From Strigamia acuminata (Eukaryota; Arthropoda; Chilopoda; Geophilomorpha; Linotaeniidae): a stretch of 64,000 bases of DNA. Made by a program: the position numbers and the translations under genes. Shown here piece by piece: positions 1 to 64,000 of this stretch. The stretch spans positions 7,550,501-7,614,500 of the forward strand of contig OX442318.1 in the NCBI GenBank assembly GCA_949358305.1. The letters are read 5' to 3'. How positions within the stretch are numbered: the stretch's first letter is position 1; each line of letters begins with the position of its first letter. Under the pieces are notes generated by a model. The model ran no database searches. It was not told the origin of the DNA and was given only the letters and a program-made list of their open reading frames with translations.

Positions 1-1059
1 GCTCTATTGGCGCAGGACGGCACGCGCCTGTGCCTTGCTCACTTTGAGCGGGTGGCACGAGCGAGTAGTCTCGCGCACTTAATTAAACTGCATTTGTTCA
101 TTTCCCCATCATTTCAGCAAGAGGGTTGATGTAGAGGGGGGAGGTCACTTCCGGTCGTAGGAGTTTCCAACCCTGCGTCACATGTCCACGCCAGATTATG
201 ACGTGGGATAATGATGAGTTTTATTTGAGTATTAATGGCACCAGAGAGAGAGTGATGTCGCGTGTCGAGTACCCGTTGCCAACCTGTCATTCAATCAATT
301 AAGCAGCTACAAAATCACAGGTTACCATCCCGGACAAACATGTCAAGAACGATCAGGAAACGTCAATATTTTGTATAACACAGAAATAATCGTTTATCAA
401 CTTCACCCTCGGACACCATTTCAAACTCTTTTGTTTTTGTTTGTTTTTAATCGTAAATTGTGTTGATTTTGTTGATCTTGTCAAGTTTTCTGCAATTTAA
501 TCAATTAATTGGCATTTTTTGATTTGCAATTTTAATTCCAATGGTTTAAATCAAAAAATTAGTCTAGAATGGATATAACTGCTTAATTGGCTAAACAAAA
601 TGTGTTTTCTTATGTTTGATGATTTTTAGATGCGAATTTCTACAGTAAAAGAAAGAAAACTCGATCTGGAAATGCCAAAAACATGATTTTAGGCATTGTA
701 GCATAGAATAACAATTTTAAAATCTAATTTTATTGCAATAAACAAATTCATACCTCTATGCCCATCCTAAACTCAGCTAATTCAGCTGAGTGATCCGGTG
801 GCTGTTTATATTTACCAGATAGAAAATTACATCTAATGTATGATATTGCTGTCTCATCTTGACCATAGTGCACTGAACGATGACTGCACGACTTTTGCAC
901 GAGACACGCCCACGTAATGTCAGCTGCTTTGATCAACTCAAAGAGTGATTTAGTGTATTTAACATCAAGTTTCCAGAAGGAGAAAAAAAAATAGAAAAAA
1001 AAAGATTTACACGCATCTTTTTATTACATCTTACAAACAAAATCCATAATTTAATCTAA
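1..1059. other. Non-coding stretch, nothing recognised
   Basis: The first ~60 bases are GC-rich; the rest is AT-rich with no long ORF, no paired splice sites around a coding-like exon and no RNA gene that I recognise. The short minus-strand ORF at 748-936 has no recognisable composition or domain. Confidence 0.5.
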
Positions 1060-1364
1060 CCCATATGGGTCAAAAATACATTAAATTATAGAATGCATTT
1101 TGTAAAATGAAATGCATTCCCGATACTATTATTCGTCAAATATGAATGAATTTTCAAAATACGTTTTTTCATTTGTATTAACAAATTCATTATTTAATGA
1201 AATGCTCATTTGGAGCTGAAGCAGCCTGACAGCATGTGAAGATTTTTTTGTCCATGGGTGTACAAATAATATACGCTGTACATTTTTGACATGCCCGTAA
1301 ACCCCGTAACATAGTGTGAATGCATCAAGTGAATAGCCAAAAATATATTTTTGAACCATATGGG
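1060..1364. mobile_element. MITE with CCCATATGG terminal inverted repeats (complete copy)
   Basis: The left end reads CCCATATGGGTCAAAAATA and the right end TATTTTTGAACCATATGGG, inverted relative to each other. The interior is about 300 bp, AT-rich and non-coding. A second copy with the same left end and shared interior words (TCCCGATACTATTATT) begins at 3233. No clear target-site duplication was found, so the superfamily is open. Confidence 0.6.
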
Positions 1365-3232
1365 AAATTGTTGATGAAAAATCGAGCGAATTAATGATTT
1401 CGGAGCGCAGAAGATTAATTGGTTCGACGATGGGCGAAATTCGGTCTGATAAGATGTAGTGCAGGAAAGACCCTCCCAATTAGCCCCATCTCTCTGACTT
1501 TCACTCTTTGCTCTCTAGTCTCTCTCTCGCTTTTTCTGATAGATGGAAACATCGGAAATAAAAGAGCCCTTTCTACACGTACAATGAACCTTTGGCACGA
1601 AGTCGACAAATAAGGGACTCGATCGAATATGACGACACAATGCAAAAAAGTTTTCCCCTCACACACACCAGGGGGTTTGCGTATACAAAAGTCGATCTTA
1701 TAGCCGCGGCGCACGCGTAAACAAAAGATGAAGGCGCGAGAGTGGCATGGCCCTTGTGCAAGGGGGAGGGTGTTGGTAGTCCGGAAATGGAAAGGCTATG
1801 TCCTCGTTCGCCCGCCAACGTGTGCAGACGCCAAGCGGTGACGAAAAACGCCCTTTTCTTTACCCACAACTTCCATATACCTCAAGATGAAAAGGGATAA
1901 AGATATAAAACGGGTTTACTCAAAGCTATGAAAAGTTACAATTGAAATTCCTTTTTATTTATTTATTTATTTGATTTGGTTTGATTTTTTTTTTCTGTTA
2001 AAGTTTTGCGGTGTTTGAGGGTTGGTTTAAAAAATAATTTGAAGATAAGAAGAGATAGCGGTGGGGTAAGAAAATGACGTATCAGCTGCTGCGTCAGATT
2101 CATGAAAACTGATAAATTATAGAAAATAAAACTGGGTGTGTAGAGGGGGATACAAGAAAAGAGAGAAAATGAAATGTAATATGAGCTTTGGGAAAAAAGT
2201 GCTGGATATACAGAAGTTGAAATAGGGAGAGAGAGAAACAGAAGTGATCTATAGCTGCACTGCAATACAATTAGGAGACATTACCGGTGTGTTTCTCGCA
2301 AACCGACTATGGGATTTGGATGAAACTTGTTTTAGTGGGTTTTTCATGCATTTATACTGGTGTTATGAATCGCCCAACCAATGGGAGTATTTCAAGTACT
2401 TTTTGGAATAGAGTTTAGCAAGAGAGATAAATACGAGGCGCATTCCTAGAGTCAATTAAACTTGTTTTTAGACTGTAGATTTGTTTCGGGGGAAAGCGGG
2501 TAAAAAAGACAAACAAGGGGAATTTCCTGAATGTTTTCTAGACAACAAACAAGAGGAATTTCCTAAATGTTTAGTTGAAAATTACGGTTAATGGAAAAAT
2601 ATTTGTTTAAAATTTAAATTTTAAAAAAAGCAATTTTTCTAGACCGTGGTAAATGAAAATTGTGTTAAAACAGAATTGGGTGTATTTTTTAAACGGGTTT
2701 CAGAATTGGGTGTATTTATTAAATGTACAATTTTACATGTTACACACGTATTGTATAAAGATATTTTGGTTTGAGTATAATTTAGTTTTCATCGATTCCT
2801 GAGTGAAATTAATACGGTTTTTAATTACACGCAATGCGTTTGCATAATGATGTTATTTTCACATTTCAATTAATCATTGATGTGTAAACGTGTGAAATTG
2901 AGTGTTTTTTGATAATGTAATTGTTATTTTATGGTATATTTGTCTGTGGCACACACGGTGTTTTAATCAGATATGACGAGAAAGCTTATTTGCAAAAGTT
3001 GAGTTCCCAAGATGCCAGCAATCAAAGAACCAACAGCTCACCAATAATGTTGTCTGTTTTCACAGAAAAAATTGTGTAGATTGTGTAAATATATATTAAT
3101 ATCACATTCACAGCACAACTAGGACATATTTTAATAAAACAGAAAGAATTTCTGTTCCAATCAATACCTACTGTGAAAAACATAAGATCAGCCGAACATC
3201 TTATGCCAAATTAAACATTTCTTATGGGAAAG
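1365..3232. other. Non-coding stretch with small direct repeats
   Basis: No gene recognised. CpG-richer sequence at about 1420-1860 has overlapping short ORFs on both strands, none with convincing coding character. A duplicated ~30-bp word sits at about 2510-2575 (sharing GGAATTTCCT) and another at 2672-2720 (CAGAATTGGGTGTATTT twice). Confidence 0.45.
2510..2645 (+). repeat. Dispersed repeat related to 12430-12540 (inverted)
   Basis: The block containing GAAAATTACGGTTAATGG and a following TTTAAATTTAAA-like tract recurs in reverse complement at about 12430-12540 (CCATTAACTGTAATTTTC). Both copies lie near the word CAGAATTGG(G/A)TGTA. This is a low-divergence dispersed repeat with no coding content; family unknown. 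Confidence 0.45.
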
Positions 3233-3480
3233 CCCATATGGTTCAGAAATACATTGCAATTATAATTTAAATTGCATTGAGTTTCACGAGAATTCATTTT
3301 GTAATATATTTGTGCGAGCTATTAGTTTGCAAATTTCAATGTATTTTCTAAAATGCATTAAGAAATGCTTTCCCGATACTATTATTTGTCAAATATGTAT
3401 GCATTTAATGCATCCCATTTAATGCTATACATTTTGGAATGCATTAAGTGAAAAGCAATATATTGTAAAATATATTTTTG
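3233..3480. mobile_element. MITE, CCCATATGG family, right end lost or diverged
   Basis: Begins CCCATATGGTTCAGAAATAC and shares internal words with the copy at 1060-1364, including CCCGATACTATTATT followed by GTCAAATATG. The expected right inverted repeat is not recognisable, so the end coordinate is approximate. Confidence 0.5.
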
Positions 3481-3892
3481 CAATTCTACCGTAATTTAAA
3501 ACTACACGATATGTAGCTATGTGAACACGATTTGGTCTCTACACAAGTCGAAAATATGTCTAAACACGAATTTCAACCCTTGAAAATCAAATTAACTAAC
3601 CAATAACTTCCAATAACCTCCAAAGCTCAAAACAGAGTAGTGCAACACAGCACAAACTAAACACACCAGTCAATCAAACACAGTAGTCTATGATTAAAGC
3701 AACAAATAAACAAGCCATCTTGATGATATACGGCAAATCTATCGACACGAGGAAAAACACCTGCCAAGCCAATGATGTAGCACACAATTAACCTCCACCC
3801 ACCACCACCTCCCACCACTAATCCCCCACTAAAAGCACGAAAAAAGGCACACAATGTCACGATCAACTCATCTAAAAGCGAAATTAGCTTAC

Positions 3893-4454
3893 CTGTAGGC
3901 ACTGAACTGCGTCTATCACCTGCTTGGGAGTCGGTTGGAGCGGTTCGACTCGCACGTGGCTCGATGGATTCCGAGGTGAGCGAATGGGCGGCAGAAGAGG
4001 ACGGTGCAACGGGGCTTGGCACGGACAGTGCCGACACCCTCGGCGTAGCGGTCGCGCTTGGCGGATGAAAGGAAGACAATACCGGCGGCACATTGGTGAA
4101 GGCGCTCGCGCTCGGATAACGTGGGGCCACGGCGGAGTTTGCAGGCACCGCCTTATTATGGTCCATGTTCTTTCTCGACTCGAAAGCCGTGGTCGCCAGC
4201 ACTCCGCAACTGCCCAACTGCGTGACCCCGTAGCGATAAGCGCAACCGAGCCAGTCGGCGGGCGTGGCGCATTCCTCCACTTTGACCTGCACGTGAGAAC
4301 CGCTGCACGAGTTGAGCACCGCACCCATGGACCCCAGGCCGGGGGGGCTCCGAGTCGCTTGCGAAGACGAGTAGTGGTGGTGGTGGTGATGCCCGTTGCT
4401 GCGTTTCTCACCTCCGCCGCCTTGGAAGGAGCAGCTCGTGCCATTCTCGAACAT
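3893..4454 (-). CDS. First coding exon of an unrecognised His/Ser/Pro-rich protein (partial gene)
   Basis: The exon opens with ATG at 4454 (MFENGTSCSFQGGGG) and ends at a strong CAG|GTAAGC donor with 187 codons plus one base. An acceptor (TTTTCAG|G) lies at 4477-4478, so the exon also carries ~21 nt of 5' UTR and an upstream non-coding exon is expected. The protein has a six-His run near residue 23, a more structured Cys-containing patch (about residues 55-95, including PADWLGCAYRYG), then a Ser/Pro/Ala-rich tail. This composition and the long following intron resemble the N-terminal exon of a developmental transcription factor, but no DNA-binding domain is visible, and the remaining exons would lie left of the window. 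The family is unknown. The GC content and reading frame stand out against the AT-rich surroundings. Confidence 0.6.
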
Positions 4455-4479
4455 GCTTAATTGACCTTAATTTGTCCTG

Positions 4480-5720
4480 AAAAGAATCGAAAGAAAAGAG
4501 AAAAGAGAAATTAAAAAATTGACACAAAAGTGTGCGTGCAAAATGATCACTTTTCGCTCGATATTCGGCCGGCGGCTACGGACGACGAGCAGCGCGCGCC
4601 ATCATCTCTCTCTCTCGGCTATTGTGACAAGAATCTGAGCGATGCCGCCAAAAGACGGCGCCATTACAAAAGCAAACATTGGTGCGCGACATTTGGTTGG
4701 AAATAAAAATTACCTGTCATTTTTTATCGATACGCGAGTTGCGGGAGATGAGAGAGAGAGAGAGCTGGGGAACGATAGGGAATCTCGGAGAGATTGGCGT
4801 CGCGTCGTCATACCTGATAGCCGAGCGGTCGGAATTTGTCGTCGGTTGCCCTCGTGCGAGGAGGGAAATCCTCCGGCAACGCGATGCGTCCGGTTGTTGA
4901 TCGGAGGCGGGCGACGGGGGGAGTCGGGTCTCGGATGTCACAACTAGTCAACTAGAATGAGTGTTTTGCAGCGCGGCGATTTTTTCCTGCCATCTGCGCC
5001 CATTGACGATGACACCTTAATTAAATGTGTTAGTGGGCTGGCGGTGCCAATTAAGAAAGCCGACTGCAACGCCCCCATACCCACAACAACCCCGTCGCGG
5101 GCGCAAAGAAGGCGCACGTGGTCATCGCCCGCAGTTTTGTTTATTAATTATCGATCGGCGGTGTTTCGTCCGCGCTGTTTGCCGACGCAATTTGTACGCG
5201 AACTCGTAAGCAGTCGCTCTCGAGGGGATTGTGGAGTGGCGGCGGCGGCTTCCCTGCGTGCTCATTGGATGCTGCCAGCCTATCTGGAGCCACGTTGGCT
5301 TTGTACATATTGATGAGCACGTGCACGCGCTCTTGTTGTCCCCCAATCGGAGAGAGGCAGCTCGAGTTTAATTCGAAATGTTGGCGCAAGAAGAAAAAAA
5401 GAAATTTTGGGTAACGAGAAAAATTTCAATTAATCAAATTCTTTTCACTAGATAGAACACTCATTTCGTTGACCCTATTGAATCGCGTGCAATTTGCATA
5501 ACGTTTCTCTTGGAATTGCTTTAGTACGAGTCTTTTGCGAGTTCTCAAAGTGAATAAGAGCTTTGATTTGCTTCTCGGAGTCGCCTCCAGTCCGTCTGAC
5601 CTTCCTCTTCCTCTCACCCTGCCGGATATCGGGGGCTGAGCGAGCATGTGACCGTGTCGTTCTCGTTGGTGGCGTATCCATTTGCTCTCCGTGTCGGTCA
5701 TCAAGTTGGAAAAACGTTTT
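4480..5720. promoter_or_regulatory. CpG-rich upstream region of the minus-strand exon at 3893-4454
   Basis: This stretch is much richer in G, C and CpG than its flanks, has GA/CT runs (for example GAGAGAGAGAGAG near 4750) and overlapping short ORFs in several frames that look accidental. Its place just upstream of an acceptor and start codon suggests promoter, 5' UTR or first-intron regulatory sequence. Inference from composition and position only. Confidence 0.35.
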
Positions 5721-8700
5721 AAATTTCAAATATGCGATTTCGCTTGACGTCCAAATGGACTTTGAATGTACAAAGGGAAAGTCGAGTTCCTCGGTTTAGT
5801 AAAAAGAGGGGAAAAAAGATATATATATATATTTGTGTTGGGGAAAGGAAGATCGAGGGTAGGGGGCCGAGGAATGGAAATGGGTTGAGTCGGAAATTTC
5901 TTATCCATTTCGTCTAAATGCATCTGGCAAGACAAACGATGACGAGCTTTGTTCATAAAACTTTTTCAAGCTTTCTCTCCGATGCTGCTTGTGCTCTTTA
6001 TGCCCGGAATAAACCCGCGCACATATCAACAAATCAAAATCCATTTCGGATGTCACAATTTCTTTTTTCTTCGTATAACAACACGAAAAAAATTATATTT
6101 TTTTTTATATTAAATATAAAAGCGAATTTTTAATTTTTTTAATTTTTTTTAAAAAAATTTTTGAGGTTAAATGGATTTGTTAATTTTTTGTTTTTGTTTC
6201 TGGTGATGGAAAAAAGACAAGAAAATTATTGGGTGATCTTGAAGCGTAAAGGAGGAATACAAGTAACATCCACGGCTCATGGTATCCCGATATTGCGTGC
6301 ACGGTCGAAGGGCAGGTGTTGGGTGTGCGCCTAGTCAGCTCGTTACAACGCATCACCTGCTTTCGTTTTCCTTGCACTCATGAAATATTCATCGCGTTCA
6401 ACGATTTGACCACGACATCGTCAATAACGAATTTGTAGCAAAATCGTTTACCAGCAGGAAACAAAACACCGACGTGTTTCTATTAGTGCCAACAAATACA
6501 TCAAAACACGCGAAATGTACGGAGGGAACGAAAGGTCAATTTATTTCCTGGAAAAATCGCTTTTAATTCGTCGATTTTTCACCTGTTTCGGATTAAAAGA
6601 AAAAGAAATTTTTTTTTTTTTAAAATGTTTTTCTTTTTTCTTTTTTTTGGGAAATGAATTAATTTTGTTTTAGAAGAAAAATAATTGATGTTTAGAACAA
6701 ACAGGATCCACGGCACTCGTGCAATGTCACGAGATAATAGTGGAAAAAGAGAAGGAGTCGTGGAAGGAACGGGGAAGGAAATCCTCCATCACGGAAGGGG
6801 TCGACTCGGAAGCGGCGGCCGGCGGCAACTCTCCGGTGTCACGTTTGCCACGGTGGCCTGCGCGCCAAAAGTAGCTTTATCGGGGTTCGCCTTTTGTGTG
6901 ACTCGGGAAATGAACGCGTGAGGGCCGGACGGAGGAGACGCCGCGCCCACTTGCGCGATTCATCTTTTCCGACATCACAAAAGCAGACAACAAGAAGAAG
7001 ATGAAGCACATAGATTTTTGCAATTTACAACAACAAAAAAACCAACTAACTCACGCTTAATGGCGCATTTAATTACAAATTCGCCTCCATTTGATGCTTT
7101 TCAACGAATAATGATTCAAAAATTCACTCAAATTACATTGCAATGCATTTTGAAATGCCTTATTTAATATACAGTATAATAATATACTTTTATTGTAACA
7201 ATTTCCATTCAATTTTCTTGTTTTTCATTAGAGAAATCTGTGTAATCAATTTTAATTATCTCCGCTTGTAAAATTTAAAAAAATAACGTTTCTTTTTATT
7301 ATTATTTTTTTTATTTCTTTCTTTACAAAGACCTCGTTATGTGATTGATGGACGGCATCCCTCCGCCCTATTACGCAACACCAGTCAATTAAAAAGAGTC
7401 GTAGCTAGTGAGGAGCCTCACTCTCGACCGGATATGATGTCAATATCCGGTTTGATTTGTAAGGCGCACACAAAAGCAGTGATGACCCTGTTTAAGCAAC
7501 GACTGGCAGTAAAAGGGACGTTTGCTCTTTTAGTCTTTTCACCATTCCTCCCTGACGTGCTCACAACCACCAACCGTGTCTTGTGTGGGGTTTGATTTCG
7601 TTTTAGTGGTCCATATCACCATTTATCAGAAACCATCGGGTGATTGACAGACCAACTGGAAAGGAAGTGAGAGAGGGTGAATTCACTCCCCCTTGTTCCC
7701 TCCACAACTGAAAAGATTGAAAAATAACTCAGTGAAATAACAAATAGTAAAAACTCCGCATGAAAGTTGGCTTTATTTGTCCCCGAAGCATTGCAGTGAA
7801 GCTACCCGAACACTTTTTTTCTTCTTATTTTGATAAATTTCTTATGAACATTGAGGGTTAGTTGAAAAAGTGATTAAAATCAGTCGATTGGAGTTGGTTT
7901 CGCAGTTTGAGAAATACGACTCGAGCCAAATTTCAATTTCCTTGACGAGCGAAAGAAATGTTGGTGAGAATTTTTCATTTTTTTTTTTTAATTAAGTTTC
8001 TATCCTCGACTCATCAATCAGGTATCAGATTTTTTTTTTTTTTACTTCTTTTAATGTCGAGGAACGTCGTTTCATCGTCGTCAAGGCAACGACCGGAAAT
8101 TATACGCATCCCAAGCGACCATCATTTCAATGATTTTAACATGCGCCCCCTCAAATATCTCATTTGCAACCCAACCATTCCGTTTTGCTTTAAAAAAAAA
8201 CTTTTAATGACAAATTGCATTTGAAAATAGAAACATTTCCACATTTCTCGCGTGTCTCTCCATGAATGCACCACCAACACACTGTATTTTCGATCCGAAA
8301 CACCAAAAAAAAAAACATATCTGATGCTCACGAGATAAAACGCAGCACAATAAAAACAAAACACAGATTTTAATATTAAATTAGACGATAAATAGCACAA
8401 TTTACATAATTTAGATTTAAAAACTGTTTTACGAATGCGAATACTTAAAAAGGAAATTTTTATTCGTAGGAAAAAAGTGAGCAACATCGTTGTAACGGGG
8501 TTGAGCGAGATGTTTGTATCAGTTACAGCTTTACTGCGCCCCCTGCTGTCAACGAAGGAAGTCGTTGGAGGCGCGCTCTATGAATCTGCGTGGGTGTATG
8601 GGGTTGGTCCCTCGATGAAAAAGTTTCCTGCACTTAATGGCGCCATGTTGACGAGTCCAGTGGAAGGTTCGCAGCCCCAGAACAATGGAGAGCTGCGAAA

Positions 8701-9185
8701 AGCAATCGCCACACCCAAAGAGGACGAACTCCGTCTGATAAATAGCTGAAGAAGAAAGAAGGGGATTGCGAAGCATCTTCCCGTGTTTCATGACCATCCC
8801 CGCAAGCTTCCGTTCAGAAAATAATAGTGGAAAAGAAAGCATAAAAAAGGGAAATGGAGCAGGAGGGAAGTTTCATATTAACGTAAAGAATTTAGGAGAC
8901 ATTTACATTTCTGTGCACACACACTCTTTCGAATATTACAAGATGTGAATATGTTTATTAATATTATTATTCGTTTCTTTATTTAATTAATTGAATTACA
9001 GGAAATGATGTTGTTAATTACAAAGTTCTCGTTTTACAGCAAAATGGCTGCGGTGTGCTTTTGGATTTCATAATTATGAGGTAGTGCGTTTTTAACAACA
9101 AATTGTCTTCTTTTGTGTGTAATTAAAATTAACAAATTAATAAATGTCGGAAATGAGTTCAATCGGTGGAGATTAAGCTAAAAAT
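5721..9185. other. Non-coding stretch, nothing recognised
   Basis: Alternates between AT-rich sequence with T-runs and short GC-richer islands (about 6690-6990 and 7340-7600). Several 60-120 codon ORFs exist on both strands but none has a recognisable domain, repeat or supporting splice structure. Confidence 0.45.
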
Positions 9186-9352
9186 CAATTTTTTATTACC
9201 AGAATTTGCATATCGGGCATCGTTGCAGAGATATGAGTCAATAAATTGAATTTTCTAAGAAATTTTGGTCCTGAATATTTTGTTTTTTGCTCAATTTCTC
9301 TTCAACGATGCCAGATATGCGTATTTCGATCCCGGAAATAAATTTTTTATGT
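9186..9352. repeat. Long imperfect inverted repeat (foldback element)
   Basis: The arm at about 9186-9250, containing GCATATCGGGCATCGTTG, is the imperfect reverse complement of the arm at about 9291-9352, containing CAACGATGCCAGATATGC. The centre is AT-rich. Consistent with a short foldback MITE; no target duplication was resolved. Confidence 0.5.
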
Positions 9353-9733
9353 CATATCCCAACGATTGATCACCTTTCCGTCCACAGATTCTTTCGTCAC
9401 TGCATCAGAATCGTGGATCGGAATTGATGGCGCTTTATTTATTAGGATGTTGCAGGTTTCTTCCACCAGATGGCAACAGGGACTAGATGGTTGATCCTTC
9501 GCCTGCGAATCTCCCGCGCCCGTTTAAAAGAAGGTCTACGCTGCTGGATTTTGACCATTTGTGATTATCACTAGGTGGAATATGTGTGGCAGGAACTTGT
9601 CACACTTCTCGAAGTTTCCATAGTTTTTGATTGGCTATGCAGATTAGTCTGCATGCCAGTCCTACTTTGCATATTCTTTTTTTACACTTGTCTTCAGCAC
9701 CGTTTTCGCCATTCGGCTCGGTGGAGGACGTAA

Positions 9734-10167
9734 ATGCAGACGTCGTGGATTTCATATGGTGAGTACATTGGTTTTTTATTTTATTTTACACTTTCTGCTT
9801 TTATTTAGTCGTGGCTGTTTTGTTTTCACAATGAGTTGTTAAGTTAAAAAGCGCATGAAATTTTAATTAGTTTTCTAGCGCGTCTTATTTTGCAGTGAAT
9901 TATAGAGGTTTACCGTGAGTAGTTTCTATGTCTAATAATCAACTTCGTTTTTTATATCTTAACTCTACATTTGTGTAGCGCATTACTTTACAAATGGCGT
10001 GCGCAAGATGTTTAATTTGTTGCTTTCATTTTAGTTTTGACCTTTACTGTTTCATATCGTTTGTTAATTTTACACATTATTAATTGTATATTTGTTTTAT
10101 AGATTCAATTAAGGACTTCCTGTGCCATCCCGGAGGATTCAGCACTGAAGACATTTATTTTCATTAA
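9734..10167 (+). CDS. Candidate small spliced gene, 29 codons
   Basis: Join of 9734-9758 and 10103-10167. The ATG directly follows an in-frame TAA (9731-9733). Exon 1 ends at a good donor (ATATG|GTGAGT), exon 2 begins after TTTTATAG, and the phase-1 junction continues in frame to TAA at 10165-10167. The product starts MQTSWISYDS and ends STEDIYFH. A polyadenylation signal AATAAA lies at about 10204, and an extra acceptor-like site (TTGTCTTCAG) at about 9700 suggests a further upstream exon. It may instead be a non-coding transcript or the 3' end of a larger gene. No homology is recognised. Confidence 0.25.
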
Positions 10168-10228
10168 TATTTTTGTGTATTTCTTTTTTTGTATTTTAAG
10201 TGTAATAAATTTTATTTGTGTTGTGTCT

Positions 10229-10275
10229 TTATAATTTTTATGTAGTTTAATAATAAAACTACATAAAAATTATAA
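10229..10275. repeat. Perfect 20-bp inverted repeat (hairpin)
   Basis: Arms 10229-10248 and 10256-10275 are perfect reverse complements with a 7-nt loop (AATAATA). The hairpin lies just downstream of the AATAAA signal at about 10204. Confidence 0.8.
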
Positions 10276-10372
10276 TTACATAGTAAATACTTTTAATTAA
10301 AATTTGTTGTCATTTAATTAATAAACATTTAAATAAAATGGGGAATCTGTATACCCACCCTCCATCCCTTTT

Positions 10373-10440
10373 TTATTCTAAGTCCAAACCTATAAAAATT
10401 TGGCAGCGATTCGCATTATTGATTTTTGGACTTAGAATAA
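10373..10440. repeat. Perfect 16-bp inverted repeat, 36-bp spacer
   Basis: TTATTCTAAGTCCAAA at 10373-10388 pairs exactly with TTTGGACTTAGAATAA at 10425-10440. It could be a tiny foldback element; no target duplication was resolved. Confidence 0.75.
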
Positions 10441-11413
10441 TTTTGTAGAAATGACATAGCTTATAGAAAATAAAATTGTATTAAAATATGCTTTACAAAT
10501 GAAAATTAATGGCAAATAAAATTTTTAAGCGGGTTATAACGGACCATTTAAGGATTGTCTCGGGTAAACATCCCCCCTTGAGACTCCGCCGTTTTACCAC
10601 ACCGAGGACCCAGAGTGTGCCACGCTCTGGGCCCCCATATAGATATCCCACGATGTCTTCCTGGTGATGGTTTTATTTAACCTAAACGTAAAAAAATTAT
10701 CAAATAACAAAAATTCATAAGTGTTATACAAAAAAATCTGAGTAAAAACAATTATACGAAAATACAAGTGAAAGTAATAATACACATAAATAAGAGTAAA
10801 AATAATTATACAAAAATACTAGTTTGGAATTAAAATGCTGTAATTTGTTTACGTCGTCCTGGAATTCATCTTGGTAGCTCTAGTTGTCTACGCCATTCGT
10901 CTAAGTCGTTGTGGCTACCGGTAGGAAAATTCCAGTTACGATTTGAGTAATTAAACATAGGCCTAATAATGAGCCAAAGTTTCGGTCCGTGGATAAACCT
11001 ATTTAAAGAAAACCGCAGAATAAATAACTAATAAAAACCTCAAATATAAATTAATTTACCTGTAATTATCATAAAGTTAGATAAAATTCTTATAAAATAT
11101 TAAATACCTAAACCTAAAGAACCTAAATAAATATGCTTACGCTGAATACTCGATATGTAACAATACAAATTATAGTTAACCGTAGAAATTAATAAAATTT
11201 AACCGCAAATAAATTATATAACCATGAGCGAAAACGTACAAGAAAGAAGAAATTATGAAAACGCTAAATGAAAGCTAAAAACCAATGAATAAAGCTGAAC
11301 AAAGAAACCCATATAGAAAGAAGTGCTTCATGCTGCTGGCTGAATAGTAATGTCCTAAAGATTATTAGCACGGATTTGACCACAAGTTCTAGGAATATTA
11401 ATCCCAGGATTAT
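10441..11413. other. Non-coding AT-rich stretch
   Basis: No gene recognised. A short GC-rich stem (CCCAGAG at about 10609, CTCTGGG at about 10625) lies in an otherwise AT-rich region. Confidence 0.45.
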
Positions 11414-11614
11414 TCACCCTCGAATGGCAGGATGGTGCTCCAGTGATGAATGGTCTACGATAGGGTGTCCCCGAGCCACATTGGAAGAAGAGGAATTGTC
11501 TTGAGCCGTACTGACACTAAAGTTAGCTTTACAATAGCTGATGAGCAATAAAAAAGATCCATACATAATTTTTTTAATGCAGACTACCGCAGATAAGCAA
11601 AAAAGTCTCGGCAT
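11414..11614 (-). CDS. Possible small secreted peptide ORF, 66 codons (weak)
   Basis: Uninterrupted ORF starting MPRLFCLSAVVC with a hydrophobic stretch (MYGSFLLLISYCKA) that could act as a signal peptide, followed by a polar Ser/Asn/His-rich tail ending HHPAIRG. A donor-like CGAGG|GTGAAT overlaps the stop region, so it could be a first exon. No homology is recognised; length and signal-like segment are the only support. Confidence 0.2.
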   Translation of the reverse strand: MPRLFCLSAVVCIKKIMYGSFLLLISYCKANFSVSTAQDNSSSSNVARGHPIVDHSSLEHHPAIRG

Positions 11615-11990
11615 AATAATCTTAATTTTAATCCTGTTTGATGTCCAAAGAAAGTTAACACTAAAATTTATTTCTAAAAGCTTTTTTTAGAAAGTGTGTT
11701 GGGTCGCATTGACAGCCATCTTGGGCCGCATGCAGCCTGCTGGTCTAAGATGAAATAACTGAGGATGTATAATTCCGGGATATACTTCAGCAATATTTAA
11801 AATTAATGCATTTTTAATGTTTTTATGATTGTATTTGTATAATACCGGTAACTATTGAAGCTGCAAAAAGTAATTGAACAAGTGCAAATGTAAAAAGCAT
11901 TAAAAACACATTAAATATCTATCAACCAATGAGAAAATAAAAATTAAACAGATTCAAAAACTTGATTCAACCAAATTCCAGCATTTTTTC

Positions 11991-12243
11991 ATGAAGCACA
12001 ATCAGTTTGCAATTGCAATTTTTCCACTCTTCTGTCTTTTCTTAATCGTGCATTGTTGCGCAGCAGGTAAATAAGATTTTTTATTTCCATATTTAATCTG
12101 AGTTGTATGTATTTGGCAAGAACCAACAAAATAAAAATAAATTTTTGATTAAACTAACTTGAAATTTAAGTAATTATTTAATTCTCTCCTAAGCACCTAT
12201 TGGAACAATTGGAGGTTCTGGCCATGTCATCGTAAGAAGTTGA
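11991..12243 (+). CDS. Candidate small secreted peptide gene, two exons, 41 aa
   Basis: Join of 11991-12066 and 12194-12243. Exon 1 encodes a classic signal peptide: MKHNQ, then a hydrophobic core FAIAIFPLFCLFLIVHCC ending in Ala-Ala, a plausible signal peptidase site. It ends at donor CAG|GTAAAT in phase 1. Exon 2 follows an acceptor at CTCCTAAG and adds PIGTIGGSGHVIVRS before TGA. The mature peptide would be ~15 residues, Gly-rich and without Cys. An AATAAA-like signal follows at about 12391. An alternative donor (ATC|GTAAGA) inside exon 2 could lead to further exons. A neuropeptide or antimicrobial role is possible but unproven. Confidence 0.4.
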
Positions 12244-12429
12244 CAAAGATACGAGAGTTGCAAATCCGGAATGTGGCAATGGCATTTGTTTTCCATTTTA
12301 AAACCCAGACGATGATGTTATGCTAGTAATATGAATGTAATATGAATGTCTGAAGTAAATTTTTTACACGATTTTAATTTAAGCTGTAGAAAAATAAATT
12401 TAATTTCGTTTTTACATGATTTCTTTTGA

Positions 12430-12540
12430 TTTAACACGATTAAAAAGATTTACTTTTTAATTTAAATTTAAAAAAAAATTCCATTAACTGTAATTTTCGA
12501 CAAAATTATTATGGAATTTCCCTTTTTTGCCTCTTTTATA
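12430..12540 (-). repeat. Dispersed repeat related to 2510-2645 (inverted)
   Basis: Contains CCATTAACTGTAATTTTC next to an AT tract, the reverse complement of the sequence near 2570-2640. Non-coding. Confidence 0.45.
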
Positions 12541-12739
12541 CGGTTTTTTTCTTGAATATACTCGTATCTACAGTGTAAAGACAGAATTGGATGTACCGTA
12601 TAATACTTTTATACAAATTGATGCAGAAATCAATAAATATGCCGTAAACAAAAACTAAAAAATTGCCCACCGTAAACTTGATGAACAGAAAATACATTTT
12701 GTCTTCATCAACACTTCAGCGGCATTAATAGTGAGATTA

Positions 12740-13215
12740 CCAAGTTTTTGCAGACATTTTGCCACATTTTTGCAGACATTTTGCCACGTTTTGCAGTCAT
12801 TTTGCCACGTTTTTTACTACATTTTAGCACACATTTTCCCACGTTTTTGCAGACATTTTGCCACGTTTTGCAGTCATTTTACTACGTTTTTGCACACGTT
12901 TTGCCACATTTTAGCAAACATTTTACCACGTTTTTGAACACATTTTGCCACATTTTAGCACACATTTTGCCATGTTTTTGCACACATTTTACCACGTTTT
13001 TGCACACATTTCACCAAGTTTTTGCACTCATTTCACCACGTTTTTGCCCATATTATACCACTTTTTCGCACACAATTTACCATGTTTTTGCACACATTTT
13101 GCCATGTTTTGCAATCATTTCACCACGTTTCTGTGCATATTATACCACGTTTTTGTGCATATTATACCACTTTATTTGCACACATTTTTCCAAGTTTTTG
13201 CACTCATTTTAAATA
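12740..13215. repeat. Minisatellite, ~21-bp monomer, roughly 20 copies
   Basis: Degenerate tandem copies built on TTTTTGCACACATTTTGCCAC. The monomer length is close to a multiple of three, so all frames stay open and give spurious repetitive ORFs (HTFCHVF-type). This explains the overlapping long ORFs at 12731-13337. Confidence 0.85.
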
Positions 13216-13420
13216 ATTTTAAAAAATTTAAAAAGGTTTTTATTAAAATCTTTCTGGTGGTGGTCATCCAAGCGCAGGTGCAGCAAAGTGATGTCGCGTT
13301 ATTTGTTTTCTGTTTATCCCACATGGATATACTGTAGAACGTGGCATATGTCGTTAAATATTTTTTTAAAGGCGATAAATAAAAAGGCTGAAACTATGGA
13401 GTGAAATAAATATTGACCAT

Positions 13421-13482
13421 GGTGGCTGCGTGGTTAGGGTGTCCGATTACTGAGCTGAGTGAACGGGTTCGAATCCGCGACT
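13421..13482 (+). repeat. tRNA-like unit 1 (pol III box remnant)
   Basis: Contains an A-box-like GGCTGCGTGGTTAGGGTG and an exact B-box GGTTCGAATCC about 30 bases later. The acceptor stem is not convincing, so this is a tRNA-derived pseudogene or SINE head rather than a working tRNA gene. Confidence 0.5.
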
Positions 13483-13577
13483 ATAGCTTTGTCTTTTATT
13501 ATTAATTTTTTTCAGTCCAAAAAAGGATAATCAAAGTTTATAAGAGCTTTAACCTTATTTAGCCATTGTTATTCTAT

Positions 13578-13638
13578 GTAGCCGTGTGGTTAGGGTGCGT
13601 GGTTAGAGTGATTTGGGAACGGGTTCAAATCCGTCACT
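13578..13638 (+). repeat. tRNA-like unit 2
   Basis: TAGCCGTGTGGTTAGGGTG (A-box-like) followed by GGTTCAAATCC (B-box) at 13622-13632. The anticodon arm is degenerate. Confidence 0.5.
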
Positions 13639-13730
13639 AGTTTTGCTTAGAGAAATTTATTTTTTCAGTTGAAAAATGCAAAATTCAAGTTTATAAGGCT
13701 CAAACTAAGCGACTCTGCTAAAAAGCACCG

Positions 13731-13806
13731 GTGGGAGCCGGTGGGAGGATACCCATTGCGCCGGCATTGCCGGGCGCGTCGCGGGTTCGCCTCCCCGAGT
13801 CGCTCA
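13731..13806 (+). repeat. tRNA-like unit 3 (diverged)
   Basis: GGTGGGAGGATACCC with a later CGGGTTCGCCTCCCCGAG gives a T-arm-like hairpin. It is the most GC-rich and most diverged member of the cluster. Confidence 0.35.
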
Positions 13807-13885
13807 CCACGTTGGTCAACTTTTTTTTCAGTTGTTTTTTTCATTTTGCAAAATCGGGGGATACATGGGTTTTTCTACTATTTTT

Positions 13886-14032
13886 GTATTTTTGAGGTTT
13901 TTCTAGTCTAGTCTTTTAGTATTTTTGAGGTTTTTCTAGTCTACCGTAGTCTTTTAGTACTCCTATTTTTGAGGTTTAGTCTAGTCTTTTAGTATTTTTG
14001 AGGTTTTTCTAGTCTAGTCTTTTAGTATTCTT
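13886..14032. repeat. Short tandem repeat, ~33-bp unit, four copies
   Basis: Units share TTTTTGAGGTTTTTCTAG followed by TCTAGTCTTTTAGTA, between tRNA-like units 3 and 4. Copies differ by small indels. Confidence 0.75.
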
Positions 14033-14098
14033 TTACATGTTTATTCGCATTTAAACTATAAGTATAAGTTTTAAGAAAATTATAACATAACAGATATT

Positions 14099-14174
14099 GT
14101 AGCTATGTGGTATCTTCTTCGTGTGTTGTGGTGGTGGCTTTGGACTCCGAACTCGTGGGTTCGAATCCCCGATG
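14099..14174 (+). repeat. tRNA-like unit 4
   Basis: TAGCTATGTGG (A-box-like) and GGTTCGAATCC (B-box, about 14158-14168), with a 5' extension and a loose middle. Last plus-strand member of the cluster. Confidence 0.5.
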
Positions 14175-14239
14175 GAATCTATTCTTAATTTTAATTTTAA
14201 TTTTTTTTAAATTTTAATTTTTTTTTTTTAAATCCTCTA

Positions 14240-14318
14240 GATTGGTCGGGATTCGAACCCGAACACATGTCCGTCGTTAAGTTTCAAAATACTAGACATT
14301 TAACCTCGAAGCTACTGC
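14240..14318 (-). repeat. tRNA-like unit 5 (minus strand)
   Basis: On the minus strand it reads TAGCTTCGAGGTTAAATG, then GGGTTCGAATCCC, an intact B-box with a good 5-bp T-arm. It faces unit 4, so the cluster is convergent. Confidence 0.5.
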
Positions 14319-14440
14319 TTCTTGTTGTTATCCTTATGTCTAATTGCCTTCTTATAGAGTTAAGAGAGAAAATTACTAGAAAAGAATAACACAAATTAGA
14401 CCTGAATAAAATCAGCAGAATTTTTTTTTACTTAAATTTA

Positions 14441-14518
14441 TCCATCTCTGGATTTGAACACAGACAAATGTTCTTCATTTATTTTACCTAACCAGCCATC
14501 ATACCTCTGAGCCACCAC
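14441..14518 (-). repeat. tRNA-like unit 6 (minus strand)
   Basis: The minus strand reads GTGGCTCAGAGGTATGATGG (close to the A-box consensus) and GTTCAAATCC. Confidence 0.5.
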
Positions 14519-14629
14519 TCCTTCTTATCCAACTACTGCTTAATTCTCTTACTTACAGATTGCGCACTGACATAATTGATTGAAAATTAAGAGATAGAAA
14601 ATGTTTAAAAATAATTTTCTTCGTCATCT

Positions 14630-14716
14630 GAATTGCTCTGGATTCGAACTAGAGACTTTGAATGCTCGTGTCCACTCAAGATAATACTGGAAACGCATCG
14701 CAAGAGCCACCGCTCC
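14630..14716 (-). repeat. tRNA-like unit 7 (minus strand)
   Basis: The minus strand reads GCGGTGGCTCTTGCGATGCG and, after a long variable-arm-like middle, AGTTCGAATCC. Confidence 0.5.
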
Positions 14717-14807
14717 CCACTCTAACTCATTCCTTAACACCTGTACTTAAGCAAGGAAAGACTTAAGCAAGGAAAGAAAACGAAAAAGAAAAGAAAAATT
14801 TAAACAT

Positions 14808-14878
14808 CAACTCAGGATCGAACACGCAACATCTAACTCCGAAAGCCAAAGCTAAACCTAATGAACAACGAGCCCCAC
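14808..14878 (-). repeat. tRNA-like unit 8 (minus strand, diverged)
   Basis: The minus strand has a CTTTGGCTTTCGGAGTT core and a B-box relative GTTCGATCC. It is the weakest of the minus-strand members. Confidence 0.35.
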
Positions 14879-14879
14879 A

Positions 14880-15660
14880 GTCACAGTGGCTTAGAAATGA
14901 GTATTTTAACCTTAGAAACTACAAAGTATCAGCTGTCATACATCCCAATGTTTGCAACATTTACCGTTTAAGCCAATTTTTATTGAAATCTGGTCGTAAA
15001 TATGAGGTTTGAATAAGAATAATAAAATTTTAGAAATAAAAATGAAATCTTTTTATATTTTTTTTGATTTGTCTATTTTTGTTTCCCCCTTTAGACACGA
15101 GTTGGTTTTACGTCTATTTCACACTTTTGCTATTGCCACTACCGTGATCTTCAAATGTTTTAATGGAAGTGATAAAACCAACGCAAGAATATCTGCTTTG
15201 GTCATCAGGTTTGGCTTCGGTGATCAAAAGAGATAAAGCCATTTTCCATTTGTCGCACATGTGAATTCTCTTTTTGAACTTCAATGTAATCACCCGCAGC
15301 CCAAACATGTTCGTAGTCACAAATATTATGTTTAAGAAGGAGAAGATTTTTACATGTCTTAAGCATGTTTTTGGCACTTTTTAAAATTTGCCAAAAAAGC
15401 AAAGGCTAATGTATGGAGAAATGGCCAAAATGGTGGCGGTGTTACCTATTTTTCCGGTTGTTTCTTCTCTTCGGTGTTGTTTAACACGTCAGATTTGTTT
15501 CACCGTTGTTGAAAATTCAGCACGCCAGTATAAAAATTGGGATGTTTAAAATCTTGCAAAATTTTTTGTGTACCGTACATCAAATTTCAAATAAATATAA
15601 AACGAGAGCAAACCAAACCGAAATGTTACTATTGAGAATATCTATAATTTCTTGATTAGA
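14880..15660. other. Non-coding stretch, nothing recognised
   Basis: AT-rich; short ORFs on both strands near 15009-15402 lack any domain or splice support. Confidence 0.45.
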
Positions 15661-15667
15661 ATCGAAA

Positions 15668-16167
15668 ATGCAGACGTTAACGGAAATGGCGATTGAAATT
15701 CTTTTCGGCTGTATCGTTCGAAGGAACGTTGAGAAAATGGACCTTTAAAGCATTGTTTTATTTCATCTCAACAGAATTTCAAAAGTTTAGTCAGTATTCA
15801 ACAAAATTCCACTATTATTACAAGATTTCAAAGGGAGTGAATGGGTGCTGACATGTACCAAAGTTTGCAGAATCAGCATCTATTCGCACGTTTTGACCTT
15901 CAAAATGCTGCACAGTTTGACGAAATTCAAGGCGTTGGCCTACTTGTATGCTCACATGAAGACACCATTGAGCGGGAGTGTCCCATCGATGACAGAAATG
16001 ACGTGTTTGATCGACTCAGTTTGGAGAATTTAGTTGAATTTTCTATGGGCGGTCCATTAGATGTTTGGTATTCTTCAGGTCATTTTTTCCGGGATTTGGA
16101 TATGTGTCCAAATCTGAAGACGCTTAAACTTAGCTCGCGTGCTACTTTATTGCTGAAACCGTATTAA
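15668..16167 (+). pseudogene. Broken F-box-like gene remnant (tentative)
   Basis: An ATG at 15668 opens MQTLTEMAIEILFGCIV, which has the look of an F-box start, but a stop follows after 26 codons (15746-15748). Further similar-looking coding sequence continues in other frames through about 15760-15840 and then in an ORF from 15841 to 16167 with Leu-rich text such as LENLVEFSMGGP and CPNLKTLKLSS, as in LRR-type F-box proteins. No GT-AG intron cleanly repairs the breaks, so I call it a decayed copy. The family assignment rests on general pattern only and could be wrong. Confidence 0.3.
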
Positions 16168-16205
16168 CATGTTATTAGGGTTTTAGCAATAAAGTAGCAC
16201 GCGAG
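16134..16205. repeat. Near-perfect 27-bp stem hairpin, 18-nt loop
   Basis: The arm 16134-16160 (starting CTCGCGTGCTACTTTATTG) pairs with 16179-16205 (ending AAAGTAGCACGCGAG) with one G-U wobble and no other mismatch. The loop is 16161-16178. The 5' arm is the end of the F-box-like remnant and the 3' arm is its inverted copy. The size suits a pre-miRNA or a small foldback. Confidence 0.8.
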
Positions 16206-17228
16206 TTTTCCGAGTTGATGGCGAAGAAGAAACTCAGAAGTTTGGTATTCTGCAGATCTTAATACAATAAGCACAAATAACGTCTAACGAGTCGTCAGGA
16301 GACGTGTGCCGTGTTCTTCGCTCGCGAGCCGGAAAAAACAAATGAAAAAACTAAGCGAAAGACAAAAATGCAAAGTAGCAAATGCCTTATCATCTAATTT
16401 GAATAACCAATTAAAACTCACAGAAATTTCAAGAAAAAACGTCAGTTGCTCGCGTGCTGGCATCTGATGATAAACATTTAAAAAAAAATCTCAAGAGAGT
16501 TGCTAACGTTTCCTTTTAAGCCCAAACGAAGGACTTGTCCATTGTCGAAATGAAAACGAAAAATGAGAAAAATGAGAACTTCGTTGAACATTTTTATTGC
16601 GAGAGTGCGCCACCTACGGAGCCATACCTGAAAACCCGGTGAAAACGAAATAAAAATAAAAATTTATTTCTTTATTTCAAGTTCCTATGAAACAAATAAA
16701 TGTACACAGCATAAAATGTGTGCAAATAAATTCTAATTTTATTATTACTGCAAATTACCACCAAATATTTACATTATTATTTGTTTGTTGTTTATTAATT
16801 TCCATCAAGAGGCAATCTGTCGCTAAAGGTCCAACATTTATCATCTTGATTGGTTTCTTGTCTCGTTGATAATCTATTGAAGAAACCACGGAGCAAAGTA
16901 CTTGAACCTGACCAATAGATAGATTTCACAAATAAAAACTTACGCGTTGGTATGGCTCGACTCTATTTTTGAAGCATCCATCAAAATAAAATAAAAAAAA
17001 TATTTCTCTAAAAAATATTTTCTAAGAAATATTTCTCAAAAAATTTAATAAAATATTTTTTTGCTCTAATTTGTACACTTTTCCACGCATTGGCGTCACA
17101 TTTTGCCCTTTTGCCTTCGTGTTGGATTCAGTTCATTGCAGAAAAAAAGTTGATAAACTTAAATACGCCGAAAATAATCACAGAAAACTGATCAGATTGC
17201 TCTCTCAAACTTGTGATTTCAAGTCGAT
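16206..17228. other. Non-coding stretch, nothing recognised
   Basis: AT-rich with a small self-complementary AT block around 16995-17040 (copies of AAATATTTCT and its complement). No supported gene. Confidence 0.45.
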
Positions 17229-20200
17229 ATGCAGGCTGTCATCATTGTCATCATTATTTCAATTCCTCAGTTTGGTAAGCCTCGTTTAATTATTTTAAAA
17301 CTACGAAAAAAAATTATTATCAACTGAGTTTTGTCTTCAGGAAAATGTGTAGTGAGGCCTGGATTTGCCTGGATGCTTGGAACGCCACAACTAAACCTGA
17401 CAGATGAAATACCGACATCGGACATGGAAATTCCTTCCTACATCACTGCACAGCACTGTTGCAAAGTTGGCGAGTCACTTATCCGCAAAGTGAACACCTG
17501 TCAAGAACCCAGTGTGAGTGACACATTTTTTATTTATCCCATTCGCGATGATCTAACTCAGGGGTCGGCAACCTGCGGCTCGCGAGCCGCATGCGGCTCT
17601 TTCGATGCCAAGGCGCGGCTCTCCAAGCTGCGGCGTCGCTAAAACGTGCGTCGCTAAAATGAAGTACATTCATATAACTGGAAGAATGTACTTCACTTTA
17701 GCAACGCCCGTTTTAGCGACGCCGTTTTTTAATCTAATTAAACCTAACCTGACCTGACCTAACCTAAACAAACTAACCTGACCTAAACTAACCTAACCTA
17801 GCTGAATTTAGCAGCTGAAACACGGCGTCGCTAAAGTAATATACCGTACCGCCCCGTTTAAACGCCCGGGTTCAATAAAGCGCCGGTCCCGTTTTAGCGC
17901 CGGGCAGTCATCGGCGGTTCAATGAATTGGCGCCGGCTCCGAATAAGCGCCGGGTCTCCAAAAATTACCCCTTTTTGTAAAAAATCGATGATTTTTGCCG
18001 AAAAATCGCCATTTTTTGCGAAAAATCGGCGAATTTTCGGTTTTGCGCCGGGTTCAATTTAGCGCCGGGTTTCAAATTTGCGCCGGGGAAGCGGCTGAAA
18101 AAAAAATTAAACGCCCGGGCGTTTAAACGGTGGCTCTTTAAAAACTGGGAAATTATGTACATTTTAACTTTTGGCTCTTCTGTCTCAAAAGGTTGCCGAC
18201 CCCTGATCTAACTGGTTGATGGACATGGCAATCATTTTTTTAACCTCTTGAATCGGTCTCTCGCTACGGTTGGACTGAGGACGAAAAGCCGTTTCTAATC
18301 CACGCAATTTTCATGTCGAACATCATGCTTGCGCAGGCCAAAATGTTATACAATATTTTGGCCTGCTCTAGTAGTTCTACATTGTAGGTTGTTGCGTTCC
18401 TGGATGTTCCCAAAATTATAATAATAATAATTGCACAGAATATTAATCTAATTCAATGCAAAAGGTCCCGGTATTCAACCTGTGGAAAGCAGTTGAATGC
18501 CGTAAAAGGTCTTCTATCGGGTTTGGCAGTTAAGTTGGTGTCTAGGGGTTTTTTGGCTGTTGGTTTTGTGTCTAGGGGTTCTTTTGGTAGCAAATGCAAT
18601 AATAACAAGTAAGTTAAAAAAGGATAAACAGTTTTATTAATGTTAAAATTAAGGAGTAATATGAATACAAGGGATAAATAAATAATTAAGTGAATATTGC
18701 TAAAGTTAAACAAGGAAAGAAGAGAAAGGCGCGAGAACAATGGAATTGTTCGCGCGCGCGGAAACAATAGGTTGAGAAAATGGCGGCAACGAATCGCCGT
18801 GAAAATTGGTGCAAATGCACACAACCGGGCGCGGAATCGTGAGATTTCGCGATGTGATTCGGCTGTGGAGCCAGAATCGTGGCCAGCTAAATAGCCAGGC
18901 CGGGGTGGAGAATACGAGGTGTGAACCCTCGAGTCGAAACGGGAAATTCTCCGTTGAAAACTCACGAGTCCAACTGGCGTAGTTCGCACTGTCGAATTCG
19001 GTTTTCAGGTGTCCGCTTCTTCTCGGCAAATTACCGTCGTCAGTAGGTCGAGCGTCGAGGTTTCGTCGGCTTTCGCGCGTCGTCCCTCGTCAACTCGGCG
19101 GCTGGCTGGCGTCGATCTTCAACGTATATCACTCGAATTACCGTCGTCGGTGGCTAGCGTCGAGGTTTCGTCGGCTTGGCGCGCGTCGTCCCTCGTCAGC
19201 TTGGCGTCTTCCAGGCGTCGGTCTACGATGGCGTGTATACGTTTATCTTCGGGCGGCGGCGGAAACAACGGTTGCTCGGTCCGTTGCACGTCGACTTCGT
19301 CGTCCGGGAAGGAGTCACTTGATGCGGATGGGCATCAAGCAAATCAGTTGAATCTTTGCAATATCTCACGGATCACGGACAAAACAGTGTTTTTGGTTTG
19401 AACAAAGCTGTGTCGGTGTGAACGGTGTGAGGAGGAGGCAAAGAGTGAGTAATAAACGAATTTATTACTCAAACTTTGGCCGGAAAATCGGCCGAGTGCG
19501 CATGCGTGGCATGCACCTGGCACACTTCGTGCCCAGCAACGGTGCAAATTAGGAGCTGGCCATAGCAACCCCCCAATTTGGCAGTTAGGTTGCCATGGCA
19601 GTCCTAACGGCTTCTGTTTAACAGCCGAAAGCACTTGGCAATTGCAAATAAAATGAGTATTTTATTTGCACAAGCAAGCAAAAAATATGTAATTATTTTA
19701 ACAAATAATTCATTAAAAACACTAAAATAAATTGATTCCTTAAATTACCAATTTCTATTATTTCTAAATAATTAAAGGGACTGTAAAACAATTTATTTAA
19801 CACATTAAATAGATTAAATTATTAATTTCTTATACTCCAAATATTCCAAATAAAAGGAACATTTGAGATCACAACACTTCCCCCCAATTAAAATCAAACA
19901 TTTTTAATTTAAAAGGATGGAATATAGTGGGTTCTGATCACAAATTGTTCAAATAATTAAATTATTAACAAATTTGATTGTAATAAGATTTACGAATTTT
20001 CAAATGGAGGTTAGAACATGGAATAAAATAATTTAGTAGTGAAGAATTAGTTATTTTCTAGGCTAAAACTGAATTTCAACTAAAATTATTGGTAGTCACT
20101 ACAGTAGTGCATTAAATAATTCGAATAACAATTTGATTTTCAAGAAAAAGTTATGCAAACGATTAAATACGTAAAAAACAATGATATTAAAAATTTTAAC

Positions 20201-23200
20201 ATAAAAAGTTATTTAGTGGCATTGAATCCAATAAATATTGCCGATTGGTAACTCTGGGGTTAAAGGAGTCGGCAATCGAGGTAAGCTCATGTCTGTTGTC
20301 TTGTCTCGAAGGTTTTCCCTCTCGAGGACAAGTTCAAACGGACGGCCGGTATACGGCCCAAAAATTAAATCTGTGTTGTCGTGCAACCACTCACTTCTAA
20401 TTGAGCAAAAGTTGACGTTATCTTCAAACGTTATTTCGTTATTTTCTCGGGGCATTTTCGGCTTTTTTCTAACTTTTGTTAGCCGCTGATAATGAATCCA
20501 CGGCTGCTTTGCCTCGATGTGGCGTTCTGAGCGCTCTTGATCTTCGTACCCGAGATTAACTGAATTTTCTTGCAGCATCCTCATGTGTGGTTGCAGTCTT
20601 GAGTAGGTTTTTCGTAATTGGCGGTAAATTGTCAATTCTTCTTGATCTTCCAACTGTTTTGAGGGAATTGAACAAGGTTTCGCCGGTGACGGCGGTTTTG
20701 TCCGTGATGGACGTCTCTTTTTCGGAGACTGTCGAGACAGGGGAGGTGCGAAGACGTGTGTTTCGTAATTTGGTCTTGTCGCCAATGCGTCTTGTGCATC
20801 ATGCGCTAGTCGGTTGACCAAGCGATTTTTTCGCTGATGAAATGTCTTTGGCCTGGCGCCCGAGCTGGCATAATCGACAGTCCGTAGGATGGGTCCGCTG
20901 GAATTGGGTCTTGACGTTGAAGTCGGCGAGTTGATGGGCACTGCTTGTATTGTCGGAAATTGTCCTGAAGTCTTTGCTGCCTTTTTGATTGTTTTTACAG
21001 CAACACCAGCAGCAGGATTCAATGTTGATGAAGGTTTTGTCTTCTTCTTGACCAAGGAAACCGGCATTTCTTCTGGTTGAACTGATTCGAGCTCCGTTTG
21101 GTAGGTATCTCCTCGTTCATCTTGTTCATTCAGCAGTTTGACCAACTCGGCCGAATGTTTGGAAATCGAAGCTGGTGGAGACTTCTTTTTTAGCGTTGGC
21201 GAAACTGGTGTCTCTACTGATTGAATCGCTGGGAGTACATGCTTGTGAGCGATCTTCCGTGGCTTCCGCTTCTTGTGAAGTTGGATGGCCGATTCGGCCA
21301 AGTGTTTGTTACTAACAAGTACAAGTTCTTGCTGTATGGTCGACGAATCTAGGAGAATGGACCTCCAGTAGTCTAAAAAATTATCTTGGTTACCAGTATT
21401 CATCGGGGGTGTCCAGAGACATATTGCGTCTGCGAGGGCAATTCGGTTGCTTGTGGCGGTGCTCCGAGTTAAAATGCTGCAAAGTCCCGCGACCAATAAT
21501 TGTTGTAAAGCGGAGAGTTGAATGTCCAGGGCATTGGTTGGCTCCATGTCGCGCAGATGACTGATTATACGCTGCCAATTTTGAATGGTTTTGCCAATTT
21601 GAGTCCTTTGATACTCATTCAGGTCTTCCATCAAAATATCTTGTGTGTCACGAGGCAATACTTCAAAACTGGACTTCGTCACGTCATAATTTTGGTCAAA
21701 CAATCGGCTTTGAGTCAAAGAAACTGTTTCAAATTTCTCAGCCGGAAATTGAGATTTTGGAGTGCTTGGTTTTGGATACACAGAGGTTGTGATGGATTTA
21801 CTAGCAATAGATACTTCTTGTGCATTCGGGCGTGTTAACACTGGGGTCAAATGGGTAATTGGTTTCTCCAAATTTTCAACTTGCATTAACACTGGGGTTG
21901 AATTGATAATTGTCTTTTCCCAATTTTCAACTTGCATTAACACTGGGGTAAAATTGATAATTGACTTTTCCCAATTCTCAACTTGTGTGGCCCAATCCAT
22001 AGCCGTTTGGTCGGCTGTCTGTGACAATTCCAAGGGATAATCTTTTTTGATTTTTGCCGCTGTTGGCACGGAATTAATATTTTCCAACGAGACGATTGGT
22101 GTTGGAGTGGCGGAGATCGGCGCATCACAGGCTGAGGCATAAATTTCTGCCGGTGGTGATGTGTCAGTCTCTGCGTCCCATCGTTTCTCTGCTTTGCTGA
22201 GAGGCTTTTCCTTTGCAATTGTTCCATGTGGCTCACACACTTCTACGTCTTCATCCCGCTCATCAGAATTTTCATCGGAATTTTTATCAGGCTGTGGAAC
22301 TTGGTGATATGACGTTTCGTATCGTTGTTGTTTAGTGAGCTCACCAAATTCACAAATTTTTCTTTCAGATTGACATTTGGGATGGTCTTTTTTATCAATA
22401 AAGGTAAATTTTGGTTGCGCACCCTTATTTATTTTAGATGCATCAAACGACCTTTTTGTAAAAAGCTTTTTAGGCTTACATTTATCTTCAGCCACGTGTT
22501 TAGCTAACACTACATTGGTATTACCAATTGTTGAGCCGGTTTCTCTTTCGGCTTTCACTTTAACTTTGAGATCGACTTCATTCATCGAGTCAACAATGGT
22601 AAGTCGAGTATGAGAATGAGAAGTTTTTGTAGAACAATGAGGATTCTGCACGTGATTAATGTTTTTTGCCGGTTTCTCGGCAAATGTAGTTGCACTTGAT
22701 CTCTCGAAAGTTTGTTCTCGGTATTCAAATGTTTTTTCAATCTCTTCAGTCGCGTTGTAAATTGGGGTCCAATCTGATGGTGAAGATGCACATGTTTGAG
22801 GACGACTTTGTTGTCCCCCCACCTTAGGTGAACGCGTTGACTGTTCATGGCTGAAAGCGGAATTTTCACGTCTTGATTGATATGGCGGAGAACAATTACT
22901 ACTTTTTTCGCATTCCTTCTTTGGTGGATTAATATATGTTGGTGAACCGTAATGTGATTGAGAGTCATTGAAATTATTTCTAAGATCTGAATTTTTGCAG
23001 AAGTTGCTAGATAATTTCGCACTTTGTTCACAATTTTTTGAGTCTATGTTATTCAATATTTCATAATTTGAAGTGTTCCATTTTTTACAGTCAGAAGCTT
23101 CCATCGTTGAACTTCTTTTCATTTGAAATTTTCGTTCATCATTACTGGACGCACAGAACGAACGATTATTGTCAGTAGTTGCAAGATTAACCATTTTAGG

Positions 23201-26083
23201 TTTGAACGCCGTGACATCCGGCGAATTCGGTTGTTGAGTTGTAAACTCGGCTGATCGAATCTTCTTCAAGAGTTCGTCTATCTCTTCCTGAGATTTTTGT
23301 ATTTCCGCAAATTTTGCCGTCCATTCGGTTTTGTGAAATTGTCGGCATGGTGATGATGGTGTTTCACGAATTTCATGCGACTTTTTCCATTTTCGATCCG
23401 CATCTAACCATTGTTGTGGTTGTAAGGTGAAGGATTCGTCCTCACGGTGGGATAAATTCTTTGTACGCTTCTGTTGCAAGTTAGCTATCTCTTGCAGTTC
23501 CAATTCACAGGCTTTAGTTCTATTACAAATTTCTTTGTCTAGAGCTTGTTTAGTTTCATCAAGCTCTCTGCTTGTTCTTTCCAATTCTTCAATTTCGGCA
23601 CTTTCATTTGCATTTTCCTCGGCCGCACAATGTTTATTTAAAACGAGTTTGGCTTGTGATAAATTCAATCGGTCTCGAGTTAGTCGCATTTCGAATGCTA
23701 ATGTCTCTATTTGATAATCCATTTCATCGACAAATTGTTCGCTTTCAAAATTGATCGTGGCTAGGCGAATTTTCTCGGCCGCGTCTGGATCTACGAGGAG
23801 AACTTCGGCAACGAGCGCTTCAAACTCTGGTGACCGCTGAGGAAATTCATATCTTTGTCTTGGAGTCGAGGTGCGTGGTTGAGTACGATCATTTACTTTG
23901 TCAATACTCCTTTTTGTTTCAGCATCCATTTCACGATCCGTTGAAACATTTTTGAATTTTTGAAATGAACGTTTTTTCGCATCAAGTGAAATTTCAGCCG
24001 ACATCTCGGCTTCGGCAATTTCCAATCGAGTTTCGGCTGAGCGTTTAGCCGTTACTTCCTTTGGAAAACTACTGCGCCGAGTTTGGGCACCTTGTGGGCA
24101 GTTAGACCCGACTATTGGACGACTATACGTCCTTCCCTCAATTGGCGAAGGGACTTCATCATGTAACTTAGGCATGATGGCAAGAATGTTACAAAAAGAG
24201 AAGAAAGATGATAGGAAAGTTAGAAAAATAGGTAAAAAATACTAAAATGGGGAAAAACAAGATTTTTTAATTTTTTAATCTTACTTTAAATTCTAAAAAT
24301 TGGGATTATCCCGGCCGGGCCCCCAAGTGTTGCGTTCCTGGATGTTCCCAAAATTATAATAATAATAATTGCACAGAATATTAATCTAATTCAATGCAAA
24401 AGGTCCCGGTATTCAACCTGTGGAAAGCAGTTGAATGCCGTAAAAGGTCTTCTATCGGGTTTGGCAGTTAAGTTGGTGTCTAGGGGTTTTTTGGCTGTTG
24501 GTTTTGTGTCTAGGGGTTCTTTTGGTAGCAAATGCAATAATAACAAGTAAGTTAAAAAAGGATAAACAGTTTTATTAATGTTAAAATTAAGGAGTAATAT
24601 GAATACAAGGGATAAATAAATAATTAAGTGAATATTGCTAAAGTTAAACAAGGAAAGAAGAGAAAGGCGCGAGAACAATGGAATTGTTCGCGCGCGCGGA
24701 AACAATAGGTTGAGAAAATGGCGGCAAAGAATCGCCGTGAAAATTGGTCAAATGCACACAACCGGGCGCGGAATCGTGAGATTTCGCGATGTGATTCGGC
24801 TGTGGAGCCAGAATCGTGGCCAGCTAAATAGCCAGGCCGGGGTGGAGAATACGAGGTGTGAACCCTCGAGTCGAAACGGGAAATTCTCCGTTGAAAACTC
24901 ACGAGTCCAACTGGCGTAGTTCGCACTGTCGAATTCGGTTTTCAGGTGTCCGCTTCTTCTCGGCAAATTACCGTCGTCAGTAGGTCGAGCGTCGAGGTTT
25001 CGTCGGCTTTCGCGCGTCGTCCCTCGTCAACTCGGCGGCTGGCTGGCGTCGATCTTCAACGTATATCACTCGAATTACCGTCGTCGGTGGCTAGCGTCGA
25101 GGTTTCGTCGGCTTGGCGCGCGTCGTCCCTCGTCAGCTTGGCGTCTTCCAGGCGTCGGTCTACGATGGCGTGTATACGTTTATCTTCGGGCGGCGGCGGA
25201 AACAACGGTTGCTCGGTCCGTTGCACGTCGACTTCGTCGTCCGGGAAGGAGTCACTTGATGCGGATGGGCATCAAGCAAATCAGTTGAATCTTTGCAATA
25301 TCTCACGGATCACGGACAAAACAGTGTTTTTGGTTTGAACAAAGCTGTGTCGGTGTGAACGGTGTGAGGAGGAGGCAAAGAGTGAGTAATAAACGAATTT
25401 ATTACTCAAACTTTGGCCGGAAAATCGGCCGAGTGCGCATGCGTGGCATGCACCTGGCACACTTCGTGCCCAGCAACGGTGCAAATTAGGAGCTGGCCAT
25501 AGCAACCCCCCAATTTGGCAGTTAGGTTGCCATGGCAGTCCTAACGGCTTCTGTTTAACAGCCGAAAGCACTTGGCAATTGCAAATAAAATGAGTATTTT
25601 ATTTGCACAAGCAAGCAAAAAATATGTAATTATTTTAACAAATAATTCATTAAAAACACTAAAATAAATTGATTCCTTAAATTACCAATTTCTATTATTT
25701 CTAAATAATTAAAGGGACTGTAAAACAATTTATTTAACACATTAAATAGATTAAATTATTAATTTCTTATACTCCAAATATTCCAAATAAAAGGAACATT
25801 TGAGATCACAACAAGGTTGCGGCACAGCTGGTACTGTTGTTAATTTTTATTATTTTTCTTTCAGCTTCGTTCTAATATGCTAATTAAAGGACAAACGCTC
25901 AAACAAGAAATTGCCAAAGGTTTAGCACTGGAAGTCTCGCGTTGCCAGAAACATCAACATTTGCTGCACAAATGTTGCCTGTTTCGCCTGCAGTATGTGA
26001 TCGCTTTGGAATTGTGCGACACTAAAATGCTGTTTGAACGATACAAGTGTCGTATTCGTGTCAGAAATACGTTTGGTCAATAG
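17229..26083 (+). CDS. Small secreted Cys-rich protein, three exons, 145 aa
   Basis: Join of 17229-17274, 17341-17513 and 25865-26083. Exon 1 starts MQAVIIVIIISIPQF, a hydrophobic signal peptide. The donor G|GTAAGC, acceptor CTTCAG, donor AGT|GTGAGT and acceptor CTTTCAG join in consistent phases (1, then 0) to a TAG at 26081-26083. The mature part has a spaced Cys pattern: KCVV, HCCKVGES, NTC, SRC, HKCC, ELC and YKC. Two CC pairs with surrounding single Cys recall anaphylatoxin-like folds of extracellular proteins, but that is a weak resemblance. Intron 1 is 66 bp. Intron 2 is 8351 bp, and all but ~270 bp of it is two inserted transposons (17559-18205 and 18390-25813), so splicing must span a 7.4-kb retrotransposon. 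A polyadenylation-like AATAAA follows at about 26169. Confidence 0.65.
17631..17724. repeat. 40-bp foldback inside the hAT-type element
   Basis: Arms 17631-17670 and 17685-17724 match at 37 of 40 positions as reverse complements, with a 14-nt loop. Both arms contain the word GTCGCTAAAA, which recurs singly near 17825. Confidence 0.8.
17741..17801. repeat. Degenerate CCTAA/TTAGG-like tract
   Basis: About ten tandem, imperfect units such as ACCTAACCTGACCTAACCTA. On the other strand these read (TTAGG)n-like, the common arthropod telomere repeat, with frequent CCTGA variants. It sits inside a transposon rather than at a chromosome end. Confidence 0.6.
17854..18130. mobile_element. Nested inverted-repeat block rich in GCGCCGG words
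   Basis: CCGTTTAAACGCCCGGG at 17854-17870 is the perfect inverse of CCCGGGCGTTTAAACGG at 18114-18130. The interior repeats GCGCCGG(G/T) about six times with AAAAATCG runs between. Likely a small MITE nested in the hAT-type element. Confidence 0.6.
18333..18366. repeat. 12-bp perfect hairpin in intron
   Basis: GCAGGCCAAAAT (18333-18344) and ATTTTGGCCTGC (18355-18366) are perfect complements around a 10-nt loop, just left of the LTR element. Confidence 0.7.
18390..19876 (-). repeat. Left LTR copy (3' LTR of the minus-strand element)
   Basis: 1487 bp, TGTTGCGTTCC to GATCACAACA on the plus strand. It contains an internal near-duplication of the word TCGAGGTTTCGTCGGCTT (about 19057 and 19160) and short ORFs of 130 and 96 codons that are identical in the other LTR and are not considered genes. 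Confidence 0.95.
19877..19887 (-). promoter_or_regulatory. Polypurine tract of the LTR element
   Basis: TTGGGGGGAAG on the minus strand, directly abutting the LTR start TGTTGTGATC; the expected second-strand primer site. Confidence 0.85.
20213..24175 (-). CDS. 1320-aa unknown protein encoded by the LTR element
   Basis: Intact ORF, ATG at 24175, leader of ~150 nt after the LTR. Residues ~115-250 are Glu/Lys/Leu-rich and likely coiled coil (EELERTSRELDETKQALD). Residues ~725-785 hold three tandem 17-residue repeats of the QVENWEKTIINSTPVLM type, encoded by 51-bp DNA repeats. Much of the rest is Ser/Thr/Lys/Asn/Pro-rich and probably disordered, with basic patches (KKRKPRKIAHKH, KKRRPSRTKPPSP) and a compact region around residues 880-990. 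I see no CCHC zinc knuckle, aspartic protease, reverse transcriptase, RNase H, integrase or membrane segment. A structural Gag-like role is the simplest guess because it follows the primer-binding site directly, but no Gag similarity is visible. Preservation of an open 3.96-kb frame argues that the element uses the product, or that it is very young. Confidence 0.85.
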   Translation of the reverse strand: MPKLHDEVPSPIEGRTYSRPIVGSNCPQGAQTRRSSFPKEVTAKRSAETRLEIAEAEMSAEISLDAKKRSFQKFKNVSTDREMDAETKRSIDKVNDRTQPRTSTPRQRYEFPQRSPEFEALVAEVLLVDPDAAEKIRLATINFESEQFVDEMDYQIETLAFEMRLTRDRLNLSQAKLVLNKHCAAEENANESAEIEELERTSRELDETKQALDKEICNRTKACELELQEIANLQQKRTKNLSHREDESFTLQPQQWLDADRKWKKSHEIRETPSSPCRQFHKTEWTAKFAEIQKSQEEIDELLKKIRSAEFTTQQPNSPDVTAFKPKMVNLATTDNNRSFCASSNDERKFQMKRSSTMEASDCKKWNTSNYEILNNIDSKNCEQSAKLSSNFCKNSDLRNNFNDSQSHYGSPTYINPPKKECEKSSNCSPPYQSRRENSAFSHEQSTRSPKVGGQQSRPQTCASSPSDWTPIYNATEEIEKTFEYREQTFERSSATTFAEKPAKNINHVQNPHCSTKTSHSHTRLTIVDSMNEVDLKVKVKAERETGSTIGNTNVVLAKHVAEDKCKPKKLFTKRSFDASKINKGAQPKFTFIDKKDHPKCQSERKICEFGELTKQQRYETSYHQVPQPDKNSDENSDERDEDVEVCEPHGTIAKEKPLSKAEKRWDAETDTSPPAEIYASACDAPISATPTPIVSLENINSVPTAAKIKKDYPLELSQTADQTAMDWATQVENWEKSIINFTPVLMQVENWEKTIINSTPVLMQVENLEKPITHLTPVLTRPNAQEVSIASKSITTSVYPKPSTPKSQFPAEKFETVSLTQSRLFDQNYDVTKSSFEVLPRDTQDILMEDLNEYQRTQIGKTIQNWQRIISHLRDMEPTNALDIQLSALQQLLVAGLCSILTRSTATSNRIALADAICLWTPPMNTGNQDNFLDYWRSILLDSSTIQQELVLVSNKHLAESAIQLHKKRKPRKIAHKHVLPAIQSVETPVSPTLKKKSPPASISKHSAELVKLLNEQDERGDTYQTELESVQPEEMPVSLVKKKTKPSSTLNPAAGVAVKTIKKAAKTSGQFPTIQAVPINSPTSTSRPNSSGPILRTVDYASSGARPKTFHQRKNRLVNRLAHDAQDALATRPNYETHVFAPPLSRQSPKKRRPSRTKPPSPAKPCSIPSKQLEDQEELTIYRQLRKTYSRLQPHMRMLQENSVNLGYEDQERSERHIEAKQPWIHYQRLTKVRKKPKMPRENNEITFEDNVNFCSIRSEWLHDNTDLIFGPYTGRPFELVLERENLRDKTTDMSLPRLPTPLTPELPIGNIYWIQCH
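21836..21990 (-). repeat. 51-bp tandem repeat inside the 1320-codon ORF, three copies
   Basis: Three copies sharing TTAACACTGGGG and TTCTCAACTTG-type words, exactly in frame (17 codons each). Copies differ by several substitutions, so the repeat is older than the insertion. Confidence 0.85.
24308..24325 (-). promoter_or_regulatory. Primer-binding site, tRNA-Pro type
   Basis: The minus strand reads TGGGGGCCCGGCCGGGAT two bases after the LTR end. This differs at two positions from the well-known tRNA-Pro primer site TGGGGGCTCGTCCGGGAT. Confidence 0.8.
24328..25813 (-). repeat. Right LTR copy (5' LTR of the minus-strand element)
   Basis: 1486 bp; identical to the left copy except near 24728 (A for C) and near 24749 (one base missing), as far as read by eye. 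Confidence 0.95.
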
Positions 26084-27055
26084 TGGAGGCGGGAAAGTAA
26101 ACGCGAGCGCGGACTAATTTCACTCTTCAGATGGTTTTTCTTTTTAAAAATTTTTTTTATTATTGTTATAATAAAAAAAAATGTTTTGGCAGCTATTGCT
26201 TATTTTATTAAAATAATTAAAATCATTAATGACAAGATTTTATTAATGACGTCATGTATAAACTAATAAAATGTCTTGTGTTTCAGTAATTAACAAGAAA
26301 CATTCACATTTTCTAAGTTGTTACTATTTATAATCGGATTTTTACTTTCCTGGAAAACTGCGAGCATGTAAACTCTTACTTACTCATTAAAATTAATAAT
26401 TATTATTAAAATCACCTAGTGTCGTTGTAGATCATTTAGCACCATTTCATCTTCTAATATTAGGATTTTCTAACGTCTTATTATAATAATAACTACAATT
26501 CACATTTGTACATTTTCTCACATTTCCTGACTCTCTTCGATTTCCCACTCCTTATATCGTCCCCCATTCTTGTTTCCATCTGTAGAATTACCCAAAAAAT
26601 CACACAAACACAAACAAAGTGTTCAGACTCTTCACAGAACCTCGAAACCGGAGTCTTATTGGTGACAAAAACTGCAAAACAGATTTCAATTAGTACCGAG
26701 AAATTGCGGTGTGCCAAAATCTTCAAATCAAACCTTAATTCGATACCGGAACACTTGTGAACCATTAATTATTCTTTCGGACACTACCAGTTGTATTCAG
26801 ACTCCGTTAATATAGTCAAAATAAGCTAGACATCCATTTGCAGCTTTAAAAACCGTCGCCGATCGCTTTTAGCAGAGTCAATAGACTCTGCTTTTAGTAA
26901 CCGCCATCTTTTCCCGATCAATAGTGCGGTTCGGATGGTGGAGGAGTATGGTGTCAGATTTGTCCAATGGCGCGCTATTTTTAAGATTTAAAGATGTCAT
27001 TACACATCGGAAAAATTGCTAAAGGAGATGAATGAAAAATAGAAAATAAACAATG
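26084..27055. other. Non-coding stretch, nothing recognised
   Basis: AT-rich sequence after the secreted-protein gene. Overlapping 84- and 90-codon ORFs on opposite strands at 26493-26765 have no recognisable domain. Confidence 0.45.
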
Positions 27056-27314
27056 CAATAAGCAATACAGAACTACAATTTTAGGCATTTATTTATATAC
27101 TACATTTTCGCAATTACTCCTAAAAAAAATTCTACTCTCTAACAGTTAGATTGACAATGGCACAATAGATAGAAAATGTTACTGTAGAGAAAACGGGTAT
27201 TCTCTCTCCCAAGTATTGTTTTGCAAATTAAAAACTAACATTTTCCCGCAATAATCCAGCACCCAAAGTCGGTTCTCGTGCGGCAAAATGGCCATAGATC
27301 TTCTCAAAACGCAT
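27056..27314 (-). pseudogene. Duplicated 3' end of the neighbouring Kelch gene
   Basis: Nearly identical to 32520-32769, the last-exon end and 3' flank of the Kelch gene at 32586-35375. It matches up to CTTCTCAAAACGCAT and then breaks into unrelated linker sequence. A one-base loss (CTGTAGAG against CTGTACGAG) shifts the frame, and no upstream Kelch exons are present, so it is a non-functional fragment left by segmental duplication. Confidence 0.85.
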
Positions 27315-27484
27315 CATGGGTTTAGATAATTCTGTTACATCATTTAAATGTCAATTAGTCACAACATACCAATGAGTTTTTGCACTACCTCGTGAATTAA
27401 TAAATAATAATAATAATAATAATAATTAATAAAATAATGATCACACACAATTCTCGATGTGGTTGGGTACGATATTCTCTCAAA
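27315..27484. repeat. Duplicated linker with (AAT)n microsatellite, copy 1
   Basis: Contains GGGTTTAGATAATTCTGTTA, a (TAA)n run and TCTCGATGTGGTTGGGTACG; it recurs at 29685-29839. Part of it matches the right half of the Tc1-like MITE found at 28971-29199. Confidence 0.75.
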
Positions 27485-27612
27485 ACCAGGCCGAACGAAT
27501 GATATATTGAGCGAGCAATAGGGGTTGCTAGGCAACTTAGCAACTTGATAATGTATGATTGTTTATACAAGTTTTAGCTAAGTTCAATGCACATCAGCGA
27601 CTACATTTGACA

Positions 27613-28731
27613 ATGTTTGCATTAATTTTGCATTCGTTCTGTGGAATCATGAATGGCATTTTTATGACGCGCACGGCCATGCTTATGTACTTGAAATTGG
27701 CGTCCCCTACAGACAACGAAATTCTCAACGGCGAAATTCGGTGAGATACTTTATGGCGCTATTATCAAAGTTCACATTGTTTTCAATGTCTGTTATCTTA
27801 TCAAGTAGAAATATGAAAGTGTTCCTGGGCTGCAATTGCTTTTCGTTTATTGTTACTACGTTGTTGGTGCTTCTTTTTTACTTTTTTTTTCCACTACTGT
27901 TAAAGAAGATAAATCATCAGGTTGATGTTGGTAATGAAGTAGCGCGTCATCTTTTTGGTAAATTTACTTACAATTATTGATATTATTGAGTTTAATTACG
28001 TTTAACCCTTCCAACCCTGAGATGGGTCATTTTGTGACCCCGTTTTAAAAAAATCATTTTTTTTATAAGAAATAATTTTTTTTTTCATCTGATTTTTGCT
28101 GACTATTCCTTTGAAACATCACTAGACACGATACCACAGTTGAAATTTTTTTAATTTTTTAAGTTTTTCTATAATTTGAACTCAAAGTTCAACTGGGTCA
28201 AAAAAGACCCATCTTAGGAGTCCAAAGGTCATAAATGATGATCATCAGCAGGCTCCGCTAATGTCAATCATGTCCACCACGTCCATATGGCGTTCACTAC
28301 ATGTGTAGTTAATCTAACCCCATTGGCTAGATGTTAGGAATTCCCTAAAACCCGGATCTTGCGCATGCGCAGAATCTGGGTCATATAATGCCCATCTTAG
28401 GGAGAGATGGGAGGCAAATTCTTTCGGGTTGGAAAGGTTAATTTCGCCAGAAGATGAAGTAATATTATTTACGACTGGAGCCTCTTTTTTACTGTTCAAG
28501 TATGAATTTTACTGTTATTTTATCATTGCGTGTATTATGCACGATTTAACTATGTACTTGGCTATATGCGGATACTTCAAATTGTGGACCATATACCCTA
28601 GAAGAAGACAATTTGTTCATTATTTCTTTCGCTTCACAAATCACAGTTGGAAGCCGTCAATGGTGGTCATCACTTGCTTGTTCCTTTTTACAAACGTCTG
28701 GGTGAATATATTCATTCACTTGGAAAGTTAG
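27613..28731 (+). CDS. Multi-pass membrane protein, copy 1, three exons, 186 aa, family unknown
   Basis: Join of 27613-27740, 27806-27957 and 28451-28731. The donors (ATTCG|GTGAGA, TTTTTG|GTAAAT) and acceptors (ATCAAG, TTCGCCAG) keep phase. Starts MFALILHSFCGIMNG. Hydrophobic segments lie at about residues 5-30, 48-72 (CNCFSFIVTTLLVLLFYFFF), 100-130 and 155-178, so roughly four membrane passes. Exon ends appear internally repeated: NHQVDVGNEVARHLF recurs in diverged, out-of-frame form (HQVDV, then DESTHRLS) after the stop at 28731. Intron 2 holds a piggyBac-like MITE. Paralogous to the gene at 31368-32060. I do not recognise the family; chemoreceptor-like and MARVEL-like folds were considered without support. 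Confidence 0.55.
28006..28437. mobile_element. piggyBac-like MITE flanked by TTAA
   Basis: Begins CCCTTCCAACCC and ends GGGTTGGAAAGG, flanked by TTAA at 28002-28005 and 28438-28441. The paralogous intron at about 31758-31770 has a single TTAA at the same point and no insert, a clean empty site. 432 bp, no transposase. TTAA targeting and CCC ends are piggyBac hallmarks. Confidence 0.85.
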
Positions 28732-28970
28732 ATCACCAAGTTGATGTTTGTGATGAAAGTACACACCGTCTATCTGGTAAATTTACTATTTAATTAACAA
28801 TTATTGATGCTATTTGCTATATGTACCACTGTTAGTTCTTAGGCAAGTGAGTTTAATTGTGCTACATCATGAAGCTAACACATCATGAACTTAACACTTT
28901 TCTATTACAGAATGCCCCAAGTGGAACCATTAAACACTGATGCAACATAATTTAAACATTCAAAACTGTA
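28732..28970. other. 3' flank of membrane-gene copy 1
   Basis: Contains a donor-like CTATCTG|GTAAAT and a later acceptor TATTACAG at about 28909 that also occur in copy 2. An extra 3' exon ending after about seven codons (ECPKWNH) is therefore possible in an alternative frame. Confidence 0.4.
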
Positions 28971-29199
28971 CAGTCGTGGTCATAAAAATTGTCTCAGTCC
29001 AGCTTAAAACTCAACCTGTAAAATGAGCATTTTTGGCTGTATCCAGTGCAAAAACTCACTGATATGTTGTGACAAATGATGTCAGTCAATCATCTTCACA
29101 ATGTCATTTAGTTCATAACATATCAATAAGTTTTTGCACTACCTGGTGAATACAGGTGAACTTCAAGCTGGACTGGGACGATTTTTAGGACCACGACTG
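28971..29199. mobile_element. Tc1/mariner-like MITE, TA-flanked
   Basis: The left end CAGTCGTGGTCATAAAAATTG and right end, inverse CAGTCGTGGTCCTAAAAATCG, are imperfect inverted repeats extending through AGTCCAGCTT. Both are flanked by TA. 229 bp, no ORF. A left-half copy lies at about 32305-32450, and right-half words occur in the linkers at 27340-27400. Confidence 0.8.
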
Positions 29200-29684
29200 T
29201 ACATACAATGTAAAGTTATGTAATGCGGAATTTAAAACCATTAGGAAAAATTTATGTTCTATGATCGCACAGACTTTGCAATAAGAAATAAGGAAAAATT
29301 ATGCTTTAAATTAACTAAATGATTTGAATATTATTTGCTGTTATTGCTGCTCAATTTATTGTCGCTGCTCAATATCAATATTAAAATTCAAGCTGTTTCT
29401 AGCAGTGATTTTTCAAGTTGTTCTCAAGTCAGTTTCTGGAGTCATACTGAGGATTCTCCTCCTCTAACAGGATGCAGCATATCCTGTAGCCTGGGGTTTC
29501 TTAGGTTCTCACCAAATTCATAGGGGCTACATCCTGTGTTTCTAGGTAATTGTTACTCTTTTAATCCAGAGTTATCTTTATTTCTAAATTACAATTTAAG
29601 GATATTCCTTTTAAGTAGTAATTTGGGATTATCACAGTTGTGACAAATTGACATTTAAAAGATGTCAGTCAATCGTCTTCACAC
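29200..29684. other. Non-coding stretch, nothing recognised
   Basis: AT-rich, unique to this side of the duplication. The 62-codon ORF at 29335-29523 has no supporting features. Confidence 0.45.
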
Positions 29685-29839
29685 CATGGGTTTAGATGAT
29701 TGTGTTACATCATTTAAATGTCAATTAGTCACAACATATCAATGAGTTTAATAAATAATAATAATAATAATTAATAAAATAATCTTCACACTCAATTCTC
29801 GATGTGGTTGGGTACGATATCCTCTCAAAACCAGGCCTA
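29685..29839. repeat. Duplicated linker, copy 2
   Basis: Matches 27310-27490 including GGGTTTAGATGATTGTGTTA, the (TAA)n run and TCTCGATGTGGTTGGGTACG, ending at CAAAACCAGGCC, where the next 1.4 kb interrupts the alignment. Confidence 0.75.
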
Positions 29840-31248
29840 AAATTCCATTGCTAAAACAATTAAAACACAAAGAATCAATGTCCTTTCAAGTAAAAAAGTT
29901 TTATATCACTTATCTGAAAGTTCCTTGGAAAATTGAAACTATTTCTGATGTATAATTTGTAGTAAAATAATTGCTTTCACGACTAATAGTTCGTACATGA
30001 CAAAGTACATTTGCGCATCAGCACGTGCGCGACATAGTATATCGACACCAAAGCATATACAACTAGGCAATTGGATGAAATTGACACAATTTTTTGATTT
30101 ACCTTCCTTTATGTAAAATTCTTTTTATATTTTATTGTTTTTGATTAATTTTTATTGGTTTTTATAAATTTGTAATGTGTCATTTATCAGGACCTTGAGC
30201 CCGTGCGGTCGGCCACGAGATGGGGCTGGCGATGGCGAAGGTGGGGGACTTGACTTTCAACATGATAATCATCAATTTTGTTTTCAGTATCGGTGTCTTT
30301 ATGATCTAGAAGAAACTCTCCCACTCTATGCATCAATTACTTGTATTCTCAAGAAAGAAATAAACATTGACCAGTTAAGAAAAGAAATTTAATTTTTACA
30401 TTTGAGTTAACTTCACTTTTTAAATATTTTTATACAGAATAAGATGTAAAATTATTTTAAAGTTGATGCTAAATATGTAATTTAAAACAAGATATTTACA
30501 TGCAATTTAAACTTATTGTTAAATGTGTTATTTCAACCAAGTCATTTACAAGGAAATTAAATTTAATGTAAATGTCTAATTTACACATGAAATTTACAAA
30601 GTGTGTAAATTAAATGTTAAATGTCTAATTTACACATCAAATTTACAAAGTGTGTAAATTCAATGTTAAATGTCTAATTTTTCTTTGATTTTACAACAAC
30701 TTTACAAAAATTATAAAGCTCACATTTACGCATTAACTTTTAGAACATTTACAATTTGTAAAGCCATATTTTTTTCCAGTGCTACTCACACCAATTTTAC
30801 TCCAGTCCAACAATATTGCAGATAGGAAATGTTGTGTTATTAAAAGACCACCCACAACTACGAGCGAACCGTCGACAACATTGGCCGGTTCAACTCCTGC
30901 GTATTAAATAAAATATAAATGTTAATTTACGTAAACTTTTAAGTATTTATTTATTGTTCTATCGTTTAGTTTTTACTTGAATACCGTATAATAAATGGAT
31001 TTAATCTTACTAATCACGTGTGTACAGTCTGTCTGCAATTTGTGAGCTTTACTGCTAGGTAGTTTTCAAAAATCATAAGAAGTGGTAGTTGCAGTTTATT
31101 TACAATTTATTTCCAGCAGGCATTTTTTAACTTTTGTTTTTCTGTTGTTTAATTAGAAGAATAACTGTTTTTATTTTTGCGACTGTAAAAGTCAACCTGA
31201 TTTGTTGGATCAAAATCTACAACTGACACGGATGTGGATTTTAATGTG
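29840..31248. mobile_element. 1.4-kb insertion interrupting the duplicated block (type uncertain)
   Basis: Compared with copy 1, this sequence replaces four bases between CCAGGCC and GAATGATATATTG. It contains a ~60-bp tandem duplication around AAATTTACAAAGTGTGTAAAT (about 30585-30680). It also has a short frame at about 30820-30905 (GNVVLLKDHP) reminiscent of the C-terminal end of Pao/BEL integrases, preceded by an acceptor-like TATTGCAG. No terminal repeats or target duplication were resolved, so it may be a decayed element or simply sequence lost from copy 1. Confidence 0.35.
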
Positions 31249-31367
31249 GACGAATGATATATTGAGCGAACAATAGGGGTTGCTAGGCAACTTAGCAACT
31301 TGATAATGTATGATTGTTTATACAAGTTTTAGCTAAGTTCAATGCACATCAGCAACTACATTCGACA

Positions 31368-32060
31368 ATGTTTGAATTAACTTGGCATTCGATCGTTGGA
31401 ATCCTTCATGGCCTTCTTATGACGCACACGGCCATGCTTATGTACTTGAAATTTGCGTCCCCTACAGACAACGAAATTCTCAACGGCGAAATTCGGTCAG
31501 ATACTTTATGGCGCTATTACCAAAGTTCACATTGTTTTCAATGTCTGTTATTCTTATCAAGTAGAAACATGAAAGTGTTCCTGGGCTGCAATTGCTTTTC
31601 GTTTATTGTTACTACGTTGTTCGTGCTTTTTTTCTTTTCTTTTTGCCAAACGTTAAAGAAGATACTTGTAAATCATCAGGTTGATGTTGGTAATGAAGTA
31701 GCGCGTCATCTTTTTGGTAAATTTACTTACAATTATTGATATTATTGAATTTAATTACATTTAATTTCGCCAGAAGATGAAGTAATATTATTTACGACTG
31801 GAGCCTCTTTTTTACTGTTCAAGTATGAATTTTACTGTTATTTTATCATTGCGTGTATTATGCACGATTTAACTATGTACATGGCTGTATGCGGATACTT
31901 CAAATTGTGGGCTATATACCCTAGAAGAAGAAGTAACGCTCATTATTTCGCTCGCTTCACAAATCACAGTTGGAAGCCGTCAATTGTGGTCACCACTTGC
32001 TTGTTCCTTTTTACAAACGTCTGGGTGAATATATACATTTACTTCGAAATCGAAAGTTAG
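31368..32060 (+). CDS. Multi-pass membrane protein, copy 2, 189 aa spliced
   Basis: Join of 31368-31495, 31562-31716 and 31774-32060, parallel to the gene at 27613-28731. Starts MFELTWHSIVGILHG and keeps the same ~four hydrophobic segments, ending YIYFEIES. The first intron donor has changed from GTGAGA to GTCAGA. The intron is now 66 nt (65 in copy 1), a multiple of three with no stop, so reading through it adds 22 residues (starting SDTLWRYYQSS) in frame. The protein can therefore be made with or without splicing. Intron 2 has the single TTAA that marks the empty site of the MITE in copy 1. Family not recognised. Confidence 0.55.
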
Positions 32061-32519
32061 ATCACCAAGTTAATGTTGGTGATGAAAGTACACATCGTCT
32101 ATCTGGTAAATTTACTATTTAATTAACAATTATTGATGCTATTTGCTATATGTACCAGTGTTATTTCTTAGGCAAGTGAGTTTAATTGCGCTACATCATG
32201 AAGCTAAAGAATCAATTCAGAACTTAACACTTTTCTATTACAGAATGCCCCAAGTGGAACCATTAAACACTGATGCAACATAATTTAAACATTCAAAACT
32301 GTACAGTCGTGGTCATAAAAATTGTCCCAGTCCAGCTTAAAGCTCAACCTGTAAAATGAGAATTTTTGGCTGTATCCAGTGCAAAAACTCACTGATATGT
32401 TGTGACAAATGATGTCAGTTAATCATCTTCACAATGTCAATTAGTTCACATTCTCATCATCTGCCATTAAATAAAAAAATAAAAAAATAAAAAAATAAAC
32501 ATTTATTGCATAGATTTTA
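32061..32519. repeat. Duplicated 3' flank of the membrane gene, with truncated Tc1-like MITE
   Basis: Aligns to 28735-29100. The left half of the CAGTCGTGG MITE begins at about 32305 and is cut off near 32450. An (AAAAAAT)n-type run follows at 32466-32500. Confidence 0.7.
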
Positions 32520-32585
32520 AACCTGAACTACAATTTTATTCGTTTATTTACATACTACATTTTCGCAATTACTCCTAAAAAAATT

Positions 32586-35375
32586 CTACTCTCTAACAGT
32601 TAGATTGACAATGGCACAATAGAGAGGAAATGTAACTGTACGAGAAAACGGGTATTCTCTCTCCCAAGTATTGTTTTGCAAATTAAAAACTAACATTTTC
32701 CCGCAATAATCCAGCACCCAAAGTCGGTTCTCGTGCGGCAAAATGGCCATAGATCTTCTCAAAACGCATGGGTTGCAACCAACAGTTATGTGAAGCCTTT
32801 GCCACTTTTTAGAGCCCAAATCCAGAGACCACATAATAGCAGGAGCATAATATCTAAAGACAAAAACAATAAAACATCAAATCAACTCTTCTTTCATATC
32901 ACTTCAACCAACTTCTTACGATATCGCATATATCTTTCGATTGATAGACGCCACAACCGGAACCGTGTTGCAAAAATCATCCGGAAGACTTCCAATATTA
33001 GTCCACTGGTTCACTTCGGGATCGTACGAATGACACGCCAAAGACCACCCATTCTCGCAAAAGTCGTTGTCAACGTAGCAACACCCGCCCAGAGTCCACA
33101 GTTTCCCATCGCAGGACGCAACACCAATGTCCCAACCCGCGTACGGCAACGATTCCGCAATATCCCATCTATCCAGAAGGATATCGTATCTTTCAACGTG
33201 ATTTAAGGGCTTCCGGTGGTGTCCAAGACCCCCAACTACGTACACGTGCCAGCCGAGAACTGCTGCATTGCTCGAAGAACGAGCAGTGTTCATTCGACCA
33301 CCCTAAAAACAAAACAAAAATCAATAACAATCCGATTTCTATTTTGCTGCGATTAACCGTGTTAAAACTGTTTTGTTCTACGTTGTAGATTATAGTGGAT
33401 CGCAGCACGATCTCCTTGCTATCTATTCCGCCGGCCAAGTACAACATATTCCCGTGCAAAGCCCACGCTGCGTTGTTGGCCAACACTTCTTCTAGATTCA
33501 ACGCACTCGTCCAAATGTTGGTTTGCAGGCTAAAACAATGCGTCGCGGCTTCGCCATTCTTCTTCCAACCCATTATCAAGATGCTCGTGTCTTGCCGGAA
33601 CGACGTCGCTTCGTCGCCGCCCTCCGCCACGATTCGCAGCGGCGAAGACCACACTTTTCTTCGCGGGGTCTTTGCCCTCATCAATTTGTTCGCAGACCCC
33701 TGTTTGAACATCCCAGCGTTGGCCAGTTGAGTGAGGGGGAAGCGGACTGCGTCGTGGACCTTCAGTTCTTGTACATCTACCACCAATACTCTGGAACTCG
33801 ATGAGTCCGTTGCGGGTGATGGCAACTCTTTTTCCTCGGTAATAGAGGGCTCTGTGTCTTTTTTTAATGGCAGTATGGCGTCGGTTTCCGGTTGGAATCC
33901 AGCAACGCAGGTTCCTCTTGAGTATAGCGTCTCGGCAATGCATTTCCACAGCTTTTTGGACACTTCAACGCAAAGCTCGGTTGCGAGGAAATGTTCCAAG
34001 TCGTTTTTGGGAATTAAGGCGAATTTAATCAAGTGTAGGAGTTCTTCTTCCATTTGTACCAAGCGTATTGAGATGTTGGCTCCGGTCCATTTGAGGACCG
34101 CTGTCAGAGCGCACTTGGCTGCGCTGATTTCACGACATGGACTGCATAGTATCCGTTTGAGTCTTGTTACTTCGAGGTTTAGGAATTGTTTCTGAGATGA
34201 AAAGTATTGAAGATCGCGACCGACGAAACAGATAATCACATTCCGTAAAGAATCGCTGTCAAACTCGTCGGACAAGTCCCACATTACGCTGTAAAAGTGA
34301 ATTCAGAATGAAACAAGCCACATAATTGAGTATTGGACAGAAAATCAAATTTTAGGCCAAAAAAAATGAAATTTTTGGCCCAAAAGTTCAAATTTTAGGC
34401 CAAAAAAAATGAAATTTTAGGCCCAAAAATTCAATTTTAGGCCAAAAATTCAATTTTAGGCCAAAAATTCAATTTTAGACCAAAAATTCAATTTTTGGCC
34501 AAAAAGTTCAATTTTTGGCCAAAAGGTTCAATTTTTGGCCAAAAAATTCAATTTTAGGCCAAAAAATTTAATTTTAGGCCAGAAAATTCAATTTTAGGCC
34601 AAAAAATTCAATTTTAGGCCAAAAAATTCAATTTTAGACTAAAAAAATTCAATTTTAGGCTAAAAAATTCAATTTTAGGCTAAAAAATTCAATTTTAGGC
34701 TAAAAAATTCAATTTTAGGCTAAAAAATTCAATTTTAGGCCAAAAATTCAATTCTAGGCCAAAAAGTGATTATTAAACCAAAAATTCAATTTTAGATAAA
34801 AAAAATAATTAGACAGGCTTAATTTATGCTAAAAAAATTGTATATGGCCTCAAAAAGCTTAATCAGGCTCTAAGAATGATTTATGGATGTTTGCACCTGA
34901 AATTTTCAGTTGTTATTGCATTCGAGAGCAAATTAGTTAAATAGACAAATAAATTCTCCATTTCAAGGGTTTTTGATGCTTGCAGTAATTGTCTGGTGCC
35001 TTCCAAGTTGTCAGGAATTGTTGTCTGTGTAAATAAATAAGATTAAACAAGAAATAGAACATATTACATTAGAAATATATTCACCTGGCCCGAGTACAAA
35101 TAATCGATGACAGAATTCATGCAGTCGGGGCTGATGGAAGCAGGCAGCTCCAAACTTGTTTGGTTTGCAACACTTGCTTCTTCAAGACGCTTACGAAAAT
35201 ACGGACATCCAATCACCAATACAACTCGATGAAGAGCAAACGGATCACCATCTTTGGAGACTATTACGATATCCGTAAGAATCTGGCTCCGTCTTAAACC
35301 GTCCAAAGCTGCGGATAAACTCTCGAAATAAAAATCAGGCAATGAGTTTCTTACGGCTGTAGCATTAAGATTCAT
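32586..35375 (-). CDS. BTB-BACK-Kelch protein A, five exons, 666 aa
   Basis: Join (minus strand) of 35085-35375, 34897-35024, 33358-34288, 32920-33302 and 32586-32853; all junctions are GT-AG and in phase, total 2001 nt. Family role: Kelch-like proteins are usually substrate adaptors of Cullin-3 ubiquitin ligases. The BTB domain covers about residues 13-125 (ILTDIVIVSKDG, FALHRVVLVIGCPYFRKRL, IDYLYSGQ). BACK follows at about 140-265, then a ~100-residue polar linker, then Kelch repeats from about 360 to the end with GG-type strands (LYLAGGIDS, VYVVGGLG, LWTLGGCC). Introns are 60, 608, 55 and 66 bp; the 608-bp one is filled by a minisatellite. AATAAA signals lie just past the stop (about 32535-32547). 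It is a tandem neighbour and relative of the gene at 35737-37925. No one-to-one orthologue is claimed. Confidence 0.9.
34335..34800. repeat. Minisatellite, ~20-bp monomer, ~22 copies, in intron 2 of Kelch gene A
   Basis: Tandem AAAAATTCAATTTTAGGCC units with GG/GA and CC/CT variants, filling most of intron 34289-34896. The core AAAATTCAATTTT is the reverse complement of the core of the array in the Hmx intron. Confidence 0.9.
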
Positions 35376-35736
35376 TACGACTCAATAACAAGCTATTGCT
35401 ATAAAATAGGAACATTTCACAAACCTACTGTTGTTTAAAACTCACGTGACAACTATTTCCACTCATTGTTGTACACACAATCACAAATGAACAGCCAAAC
35501 TTGAAAAAATCTCTGTAATTTTTTATTTGACCAACAAAATTGGTTAATATTTTTGTTTATACAAAATATGCAGACATTTATACGACTAAATTTTAAAAAT
35601 TGTACATGGAAGATTCAGTTTTAGAACTAGACATTTTGCAAAATAAAAAAAAACTAAAACACAGACTCAGACTTAATAAAATGTAACAAAAGATTCAAAT
35701 TAGACAATTTTTTTGGTTCTCTCCCCGAGAAAATCC
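35376..35736 (-). promoter_or_regulatory. Intergenic region between tandem Kelch genes
   Basis: 361 bp separating the stop of gene B from the start of gene A. It must hold the end of B and the promoter of A. The minus strand has an AT-rich TATTTTATAG about 27 nt upstream of the A start codon. Nothing else recognised. Confidence 0.4.
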
Positions 35737-37925
35737 TCAATTCTGCTCGTTAATTATGCACATTGACAAATGAATCGGCTGCAAATGACATTTCGGAATC
35801 TTAGACTCCAACGACCATCTCTTCGACACCGGATTGTATTTAAAAATCTTGTTCGACTTCTCCAGCACGTACACACTCTCCTTCCAGCTGGTGGCACTCA
35901 TCACCCACAGCGGGGGGATGCCCTTGATCAGCTCCGGTCTCCAACACTGGTTCATTATGTCCAAAGCGTACAGTTTGGTCGGTCTGTAATAGTTGAACAC
36001 GACCGCAGTGCCGTGGAGCGTCACCAATATCGGCGCCATCTGCGAGAACTCTTCGGGCAACGACGGCAATTCCTTCCACTCCTTGTGGTCCGGTTGGATA
36101 TACTCGCACTTATTGCATCCCCCGCCAACAACCACAACTTTTCCTTGGATGTAACACGCGAGACAATTCCCCTTCCGCCTGTGTCTCATGGGCGGCCAGT
36201 TGCGCCAAACCGGCGGCTCTTCGCTGATGTCTATGTACTCCACTTGACTCAAAGCGTCCGTGTATCTTCCCTCGCCGCCGACCACGTACAGAACGGACCC
36301 CATCATAAACAGACACGGCGAGGAGCGCGGAATGTGCAAATCAGGCAGACGACGCAGCACCTTGTTCTGGATGTTGGACACGAAGACCGATCTAATCTTG
36401 TCTTTGCGGCTCTCGTCTTCGCCGCCGACCACACATACCAACGTCTTGTGGACCATGATCGTCTCTTTTGGCGCGGATGTGATTCCCAACTCGCACATGC
36501 TGTCCCACTTGGACTTGGCCAGGTCGTACGCCAACAAACTCAGTCGGCAGTTGGTCGGGTTGACTCCGATGACGACCAAAGCCGAAGACGACGGCGAACT
36601 TCCACCGTCGGCGATGGTCATTTGCGTGCCTATCATCATGGCTCTTGGTGGCGATTGAGGGGCCTTGAATGCGTTGGACAGTTTGTCGGAAGACGCGTAG
36701 CTCGACACTAGCGAGGACTCCCATTGGTCGCTTCTGCAGTCCATGTCCACGTGGTCCGAGAGAACGTCGAGAGCGACTTTTTTCGTCACTCGTTTCGCGC
36801 ATTTGGATTTGATCGACGTGACGGTCGTGCCGCACTCGGACGGGCATTTCTTTTTCGACCAAGTTGCACTCGTCATTCCGTCTTGACAGTCGACCACAAT
36901 GACCGCATTGTTGGCTTTCGGGTGATTGGTGGGCGTCGAGTGGTGCAAGGAATGGTAGACCACGTTCCTGTTGAGTTCCTCCTTGAACCGGAAGCATTCC
37001 TAACGAAAGAAACCAACAAAAAAAGGAATATACCAATCGATTCGATCAAACTCACTTGTACAAATGGTTCGAATTGCAGTAGATATCTCGCGTACGCTTC
37101 CGACACTTCCGGCATTCGAATGAACGGTATTAAAGCATCGATCGAACTCTTCCTTTCCGCAAGATTCGTCTTGAGCCACGACACCAGCATCCGCAAGACA
37201 ACGTTCTGTTGCACCTCTTTATTGGCGTACGTGGCAGCTAGCAGGTGCAGCATGCGGTCTTCAGACAGCGCCATCAAATCGCTGCTTATCCAGAGCGAAT
37301 CCAAGTTGTCTACAATGTAAGTGACCACTTCCTTCCGCATACAACGATTGGCCATCGAATCAGCCATGTCCCACAGATGGACAAAGTTCTTTGGAGCTAG
37401 ACATTGCCTTAAAACTTCTTCGCTGCAAACGTCCACTTCGTACAAGCCCAACTGCTTGGCCAATGTATTCACTTCTTGCAGTTTGCTCACGTCCAAATAC
37501 TTGAACGCCTGGAATTTGCCGGTGTACATAAAGTCCAAAAGACACGCCAATAGCTCCGCATCAAAATTATCTAAGTGGAGGGTGAGTTCCTGGTCACTCA
37601 GAGTGTTGAGTTGGTCTTTTAAGTAGGGACAGCCGACTGCCAGGACCAGTCTGTGCACGGATAGGTAGGAACCGCCGCAGACCAGTGCGACGTCGCACAA
37701 AGTACTCTGTTTGCGCATCAGGTTGAGCTGCTCGCGGAAGTCACTGTGGGCATTACCGGTTCGGAATTTGAAGAAGTAATCTTGGGGCGGTGAAGACGAT
37801 TTGTCCGAGCCGGGCTTCATCATTGCTGATATGGCGGCACTTCGGTCGATCTGGCGGGCTGGAATCGATTCGGACGGGCTCAGACTCAGCACCTCTTCCA
37901 TGTCGGATTGGTCGCCTAACGTCAT
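35737..37925 (-). CDS. BTB-BACK-Kelch protein B, two exons, 710 aa
   Basis: Join (minus strand) of 37056-37925 (290 codons, donor CAA|GTGAGT) and 35737-36999 (420 codons plus stop, acceptor TTCGTTAG); intron 56 bp. Start MTLGDQSDMEEV. BTB at about residues 60-165 (LCDVALVCGGSYLSVHRLVL, LLDFMYTGK), BACK at about 170-290 (LWDMADSMANRCMRKE, RMLVSWLKTN), then a ~105-residue linker with extra Cys and Lys (KKKCPSECGTTV) that is unusual for the family. The Kelch propeller runs from about 400 to 705 (VCVVGGEDESRKD, LYVVGGEGRYTDALSQVEYI, VVVVGGGCNKCEYI). Likely a Cullin-3 adaptor by family. The linker motif AVIVVDCQDG resembles RVLVVDVQEL in gene A, supporting tandem duplication. Exon 2 is GC-rich relative to the surroundings. 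Confidence 0.92.
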
Positions 37926-38390
37926 TTTGACTTAATTTTGCGAGTACGCGACACAAAATCAAATAGTTAATGATACAGATAAGATCCGCACGCATGTAAT
38001 GACTAATAACCCGGAGAATTTAGTTTGTAGTTTGCAGATGGCATCAAAACATGCAAAGTGAAGAAAGTTGTCTGGAATAAATGGCTGAACTTAACACTAC
38101 GGAAACAATAAGGAAAGATGCAACAATAACACCACGATGACAACATTATGTGCGGAATAGTCGCGGTTTTTCGCCGCCAGATGTACACAATTCAAAGATG
38201 ATATTGCTTTGTTTGATGATTACAACAGTTATGTTGACTAGTATTGTTGACTAGTATTTAAAAATCTTCTTAATGGCTTTTTATTTTGAAAGATTTATTC
38301 ATTGATTTCAGTCAAATGCATCAGCAAGTTTACACAACTCAAACCCATACACCACAAGTTCATGTTTTGCGTTTTAACTGAATTTTACAG
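37926..38390. promoter_or_regulatory. Likely bidirectional promoter region
   Basis: 465 bp separate the divergent start codons of Kelch gene B (minus) and the MARVEL-type gene (plus). No coding sequence is convincing within it, so both promoters must lie here or overlap the 5' UTRs. No TATA box is obvious on either side. Confidence 0.45.
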
Positions 38391-39872
38391 ATGGGAGGTG
38401 AGTAAAAAGCGTACAATTTCCACACGTAAAATCAAGTTTTAACTCGTAGAATGTAATAGTGAATAATCCCTGTATACGCACGGTAGATCTCTGTTCCGAT
38501 GACAAGAAATCGGATGATTTGACAAGTACCCGAGCGTCACCTAAATTTGAACAACGTTATTACGTTACTACAATCCCGGGAATGATGCAACTTATCCAAT
38601 TAGTAAGTTTGATTTGTTCACAAATAAAACGAATCCGCTTTAAAAATAACCATTTTCAATTTGCAGCAACTAAATTTTATCTGTTTTATGCGTTCAAGAG
38701 GCACAACTGACTGCTATTTTTACTACCACAAAGCAGGTTTATTTTGGTTTAGCTTAGCATCAGCCACTGGATTATGCATAACTGGACTGCTGTTTGCATA
38801 CTACACACTCAACCTTATCAATCGCACGAATAGGCTCGTCTGGATAATTGTAAGCATTTCATTATTTATATAAGAATAAATATAAATACTTGCGTTATAA
38901 CCTTGTGTTGATATTTCTGCTTGCAAAGTGCGGAAATGTTAACAATTTTCGTTCGCAATTCGCAATTTAAAATTGAATTTTTCAGGAAGCCGGCTTCAGT
39001 TTTGCTTGGGCTTCTATCTACTCAGCTGCAGTGGCCAACGTGGTTTTAAGTACCCAAGATTACAACGAAAGGACAGTGATTACCCCAGTTAAATATTTTT
39101 AAAAAAAAATTTAAAAATCGGTGCAAAAATATTTATTTATTGAATATTTTTTAATCGGTAGGAATTTTGTGCGAGCGAGGACATCACTTCCATGCATCTA
39201 GTGATATGGATAAACGCATCTTGTCGCAAACTTCTAATCGGTGGTGTGTTGGCCATCGTCGCGTACGGCGTGGACGGCACACTCAAATGTTACGCCTTTC
39301 TGACTATGTTGAGCTTGGAGAAGGAATTAGTGGCCACCGTGTCGCCGCCGTTAGATCTAAGACAGCTGAGACTGACATCGCGACAACAGTCGATAGGAAG
39401 CGTTCACAAGCCACCTCGTCCGAAATATATGAAACGCGGCCAATTTAATAACACTTTAATGCCACCAATGCGGCTACATTCGAACGAGAAGATTGACGAA
39501 GGCGATTTTTTGAGGCAACACATGAGAGACTTGCCGATTTCATTGCATCGAGATATATCAACAACTCCATCAAAGGAGGTGCCGAAGTCTGCGGTGACGA
39601 CCAATGATTTGCCAACGCCGTTGCAGTCGCCCTTGCCGTCCAGGGAGGAGATGTCGGCCGGGTTGTCAACGGCGATGTCGGTCGGGATGTCCAGAGAGAC
39701 GTTGCCGCGGAATTTTAGTCGGGATTCTGAGCACAAGGTTGTGAACAGAAGACAGAGTAGAGATGCGCCGCCGAGACCGCACGCGAGGTTAAGTCAACGT
39801 AGTCATTCGCATCATCATATTGTGATATCACCACGTTTTGAGAGTGAATCTAAAATGGATTCCAGGTCTTAA
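38391..39872 (+). CDS. MARVEL-type four-pass membrane protein with long cytosolic tail, 377 aa
   Basis: Join of 38391-38397, 38460-38602, 38667-38849, 38986-39075 and 39162-39872; phases agree at all four GT-AG introns (62, 64, 136 and 86 bp). The first coding exon is only 7 nt (ATGGGAG), giving MGVNNPCIRT. The membrane part resembles MARVEL domains: IPGMMQLIQL entering segment 1, then hydrophobic segments around FWFSLASATGLCITGLLFAY, WIIEAGFSFAWASIYSAAVA and LLIGGVLAIVAYGVDGTL. MARVEL proteins work in membrane apposition, vesicle traffic and cell junctions. The ~200-residue C-terminal tail is Ser/Arg/Pro-rich and ends with a His cluster (RSHSHHHIVIS), probably disordered. An AATAAA signal lies at about 40058. 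The subfamily is uncertain. Confidence 0.8.
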
Positions 39873-40380
39873 TTATTCAAAATTTATAGTAGTTTTTTTT
39901 TCTTTTCTTTTTAATTCATGTTTTCTATTGTTTACATCATTTTTAATCATGTAGTAACAAAAAGATGATTGTTTTTAAATGCTTTATGAAGTTGCAGTGA
40001 TTAGTGCAAAATTGATCTCGTATATATACATACAATTGACATTTTGGTTTGATATAAAAATAAATTTAATGATGTATTTTCACAATTTGTGTGTGGAGTT
40101 TGTCAAAATTTGGGTGTTACGTCGAGATGAAAAGAGCATAGAATCTGGATATACCGGTAATTGTCAATTTTAAGATGGATAATTCGGTTTGCACGACTCC
40201 GGAAATACGGGGAATTAAGATGGTACGTACAGTGATGGAGATATGGGCGAATTTTGCTGTTTGTGTCAAGTGTGGTCAAATAAACTTTCTCGCACGAACT
40301 GCAACATCACAGGCCGTACAGAAGCGCCACTCTCGGCTGCTGCTTGAATTAATTTCTAGCTCGTTCTAGATTGTGGCGGT
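39873..40380 (+). other. 3' UTR / flank of the MARVEL-type gene
   Basis: AT-rich, with AATAAA signals at about 40058 and 40278. The 64-codon ORFs at 39979-40173 and 40175-40369 show no domain and are taken as UTR. Confidence 0.45.
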
Positions 40381-42049
40381 GTCAAGCGGGGAAAAGTGTA
40401 AATTTTATTGCAACATTCGAATCATGACGATGTTTTACCACTGCAAATCCAATAAGTGCCATTAATTATTATTAATTTTGAAGATTTTATTTTATTATTT
40501 TATTAAGTGTGTTTACGTTGACTTCAGGCACGCTTAAAGTAAGTAGAGATTATAAACTTTGACATTTTATGTGTTTTTTTTTCTCTCTCTCTTATCGTCT
40601 TTCAGTTACTTTTTGTTGTTGAGATATAGGTGGCGCTGAGGAGACAAAACAAGCACAAAAATATGCGGACATAGCATTCATTTCATTTCCCATAATCCTA
40701 TTTCCTCCACCTTTTTAGTCTTGGCCCAGAGAGTAATGCTTTTAGTTCAAAATTTTAGTTTTTCTACACATTTATGATTTTATTATGAACTCTGGCATTT
40801 CACCATTTTTTTCCCTCCTCTTATCTTATGAAGCCTTTTGAACCACATCAACTCCGTCCATCATTAGAGCTTAATGGGACTGATTAAAATTGCAATACAC
40901 AAATGTGCAATTTTAAAATTAAAAAAAAATTTCTTACTCAATTTCTATTAATTTTTTACAACTATAATTAAATAATAACACATACCAAAGCACAGATGAT
41001 TTTCCGACCTAATATTTCTCATATTTGGATATCTGGATGTCCAAAATATTTTATTTGTGATTTTTAAATCAAACTATTTTGTTTTTCTCGTTTGCCGTAA
41101 GAAGTCACCAAACCATCCTCTGCTACCAAACCATCCTCTGCTACCATTTCATTCAGTTTGAGCTGATTTTAATTACTGCAAGTGTATATCTTGTTTGCCC
41201 ATTTTTATTTCATATTTCACATATGTTTTCATAAAAGTTGAAATAAAAGCGAAAAGTAAAAGTAGTGCCAGATGAAATAATTCCGGGCGTGTTAAAAGTA
41301 ATACAACTCTGCGTTAATAACTTATTGATAGTGACTCCTCCCAGAAGTTTGTCGCTAGATGGTACTGAATGGCTTCACGAAAAAGATTTTCGGCTTCAAT
41401 TCCTCGAAACGAAATGGAAGTAGCGAATAAATGTTTGATGCGAGTCGCGCGCGTAAAAGAAATAATGCTCTCCACTTTGGTAATGGCATTTTCAGTGCGT
41501 GCGCATGCGCCATGAGAAACGCCCCTCATAAAAAAAGCACGCGCGTTTGTTCAAACACTTAATTTATTAGATCATTAAGATAGACGCGCCAAGGAAATGC
41601 TTTAGATTACACAGAAAAATTCATCAACCGCTATTTGTCTCCCCCCCATCGAATCTTTGTCGCGTTTTGCCCAGAACCGCAAAAAAACAAATTTGTTTGC
41701 GCACCAAAACATTTTTATTTATTTATTTTTCTTCCAGATGAATAAATAATAGGACTCGTGACATTTGTTTGCGACTGAAACTCATACCGATTTGCATCTA
41801 ATTCCGTCGAGAAAATTAGTTTAATTCGCACAAATTGAACGCTCGCACTGCAACTGCGTTTTGGTGCTAACACCAATTATCGCCACTTGTGACCACACCC
41901 ATCAAAACAAGTACGCAAAAATTAATCACGTAAAATGAATAAAAATTTTCTGTAGCATTAAGTTAAAACACATGTAGCCAATAACAATAATTACACGCTA
42001 CAAATAGACACAGCTCGCAAACTAAAAAAAGAAAAAAAAAAGAAATTAA
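40381..42049. other. Non-coding stretch, nothing recognised
   Basis: AT-rich, one small tandem duplication of CACCAAACCATCCTCTGCTA (about 41107-41144). No gene. Confidence 0.45.
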
Positions 42050-42600
42050 AAAATGATGTCGACTTTTAAGTACTGCCCTGAAGCCGAACCAGCATCATTG
42101 AGGCGGTGCTTTCAGTGTCTTGGCTATGAGATATTAATGCGGGGTAGTAAATGAAAGAGGGCGCGGCTGAATGATTACATAACAATGGCAGAGCTTAGTT
42201 GGGCCAGTGATTGGTTAAGCACATTAGCACGTGGCAGGCGCGTCTCGATAGAGTAGAGCGATAGAAAAAGAGGGTGAGGTTAAATTTGACGCACAAGGCG
42301 GCCACCAGGGAGCGTGGTTCTTCTCACAGCTTAATCCCGCGCTTCACTAAGCCGTGCGTTCGCTCGTGGCAGCCCTCATGCTGCAGGTCTGCACGCGTTG
42401 TGCCACTGGCTAATGGATCGCATTAGGTGAATGTTCTCTGCGGGGCAGGGAAGAGCGCGCGCTGCGGTCGTTAAGCACGGGCCTCACGGCTGGGATCACG
42501 ACTCTGGACTCTCGTCTTTTGCTCCCTATCAACGAATCCCTCCTCTCTAACTCTCGCTCCCCCTCTACGCGCCAGTCTGTCTAGGGTATTGAAAGAAGGA
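42050..42600. promoter_or_regulatory. GC-rich non-coding island, candidate regulatory block
   Basis: Composition rises sharply in G, C and CpG with no sustained ORF, in the gene desert downstream of Hmx. A conserved enhancer or unannotated non-coding RNA exon is possible; this is composition-based inference. Confidence 0.3.
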
Positions 42601-45600
42601 TGATAAATCGCACTCAGATGCCACTGATTGTATCAATTATTTAACAGTTGACATGGAATTAGGTAGCAATTGAATGGAGGGCTGAAATAAATAGTTTCTC
42701 CTCATCTCAGATACATTTTTTTAAATTTTGCGACATTTACACGCTGTAATCTCGCGTTAAAATTATGTATTCACGTTAAGTTGGTGGAATGGAAGTTGGA
42801 ATTTCTCTGTAGTTAATGCAGAATGTGTTAGGAGCGTGATGCAGCACTTTTGCATGCATCAATTGATGTATTAGCATGCTGGAACGTTGAAAGGAAAAAA
42901 AGTACTTGACATTAATCTGTCTCTATCAGCAAAGTTAAGAAGTTTTTTCTTTTTCTTTATTTTTACCTCACACAGAAGCGTGGACTGAAACGATCGTTTC
43001 TAGTTAATTTCATTAGTTGATTGACGGAAGTTGGCTTAGGAAAGAGTGATTAGTGGACGACGGTTCGGCCCGATACATCACGAAATGCGCGTGACAAACG
43101 CTTGACAAATGACACACCTGACACGAGTGACAAAGAGCAAATATACACTCGCGCGCGCTTTATTTATGCGCTGAAACGGGAGGAAATTTGTTTCAAATGG
43201 TCGTTGAGTTTTAAAATAAAAATTGCAAAGTCGGGGAAAGGTAAAAGAAAAGAAAAAAAAATAATAATCCTTTACGACGTTGTAAATCGTTATATTAAGC
43301 TGGCTTTTAATTCGGTTCCTGCATGTAACTAGGCTTAATTAATGATTTATTTTCAACTCATGTTGTCTCCATCTGTATTGCCTCGTTAAGCTACATTTGG
43401 GTAGATTAATACATGCAAGCGCAAAGTGTTTGCCACTTTGCTAATTTATCTTGATTCAAGTGCAATTAAACGACTACGATGCTTTCTTCTTCCGTGCTGA
43501 ATTTAAGATGATTTGTAAAGCTTTTTCCCTCCAACTATTTATTTATTGATTCCTGTAAACCGTAATAAATTTCACTAATTCCGAAGATTTATTTATTTTA
43601 GCAAAATGAGCAATTTTTCTAGAATTTGCCACAAAAGAAAGGAAATTTATTCGTTTGGTGTTTCATGAAGAAATAGGAAATTCCCTTCTAAAAGCTTGAA
43701 TGGGCCGTGCAGTGAAGCCCCGCGTGTGCCGAGTTTTTTAACGGCTTGGCTTCACTGCAAATCTCCGCGAATGAACTTGAACTTATCTTATTTGATTCTG
43801 ACAAATGTCTTACCTTTGTTTTTTTGGTGTTAGAATTTTAATGAATTTTTCTCTTTATTTGACGGCTTCTTTGTGCACTTTGACTATTTTTTCTTTCTTT
43901 TTTAACCCTCACATTTGTTCCGAACCACTTGGCGTGGTTGGCATCTTCCCGCCTACTTTCTCTGGATAAGTTTTATTCTCCTAACTGTCAAGACAATGAA
44001 AAATTTACACGGAGCAGCCCCTTTGCAATTCTTTGCTTTTACTCTATTCTACCTCCCTCAGTATCGTGCGCATGATAGTGGGCGTAAACGTGAAAGAGGA
44101 ATAATTGAGAAAGCGCATGAATATGAGAGAAGATACAAGTCTAACTAATAAAAATGTTGATTAATTGTACAAAACATTCAAGAACATTAAGAAATAATGT
44201 TTTACGAATGAAATTCCAAAATTATACAAATATTTTTATTATTTTTTTTATTTTTTTTAAGTTTGGAAAAAATGAAAATTTGTTGTTAAATTTTTTTTTT
44301 TATTAAAAAAAAAAAAAAAAAAAAACGATAAAATTTTATATTATTATTATTTTTTTTAAAAATACATTACTTGTATTATGTAAACCTAGATTAAGTCGAG
44401 AATTGTATTATAAAAATCTAAATTATTAGTGAACTTTAATGTCAAATCTAAATTACGAAGTTTAATCTATAAATATCTTTGACAACAAGAAGAGAGTTAA
44501 GTCTAATAATGATTGAGATTTCCATCTCTTTATTTACTTTTCATCCGAGTTTTAAACGTCAATTGCCCGGAGATGAAACAGCATGTTTCATTTTTCTACA
44601 TTTTTTTTCTTCTTCTTCGTCTTCCTTTTTTCATCATCTCAATCGTCAGTCAAGTCAAAGCAAAGAATGATTAAAATCAAGTTCCCCTTCTTTTCCTCCA
44701 CTTCTTTTCTTTTTTTTTCTCCCTCTTCTATATACAGGTATATATTTTTTAAAGAATTGGAACGCGTATGTGTGCCGAGTTGAAAAACGGCTGCAAATCG
44801 ATATTGAGGTTGCGTTTGGCTGCAACTCAACCTCGCAGGCGACATGGAATGAAAAGACTTCTTCAAAGAAGGCATTCACCTTCACCGCCCTAAAAGAAAA
44901 AATGAAAAATATAAAAATATTAAAACACAAATGAACAAAAAATAAAAATAAAAAAAATAAAATTATTTTCAAATGATTTAAATAAAATATGAAATAAAAA
45001 AATTGAGAAATTCGCATTTTACGCTTCCAAAACTCCCAAAATAATTATTTTAAATGATTTTAAATAAAATATGAAATACAAAATTTAAAAAAATTGTATT
45101 TTACGGTTCCAAAACTCCCAAAACCAATTTTTTAAATACTTTTTTATTTTAAATTTTATTTTTTTTAAAAGAATGGCGCTTGTGATTGCGAGGCAGACTG
45201 TTTACAATTAAAGGATGAAAGCGGACGGCAGGATTTAAAGCCATTTCAAACTAGAGCTTCATTTATTATTTACACACCGATGAGGCAACTCCATCAGCCC
45301 GACATTAATCTTTTCCGCATGTATGGGGGCTAAAGTGCCGCCACCCGCCACACATGCAAAAGACAGAAGCGCATGCGCACCAAGCACTGTAATCACATTG
45401 CCATCAAGGCACCAGCTGTGGAGCAAATGGTCACGAGAATGAGGAAAGCTTGCTTGTCTGATTAAAATTTAATGGAGTTGGAATAGTGTAATATACGCCT
45501 CTGTAATATTTTCCACTATATGGGGCGGGGTAGTAAAAAAAAAATGGGAGAAGAGTGGAAAATTGTTCTTGCAGGCAGTACGGCGCTCCCTTTAAAGGTT

Positions 45601-46140
45601 AAATGCTGCGCGAGAGAAGCGATAGTTAAGAACAAAGCACCGTCTCCTGTTGCAGGAAAAAGCAGGTGCTTTCAACATCAGAGGCTTTCTAATTGGTCAA
45701 TAATCCGCGAGTCCAAGAAAGCAGCCCCGCCCTCGGTTCTCATGGTGATGCATCGGGTGAAGACGGAGCTTAAAAAAAATTTTTTTTTTACGATGCATTT
45801 TGACTTAAAAGGGGAAGAAGCACTTAAAGTAACAATCGCATACTCAATTTGAGTATTTTTCAAATTTTGAGTGCAGCGCCCATTATTCAGAATGGTTTTT
45901 GTGCGCTGCTTGCTGCCCCTGAGCTTCCCCGCTCAGCAGTATTTGCTGTATTTATAAAGATTTAATTTTGGAATTGCTTTAAATGAAATATTGCTGTTAA
46001 AAATAAGATGAGGTGATTTAGATAAGATTAAGATTAAGTTACTGTATTTTTATATTTTTTTTTATGGATTTTTAATGTTTTATAGATAAAAAAAAATAAA
46101 TTTAAAATTGAAAAAATGTTTATAAATGTTAGTTAGTAAA
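42601..46140. other. Gene desert with homeodomain-site-rich patches
   Basis: No supported genes. The patch 43330-43500 is dense in TTAATTAATG, ATTAAT and CAAGTGCAATTAA words. A run of A (44308-44324) and poly-pyrimidine tracts (44580-44740) explain the low-complexity ORFs seen on both strands. Confidence 0.4.
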
Positions 46141-46390
46141 AATTGCGTGGTTTTAAAATGTGTATAGTGTAAAGTGAAGCGTTGATTGGCTGCCCCAAGT
46201 GCCCAGTTTGTCCACTTGGTGCGCATGTCACTTTAATTTTCAGTAATTTCTCTTAATGCACCAAATTAAACATTCGTGTTTGATTTAATCTGTAATTTGG
46301 CCGAGCTATTCATGAGGGCGTGGCAACTACCCATCAAATATTCAACTACGGTGACCCCGCCCTGAAAAACAGCCGCCATCACATTGGTTT
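46141..46390. promoter_or_regulatory. Candidate Hmx/Nkx-type binding block
   Basis: Contains CCAAGTG at 46195-46201 and its inverse CACTTGG at 46213-46219, plus ATTTAATCTGTAATTTGG and ATTGGCTGCC nearby. CAAGTG is the reported core of Hmx and Nkx homeodomain sites. Inference; no conservation data. Confidence 0.3.
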
Positions 46391-48160
46391 GCAACGCACA
46401 ACAACAATAATTTAAAATTAATTTCTAAAATTATAAATTGTTTTTACTTATTCATTCCACATTAAACTCATAATTATTTCCGAGTTTGAAAAATGAATTT
46501 TTTTATTTTTTTAACAAAAAAAAAAAAAAACAACTAAAAAAATTCTTTTTAAAATTAAAAATTAAATTTCCAACAAAAAAATGAAACAAAAAGTTTGAAA
46601 CGAACAATTTATTCATTTTTAAAACGCCGGAAATAACGATTAGCGGAGTACAGCTATAACTAAATGATGAGCACTATAAAAACCCGAAGAAATATAACAA
46701 AAAAAAATAAAATAATAATAAATCACATTAAAACATCTACCAAAAAAAAAAATATATAAATTCACCCAAGAGTTATATAAGACAGAAATCAAACTGTTCC
46801 GCACTTAAAACTTCATTTAATTTGACTCGCACCACACGAAAGAAAGAAAAAACCAATTCCACTTAATTTACTCGTGTGTAATTCACGATTAATTCCCCAA
46901 TACACTGAATTAACACCCCCGAAATTCATACCTGCATGCACGACCGCAAAATGCCCTTCCGCCTTATTAAATCAAACAAATAGCCAAATTACACCGCCGT
47001 TTGTTTCCATAGCAACAACACCACCGATTCCTAAATCCAAATCGAAACTGACTGTGCGCGACCAATGGACTTGTGTAATTTGATTTATTAGCAGGTGACG
47101 GGAGCATGGCACGTGATTTGTCGCCCTTTTTCAAACCTCTGTCGACTTAAATCAAAGTGGACGTTGGCTCCGAGACCACCAATAGTCATCCTTCTTACTC
47201 AATTTTTCCTCAGTATTTGTCTCACTTCCACGTAATTCTAACGCGTCATACCTTAAACCTATGCTAATTTAACCCTAATAAACGCTCAATAAAGCCTTAA
47301 AATGATTTACAAATGTACAATAATGTATTTTTGGGCAAATTTCCTTCGTTTTCCCATTATACTCGGTTAAATCTTTAAATCTGGGCGCGAAAAACGCGTC
47401 GTAAAATGGTGGAGTTTTTCGCATTTGGGAATTGCAGCGAGGCAGAGTTGCTCGTGAAAATGTTGTGAGCTGGGACTGCATTTTTTGGCTGCAGCGTGAC
47501 AATTTACGCGCGTGTTTACCCAGACACGTAGTTTCATTGGCGAGTCGCGCTCCTCTCTCTCTCTCGCCTCGTTTTATGGTGTCTTTTTGTGTCCACCAGT
47601 GGGAGATCCATAGACGCTATTAAGAGCTGGAGAAAAGAAAATGCTTCTCGCTAAAAATGCCTAGGACGCCAAGGCTTTTACTTCATTGTCGCCTCTTGAA
47701 CATAAAGTGTGTTTTGTGCAGGGAGGACAAAAGGAGAGCGAAAAAAAGGTAAATAAGTCGAGACGTGCACTCTCCAATTTGCTGTCTATTAGAAAAATGC
47801 GTTCCGTGCGCGTTCCTCCTTTATTGCCCTCTTTAACTGCATCTTTTGCTGCTTTCTTCTCCGACTCGAGGGCATCTTTTGTCTTCGTACTGCCATTAGT
47901 GCGACAGTAAAACAGGCCAATCAAGTCACCTTCATTAAGAGCCGCGCGCGTGCGCCTTTAGCGTTGCCAATCAGCCACGAGGGACGATTAATTAAGTTTG
48001 TAGTAGGTAAAAAGAAAACACACTTCGGAAACGATGTAAAGTTCAATTTTGGATTTTATGGCATTGGGATTTGGAGTTAACGGGGTGGAAACAATCTGCA
48101 TTTGAATTTGAATTTGAACCCCTATCTTGAATCGAATGTTGGAGGCATACGTGAAAAAAT
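46391..48160. other. Non-coding stretch, nothing recognised
   Basis: AT-rich and low-complexity up to 46860, then mixed composition with CT-rich runs (for example TCCTCTCTCTCTCTC near 47550). ORFs on both strands at 47275-47924 have no recognisable content. Confidence 0.4.
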
Positions 48161-48430
48161 GCATTTTTAGAAGGGAAAAATGCAATTTCAGAAGAAAAAT
48201 GCAGTTTTAAGGAAAAAAAATGCATTTTTAAGGAAAAAAATGCATTTTAAGAGAGAAAAATGCATTTTTAGAGAGAAAAATAGAAAAATGCAATTTGAGA
48301 AGAAAAAATGCAAATTCAGAACAAAAATCTATTTTCAAGAGGAAAATATACATTTTTAAGAGAAAAATGCATCCTAAAGGCACAAAATATGCATCTGAAA
48401 CAAAAAATATGCATGCTTAGCTGCAAAAAT
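48161..48430. repeat. Degenerate minisatellite, ~20-bp AAAAATGCATTTTTA units
   Basis: About a dozen imperfect copies of AAAAATGCATTTTTAAG with GAGA spacers. Overlapping short ORFs here are repeat artefacts. Confidence 0.8.
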
Positions 48431-48435
48431 GCATT

Positions 48436-48565
48436 TTAAACGTGTAAAAACGGATTTTGTACGTGTAAAAACGGATTTTGTACGTGTAAAAACGGATTTT
48501 GTACGTGTAAAAACAAATTTGTACGTGTAAAACCGGATTTTGTACGTGTAAAAACATATTTCTAG
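48436..48565. repeat. 21-bp minisatellite CGTGTAAAAACGGATTTTGTA, six copies
   Basis: Almost exact tandem copies sharing GTGTAAAAACGGATTTTG, directly following the preceding array. Confidence 0.9.
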
Positions 48566-49600
48566 CCGAAACACGCATTTTAAGCTGCTGACGCGACAAC
48601 AAATCAGATGTCCGCTTAATTTCCCCTTGAAACAAACTACACCTCACCAAATTAAAAAAAACAAACAAACAAACAAAACTAACTTTTCCACTTCCATTCC
48701 CTAGATCAACGCATCCTTCCACCACCAGCAAGAAAAACCATCAAAAATCACCTACCCCCGCCCACCAAACCAGGTACAACATTAAACACCGCGTCATAAA
48801 TTACAAATATAATTGCGTTTCCATTTTTATGAACCCTCGAATCTCATTCGAGAATTGCCACGGCGAGGGTGAGAGCACAACAATCGATTCATATTTTCGA
48901 CTGATGTGCAACCAGTGGAGCATGGCGACAGCAATGGAAACATCTCGCAGAGTTGCAGGGGATAAAACCCGCAGGGTGCAAACCGAGAAACACGTGTTTA
49001 AAATTTAGCTCCGCACACAAGCATCGTTCTGCAAGATTGGCACCAACCACCGAACGGACGCGCACGTTTTCATTAGAAGGGGAAGGCGATGGCAAACGCG
49101 TGCTACTAATCCGACACGACGGGCTCAGTGGAGGGGAAGAAGGACGTAATTTGCCTGTACATTGGAGGCACTGCGTTCTAGGTACGAACGCGTTCGTGTT
49201 GGCAGAAACTCACCACCCCACCCCCCCATCCCCCTTCTCACATTTGAGTTAATTTCCCGCCAATCTGGCCAGCCGCGGTTGGCAAATTTTATTCTCGACG
49301 ACCACGACCCGCTCACTTAATCTGACAGATAAGCGAATGTGAAAAGCTCCCCCTGAAATGAGAGTACGAGCTTGGCTGCATAGCTCGAGGACAATAGAGA
49401 TTTCTCATCCAATCGGATGCTCTTGACTCGCATTGCCATGGCGACGTCCGGTGTCTCTCTCTACCTTCACTCAAGTCCTATTGCATGCGCCAGGATGCGA
49501 CCCGATCAGTGCACAAGACGTTCTCAATTTCCTGAACTTGGCGGCAAACATCAGATCCATTTCTGTCACCGACTGCCCAATCTTTACATCAGATTCATAT
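48566..49600. other. Non-coding stretch, nothing recognised
   Basis: Moderate GC with several short ORFs on both strands (48889-49316, 49417-49647) that overlap each other. None has recognisable features. Confidence 0.4.
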
Positions 49601-50275
49601 TCAGGCGTGGCACGATGCGGTGCCCCCATTTCGAGGGGCCCTGTTAGGAAAAATAAATATTTTTTTTTTCGAAAAAAATTTCTTTTTTTTTGTATTTTCA
49701 AATTTTGGGCCCCCCCACCCTTCTCCTATAAAGCGAATTAATGTGGGGCCCTTTTTCGGGGCCCCATATGAAAAATTTCAATAAAAATACATTTATATTT
49801 TATTTTTAATTGGGGCCCATAAAATTTTTTTTAGACATACTGTTTTGGAAATTGGGGGCCCCACCGCCGCATGGGGCCCTTCTCCCAGCTATAAGGCAAA
49901 TTAATGATCTGTAGGGCCCTTTTTCGGGGCCCCATATTAAAAATTAAATACAAATTCTTTTTTAGACATACTGTTTTGGAAATTGGGGACCCCACCGCCG
50001 CATGGGGCCCTTCTCCCAGCTGTAAAACAAATTAATGATCTGTACGGCCCTTTTTCGGGGCATTAAAAATTAAATACAAATTTTTTTTAGACATACTGTT
50101 TTGGAAATTGGGGGCCCCACCGCCTCATGGGGCCCTTCTCCCAGCTGTAAAACAAATTAATGATCTGTAGGACCCTTTTTCGGGGCCCCATACGAAAAAT
50201 TTAAATAAAAAATACATTTATATTTTGTTTTGAATTGGGGGCCCCAGACGGGTTATGGGGCCCTTCTCCTGCGCG
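49601..50275. repeat. GGGGCCC-rich tandem array, ~150-bp unit, about four copies
   Basis: Units share CTTTTTCGGGGCCCCATA, GACATACTGTTTTGGAAATT and GGGGCCCTTCTCCCAGCT. The left end starts near GGCGTGGCACGATGCGG. Related GGGGCCCC words with TTTTGTTTTGAATT recur near 53090. Probably derived from a transposon terminal region; superfamily not determined. Confidence 0.7.
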
Positions 50276-50891
50276 AAATTCGAGTTATAAATAAATGGTT
50301 TGACATTAGGAGAAGCTGAAAGTTGGGAAAGACATTGCGTTCCGATAAAACTAAAGCGCCGTAATGAAAAAGTGTGTTGAGTACGGCCGACGGAATCCCA
50401 TAAGATACGCAGGCCCCGAGTAAATCCGGAGTGCAAACAAGTTGATTGGAGTGTAGGGCGCAATTGCAGGTACAACACCGACCGGTGATTGCAATGTTTT
50501 TCTATTTGGAAAACTATACCTCAGAGAAACCTTTTTCGACAACAATCAACATCATCCATTTGCCATTAATTGCTCCCATCTGAATCACCTGCCCGTCCGC
50601 GGACCTTTATCACTGCCCCGGGAAACGCTCCAAATCAAAATAAATATCAAGTTGGAGCAAAAATAAAGAAAAATAAAATAAAAAAAATTGCAAAATAAAT
50701 AAATAAATGAATAAATAGATAAATATCAACAAATTACGTAAACGGTAAATAACGTGTTTGCTACTCAGATCAATTGCGCTTGGTAAATGATCTTTGGTTA
50801 CCACGGTAACGGAGAATGGGCTTTGCTGCACATCCTGTGGAGATGATACAGATGGTTGCTTTAGAAACCAACGTAATATGCCCTAAAGGAG

Positions 50892-50924
<33 letters not shown>

Positions 50925-51410
50925 TTTAAAAAGTCGTTCAAATCTGGAGTTGATTAATAAATAAATCATGTTCGTGTACTATGTAATTAATTTTTTTTTT
51001 TGGGGTATCGCGGGTTTTTTTTTTTTTTTTTTTTTTAATTTATTATTTATTATTATTATCGGTTAGTTTTTCGTGGCCATCATTCACGTGAATGCACGTG
51101 CACACGTTGTTCGTCCTAATCAAGTCGACCACGTGCTGATTGGGAACCTCTTTGGCCGATTGCTTTTAATATCCGTGCTTGTCAGACTGATTACATCATG
51201 TGCTTGTGCACGCGCAAATTGCGTAGGGATGAGGAAAAATGCACGATCTGCACATCACCCGCTTTGCTTTGCATTTCTGTTCACATGTGAGGAATAATTA
51301 AGGAGAAATTTAGTATGAGCAACTAAAAACAAAGTGAAAAATAAAAAATGCGTGGGAGATTCAAGTTTAAAGCGGAGATTCCAGGTGAATCAATTTTTAT
51401 AAGATTTTTG
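50276..51410. other. Non-coding, with poly-T tracts
   Basis: Contains long T runs at about 50890-50919 and 51015-51036 and a GC-richer patch at 51070-51290. No gene recognised. Confidence 0.4.
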
Positions 51411-51419
51411 TGGAAATAT

Positions 51420-52210
51420 CAGCCAAAAAACACGTAGGAAAATTACTAGAAATTTACTTTTTGAAAAACGTTGAAAAACATTTAAAAAAAATCACAAAAA
51501 CGTAAGAAAATTACTAGAAATTTACTTTTTGAAAAACATTGAAAAAACATTTAAAAAAATCACAAAAACGTATGAAAATTACAGTACTCCGTAAAACGTA
51601 CAAAAATCACAAAAAAACCTAGGAAAACTATCAAAAAACGTAAGAAAATTACTAAAAAAAATGTTGAGTATCTCTAAAAAAGAAAAAGTAGTTGAAAACC
51701 GTAGCAAAATCACTAAAAAACGTAGAAAAAAAACCTAAAAACCTAGGAAAATCCCTAAAAACGTTGAGATATCACCAAAAAACGAAAAATCACAAAAAAA
51801 ACGTAGTAAAATCATAAAAAAGCGTACGAAAATCACTAAAAACGTAAAAATATAATTTAAAAAAAAAAAAACAGGAAAATCACTAAATACCGTAGAAATA
51901 ATCACTAAAAACCGTAGAAATAATCACTAAAAACCGTAGAAATAATCACTAAAAACCGTAGAAATAATCACTAAAAACCGTAGAAATAATCATTAAAAAC
52001 CGTAGAAATAACAACTAAAAACCGTAGAAAAAACAACTAAAAACCGTAGAAATAACAACTAAAAACCGTAGAAATAATCCCTAAAAACCGTAGAAATAAT
52101 CCCTAAAAACCGTAGAAATAACAACTAAAAACCGTAGAAATAATCACTAAAAACCGTAGAAATAACAACTAAAAACCGTAGAAATAATCACTAAAAACCG
52201 TAGGAAAACA
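51420..52210. repeat. Minisatellite, 22-bp AACCGTAGAAATAATCACTA monomer
   Basis: About 14 near-exact 22-bp copies at 51890-52205, preceded by a degenerate zone (51420-51890) of related AAAAAACGTA(A/G)GAAAATCACT words that look like the ancestral, diverged part of the same array. There are no unique spacers, so it is not CRISPR. Confidence 0.9.
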
Positions 52211-53340
52211 CCACTATCTTTCTTCGCCCCATTCAACGCCCGTAATTGGCACGGGTAATAGCCGCGAGAGAATCGAACAATGTTGATTTTTATTTAAAAT
52301 GCTTTGAATGCACCTGGCAAACCTAAGGGAATTGCAAACGTGGTTGCGATAAATGTTGGCGGCTCGTCTTGTGGGGCCGAGAGGTGCGAGAAAGTCGGCT
52401 CAGCGCTATCACTAATGCATTTGGTGCGACTGCTAGTCGCGGACATGGAGTGCATCGTCCATGCATCATTGATGGGGCTACGAGCCAGCTTGACTGCAAT
52501 TTGCACGTAATTAAGTCGCTGCTTAAACAAATCGTCGCTCCTTTTCACTCGGAAGTTTTTCACTTAATGCTTTAAGATTCTCAAAAACATAATCAATAAT
52601 GAACAACAGTTTCTCGGAAAACAAAAAATTATAAACCGCCGTCTGCCGTTCACTTTTCGCTCGCTCAATTCCACTTTGCGCTAAATACAACAGTCGCGAG
52701 TAAATGGATGCTTTCTAACATTTTATTCATGAGTATTCAAAGTAATTTCGACTAAAAAACACGTCTAACTTTCCGACAGAACAGGAAAAGAACAAGATAA
52801 AAGAAAAACGAGTTGAAGTTTATATACTGCATGAAATGATTGAGCCCTTTAAACCTCGTAGGTTCGTCGAACCTTCCCTTAAGGTAGGACTGGCCATTGG
52901 TCAGTGTTTTGTTGTATTGTGTAGTAAGCTATGCCGATACTAGGTGTAGTGCCGAACGGTCATAATGGGGATTTTTTTAAATGGTTTCAATGCATTTTAA
53001 ATCACGATTCACTAATCATTCCATTTGACAACTACACGATTAAGAGTGGATTTATAGGTTTAGATTTATAGATTTTGAAGTTCTGGAATGAGAAGGGCCC
53101 CTTGGGGCTTCGGGGCCCCGAAATTCAAAACAAAATTTTTTGCTTAAAGATTTTTTATTTAGGATCCCAAAAAATGGTTGCGAGACTCAGACCAGAAATC
53201 CGTTTCTGTCATGAATATTTAGAAATGATATCTTCACAACATTTTGAAGCAAAAAAATGCATTTGCAGGTGGAAAAATGCTTTTTAATGCGACATAACTT
53301 CTTTTTGAGCTGAAAAAATTGTTTTTCATGCAAAATGGGG
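52211..53340. other. Non-coding stretch
   Basis: No gene recognised. A GGGGCCCC-containing fragment (about 53085-53145) is related to the array at 49601-50275. Confidence 0.4.
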
Positions 53341-53465
53341 TGTTCAACTCCATTGGTCAATTCTTGAGAATCTTGACCCTTGATAATTGTATGACGCGTA
53401 TGCGTCCACCGCACCCTACGTTAAAATTTGAATAAAGCAGTCATGTTAATTCCGTTATATGAATA

Positions 53466-53833
53466 TACTCTTGTTCGACTTAAAAGGATGCCCTTCTCCC
53501 ATTGGCCGAGCGCATTACTCCTACCTCAAGTTTGTATTACTACCACTAGGAGAAGTAGTTTTTATTTTTCTTATGTTTTGTGATTGCTATTACCATTTAA
53601 GAAATAAAGTTTTATGCACATATAAATGTAAAACTCATGTTTGTTATGTTTATTGGTTACTATGTCTGGATAGTAAACAATTTTGAATTTTTGGCAGTTG
53701 CCTAGGCAATCGATTACAATGTCTGTACATTGTAATGCATTTCTGGTGTTTGGGTCTACATTTTTGGATCACTACACCAATGATACGGCTCGGCCAATGG
53801 GAGAAGGGCACCCTTTTGAGTCGAACAAGAGTA
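53466..53833. mobile_element. TA-flanked foldback MITE inside the left LTR
   Basis: Ends TACTCTTGTTCGACTTAAAAG and its inverse, continuing with GCCCTTCTCCCATTGGCC on each side, so the arms are ~45 bp. TA flanks on both sides suggest a Tc1/mariner-type target duplication. The right LTR lacks the insert and serves as the empty allele. Confidence 0.85.
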
Positions 53834-53971
53834 TAGCTGCTTCTTTTATATTGTAATCGTTTTCTGTAACAATCGATGTTCTGAACACAATATTGGCGAC
53901 GAGGGAGATTCAATCAACAATCCACAACCAGATGCTGTAAAGTATCGCTTTTCCACCTTTTTGTCATCAAA

Positions 53972-54646
53972 ATGTCGTCGTTGAAAGGCACACTACACGA
54001 ATACGATCCAGCCGATGATTATGGGAATTATACTGCATGCGGATGGCTAGTATCTTCGTTTCCAACAAAATCGGCATCAACTGCTTCGGTGCATGAAGTG
54101 CTCGACTCCAAACCACGTTTCAAGTTGAAGGTAGGCGGAAAACGCGCCTCAGAAAGCTCCACCATGTCTGCAGCTCCACAGCAGTTATCCAATCGAAAAG
54201 AAAATGCACCTGTGTGTCAGTCTTGCGGTAAAACGAACCATACACGCGATTCATGTCGTTTTCGTAATGCGACTCACGGTTGTGGACATAATGGCCATAT
54301 TCGCCCAGTCTGTCGTTCGTCCAGGCAGAAGACCACCGCCATTCATGCTGTCGGAATGTTGGAGGACATGGAGTTCTATCGAGTCCACGCTGGTTCTAAA
54401 ACTGTTTCTAATTCGGTATTTTTACCAAGAGTGAAACCGGTCATTGTGGTCATTCGAATCGCAGATGTAGACCTTGATATGGAAATGGACACAGGTGCAG
54501 GTGCATCAATTATCAGTTTGGATTGCTATCTAAAGAATTTTGCTCGTTTTCCTTTACAGACCATTCCGTGCGGTATGTCGACGTTCACTGGCAAACTAAT
54601 TTTCATGGAAGGAATCATCCAGGTTCTAGTAACATACAAGGATTGA
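53972..54646 (+). pseudogene. Gag remnant with zinc knuckle and protease
   Basis: 224-codon frame with a knuckle-like CQSCGKTNHTRDSC (about residues 82-95) and a retropepsin motif MDTGAGASII (about residue 173). The N-terminal Gag part is far shorter than in intact relatives, indicating internal deletion. The frame is lost after residue 224. Confidence 0.8.
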
Positions 54647-54723
54647 AATTTCCTGCTGCTGCTTTGCATCGCATGGGATGGTCCTATTCTGTTGTTGGAA
54701 AGAGGATGGTTATGCATGTTTGA

Positions 54724-55661
54724 TTGCTGTCCAAGACTGCAGAAGTGGTTGGTGCAAAGGTCTACAAAGGCGACACGAATCCCTCCGAGGCTGTTGTCAT
54801 CGATGCCACGACTACGAAGGAACTGGATGTGTTGCTACTGAAACATGAGCATGCGTTTTCGGACAAAATAGGCTGTTTGAATACGTCGCAGGCGAGATGC
54901 AGCCCATCTTCTTGAAGGTATATCCTGTGCCTATTGTCGTGAAGTCGTTGATAGAGACCGAGCTTGCAAGACTCCAGTCACTCGGCATCATTACACCGGT
55001 TGCTGCATCTCGCTGGGTGACACCAGTTATGTATGTGAAGAAATCGGATGGTACGATCAAGTTGGCCAGATGTTACAACCAAACCATCAATAAAGCGATT
55101 CTTCCAAACTCGTACGCGATACCATTATTCACAGATGTTACTACGAAGCTGTCCGGAAGATAAACATATTCAACCTTGGATCTAAATTCAGCTTATAATC
55201 AGCTTGAGTTGGATGATGAGAGCAAAATGTACTGCACTATTAATACTCATCTTGGTCTTTTCGGGATTAACCGGCTCTTCTATGGCATCTCATCTGCTCC
55301 TGCCATATTCCAGCAAACTATGGATTAATTGATGGATAATGTGGGGAATACCCAGCCTTACACAGACGATTCTGTGGTAACAGGTGCGACCAATGCAATC
55401 CACCTGCAAAACTTGGATCAACTCCTGTCCACGTTCGCTGGAGCCGGGTTGACCCCGAGTCGGAATAAGTGTCGTATTATGCAGCAATCAGTGCAATTTC
55501 TCGGTCTCAACATTTCAAAGCATGGCATCTCTCCCATTGATTCGAAACTCGCTCCCTTGCGTGATGCAACTTGTCCAACCAACGTCACCTTGTTGAAGTC
55601 GTTCCTTAGACTGATCAATTATTATGGTTGCTTCATCGCAAACCTCTCCACTGTGATTTAG
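54724..55661 (+). pseudogene. Reverse transcriptase remnant, frame-broken
   Basis: Pieces read in different frames: LLKHEHAFSDKIG (54724-54915), SLGIITPVAASRWVTPVMYV (54897-55163), the segment with LDLNSAYNQLELDDES after a stop at 55161-55163, and the catalytic-box relative YTDD at about 55360, after another stop at 55326-55328. The thumb region continues to 55661. Fits Gypsy-type reverse transcriptases; non-functional. Confidence 0.85.
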
Positions 55662-55711
55662 CTGTTGCAACGACACTAACTTGTAAGTAAGAATGGACGA
55701 AAGAGAACAAG

Positions 55712-56201
55712 TTGGGTTGGAAGAATGTGAAAGTTGCGGTGTCTGCTGAGTCGGCACTCGCGCATTTTGACCAAACTAAAACACTGTTTATAATTGTTGA
55801 CGCCTCTGCAGTTGGAGTGGGCACCTTTTTGTCTCATTTAGGTCCGGATGAGGTTCACAAACCAATTGTTTTTGCCAGTTCTGTTGTCGGCTGCACAGAA
55901 GAACTACGCACAGATAGAGCGTGAAGGTTTTGCTATCATCTATGGGATCCGCAAATTCTATCACTATATGTTTGGCCGCCGGTTCTATCTGCGCAGCGAC
56001 CACAAACCCTTTGTTTCGATATTCGGAGAGAAAAATGGGTGCAACCAGGTTGTGGCAGTACAGTTACATTGCTGGGCAGTATTCTTGTCTGCTTACGACT
56101 TCGTCATCGAGCACATACCTGCTGCGGACAATGCCATCGCTGACGGCTTGTCTTTAAACCCACAGCAGGTTGTGGAAATTAAGGAAGACTGCACATTTTG
56201 A
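55712..56201 (+). pseudogene. RNase H remnant
   Basis: Starts near LFIIVDASAVGVGTFLSH, shifts frame near 55910, then continues NYAQIEREGFAIIYGIRKF and LRSDHKPFVSIFG with the closing Ala-Asp-Asn-Ala motif (IPAADNAIADGLS). One frameshift separates the halves. Confidence 0.85.
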
Positions 56202-56669
56202 ATCCGCGTTTATTACCCGACACCGCTCGAGTTGATATCCCGCGTCATTTCGTTGTTGGAGATCTTGTTTTAGCACGGTATTATCGGGGCACTCCTAAAT
56301 GGATTCCTCGGATCATTCGACAAAAAACATCGTTGACCACGTACGATGTCGAGGTCGCCCTAGATGTGATATGGAATCTGCACGTGGACCAGTTACAGTT
56401 ACGTTGTCGCGCTGATGGTAATTTGTTGCCTCAAAATAGGAGGAAAAATTGGAAGTGCTCTGCTGCCTTGGTCGACCATTCTGCAATGTAGTGATCTGTT
56501 GACTCCAGCCATCGTAACCCCGCCCATAGTAACACCACCTGTCATTCCACTGCCAGCCGTTACTTCGATGCCCGTTCTTCCGTTGCCTGTTTCTGCTCCA
56601 TCACCACCGGTGGCCCGAGTACATCGCTTCTTAGTCTTTGTTTTGTTTAATTGGCGTTTTCCCAATTGA
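56198..56669 (+). pseudogene. Integrase C-terminal remnant plus Pro-rich tail
   Basis: HFVVGDLVLARYYRG and HVDQLQLRC match the C-terminal tail of Gypsy integrases. The zinc-binding and catalytic integrase core that should precede it is missing. A Pro/Val-rich tail follows in another frame. Confidence 0.75.
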
Positions 56670-56861
56670 AGGGATATTGGAGTGTTCAACCCCATTGGTC
56701 TTGACCCTTGTTGATTGTATGATGCGTATGCGTCCAGCGCCCCCTACGTTAAAATTTGAATAAACCAGTCACGTTAATTCCCTTATACAAATGGCTGCTT
56801 CTTATATACCATAATCGTTTTCTGCAACAATCGATACTCAGAACACAATAGAACACAATAT

Positions 56862-57165
56862 AAAACAATGCATTTTCCGATGAAACAATGTATTTTCCAT
56901 TGAAACAATGTATTTTCCATTGAAACAATGTATTTTCCATTGAAACAATGTATTTTCCGTTGAAACATTGTATTATCCGTTGAAACAATGTATTATCCGT
57001 TGAAACAATGTATTTTCCGGTGAAACAATGTATTTTCTGGTAAAATAATACATACTGTGATATAATACATTTTCCACTGAAATAACACATTTTTCAGTGA
57101 AATAATACATTTTAATAAGAAAAAAATCCAGTTTCATGTGAAAAAATTCTATTTTCAGACTCAAT
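56862..57165. repeat. Minisatellite, ~20-bp TGAAACAATGTATTTTCC monomer
   Basis: About nine good copies then several degenerate ones, starting directly after the right LTR of the Gypsy remnant. Confidence 0.85.
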
Positions 57166-58654
57166 AAATGCATTTAGAATCGGGAGACCCGGGTCCCCTT
57201 CTCCAGCCCTGACTAAAAACCAACTCTACACACGCCATTTTGTACGGCTTTCTCCCATCCCAGTTGTTCACGCGAGTCGTGTGGATTTCTTCTTTTTTTT
57301 TTAATCAAACGTGCCCTTTAGTGTTGCAAAGCGAAGATTGAAAATTTATTGCTGCTTAAAATGTTTCGCCAAAACACTCCGTTTCACACGTGAGCACATT
57401 CGTCACGTTTTACCTTCACCGCTTGTCTATATTTCAAAGCGAGGGTGTGGTACGCTGAAACAAACCCCGATTGCAGTTGGTTTTAATTTCGACTCTATTT
57501 CCTAATTTATTTTAAGGTTTGGATATATATGGATGTATATCAATCATTATATACATCGAGAAAACAAATTGAAAGCTTTTAGAGAAGTTGCCATGGCGAA
57601 AGTTTATCCTTCCCCTTCCAATCGAGCTTCCTCTTCCAAAGATCTTAAGAGATTAATTCATTCTGACCATCTGACATCGCTTGTCGTGTGTGCAGAAATC
57701 GCGCACTTTTAATGAAATTACAGCAACGCCTTAATGGTGCAATCGATAGACAGAAGTCTTTTTTTTATTCTTTATTTTATTTACGTTCTAAAAATGGAAT
57801 TTGCGCAATTGTGTTCGCCGATTGTTTACGACTTTAACTTAACCCGCGTCATGAACATTTTTATTCTCGTTTTACACTTTTTGGTGCAGGAAAATCGAGA
57901 AATTGGAGATAAAGAGATTCAAATAAAATATTACAGGTGCATTATAGGTGATTATACGCGCGAAATAAAAAGAAAAGAAGAGTAACGTACGTATTACGGA
58001 CGTATAACGTTGTGGTACACAATTACTAACTCGCATTCACCATTTATTACCAAAAACAGCGCCTTGAATCGGAGGTCGCATTAAACGCGAGGATACACGG
58101 CAAATTTCGCAAATAAATACGAAAATTTAAAAATTCAATTCTTCAATTTTTAATTAATTATAATAAATAAGCGTCTATAAAAGTTAAAAACGTGTAGATA
58201 AAATGATGTGCGTGCCGTAGTCAGTTTGTTCATTGCAAGCACGTTCCCTAAGCTGCCCGATTAGAGTGGATTATTAATGGGAAGACAAATTAATTTGTTC
58301 TATACTTAATTCAGTCGATTTATTTCGCGAGCTCCGCCTATACGGAGGATAGGACGAGAGAGGGAGCAGGGGCAAAGATAAGTCCAAAAAATTAATAGTA
58401 GACTCAATTGGTGGAGTGCATTGAGTGGAGTAAATTAAAAAGGAATCTTGTTTCCATTGGACTCGTGACAAACCACGGGCGGTGGCGCCGACAGCAGTCA
58501 TAGCTTTCATGCTTGGTTGCCCTCATCTCCACCCTCCCAGGGAGTAATTGCATTAATTTCCGACTTCATTTAATTTCAGGACTCAACCCGGACATACTAC
58601 TATGACACCAAACATTATTTTTATTTTTATTTTTTTATTTTACTTGTAAAAAAA
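57166..58654. other. Non-coding stretch, nothing recognised
   Basis: Mixed composition; ORFs at 57311-57505, 57734-57985 and 58274-58510 lack domains and splice support. Confidence 0.4.
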
Positions 58655-59060
58655 AACAATTATCGGCGGGAAACGAAAATTAATTGACTAAATTCGTGAA
58701 TAGTACAAATTTATTGTTAATTTATGTTGTTTAAGTTGTATGAAAGTGACTAAATCGGTTAAAAATCGATTTTATTTGACTAAAAACTACTAAATTTGTG
58801 TTAAATTGTACAAATTTATTAATTTGTGTTGTTTAAATTGTATAAAAGTGACCAAAAAAGTCGAAAAATCGATTTTATTTGACTAAAAACGACTAAATTC
58901 GGTTTGAAATGTGCAAATTTGATGTTAAAATAGTATAAAAATGACTAAATAAGTCGAAAAATCGATTTTATTTGACTAAAAAACGAGCAAATTCGTGCCC
59001 AAATGTACAAATTTCACGTTGTTATTCCTGTACATAAAAGTGACCAAAATATTATTTTCT
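58655..59060. repeat. Tandem repeat, ~115-bp unit, about three and a half copies
   Basis: Units share TCGATTTTATTTGACTAAAA, AAATTGTACAAATTTATT-type words and TATAAAAGTGAC. Confidence 0.8.
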
Positions 59061-59875
59061 TTTAATTTTTGAATGTAAATCTCCGAACGGCTGTTGCGTG
59101 GGAGTTGCAACGTACTACACAATGGGTGTCCGGTAGCGCGTGTTGGCATCCGGCTGCGTTACAAGAAGGCGGGAGATTTTTCTTTGCAGACTTATCAAAG
59201 GCTATTGTAAAGTTGTATGGATGTTGGGTTGATTTGCGCCTGCATTAATGCCATTCAATGCAACGAGCGACAATTACGCCTCGCTTAAAAGCTGCAAATT
59301 GGTGTTTTAGTGCGAGTTAATTTTTTTCCCTTTCTCCGCTTTTAATTAGAACGAATTGCACGAGGGATGCATTAAAATCATTTAGACTCTAAATTTTTCA
59401 TAGAAATTTGCACGAGGTGTGCTGAAATCAATCTGTTTGTTGGAGTTTGTTGAACCGGTATGTAGAAACGATGTACCCTTTGGCGGAACTGCGGGGTCCA
59501 GTGTAAACACTCAGAGATGCTCATCAAACAGTTGAGGACACTTATCGTGATCGCCATCTTCTTCCGCTTGGCTACTCTTTTAAAAGCCTGTCTGGGGGAT
59601 GAGGAACGCACCAGGTGGCGGCAATTGGATGTCGGCACCCAGATGGACTCGAAACACAATCTTGCAGGGGTTAGAGGATAAAGCAATTGAAAAACTCTTC
59701 TCTCAACTTGAGAGAAGTTTGCGACTACTTTGCGACTATACTTTTTCAACTATTGCCAACTGCCAAAAGAACGAAAAAGCTTTTAAGCACGTGCGGACGC
59801 ATTAAAATTAAAATAGCATCAGTTTTCATAATTTACATTTGGGTTTATATTTTTTTTTTTTAGAATATGTAGAAA
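59061..59875. other. Non-coding stretch, nothing recognised
   Basis: A 123-codon minus-strand ORF (59378-59749) has no recognisable domain and overlaps a plus-strand ORF. Confidence 0.4.
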
Positions 59876-60320
59876 AAATTTACAATTTTATGCTTTTTCT
59901 ATTACTCCGTATTTTTTTTTTCAATTTAATTCAATTAAATCGTGAAAAAATTAAATAAGCAGAAAAATTCGATGATTTTTCTATTATTTTTCAATTAAAT
60001 TCAAATAAATCGTCAATTTAAATTTTCAAAATTCAATATTTGATGATTTTTGCGTTATTTTTCAATTAAATTCAATTTAAATCAATTGAATCGTGAAAAA
60101 AATTAAACAAACAAAAAAATTCGATGATTTTTCTATTTTTTTTTCAATTAAATCCAAATAAATCACCAATTTAAATTTTCAAAATTCAATATTGGATGAT
60201 TTTTCTATTATTTTTCAATTAAATCCAATTTAAATCGTCAAAAAAATCTTCAAAAACCATTCAAAACTCAATGATTTTTTCTATTATTTCCCAATTAAAT
60301 TCCCTTAAATAAAAAAAAAA
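59876..60320. repeat. Degenerate AT-rich tandem repeat, ~115-bp unit
   Basis: Roughly four units sharing GATGATTTTTCTATTATTTT, TCAATTAAATTCAAATAAAT and TTTCAAAATTCAATAT. Confidence 0.7.
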
Positions 60321-61583
60321 TTATTTGTAAACGTAAACCTTCATATTTTTCCCCGTGATTTCCTCTCCTATGTACGCTCGTGTCACCAAGTCGTTGGTGT
60401 CACATTGTCAATTAGGAGGCAACTAGTTAGAGCCTCGTTCTCGCAATTAATGCTGAAACGATCGCGACAGCCGATTCTTTTCTCCCATCGATTTTGTTTT
60501 TCTTTCTTCCTTTTTTTTGGCTTTTCTCTCGAAGCATCGGATGACAGACGAGTTCCAATTAGGCTAATAGAGATAATTCAACTTCTATTCCCTCTTCACT
60601 CCCTTTCCTTATTACCCCCACCATCCGCGCCCCCGCCCGGAAGCGCTTGCGGCAAGACACCGGGAACTACGCGATCTCTAATTAGGCGCGAAACGAGGAC
60701 GAAAATGCGAGTTTAGCCCTAACGAAAATCTAGTACGATGAAAAATCGTCTTCGCCTTGCTGAATTTATTAATTCTCGGCTCGGAATTTGCTCATTTCCC
60801 CCTAAACGAGTTTTAACTCAATTTTGTGTAAATAAAAATTGTTTTTTCAATTTATAATTTGTTTTTAACAAATAATTGTACGATTTATTAATTTTCGCGA
60901 TTTTTCCCACCTTAATTGATTTTTACTACAAAATTGTTGTAAATAATTTTTTTTTCCAACGAAAATTCATTAAATTAGTAAATAATAAATAAAATATATA
61001 TTTTTTTAAAGTAATTAAATAATTTCGCCTTGAGATTTAATTGAACAGAAAATGACAACATATATCTAAATAATTACACGATATATATAAATTTTTTAAA
61101 AATAAAATAAAATTTTTTTTTTTACCGGTTAAATCTCTAAGGTAAAAATTATCAATTTTCGACCATGGCCTAGAAAAATACAGACCATTGTCAGGGGGTG
61201 TATAAACGCTTGTATAGCAGCTGATGAGGGTGGTATTGTGAAATGGGATGGGTGGAAGCAATTATGGGCACTGCCATATGCTGAACGTGGGTCGTGGTCG
61301 GCCATTATGATGATGAGAAGCAAAGCCAAATAGCACTTTAATTTAGACAAAAGCTGCCCCCTGGTTATACCAACCAGCAATGCAAAAGAAAAATAAAAAT
61401 AAAAATAAATCCAACAAAAAAAAAAGTTTCAATTATTTCATTTTATATTTATAATATTTTTTTAAAAAAAAAAAAAAAAAATTCTATACACGTGTATATA
61501 AAAAAACTATGGGAAAAATGAAAAAAAAAATATTTCACGAACCCTATAGTTGTAATTTCGAAGGTCACTGTACAAATTTGCTT
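60321..61583. other. Hmx 3' flank
   Basis: A GC-richer patch at 60360-60720 without a convincing ORF (the 103-codon plus-strand frame is low-complexity), then AT-rich sequence up to the Hmx stop. The patch may be regulatory. Confidence 0.4.

Positions 61584-64000
<2,417 letters not shown>

Follow-up and report, generated by a model that had tools for sequence, protein, structure and literature searches.

A non-autonomous LTR retrotransposon of Strigamia acuminata whose only open reading frame joins capsid-less Gag sequence to a homolog of a Gypsy third ORF

Results

Structure of the element

The window analysed here (64,000 nucleotides of the forward strand of Strigamia acuminata contig OX442318.1, assembly GCA_949358305.1, positions 7,550,501 to 7,614,500) contains an LTR retrotransposon at 18390..25813 on the minus strand, with AGGT flanks, 1.49-kb LTRs and a single intact ORF of 1320 codons. 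Its structural features are given below, where A denotes a complete three-ORF family of the same genome.

18386..18389, no strand: target-site duplication AGGT (left), by direct reading of the flanks
18390..19876, minus strand: 3' LTR, 1487 bp, by sequence comparison, with at least 51 LTR matches in the genome
19877..19889, minus strand: polypurine tract AATTGGGGGGAAG, 13 nt, abutting the 3' LTR; identical 13 nt in the A copy examined
20213..24175, minus strand: sole ORF, 1320 codons, with a Gag-derived N-terminal half and an ORF3-derived C-terminal half
24308..24325, minus strand: primer-binding site TGGGGGCCCGGCCGGGAT, 2 nt after the 5' LTR
24328..25813, minus strand: 5' LTR, 1486 bp
25814..25817, no strand: target-site duplication AGGT (right), by direct reading of the flanks

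The two LTRs are 1 mismatch and a 1-nt indel apart (an alignment of the pair in which one end is 1 base short has 1484 matches, 1 mismatch and 2 gap columns), the ORF occupies 89% of the element interior, and the primer site is one that we take to be of the tRNA-Pro type. The features of a non-autonomous LTR retrotransposon are all present, namely paired LTRs, a target duplication, a primer site, a purine tract and the lack of pol. The original prediction, made from the letters of the window, had described near-identical LTRs, an AGGT duplication, a primer site, a purine tract and one intact ORF filling most of the interior, and all of these were borne out; its coordinates were right to one base, the left LTR ending one base later, at 19876. 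The element is far beyond a chance arrangement, as a search of the host genome (237 Mb, 157 contigs) yielded at least 51 LTR matches (40 of 171 candidates scored) and the ORF recurs in nine two-LTR copies.

Gag-derived parts of the ORF

Neither RT nor integrase was found in the ORF, and a Pfam scan of it returned no zinc knuckle and nothing above the cut-off, the top match being Kringle (E 0.029; 15.1 bits, where 34.3 are required). Comparison with family A and the host genome gave the following parts.

23042..23848, minus strand: residues 110-378, related by homology to the heptad-rich N-terminal portion of family A Gag (27.7%, 278 columns, E 9e-9)
22694..22891, minus strand: residues 429-494, weak match to the Gag stretch directly before the capsid domain (E 8e-4 without composition correction)
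22409..22693, minus strand: residues 495-589, similar to the Gag tail, which lies between the capsid domain and the zinc knuckle (residues 492-589, E 7e-6)
22226..22435, minus strand: 210-nt stretch, residues 581-650, at the Gag/ORF3 junction; ends not GT...AG
20252..22300, minus strand: residues 626-1308, homologous to residues 283-891 of family A ORF3 (28%, 709 columns, E 1e-49)
21176..21820, minus strand: ORF3 module 1 (residues 786-1000), which autonomous families have conserved (34-38% in other ORF3 frames, A about 393-627)
20240..20665, minus strand: ORF3 module 2 (residues 1171-1312), which autonomous families have likewise conserved (41-43%, A about 714-882)

Searched against the genome, residues 1-380 gave 39 rows, of which 12 were self-matches and 27 lay at A-family gag frames, with no others. 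The 27 rows are 29-31% identical (E 1e-8 to 1.5e-4); 24 start no more than 4.5 kb from an A-family RT and the other three at 10-22 kb, the assignment to A gag being by position and frame length, with the sequence read for copy C1:27.84 only. Residues 330-620 gave 63 rows, 9 self and 54 in A gag frames or fragments of such frames (no more than 4.5 kb from an A-family RT in 50 of the 54), and these matches form two blocks flanking the capsid region; single rows are weak (best E 0.0017), so that the strength of the result comes from its exclusivity. With composition correction, the pre-capsid match (residues 421-494) has an E of 0.038.

Gag profiles built from A and a third family were run on five of the nine copies, with 300 shuffles as a control. 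The N-terminal profile scored 14-34 bits in these five copies (shuffle maximum 4.4) and the tail profile 14-20 bits (shuffle maximum 4.1), whereas the capsid profile had no match in any of the five; a capsid-bearing Gag was rejected. A heptad-rich stretch lies near residue 137. From the three Gag matches, the order is therefore the N-terminal region of Gag, the pre-capsid stretch, the Gag tail, and then ORF3 from about its residue 283; judging from the sequences, the parts missing relative to A are the capsid, the knuckle, pol and the first ~282 residues of ORF3. The ORF had been predicted to be of unknown type, but one part of it is recognisable as Gag without the capsid and another is homologous to the third ORF of a Gypsy element. 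TR-GAG elements are defined by an ORF with a Gag capsid and a zinc knuckle, and the element falls outside that class.

ORF3 in autonomous families

ORF3 of family A sits downstream of pol, and 22 unbroken frames of it (21 of 893 codons and one of 925) were present among the 70 rows listed genome-wide. In a third family, exemplified at C11:8.48 Mb, pol is 61% identical to that of A over the part read, gag is 44% identical to A gag (444 columns), and directly 3' of pol lies a 756-codon ORF3 frame that matches ORF3 of A. Frames of the 756-codon type match A ORF3 at 34-43% in two blocks, at approximately A 393-627 and 714-882, the counterparts of which in the window ORF are residues of about 786-1000 and 1171-1309; for the third family this ORF3 is represented by the sequence of its first 105 codons, and other such rows are presumably of the same family, given their frame length. 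A further element, n6, nested in an LTR of copy C6:14.01, contains gag, pol and a 932-residue ORF3, the C-terminal part of which matches that of A (E 3e-14) and, weakly, the window ORF (E 7e-6). Against a profile of five copies, the best domain of n6 ORF3 scored 9.3 bits (best of 500 shuffles, 5.0), while its whole-sequence score of 0.8 was below that of the best shuffle (5.5). As far as homology between frames can tell, ORF3 is a conserved gene across autonomous families.

Pfam at E 0.001 gave no family in ORF3 of A or of n6. Searches of protein databases (5.8 billion sequences, ~8000 candidates scored for each query) with the window ORF and with ORF3 of A returned nothing at E 1e-3, solved structures compared with the ORF gave a best E of 0.69, and AlphaFold models of two single-sequence pieces had pLDDT values of 42.6 and 38.3, too low for use in a structure search; none of these sources gave a structure or a match of known function to support a biochemical role. 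A captured host gene was rejected, because the homologs reside in Gypsy elements.

Another reading is that ORF3 is an envelope-type protein and that the element supplies Env to its partner. TelKA2n of bdelloid rotifers, a non-autonomous LTR element described as being without the C-terminus of gag and most of pol, retains an env-like third ORF (PMC5408684), and like the window element it is a non-autonomous relative of a three-ORF LTR family in which the third ORF was kept. The window ORF3 differs from that of TelKA2n, however, in that it has no likely membrane span and is fused in frame to Gag pieces. By a hydropathy scan, the mean over 19 residues peaks at 1.52 in the window ORF, 0.80 in A ORF3 and 1.65 in n6 ORF3, and what is present instead are basic clusters, with no glycoprotein in Pfam. 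An env-like protein was rejected on this ground, and a role as an Env helper appears highly improbable.

Family A as a candidate partner

In the A copy examined, gag contains Retrotrans_gag and CCHC domains and pol contains RT, RNase H and integrase; the protease match is weak (E 0.008, below the cut-off), and with it the order is that of Ty3/Gypsy, i.e. protease, RT, RNase H and then integrase. Among the places listed, the A RT is found at 27 that are 98-100% identical, with the full 1497-codon frame in 19 of them, and A pol retrieved ordinary Gypsy pol proteins of many animals from protein databases, at 32-45% identity. The original prediction had called for a partner whose LTR ends and primer site agree with those of the element, and a complete family matching in LTR ends, primer site and purine tract is indeed found in the same genome. 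The LTR starts with TGTTGCGATCTCAAATG in A and with TGTTGTGATCTCAAATG in the window element, and ends with GGAACGCAACA in both; LTR ends and primer site are each within one base of those of the window element, and the A primer site, 1 base off that of the window, equals the site in copies C1:21.07, C6:4.67, C1:29.70 and C4:12.0. The 13-nt purine tract is common to both elements, as is a stretch of the leader around ACTTTCCTATCATCTTTC, and the A copy examined has a 4-bp duplication.

Local alignment of the two LTRs gave 75.7% identity over 424 nt (E 2e-72) and 82.8% over 99 nt. The score of their global alignment was 591, and the highest that any of 20 shuffles reached was -145; the global identity of 78% is not to be read alone, since gapped shuffles also reach 65-71%. 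At the DNA level, the ORFs share matches of 25-29 nt only. The cis-acting parts are thus close and the proteins far apart, which fits a satellite obliged to keep the signals of its partner. Since its ORF3 is only 28% identical, A would be a partner of today and not the family from which the element directly descends.

Among the matches listed, each of the 51 LTR places begins at least 33 kb away from all 147 RT places, a set that does not contain the RT of n4 (an element nested in one copy). Nine further LTR places (L017, L018 and L022-L028), inspected for a closer autonomous family, had no match to A pol or ORF3 at E 1e-4, barring the start of an own-family ORF in L024; the gag part of this search was weak, as the N-terminal Gag query at those settings missed even own-family copies. 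Two other elements with pol were considered as partners and rejected: n4, whose LTR and primer site are unrelated, and n6, which has the same type of primer site but a distant ORF3 and an LTR alike only at its end.

The Gag homology at the N-terminus and tail would also suit a semi-autonomous Gag supplier, like RLG_Quinta or TR-GAG, that adds structural Gag to mixed particles. RLG_Quinta and RLG_Cereba of wheat are a published non-autonomous/autonomous pair whose LTR ends, primer site and part of the LTR are shared in a similar way, and the one intact ORF of RLG_Quinta is described as Gag plus a domain of unknown function (PMC11302176). The window element and A resemble this pair in that Gag is similar as protein and barely as DNA. 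Nonetheless, Quinta keeps a clear Gag, whereas the window element has no capsid and its second part can be traced to the ORF3 of a partner-like family. It is the particle-building and RNA-binding parts (capsid and zinc knuckle) that are missing here, and the strongest constraint, described below, falls in ORF3 and not in Gag, all of which makes a Gag supplier distinctly unlikely.

Copies in the genome

Among the LTR matches listed, nine two-LTR copies were identified: the window copy, C1:21.07, C1:32.25, C3:21.40, C6:4.67, C6:5.44, C1:29.70, C4:12.0 and C6:14.01. One of them, C1:32.25, is part of a tandem LTR-interior-LTR-interior-LTR array. Once a shared T/A end base was assigned, 4-bp duplications were seen by eye in the flanks of seven of the eight non-window copies, i.e. 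all those outside the array. Contig C50 carries the flank of C4:12.0 and was treated as the same site on another contig. A short fragment occurs at C5:8.14, and upstream of C1:32.25 lies a partial copy whose match contains one TAA.

All nine copies carry the ORF, and no stop occurs in the aligned codons of any of them. A family in which the ORF is usually broken would have told against the original prediction; it is unbroken in six of the nine (window, C1:21.07, C1:32.25, C6:4.67, C6:5.44 and C6:14.01), and in the other three, C3:21.40, C1:29.70 and C4:12.0, it is split by nested insertions of ~0.65, 1.65 and 10.9 kb, respectively. For C3:21.40, one analysis gave a single 1485-codon frame and two others gave separate frames. 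The 210-nt stretch at the Gag/ORF3 junction is present in three copies (window, C1:32.25 and C6:14.01) and missing from six, and an intron was rejected as its explanation for lack of GT...AG.

In every copy the two LTRs are identical or differ at 1-2 positions, so that little time has passed since each insertion, and the element has been recently active. The ORFs differ between copies at 0.8-8% of sites, far above the differences within LTR pairs; the lineages have therefore replicated apart. Some copies are mosaic: the window copy and C6:14.01 have 0 differences in codons 541-900, but in codons 121-180 they are unlike at 23 of 180 sites. Such mosaicism fits what is expected if different RNAs share particles (co-packaging).

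Selection on the ORF

Nei-Gojobori ratios for the 36 pairs among the nine copies ranged from 0.25 to 0.78. Because this method ignores mutation bias, a null that preserves each mutation type was used. Copy C6:4.67, the N-terminal part of which is unusually divergent, was omitted, a decision made after the copy had been seen. The remaining eight copies have 317 variants, of which 116 are synonymous, 201 nonsynonymous and 0 stop, compared with null means of 89.7, 213.2 and 14.1, respectively; in 500 null runs, the synonymous count was reached once and as few stops never. Over the whole ORF, N/S in these eight copies is 0.68 of neutral. By region, again relative to the null and in eight copies, it is 0.79 for residues 1-109, 0.65 for 110-378, 0.75 for 379-589, 0.65 for 590-785, 0.48 for ORF3 module 1 (786-1000; synonymous count reached in 3 of 500 runs), 0.91 for 1001-1170, and 0.36 for ORF3 module 2 (1171-1312; on 9 variants only, 50 of 500 runs).

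With C6:4.67 included, there are 137 synonymous variants against 120.5 expected (sd 9.4), which is inside two standard deviations, and the N-terminal Gag region stands at 1.04 of the neutral ratio; single-step stops number 1, against 19.4 expected and a lowest value of 8 in 400 runs. Indel lengths are multiples of three in 32 of 36 cases in the ORF, versus 6 of 16 in interior noncoding DNA (events were taken from pairwise alignments to the window copy, and shared events count more than once). Selection thus appears to have kept the ORF readable, and the protein looks selectively maintained, in agreement with the predicted non-autonomous LTR element having one self-encoded protein. Since the support comes from the absent stops, the kept frame and ORF3 module 1, the case is less one for the N-terminal Gag region, and purifying selection is apparently clearest in ORF3 module 1.

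These data also bear on whether the element might be a plain internal-deletion derivative of a three-ORF Gypsy element, made by two in-frame deletions (one of the capsid and one from the knuckle to ORF3), with a functionless fused ORF that is open through youth. The insertions are young, as the LTR pairs of all nine copies attest; deletions do happen at the junction, where the 210-nt indel has no splice signals; and the synonymous excess is unclear once C6:4.67 is included. Yet the copies are 0.8-8% apart in the ORF, far more than the LTR pairs, the ORF was kept in nine of nine copies, and the eight-copy set has 0 stops against 14.1 and an N/S of 0.68 of neutral. A mere deletion derivative is therefore unlikely.

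Discussion

The explanation that we favor, and hold to be probable though well short of assured, is that the element is a satellite Ty3/Gypsy element mobilised by the three-ORF family A or a close relative, and encodes an RNA-handling fusion protein with the layout of CERV. Gag-Pol of A would package, reverse-transcribe and integrate the satellite RNA, and the fusion protein may be an accessory protein for the handling of RNA, its parts arranged as in CERV, the product of a spliced Cer1 RNA. Its Gag N-terminal region might let it join the Gag of A, while the ORF3 modules might act on the RNA of the element, in nuclear export or in loading into particles. The fusion protein would have to prefer its own coding RNA enough to keep copies whose ORF is broken from spreading. 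For mobilisation in trans by A, the evidence consists of the shared ends and the mosaic copies, and is circumstantial.

CERV of the Caenorhabditis elegans element Cer1 is a nuclear protein required for export of unspliced Cer1 RNA; it is made by splicing in a complete element, is 517 aa long with one unique peptide and an essential cysteine loop, and is described as having no obvious homology outside nematodes (PMC10309623). Cer1 Gag opens with a predicted coiled coil, ahead of its capsid domain (PMC10309623). The window ORF shares the layout of CERV, i.e. a Gag-derived N-terminal half joined to the ORF in the env position with pol skipped, and is likened to it by layout; here, however, the DNA of a pol-less element itself encodes the joined frame, which has 1320 codons, versus the 517 aa of spliced CERV. 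No counterpart of the cysteine loop reported for CERV was seen by eye in the window ORF; its cysteines at about residues 600-647 fall in the 210-nt stretch that is missing from six of the nine copies. A basic cluster, KKRKPRK, occurs at residue 968. The SL1 sequence was not found at up to 1 mismatch, which was counted against a CERV-type reading. By analogy, we infer that a CERV-like RNA-handling accessory role is the likeliest function. An RNA that lacks introns could be exported without CERV, so that the benefit would lie in packaging or in raising the output of the partner.

Non-autonomous LTR elements that keep Gag or the ORF in the env position have been published (RLG_Quinta, PMC11302176; TelKA2n, PMC5408684), and because of these the original prediction of a new class was overstated. 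In the genome of TelKA2n, ORF3 variation is reported to be mostly neutral (PMC5408684), whereas ORF3 in the window family shows signs of purifying selection. What sets the window element apart from these is the capsid-less Gag-ORF3 fusion. In searches of open PMC text, judged by titles and the starts of abstracts, no pol-less element with a CERV-like Gag-ORF3 fusion was found.

LARD, TRIM and TR-GAG are LTR elements without pol that normally carry no ORF or a Gag; unlike these, the window element carries a capsid-less fusion of Gag and ORF3. Non-autonomous LTR elements are usually viewed as passive freeloaders or as suppliers of Gag. In the present element, the sole gene retained combines pieces of Gag with the env-position ORF, the part of related elements that is understood least, and selection has apparently kept it after the loss of capsid and enzymes. 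The function of ORF3 thereby becomes directly testable in a minimal natural setting, and the question is raised whether the accessory proteins with which retroelements handle RNA act in cis.

The most speculative step of the favored explanation is an origin by reverse transcription of a spliced ORF3 mRNA from an A-like ancestor. In A gag, the capsid region lies between one donor-like GTAAAT and an AG of matching phase, motifs of a kind that is common; in the third family, the donor is absent at the place matching GTAAAT of A. A stronger version, which we put forward tentatively and regard as rather doubtful, would make the element a "regulator-only" satellite, founded by a reverse-transcribed spliced CERV-like mRNA and living on its accessory factor and the Gag-Pol of its partner. 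If so, it would be a selfish element whose only gene is a regulator of RNA export or packaging, with LTRs that stay partner-like while the protein diverges. In plant pararetroviruses, concerted evolution of shared regulatory DNA between partners has been described (PMC5491270).

Invariant and repeated segments of the element

Over the 180 nt of ORF codons 1201-1260 (window 20396-20575), the window's copy did not differ from any of the other eight copies with two LTRs, and this invariance extended to synonymous sites. An LTR bin at window 19590-19709 was likewise invariant. The two stretches may represent a cis-acting signal or reflect recent homogenisation. The ORF also contains a tandem repeat:

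21835-21987, 51-bp tandem repeats, three units, each of 17 residues around QVENWEK

Between copies of the family there are 51-nt indels, which suggest that the number of these repeats varies among copies.

Another ORF and host genes in the window

53972-54646, plus strand, 224-codon ORF
61584-62150, minus strand, homeodomain host gene
33193-37925, minus strand, BTB/BACK/Kelch host genes

In the 224-codon ORF, a degenerate CCHC-like stretch and a protease-like motif, DTGAGAS, were spotted by eye; a Pfam scan of this ORF gave no matches at E 0.001.

Rearranged and interrupted copies elsewhere in the genome

Family copies interrupted by other sequences include:

L019/L020 (C6:14.00-14.01 Mb), minus strand, three-ORF Gypsy of 12.9 kb whose 820-bp LTRs are identical, lying inside an LTR of a family copy
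L011, about 4283-4925, 0.65-kb insertion inside the ORF of the C3:21.40 Mb copy, with inverted ends near TTAACACTAGAAC

The 932-residue ORF3 of the Gypsy element had no Pfam matches at E 0.001. By eye, the 0.65-kb insertion is MITE-like. The C1:32.25 Mb copy (L010) is a tandem in which, upstream, an LTR abuts interior sequence directly, as after unequal recombination. L017 and L018, at C10:3.03-3.05 Mb, are a pair of 89% LTRs whose flanks are identical; they are probably a segmental duplication, and long 21-bp tandem repeats containing open frames are found there.
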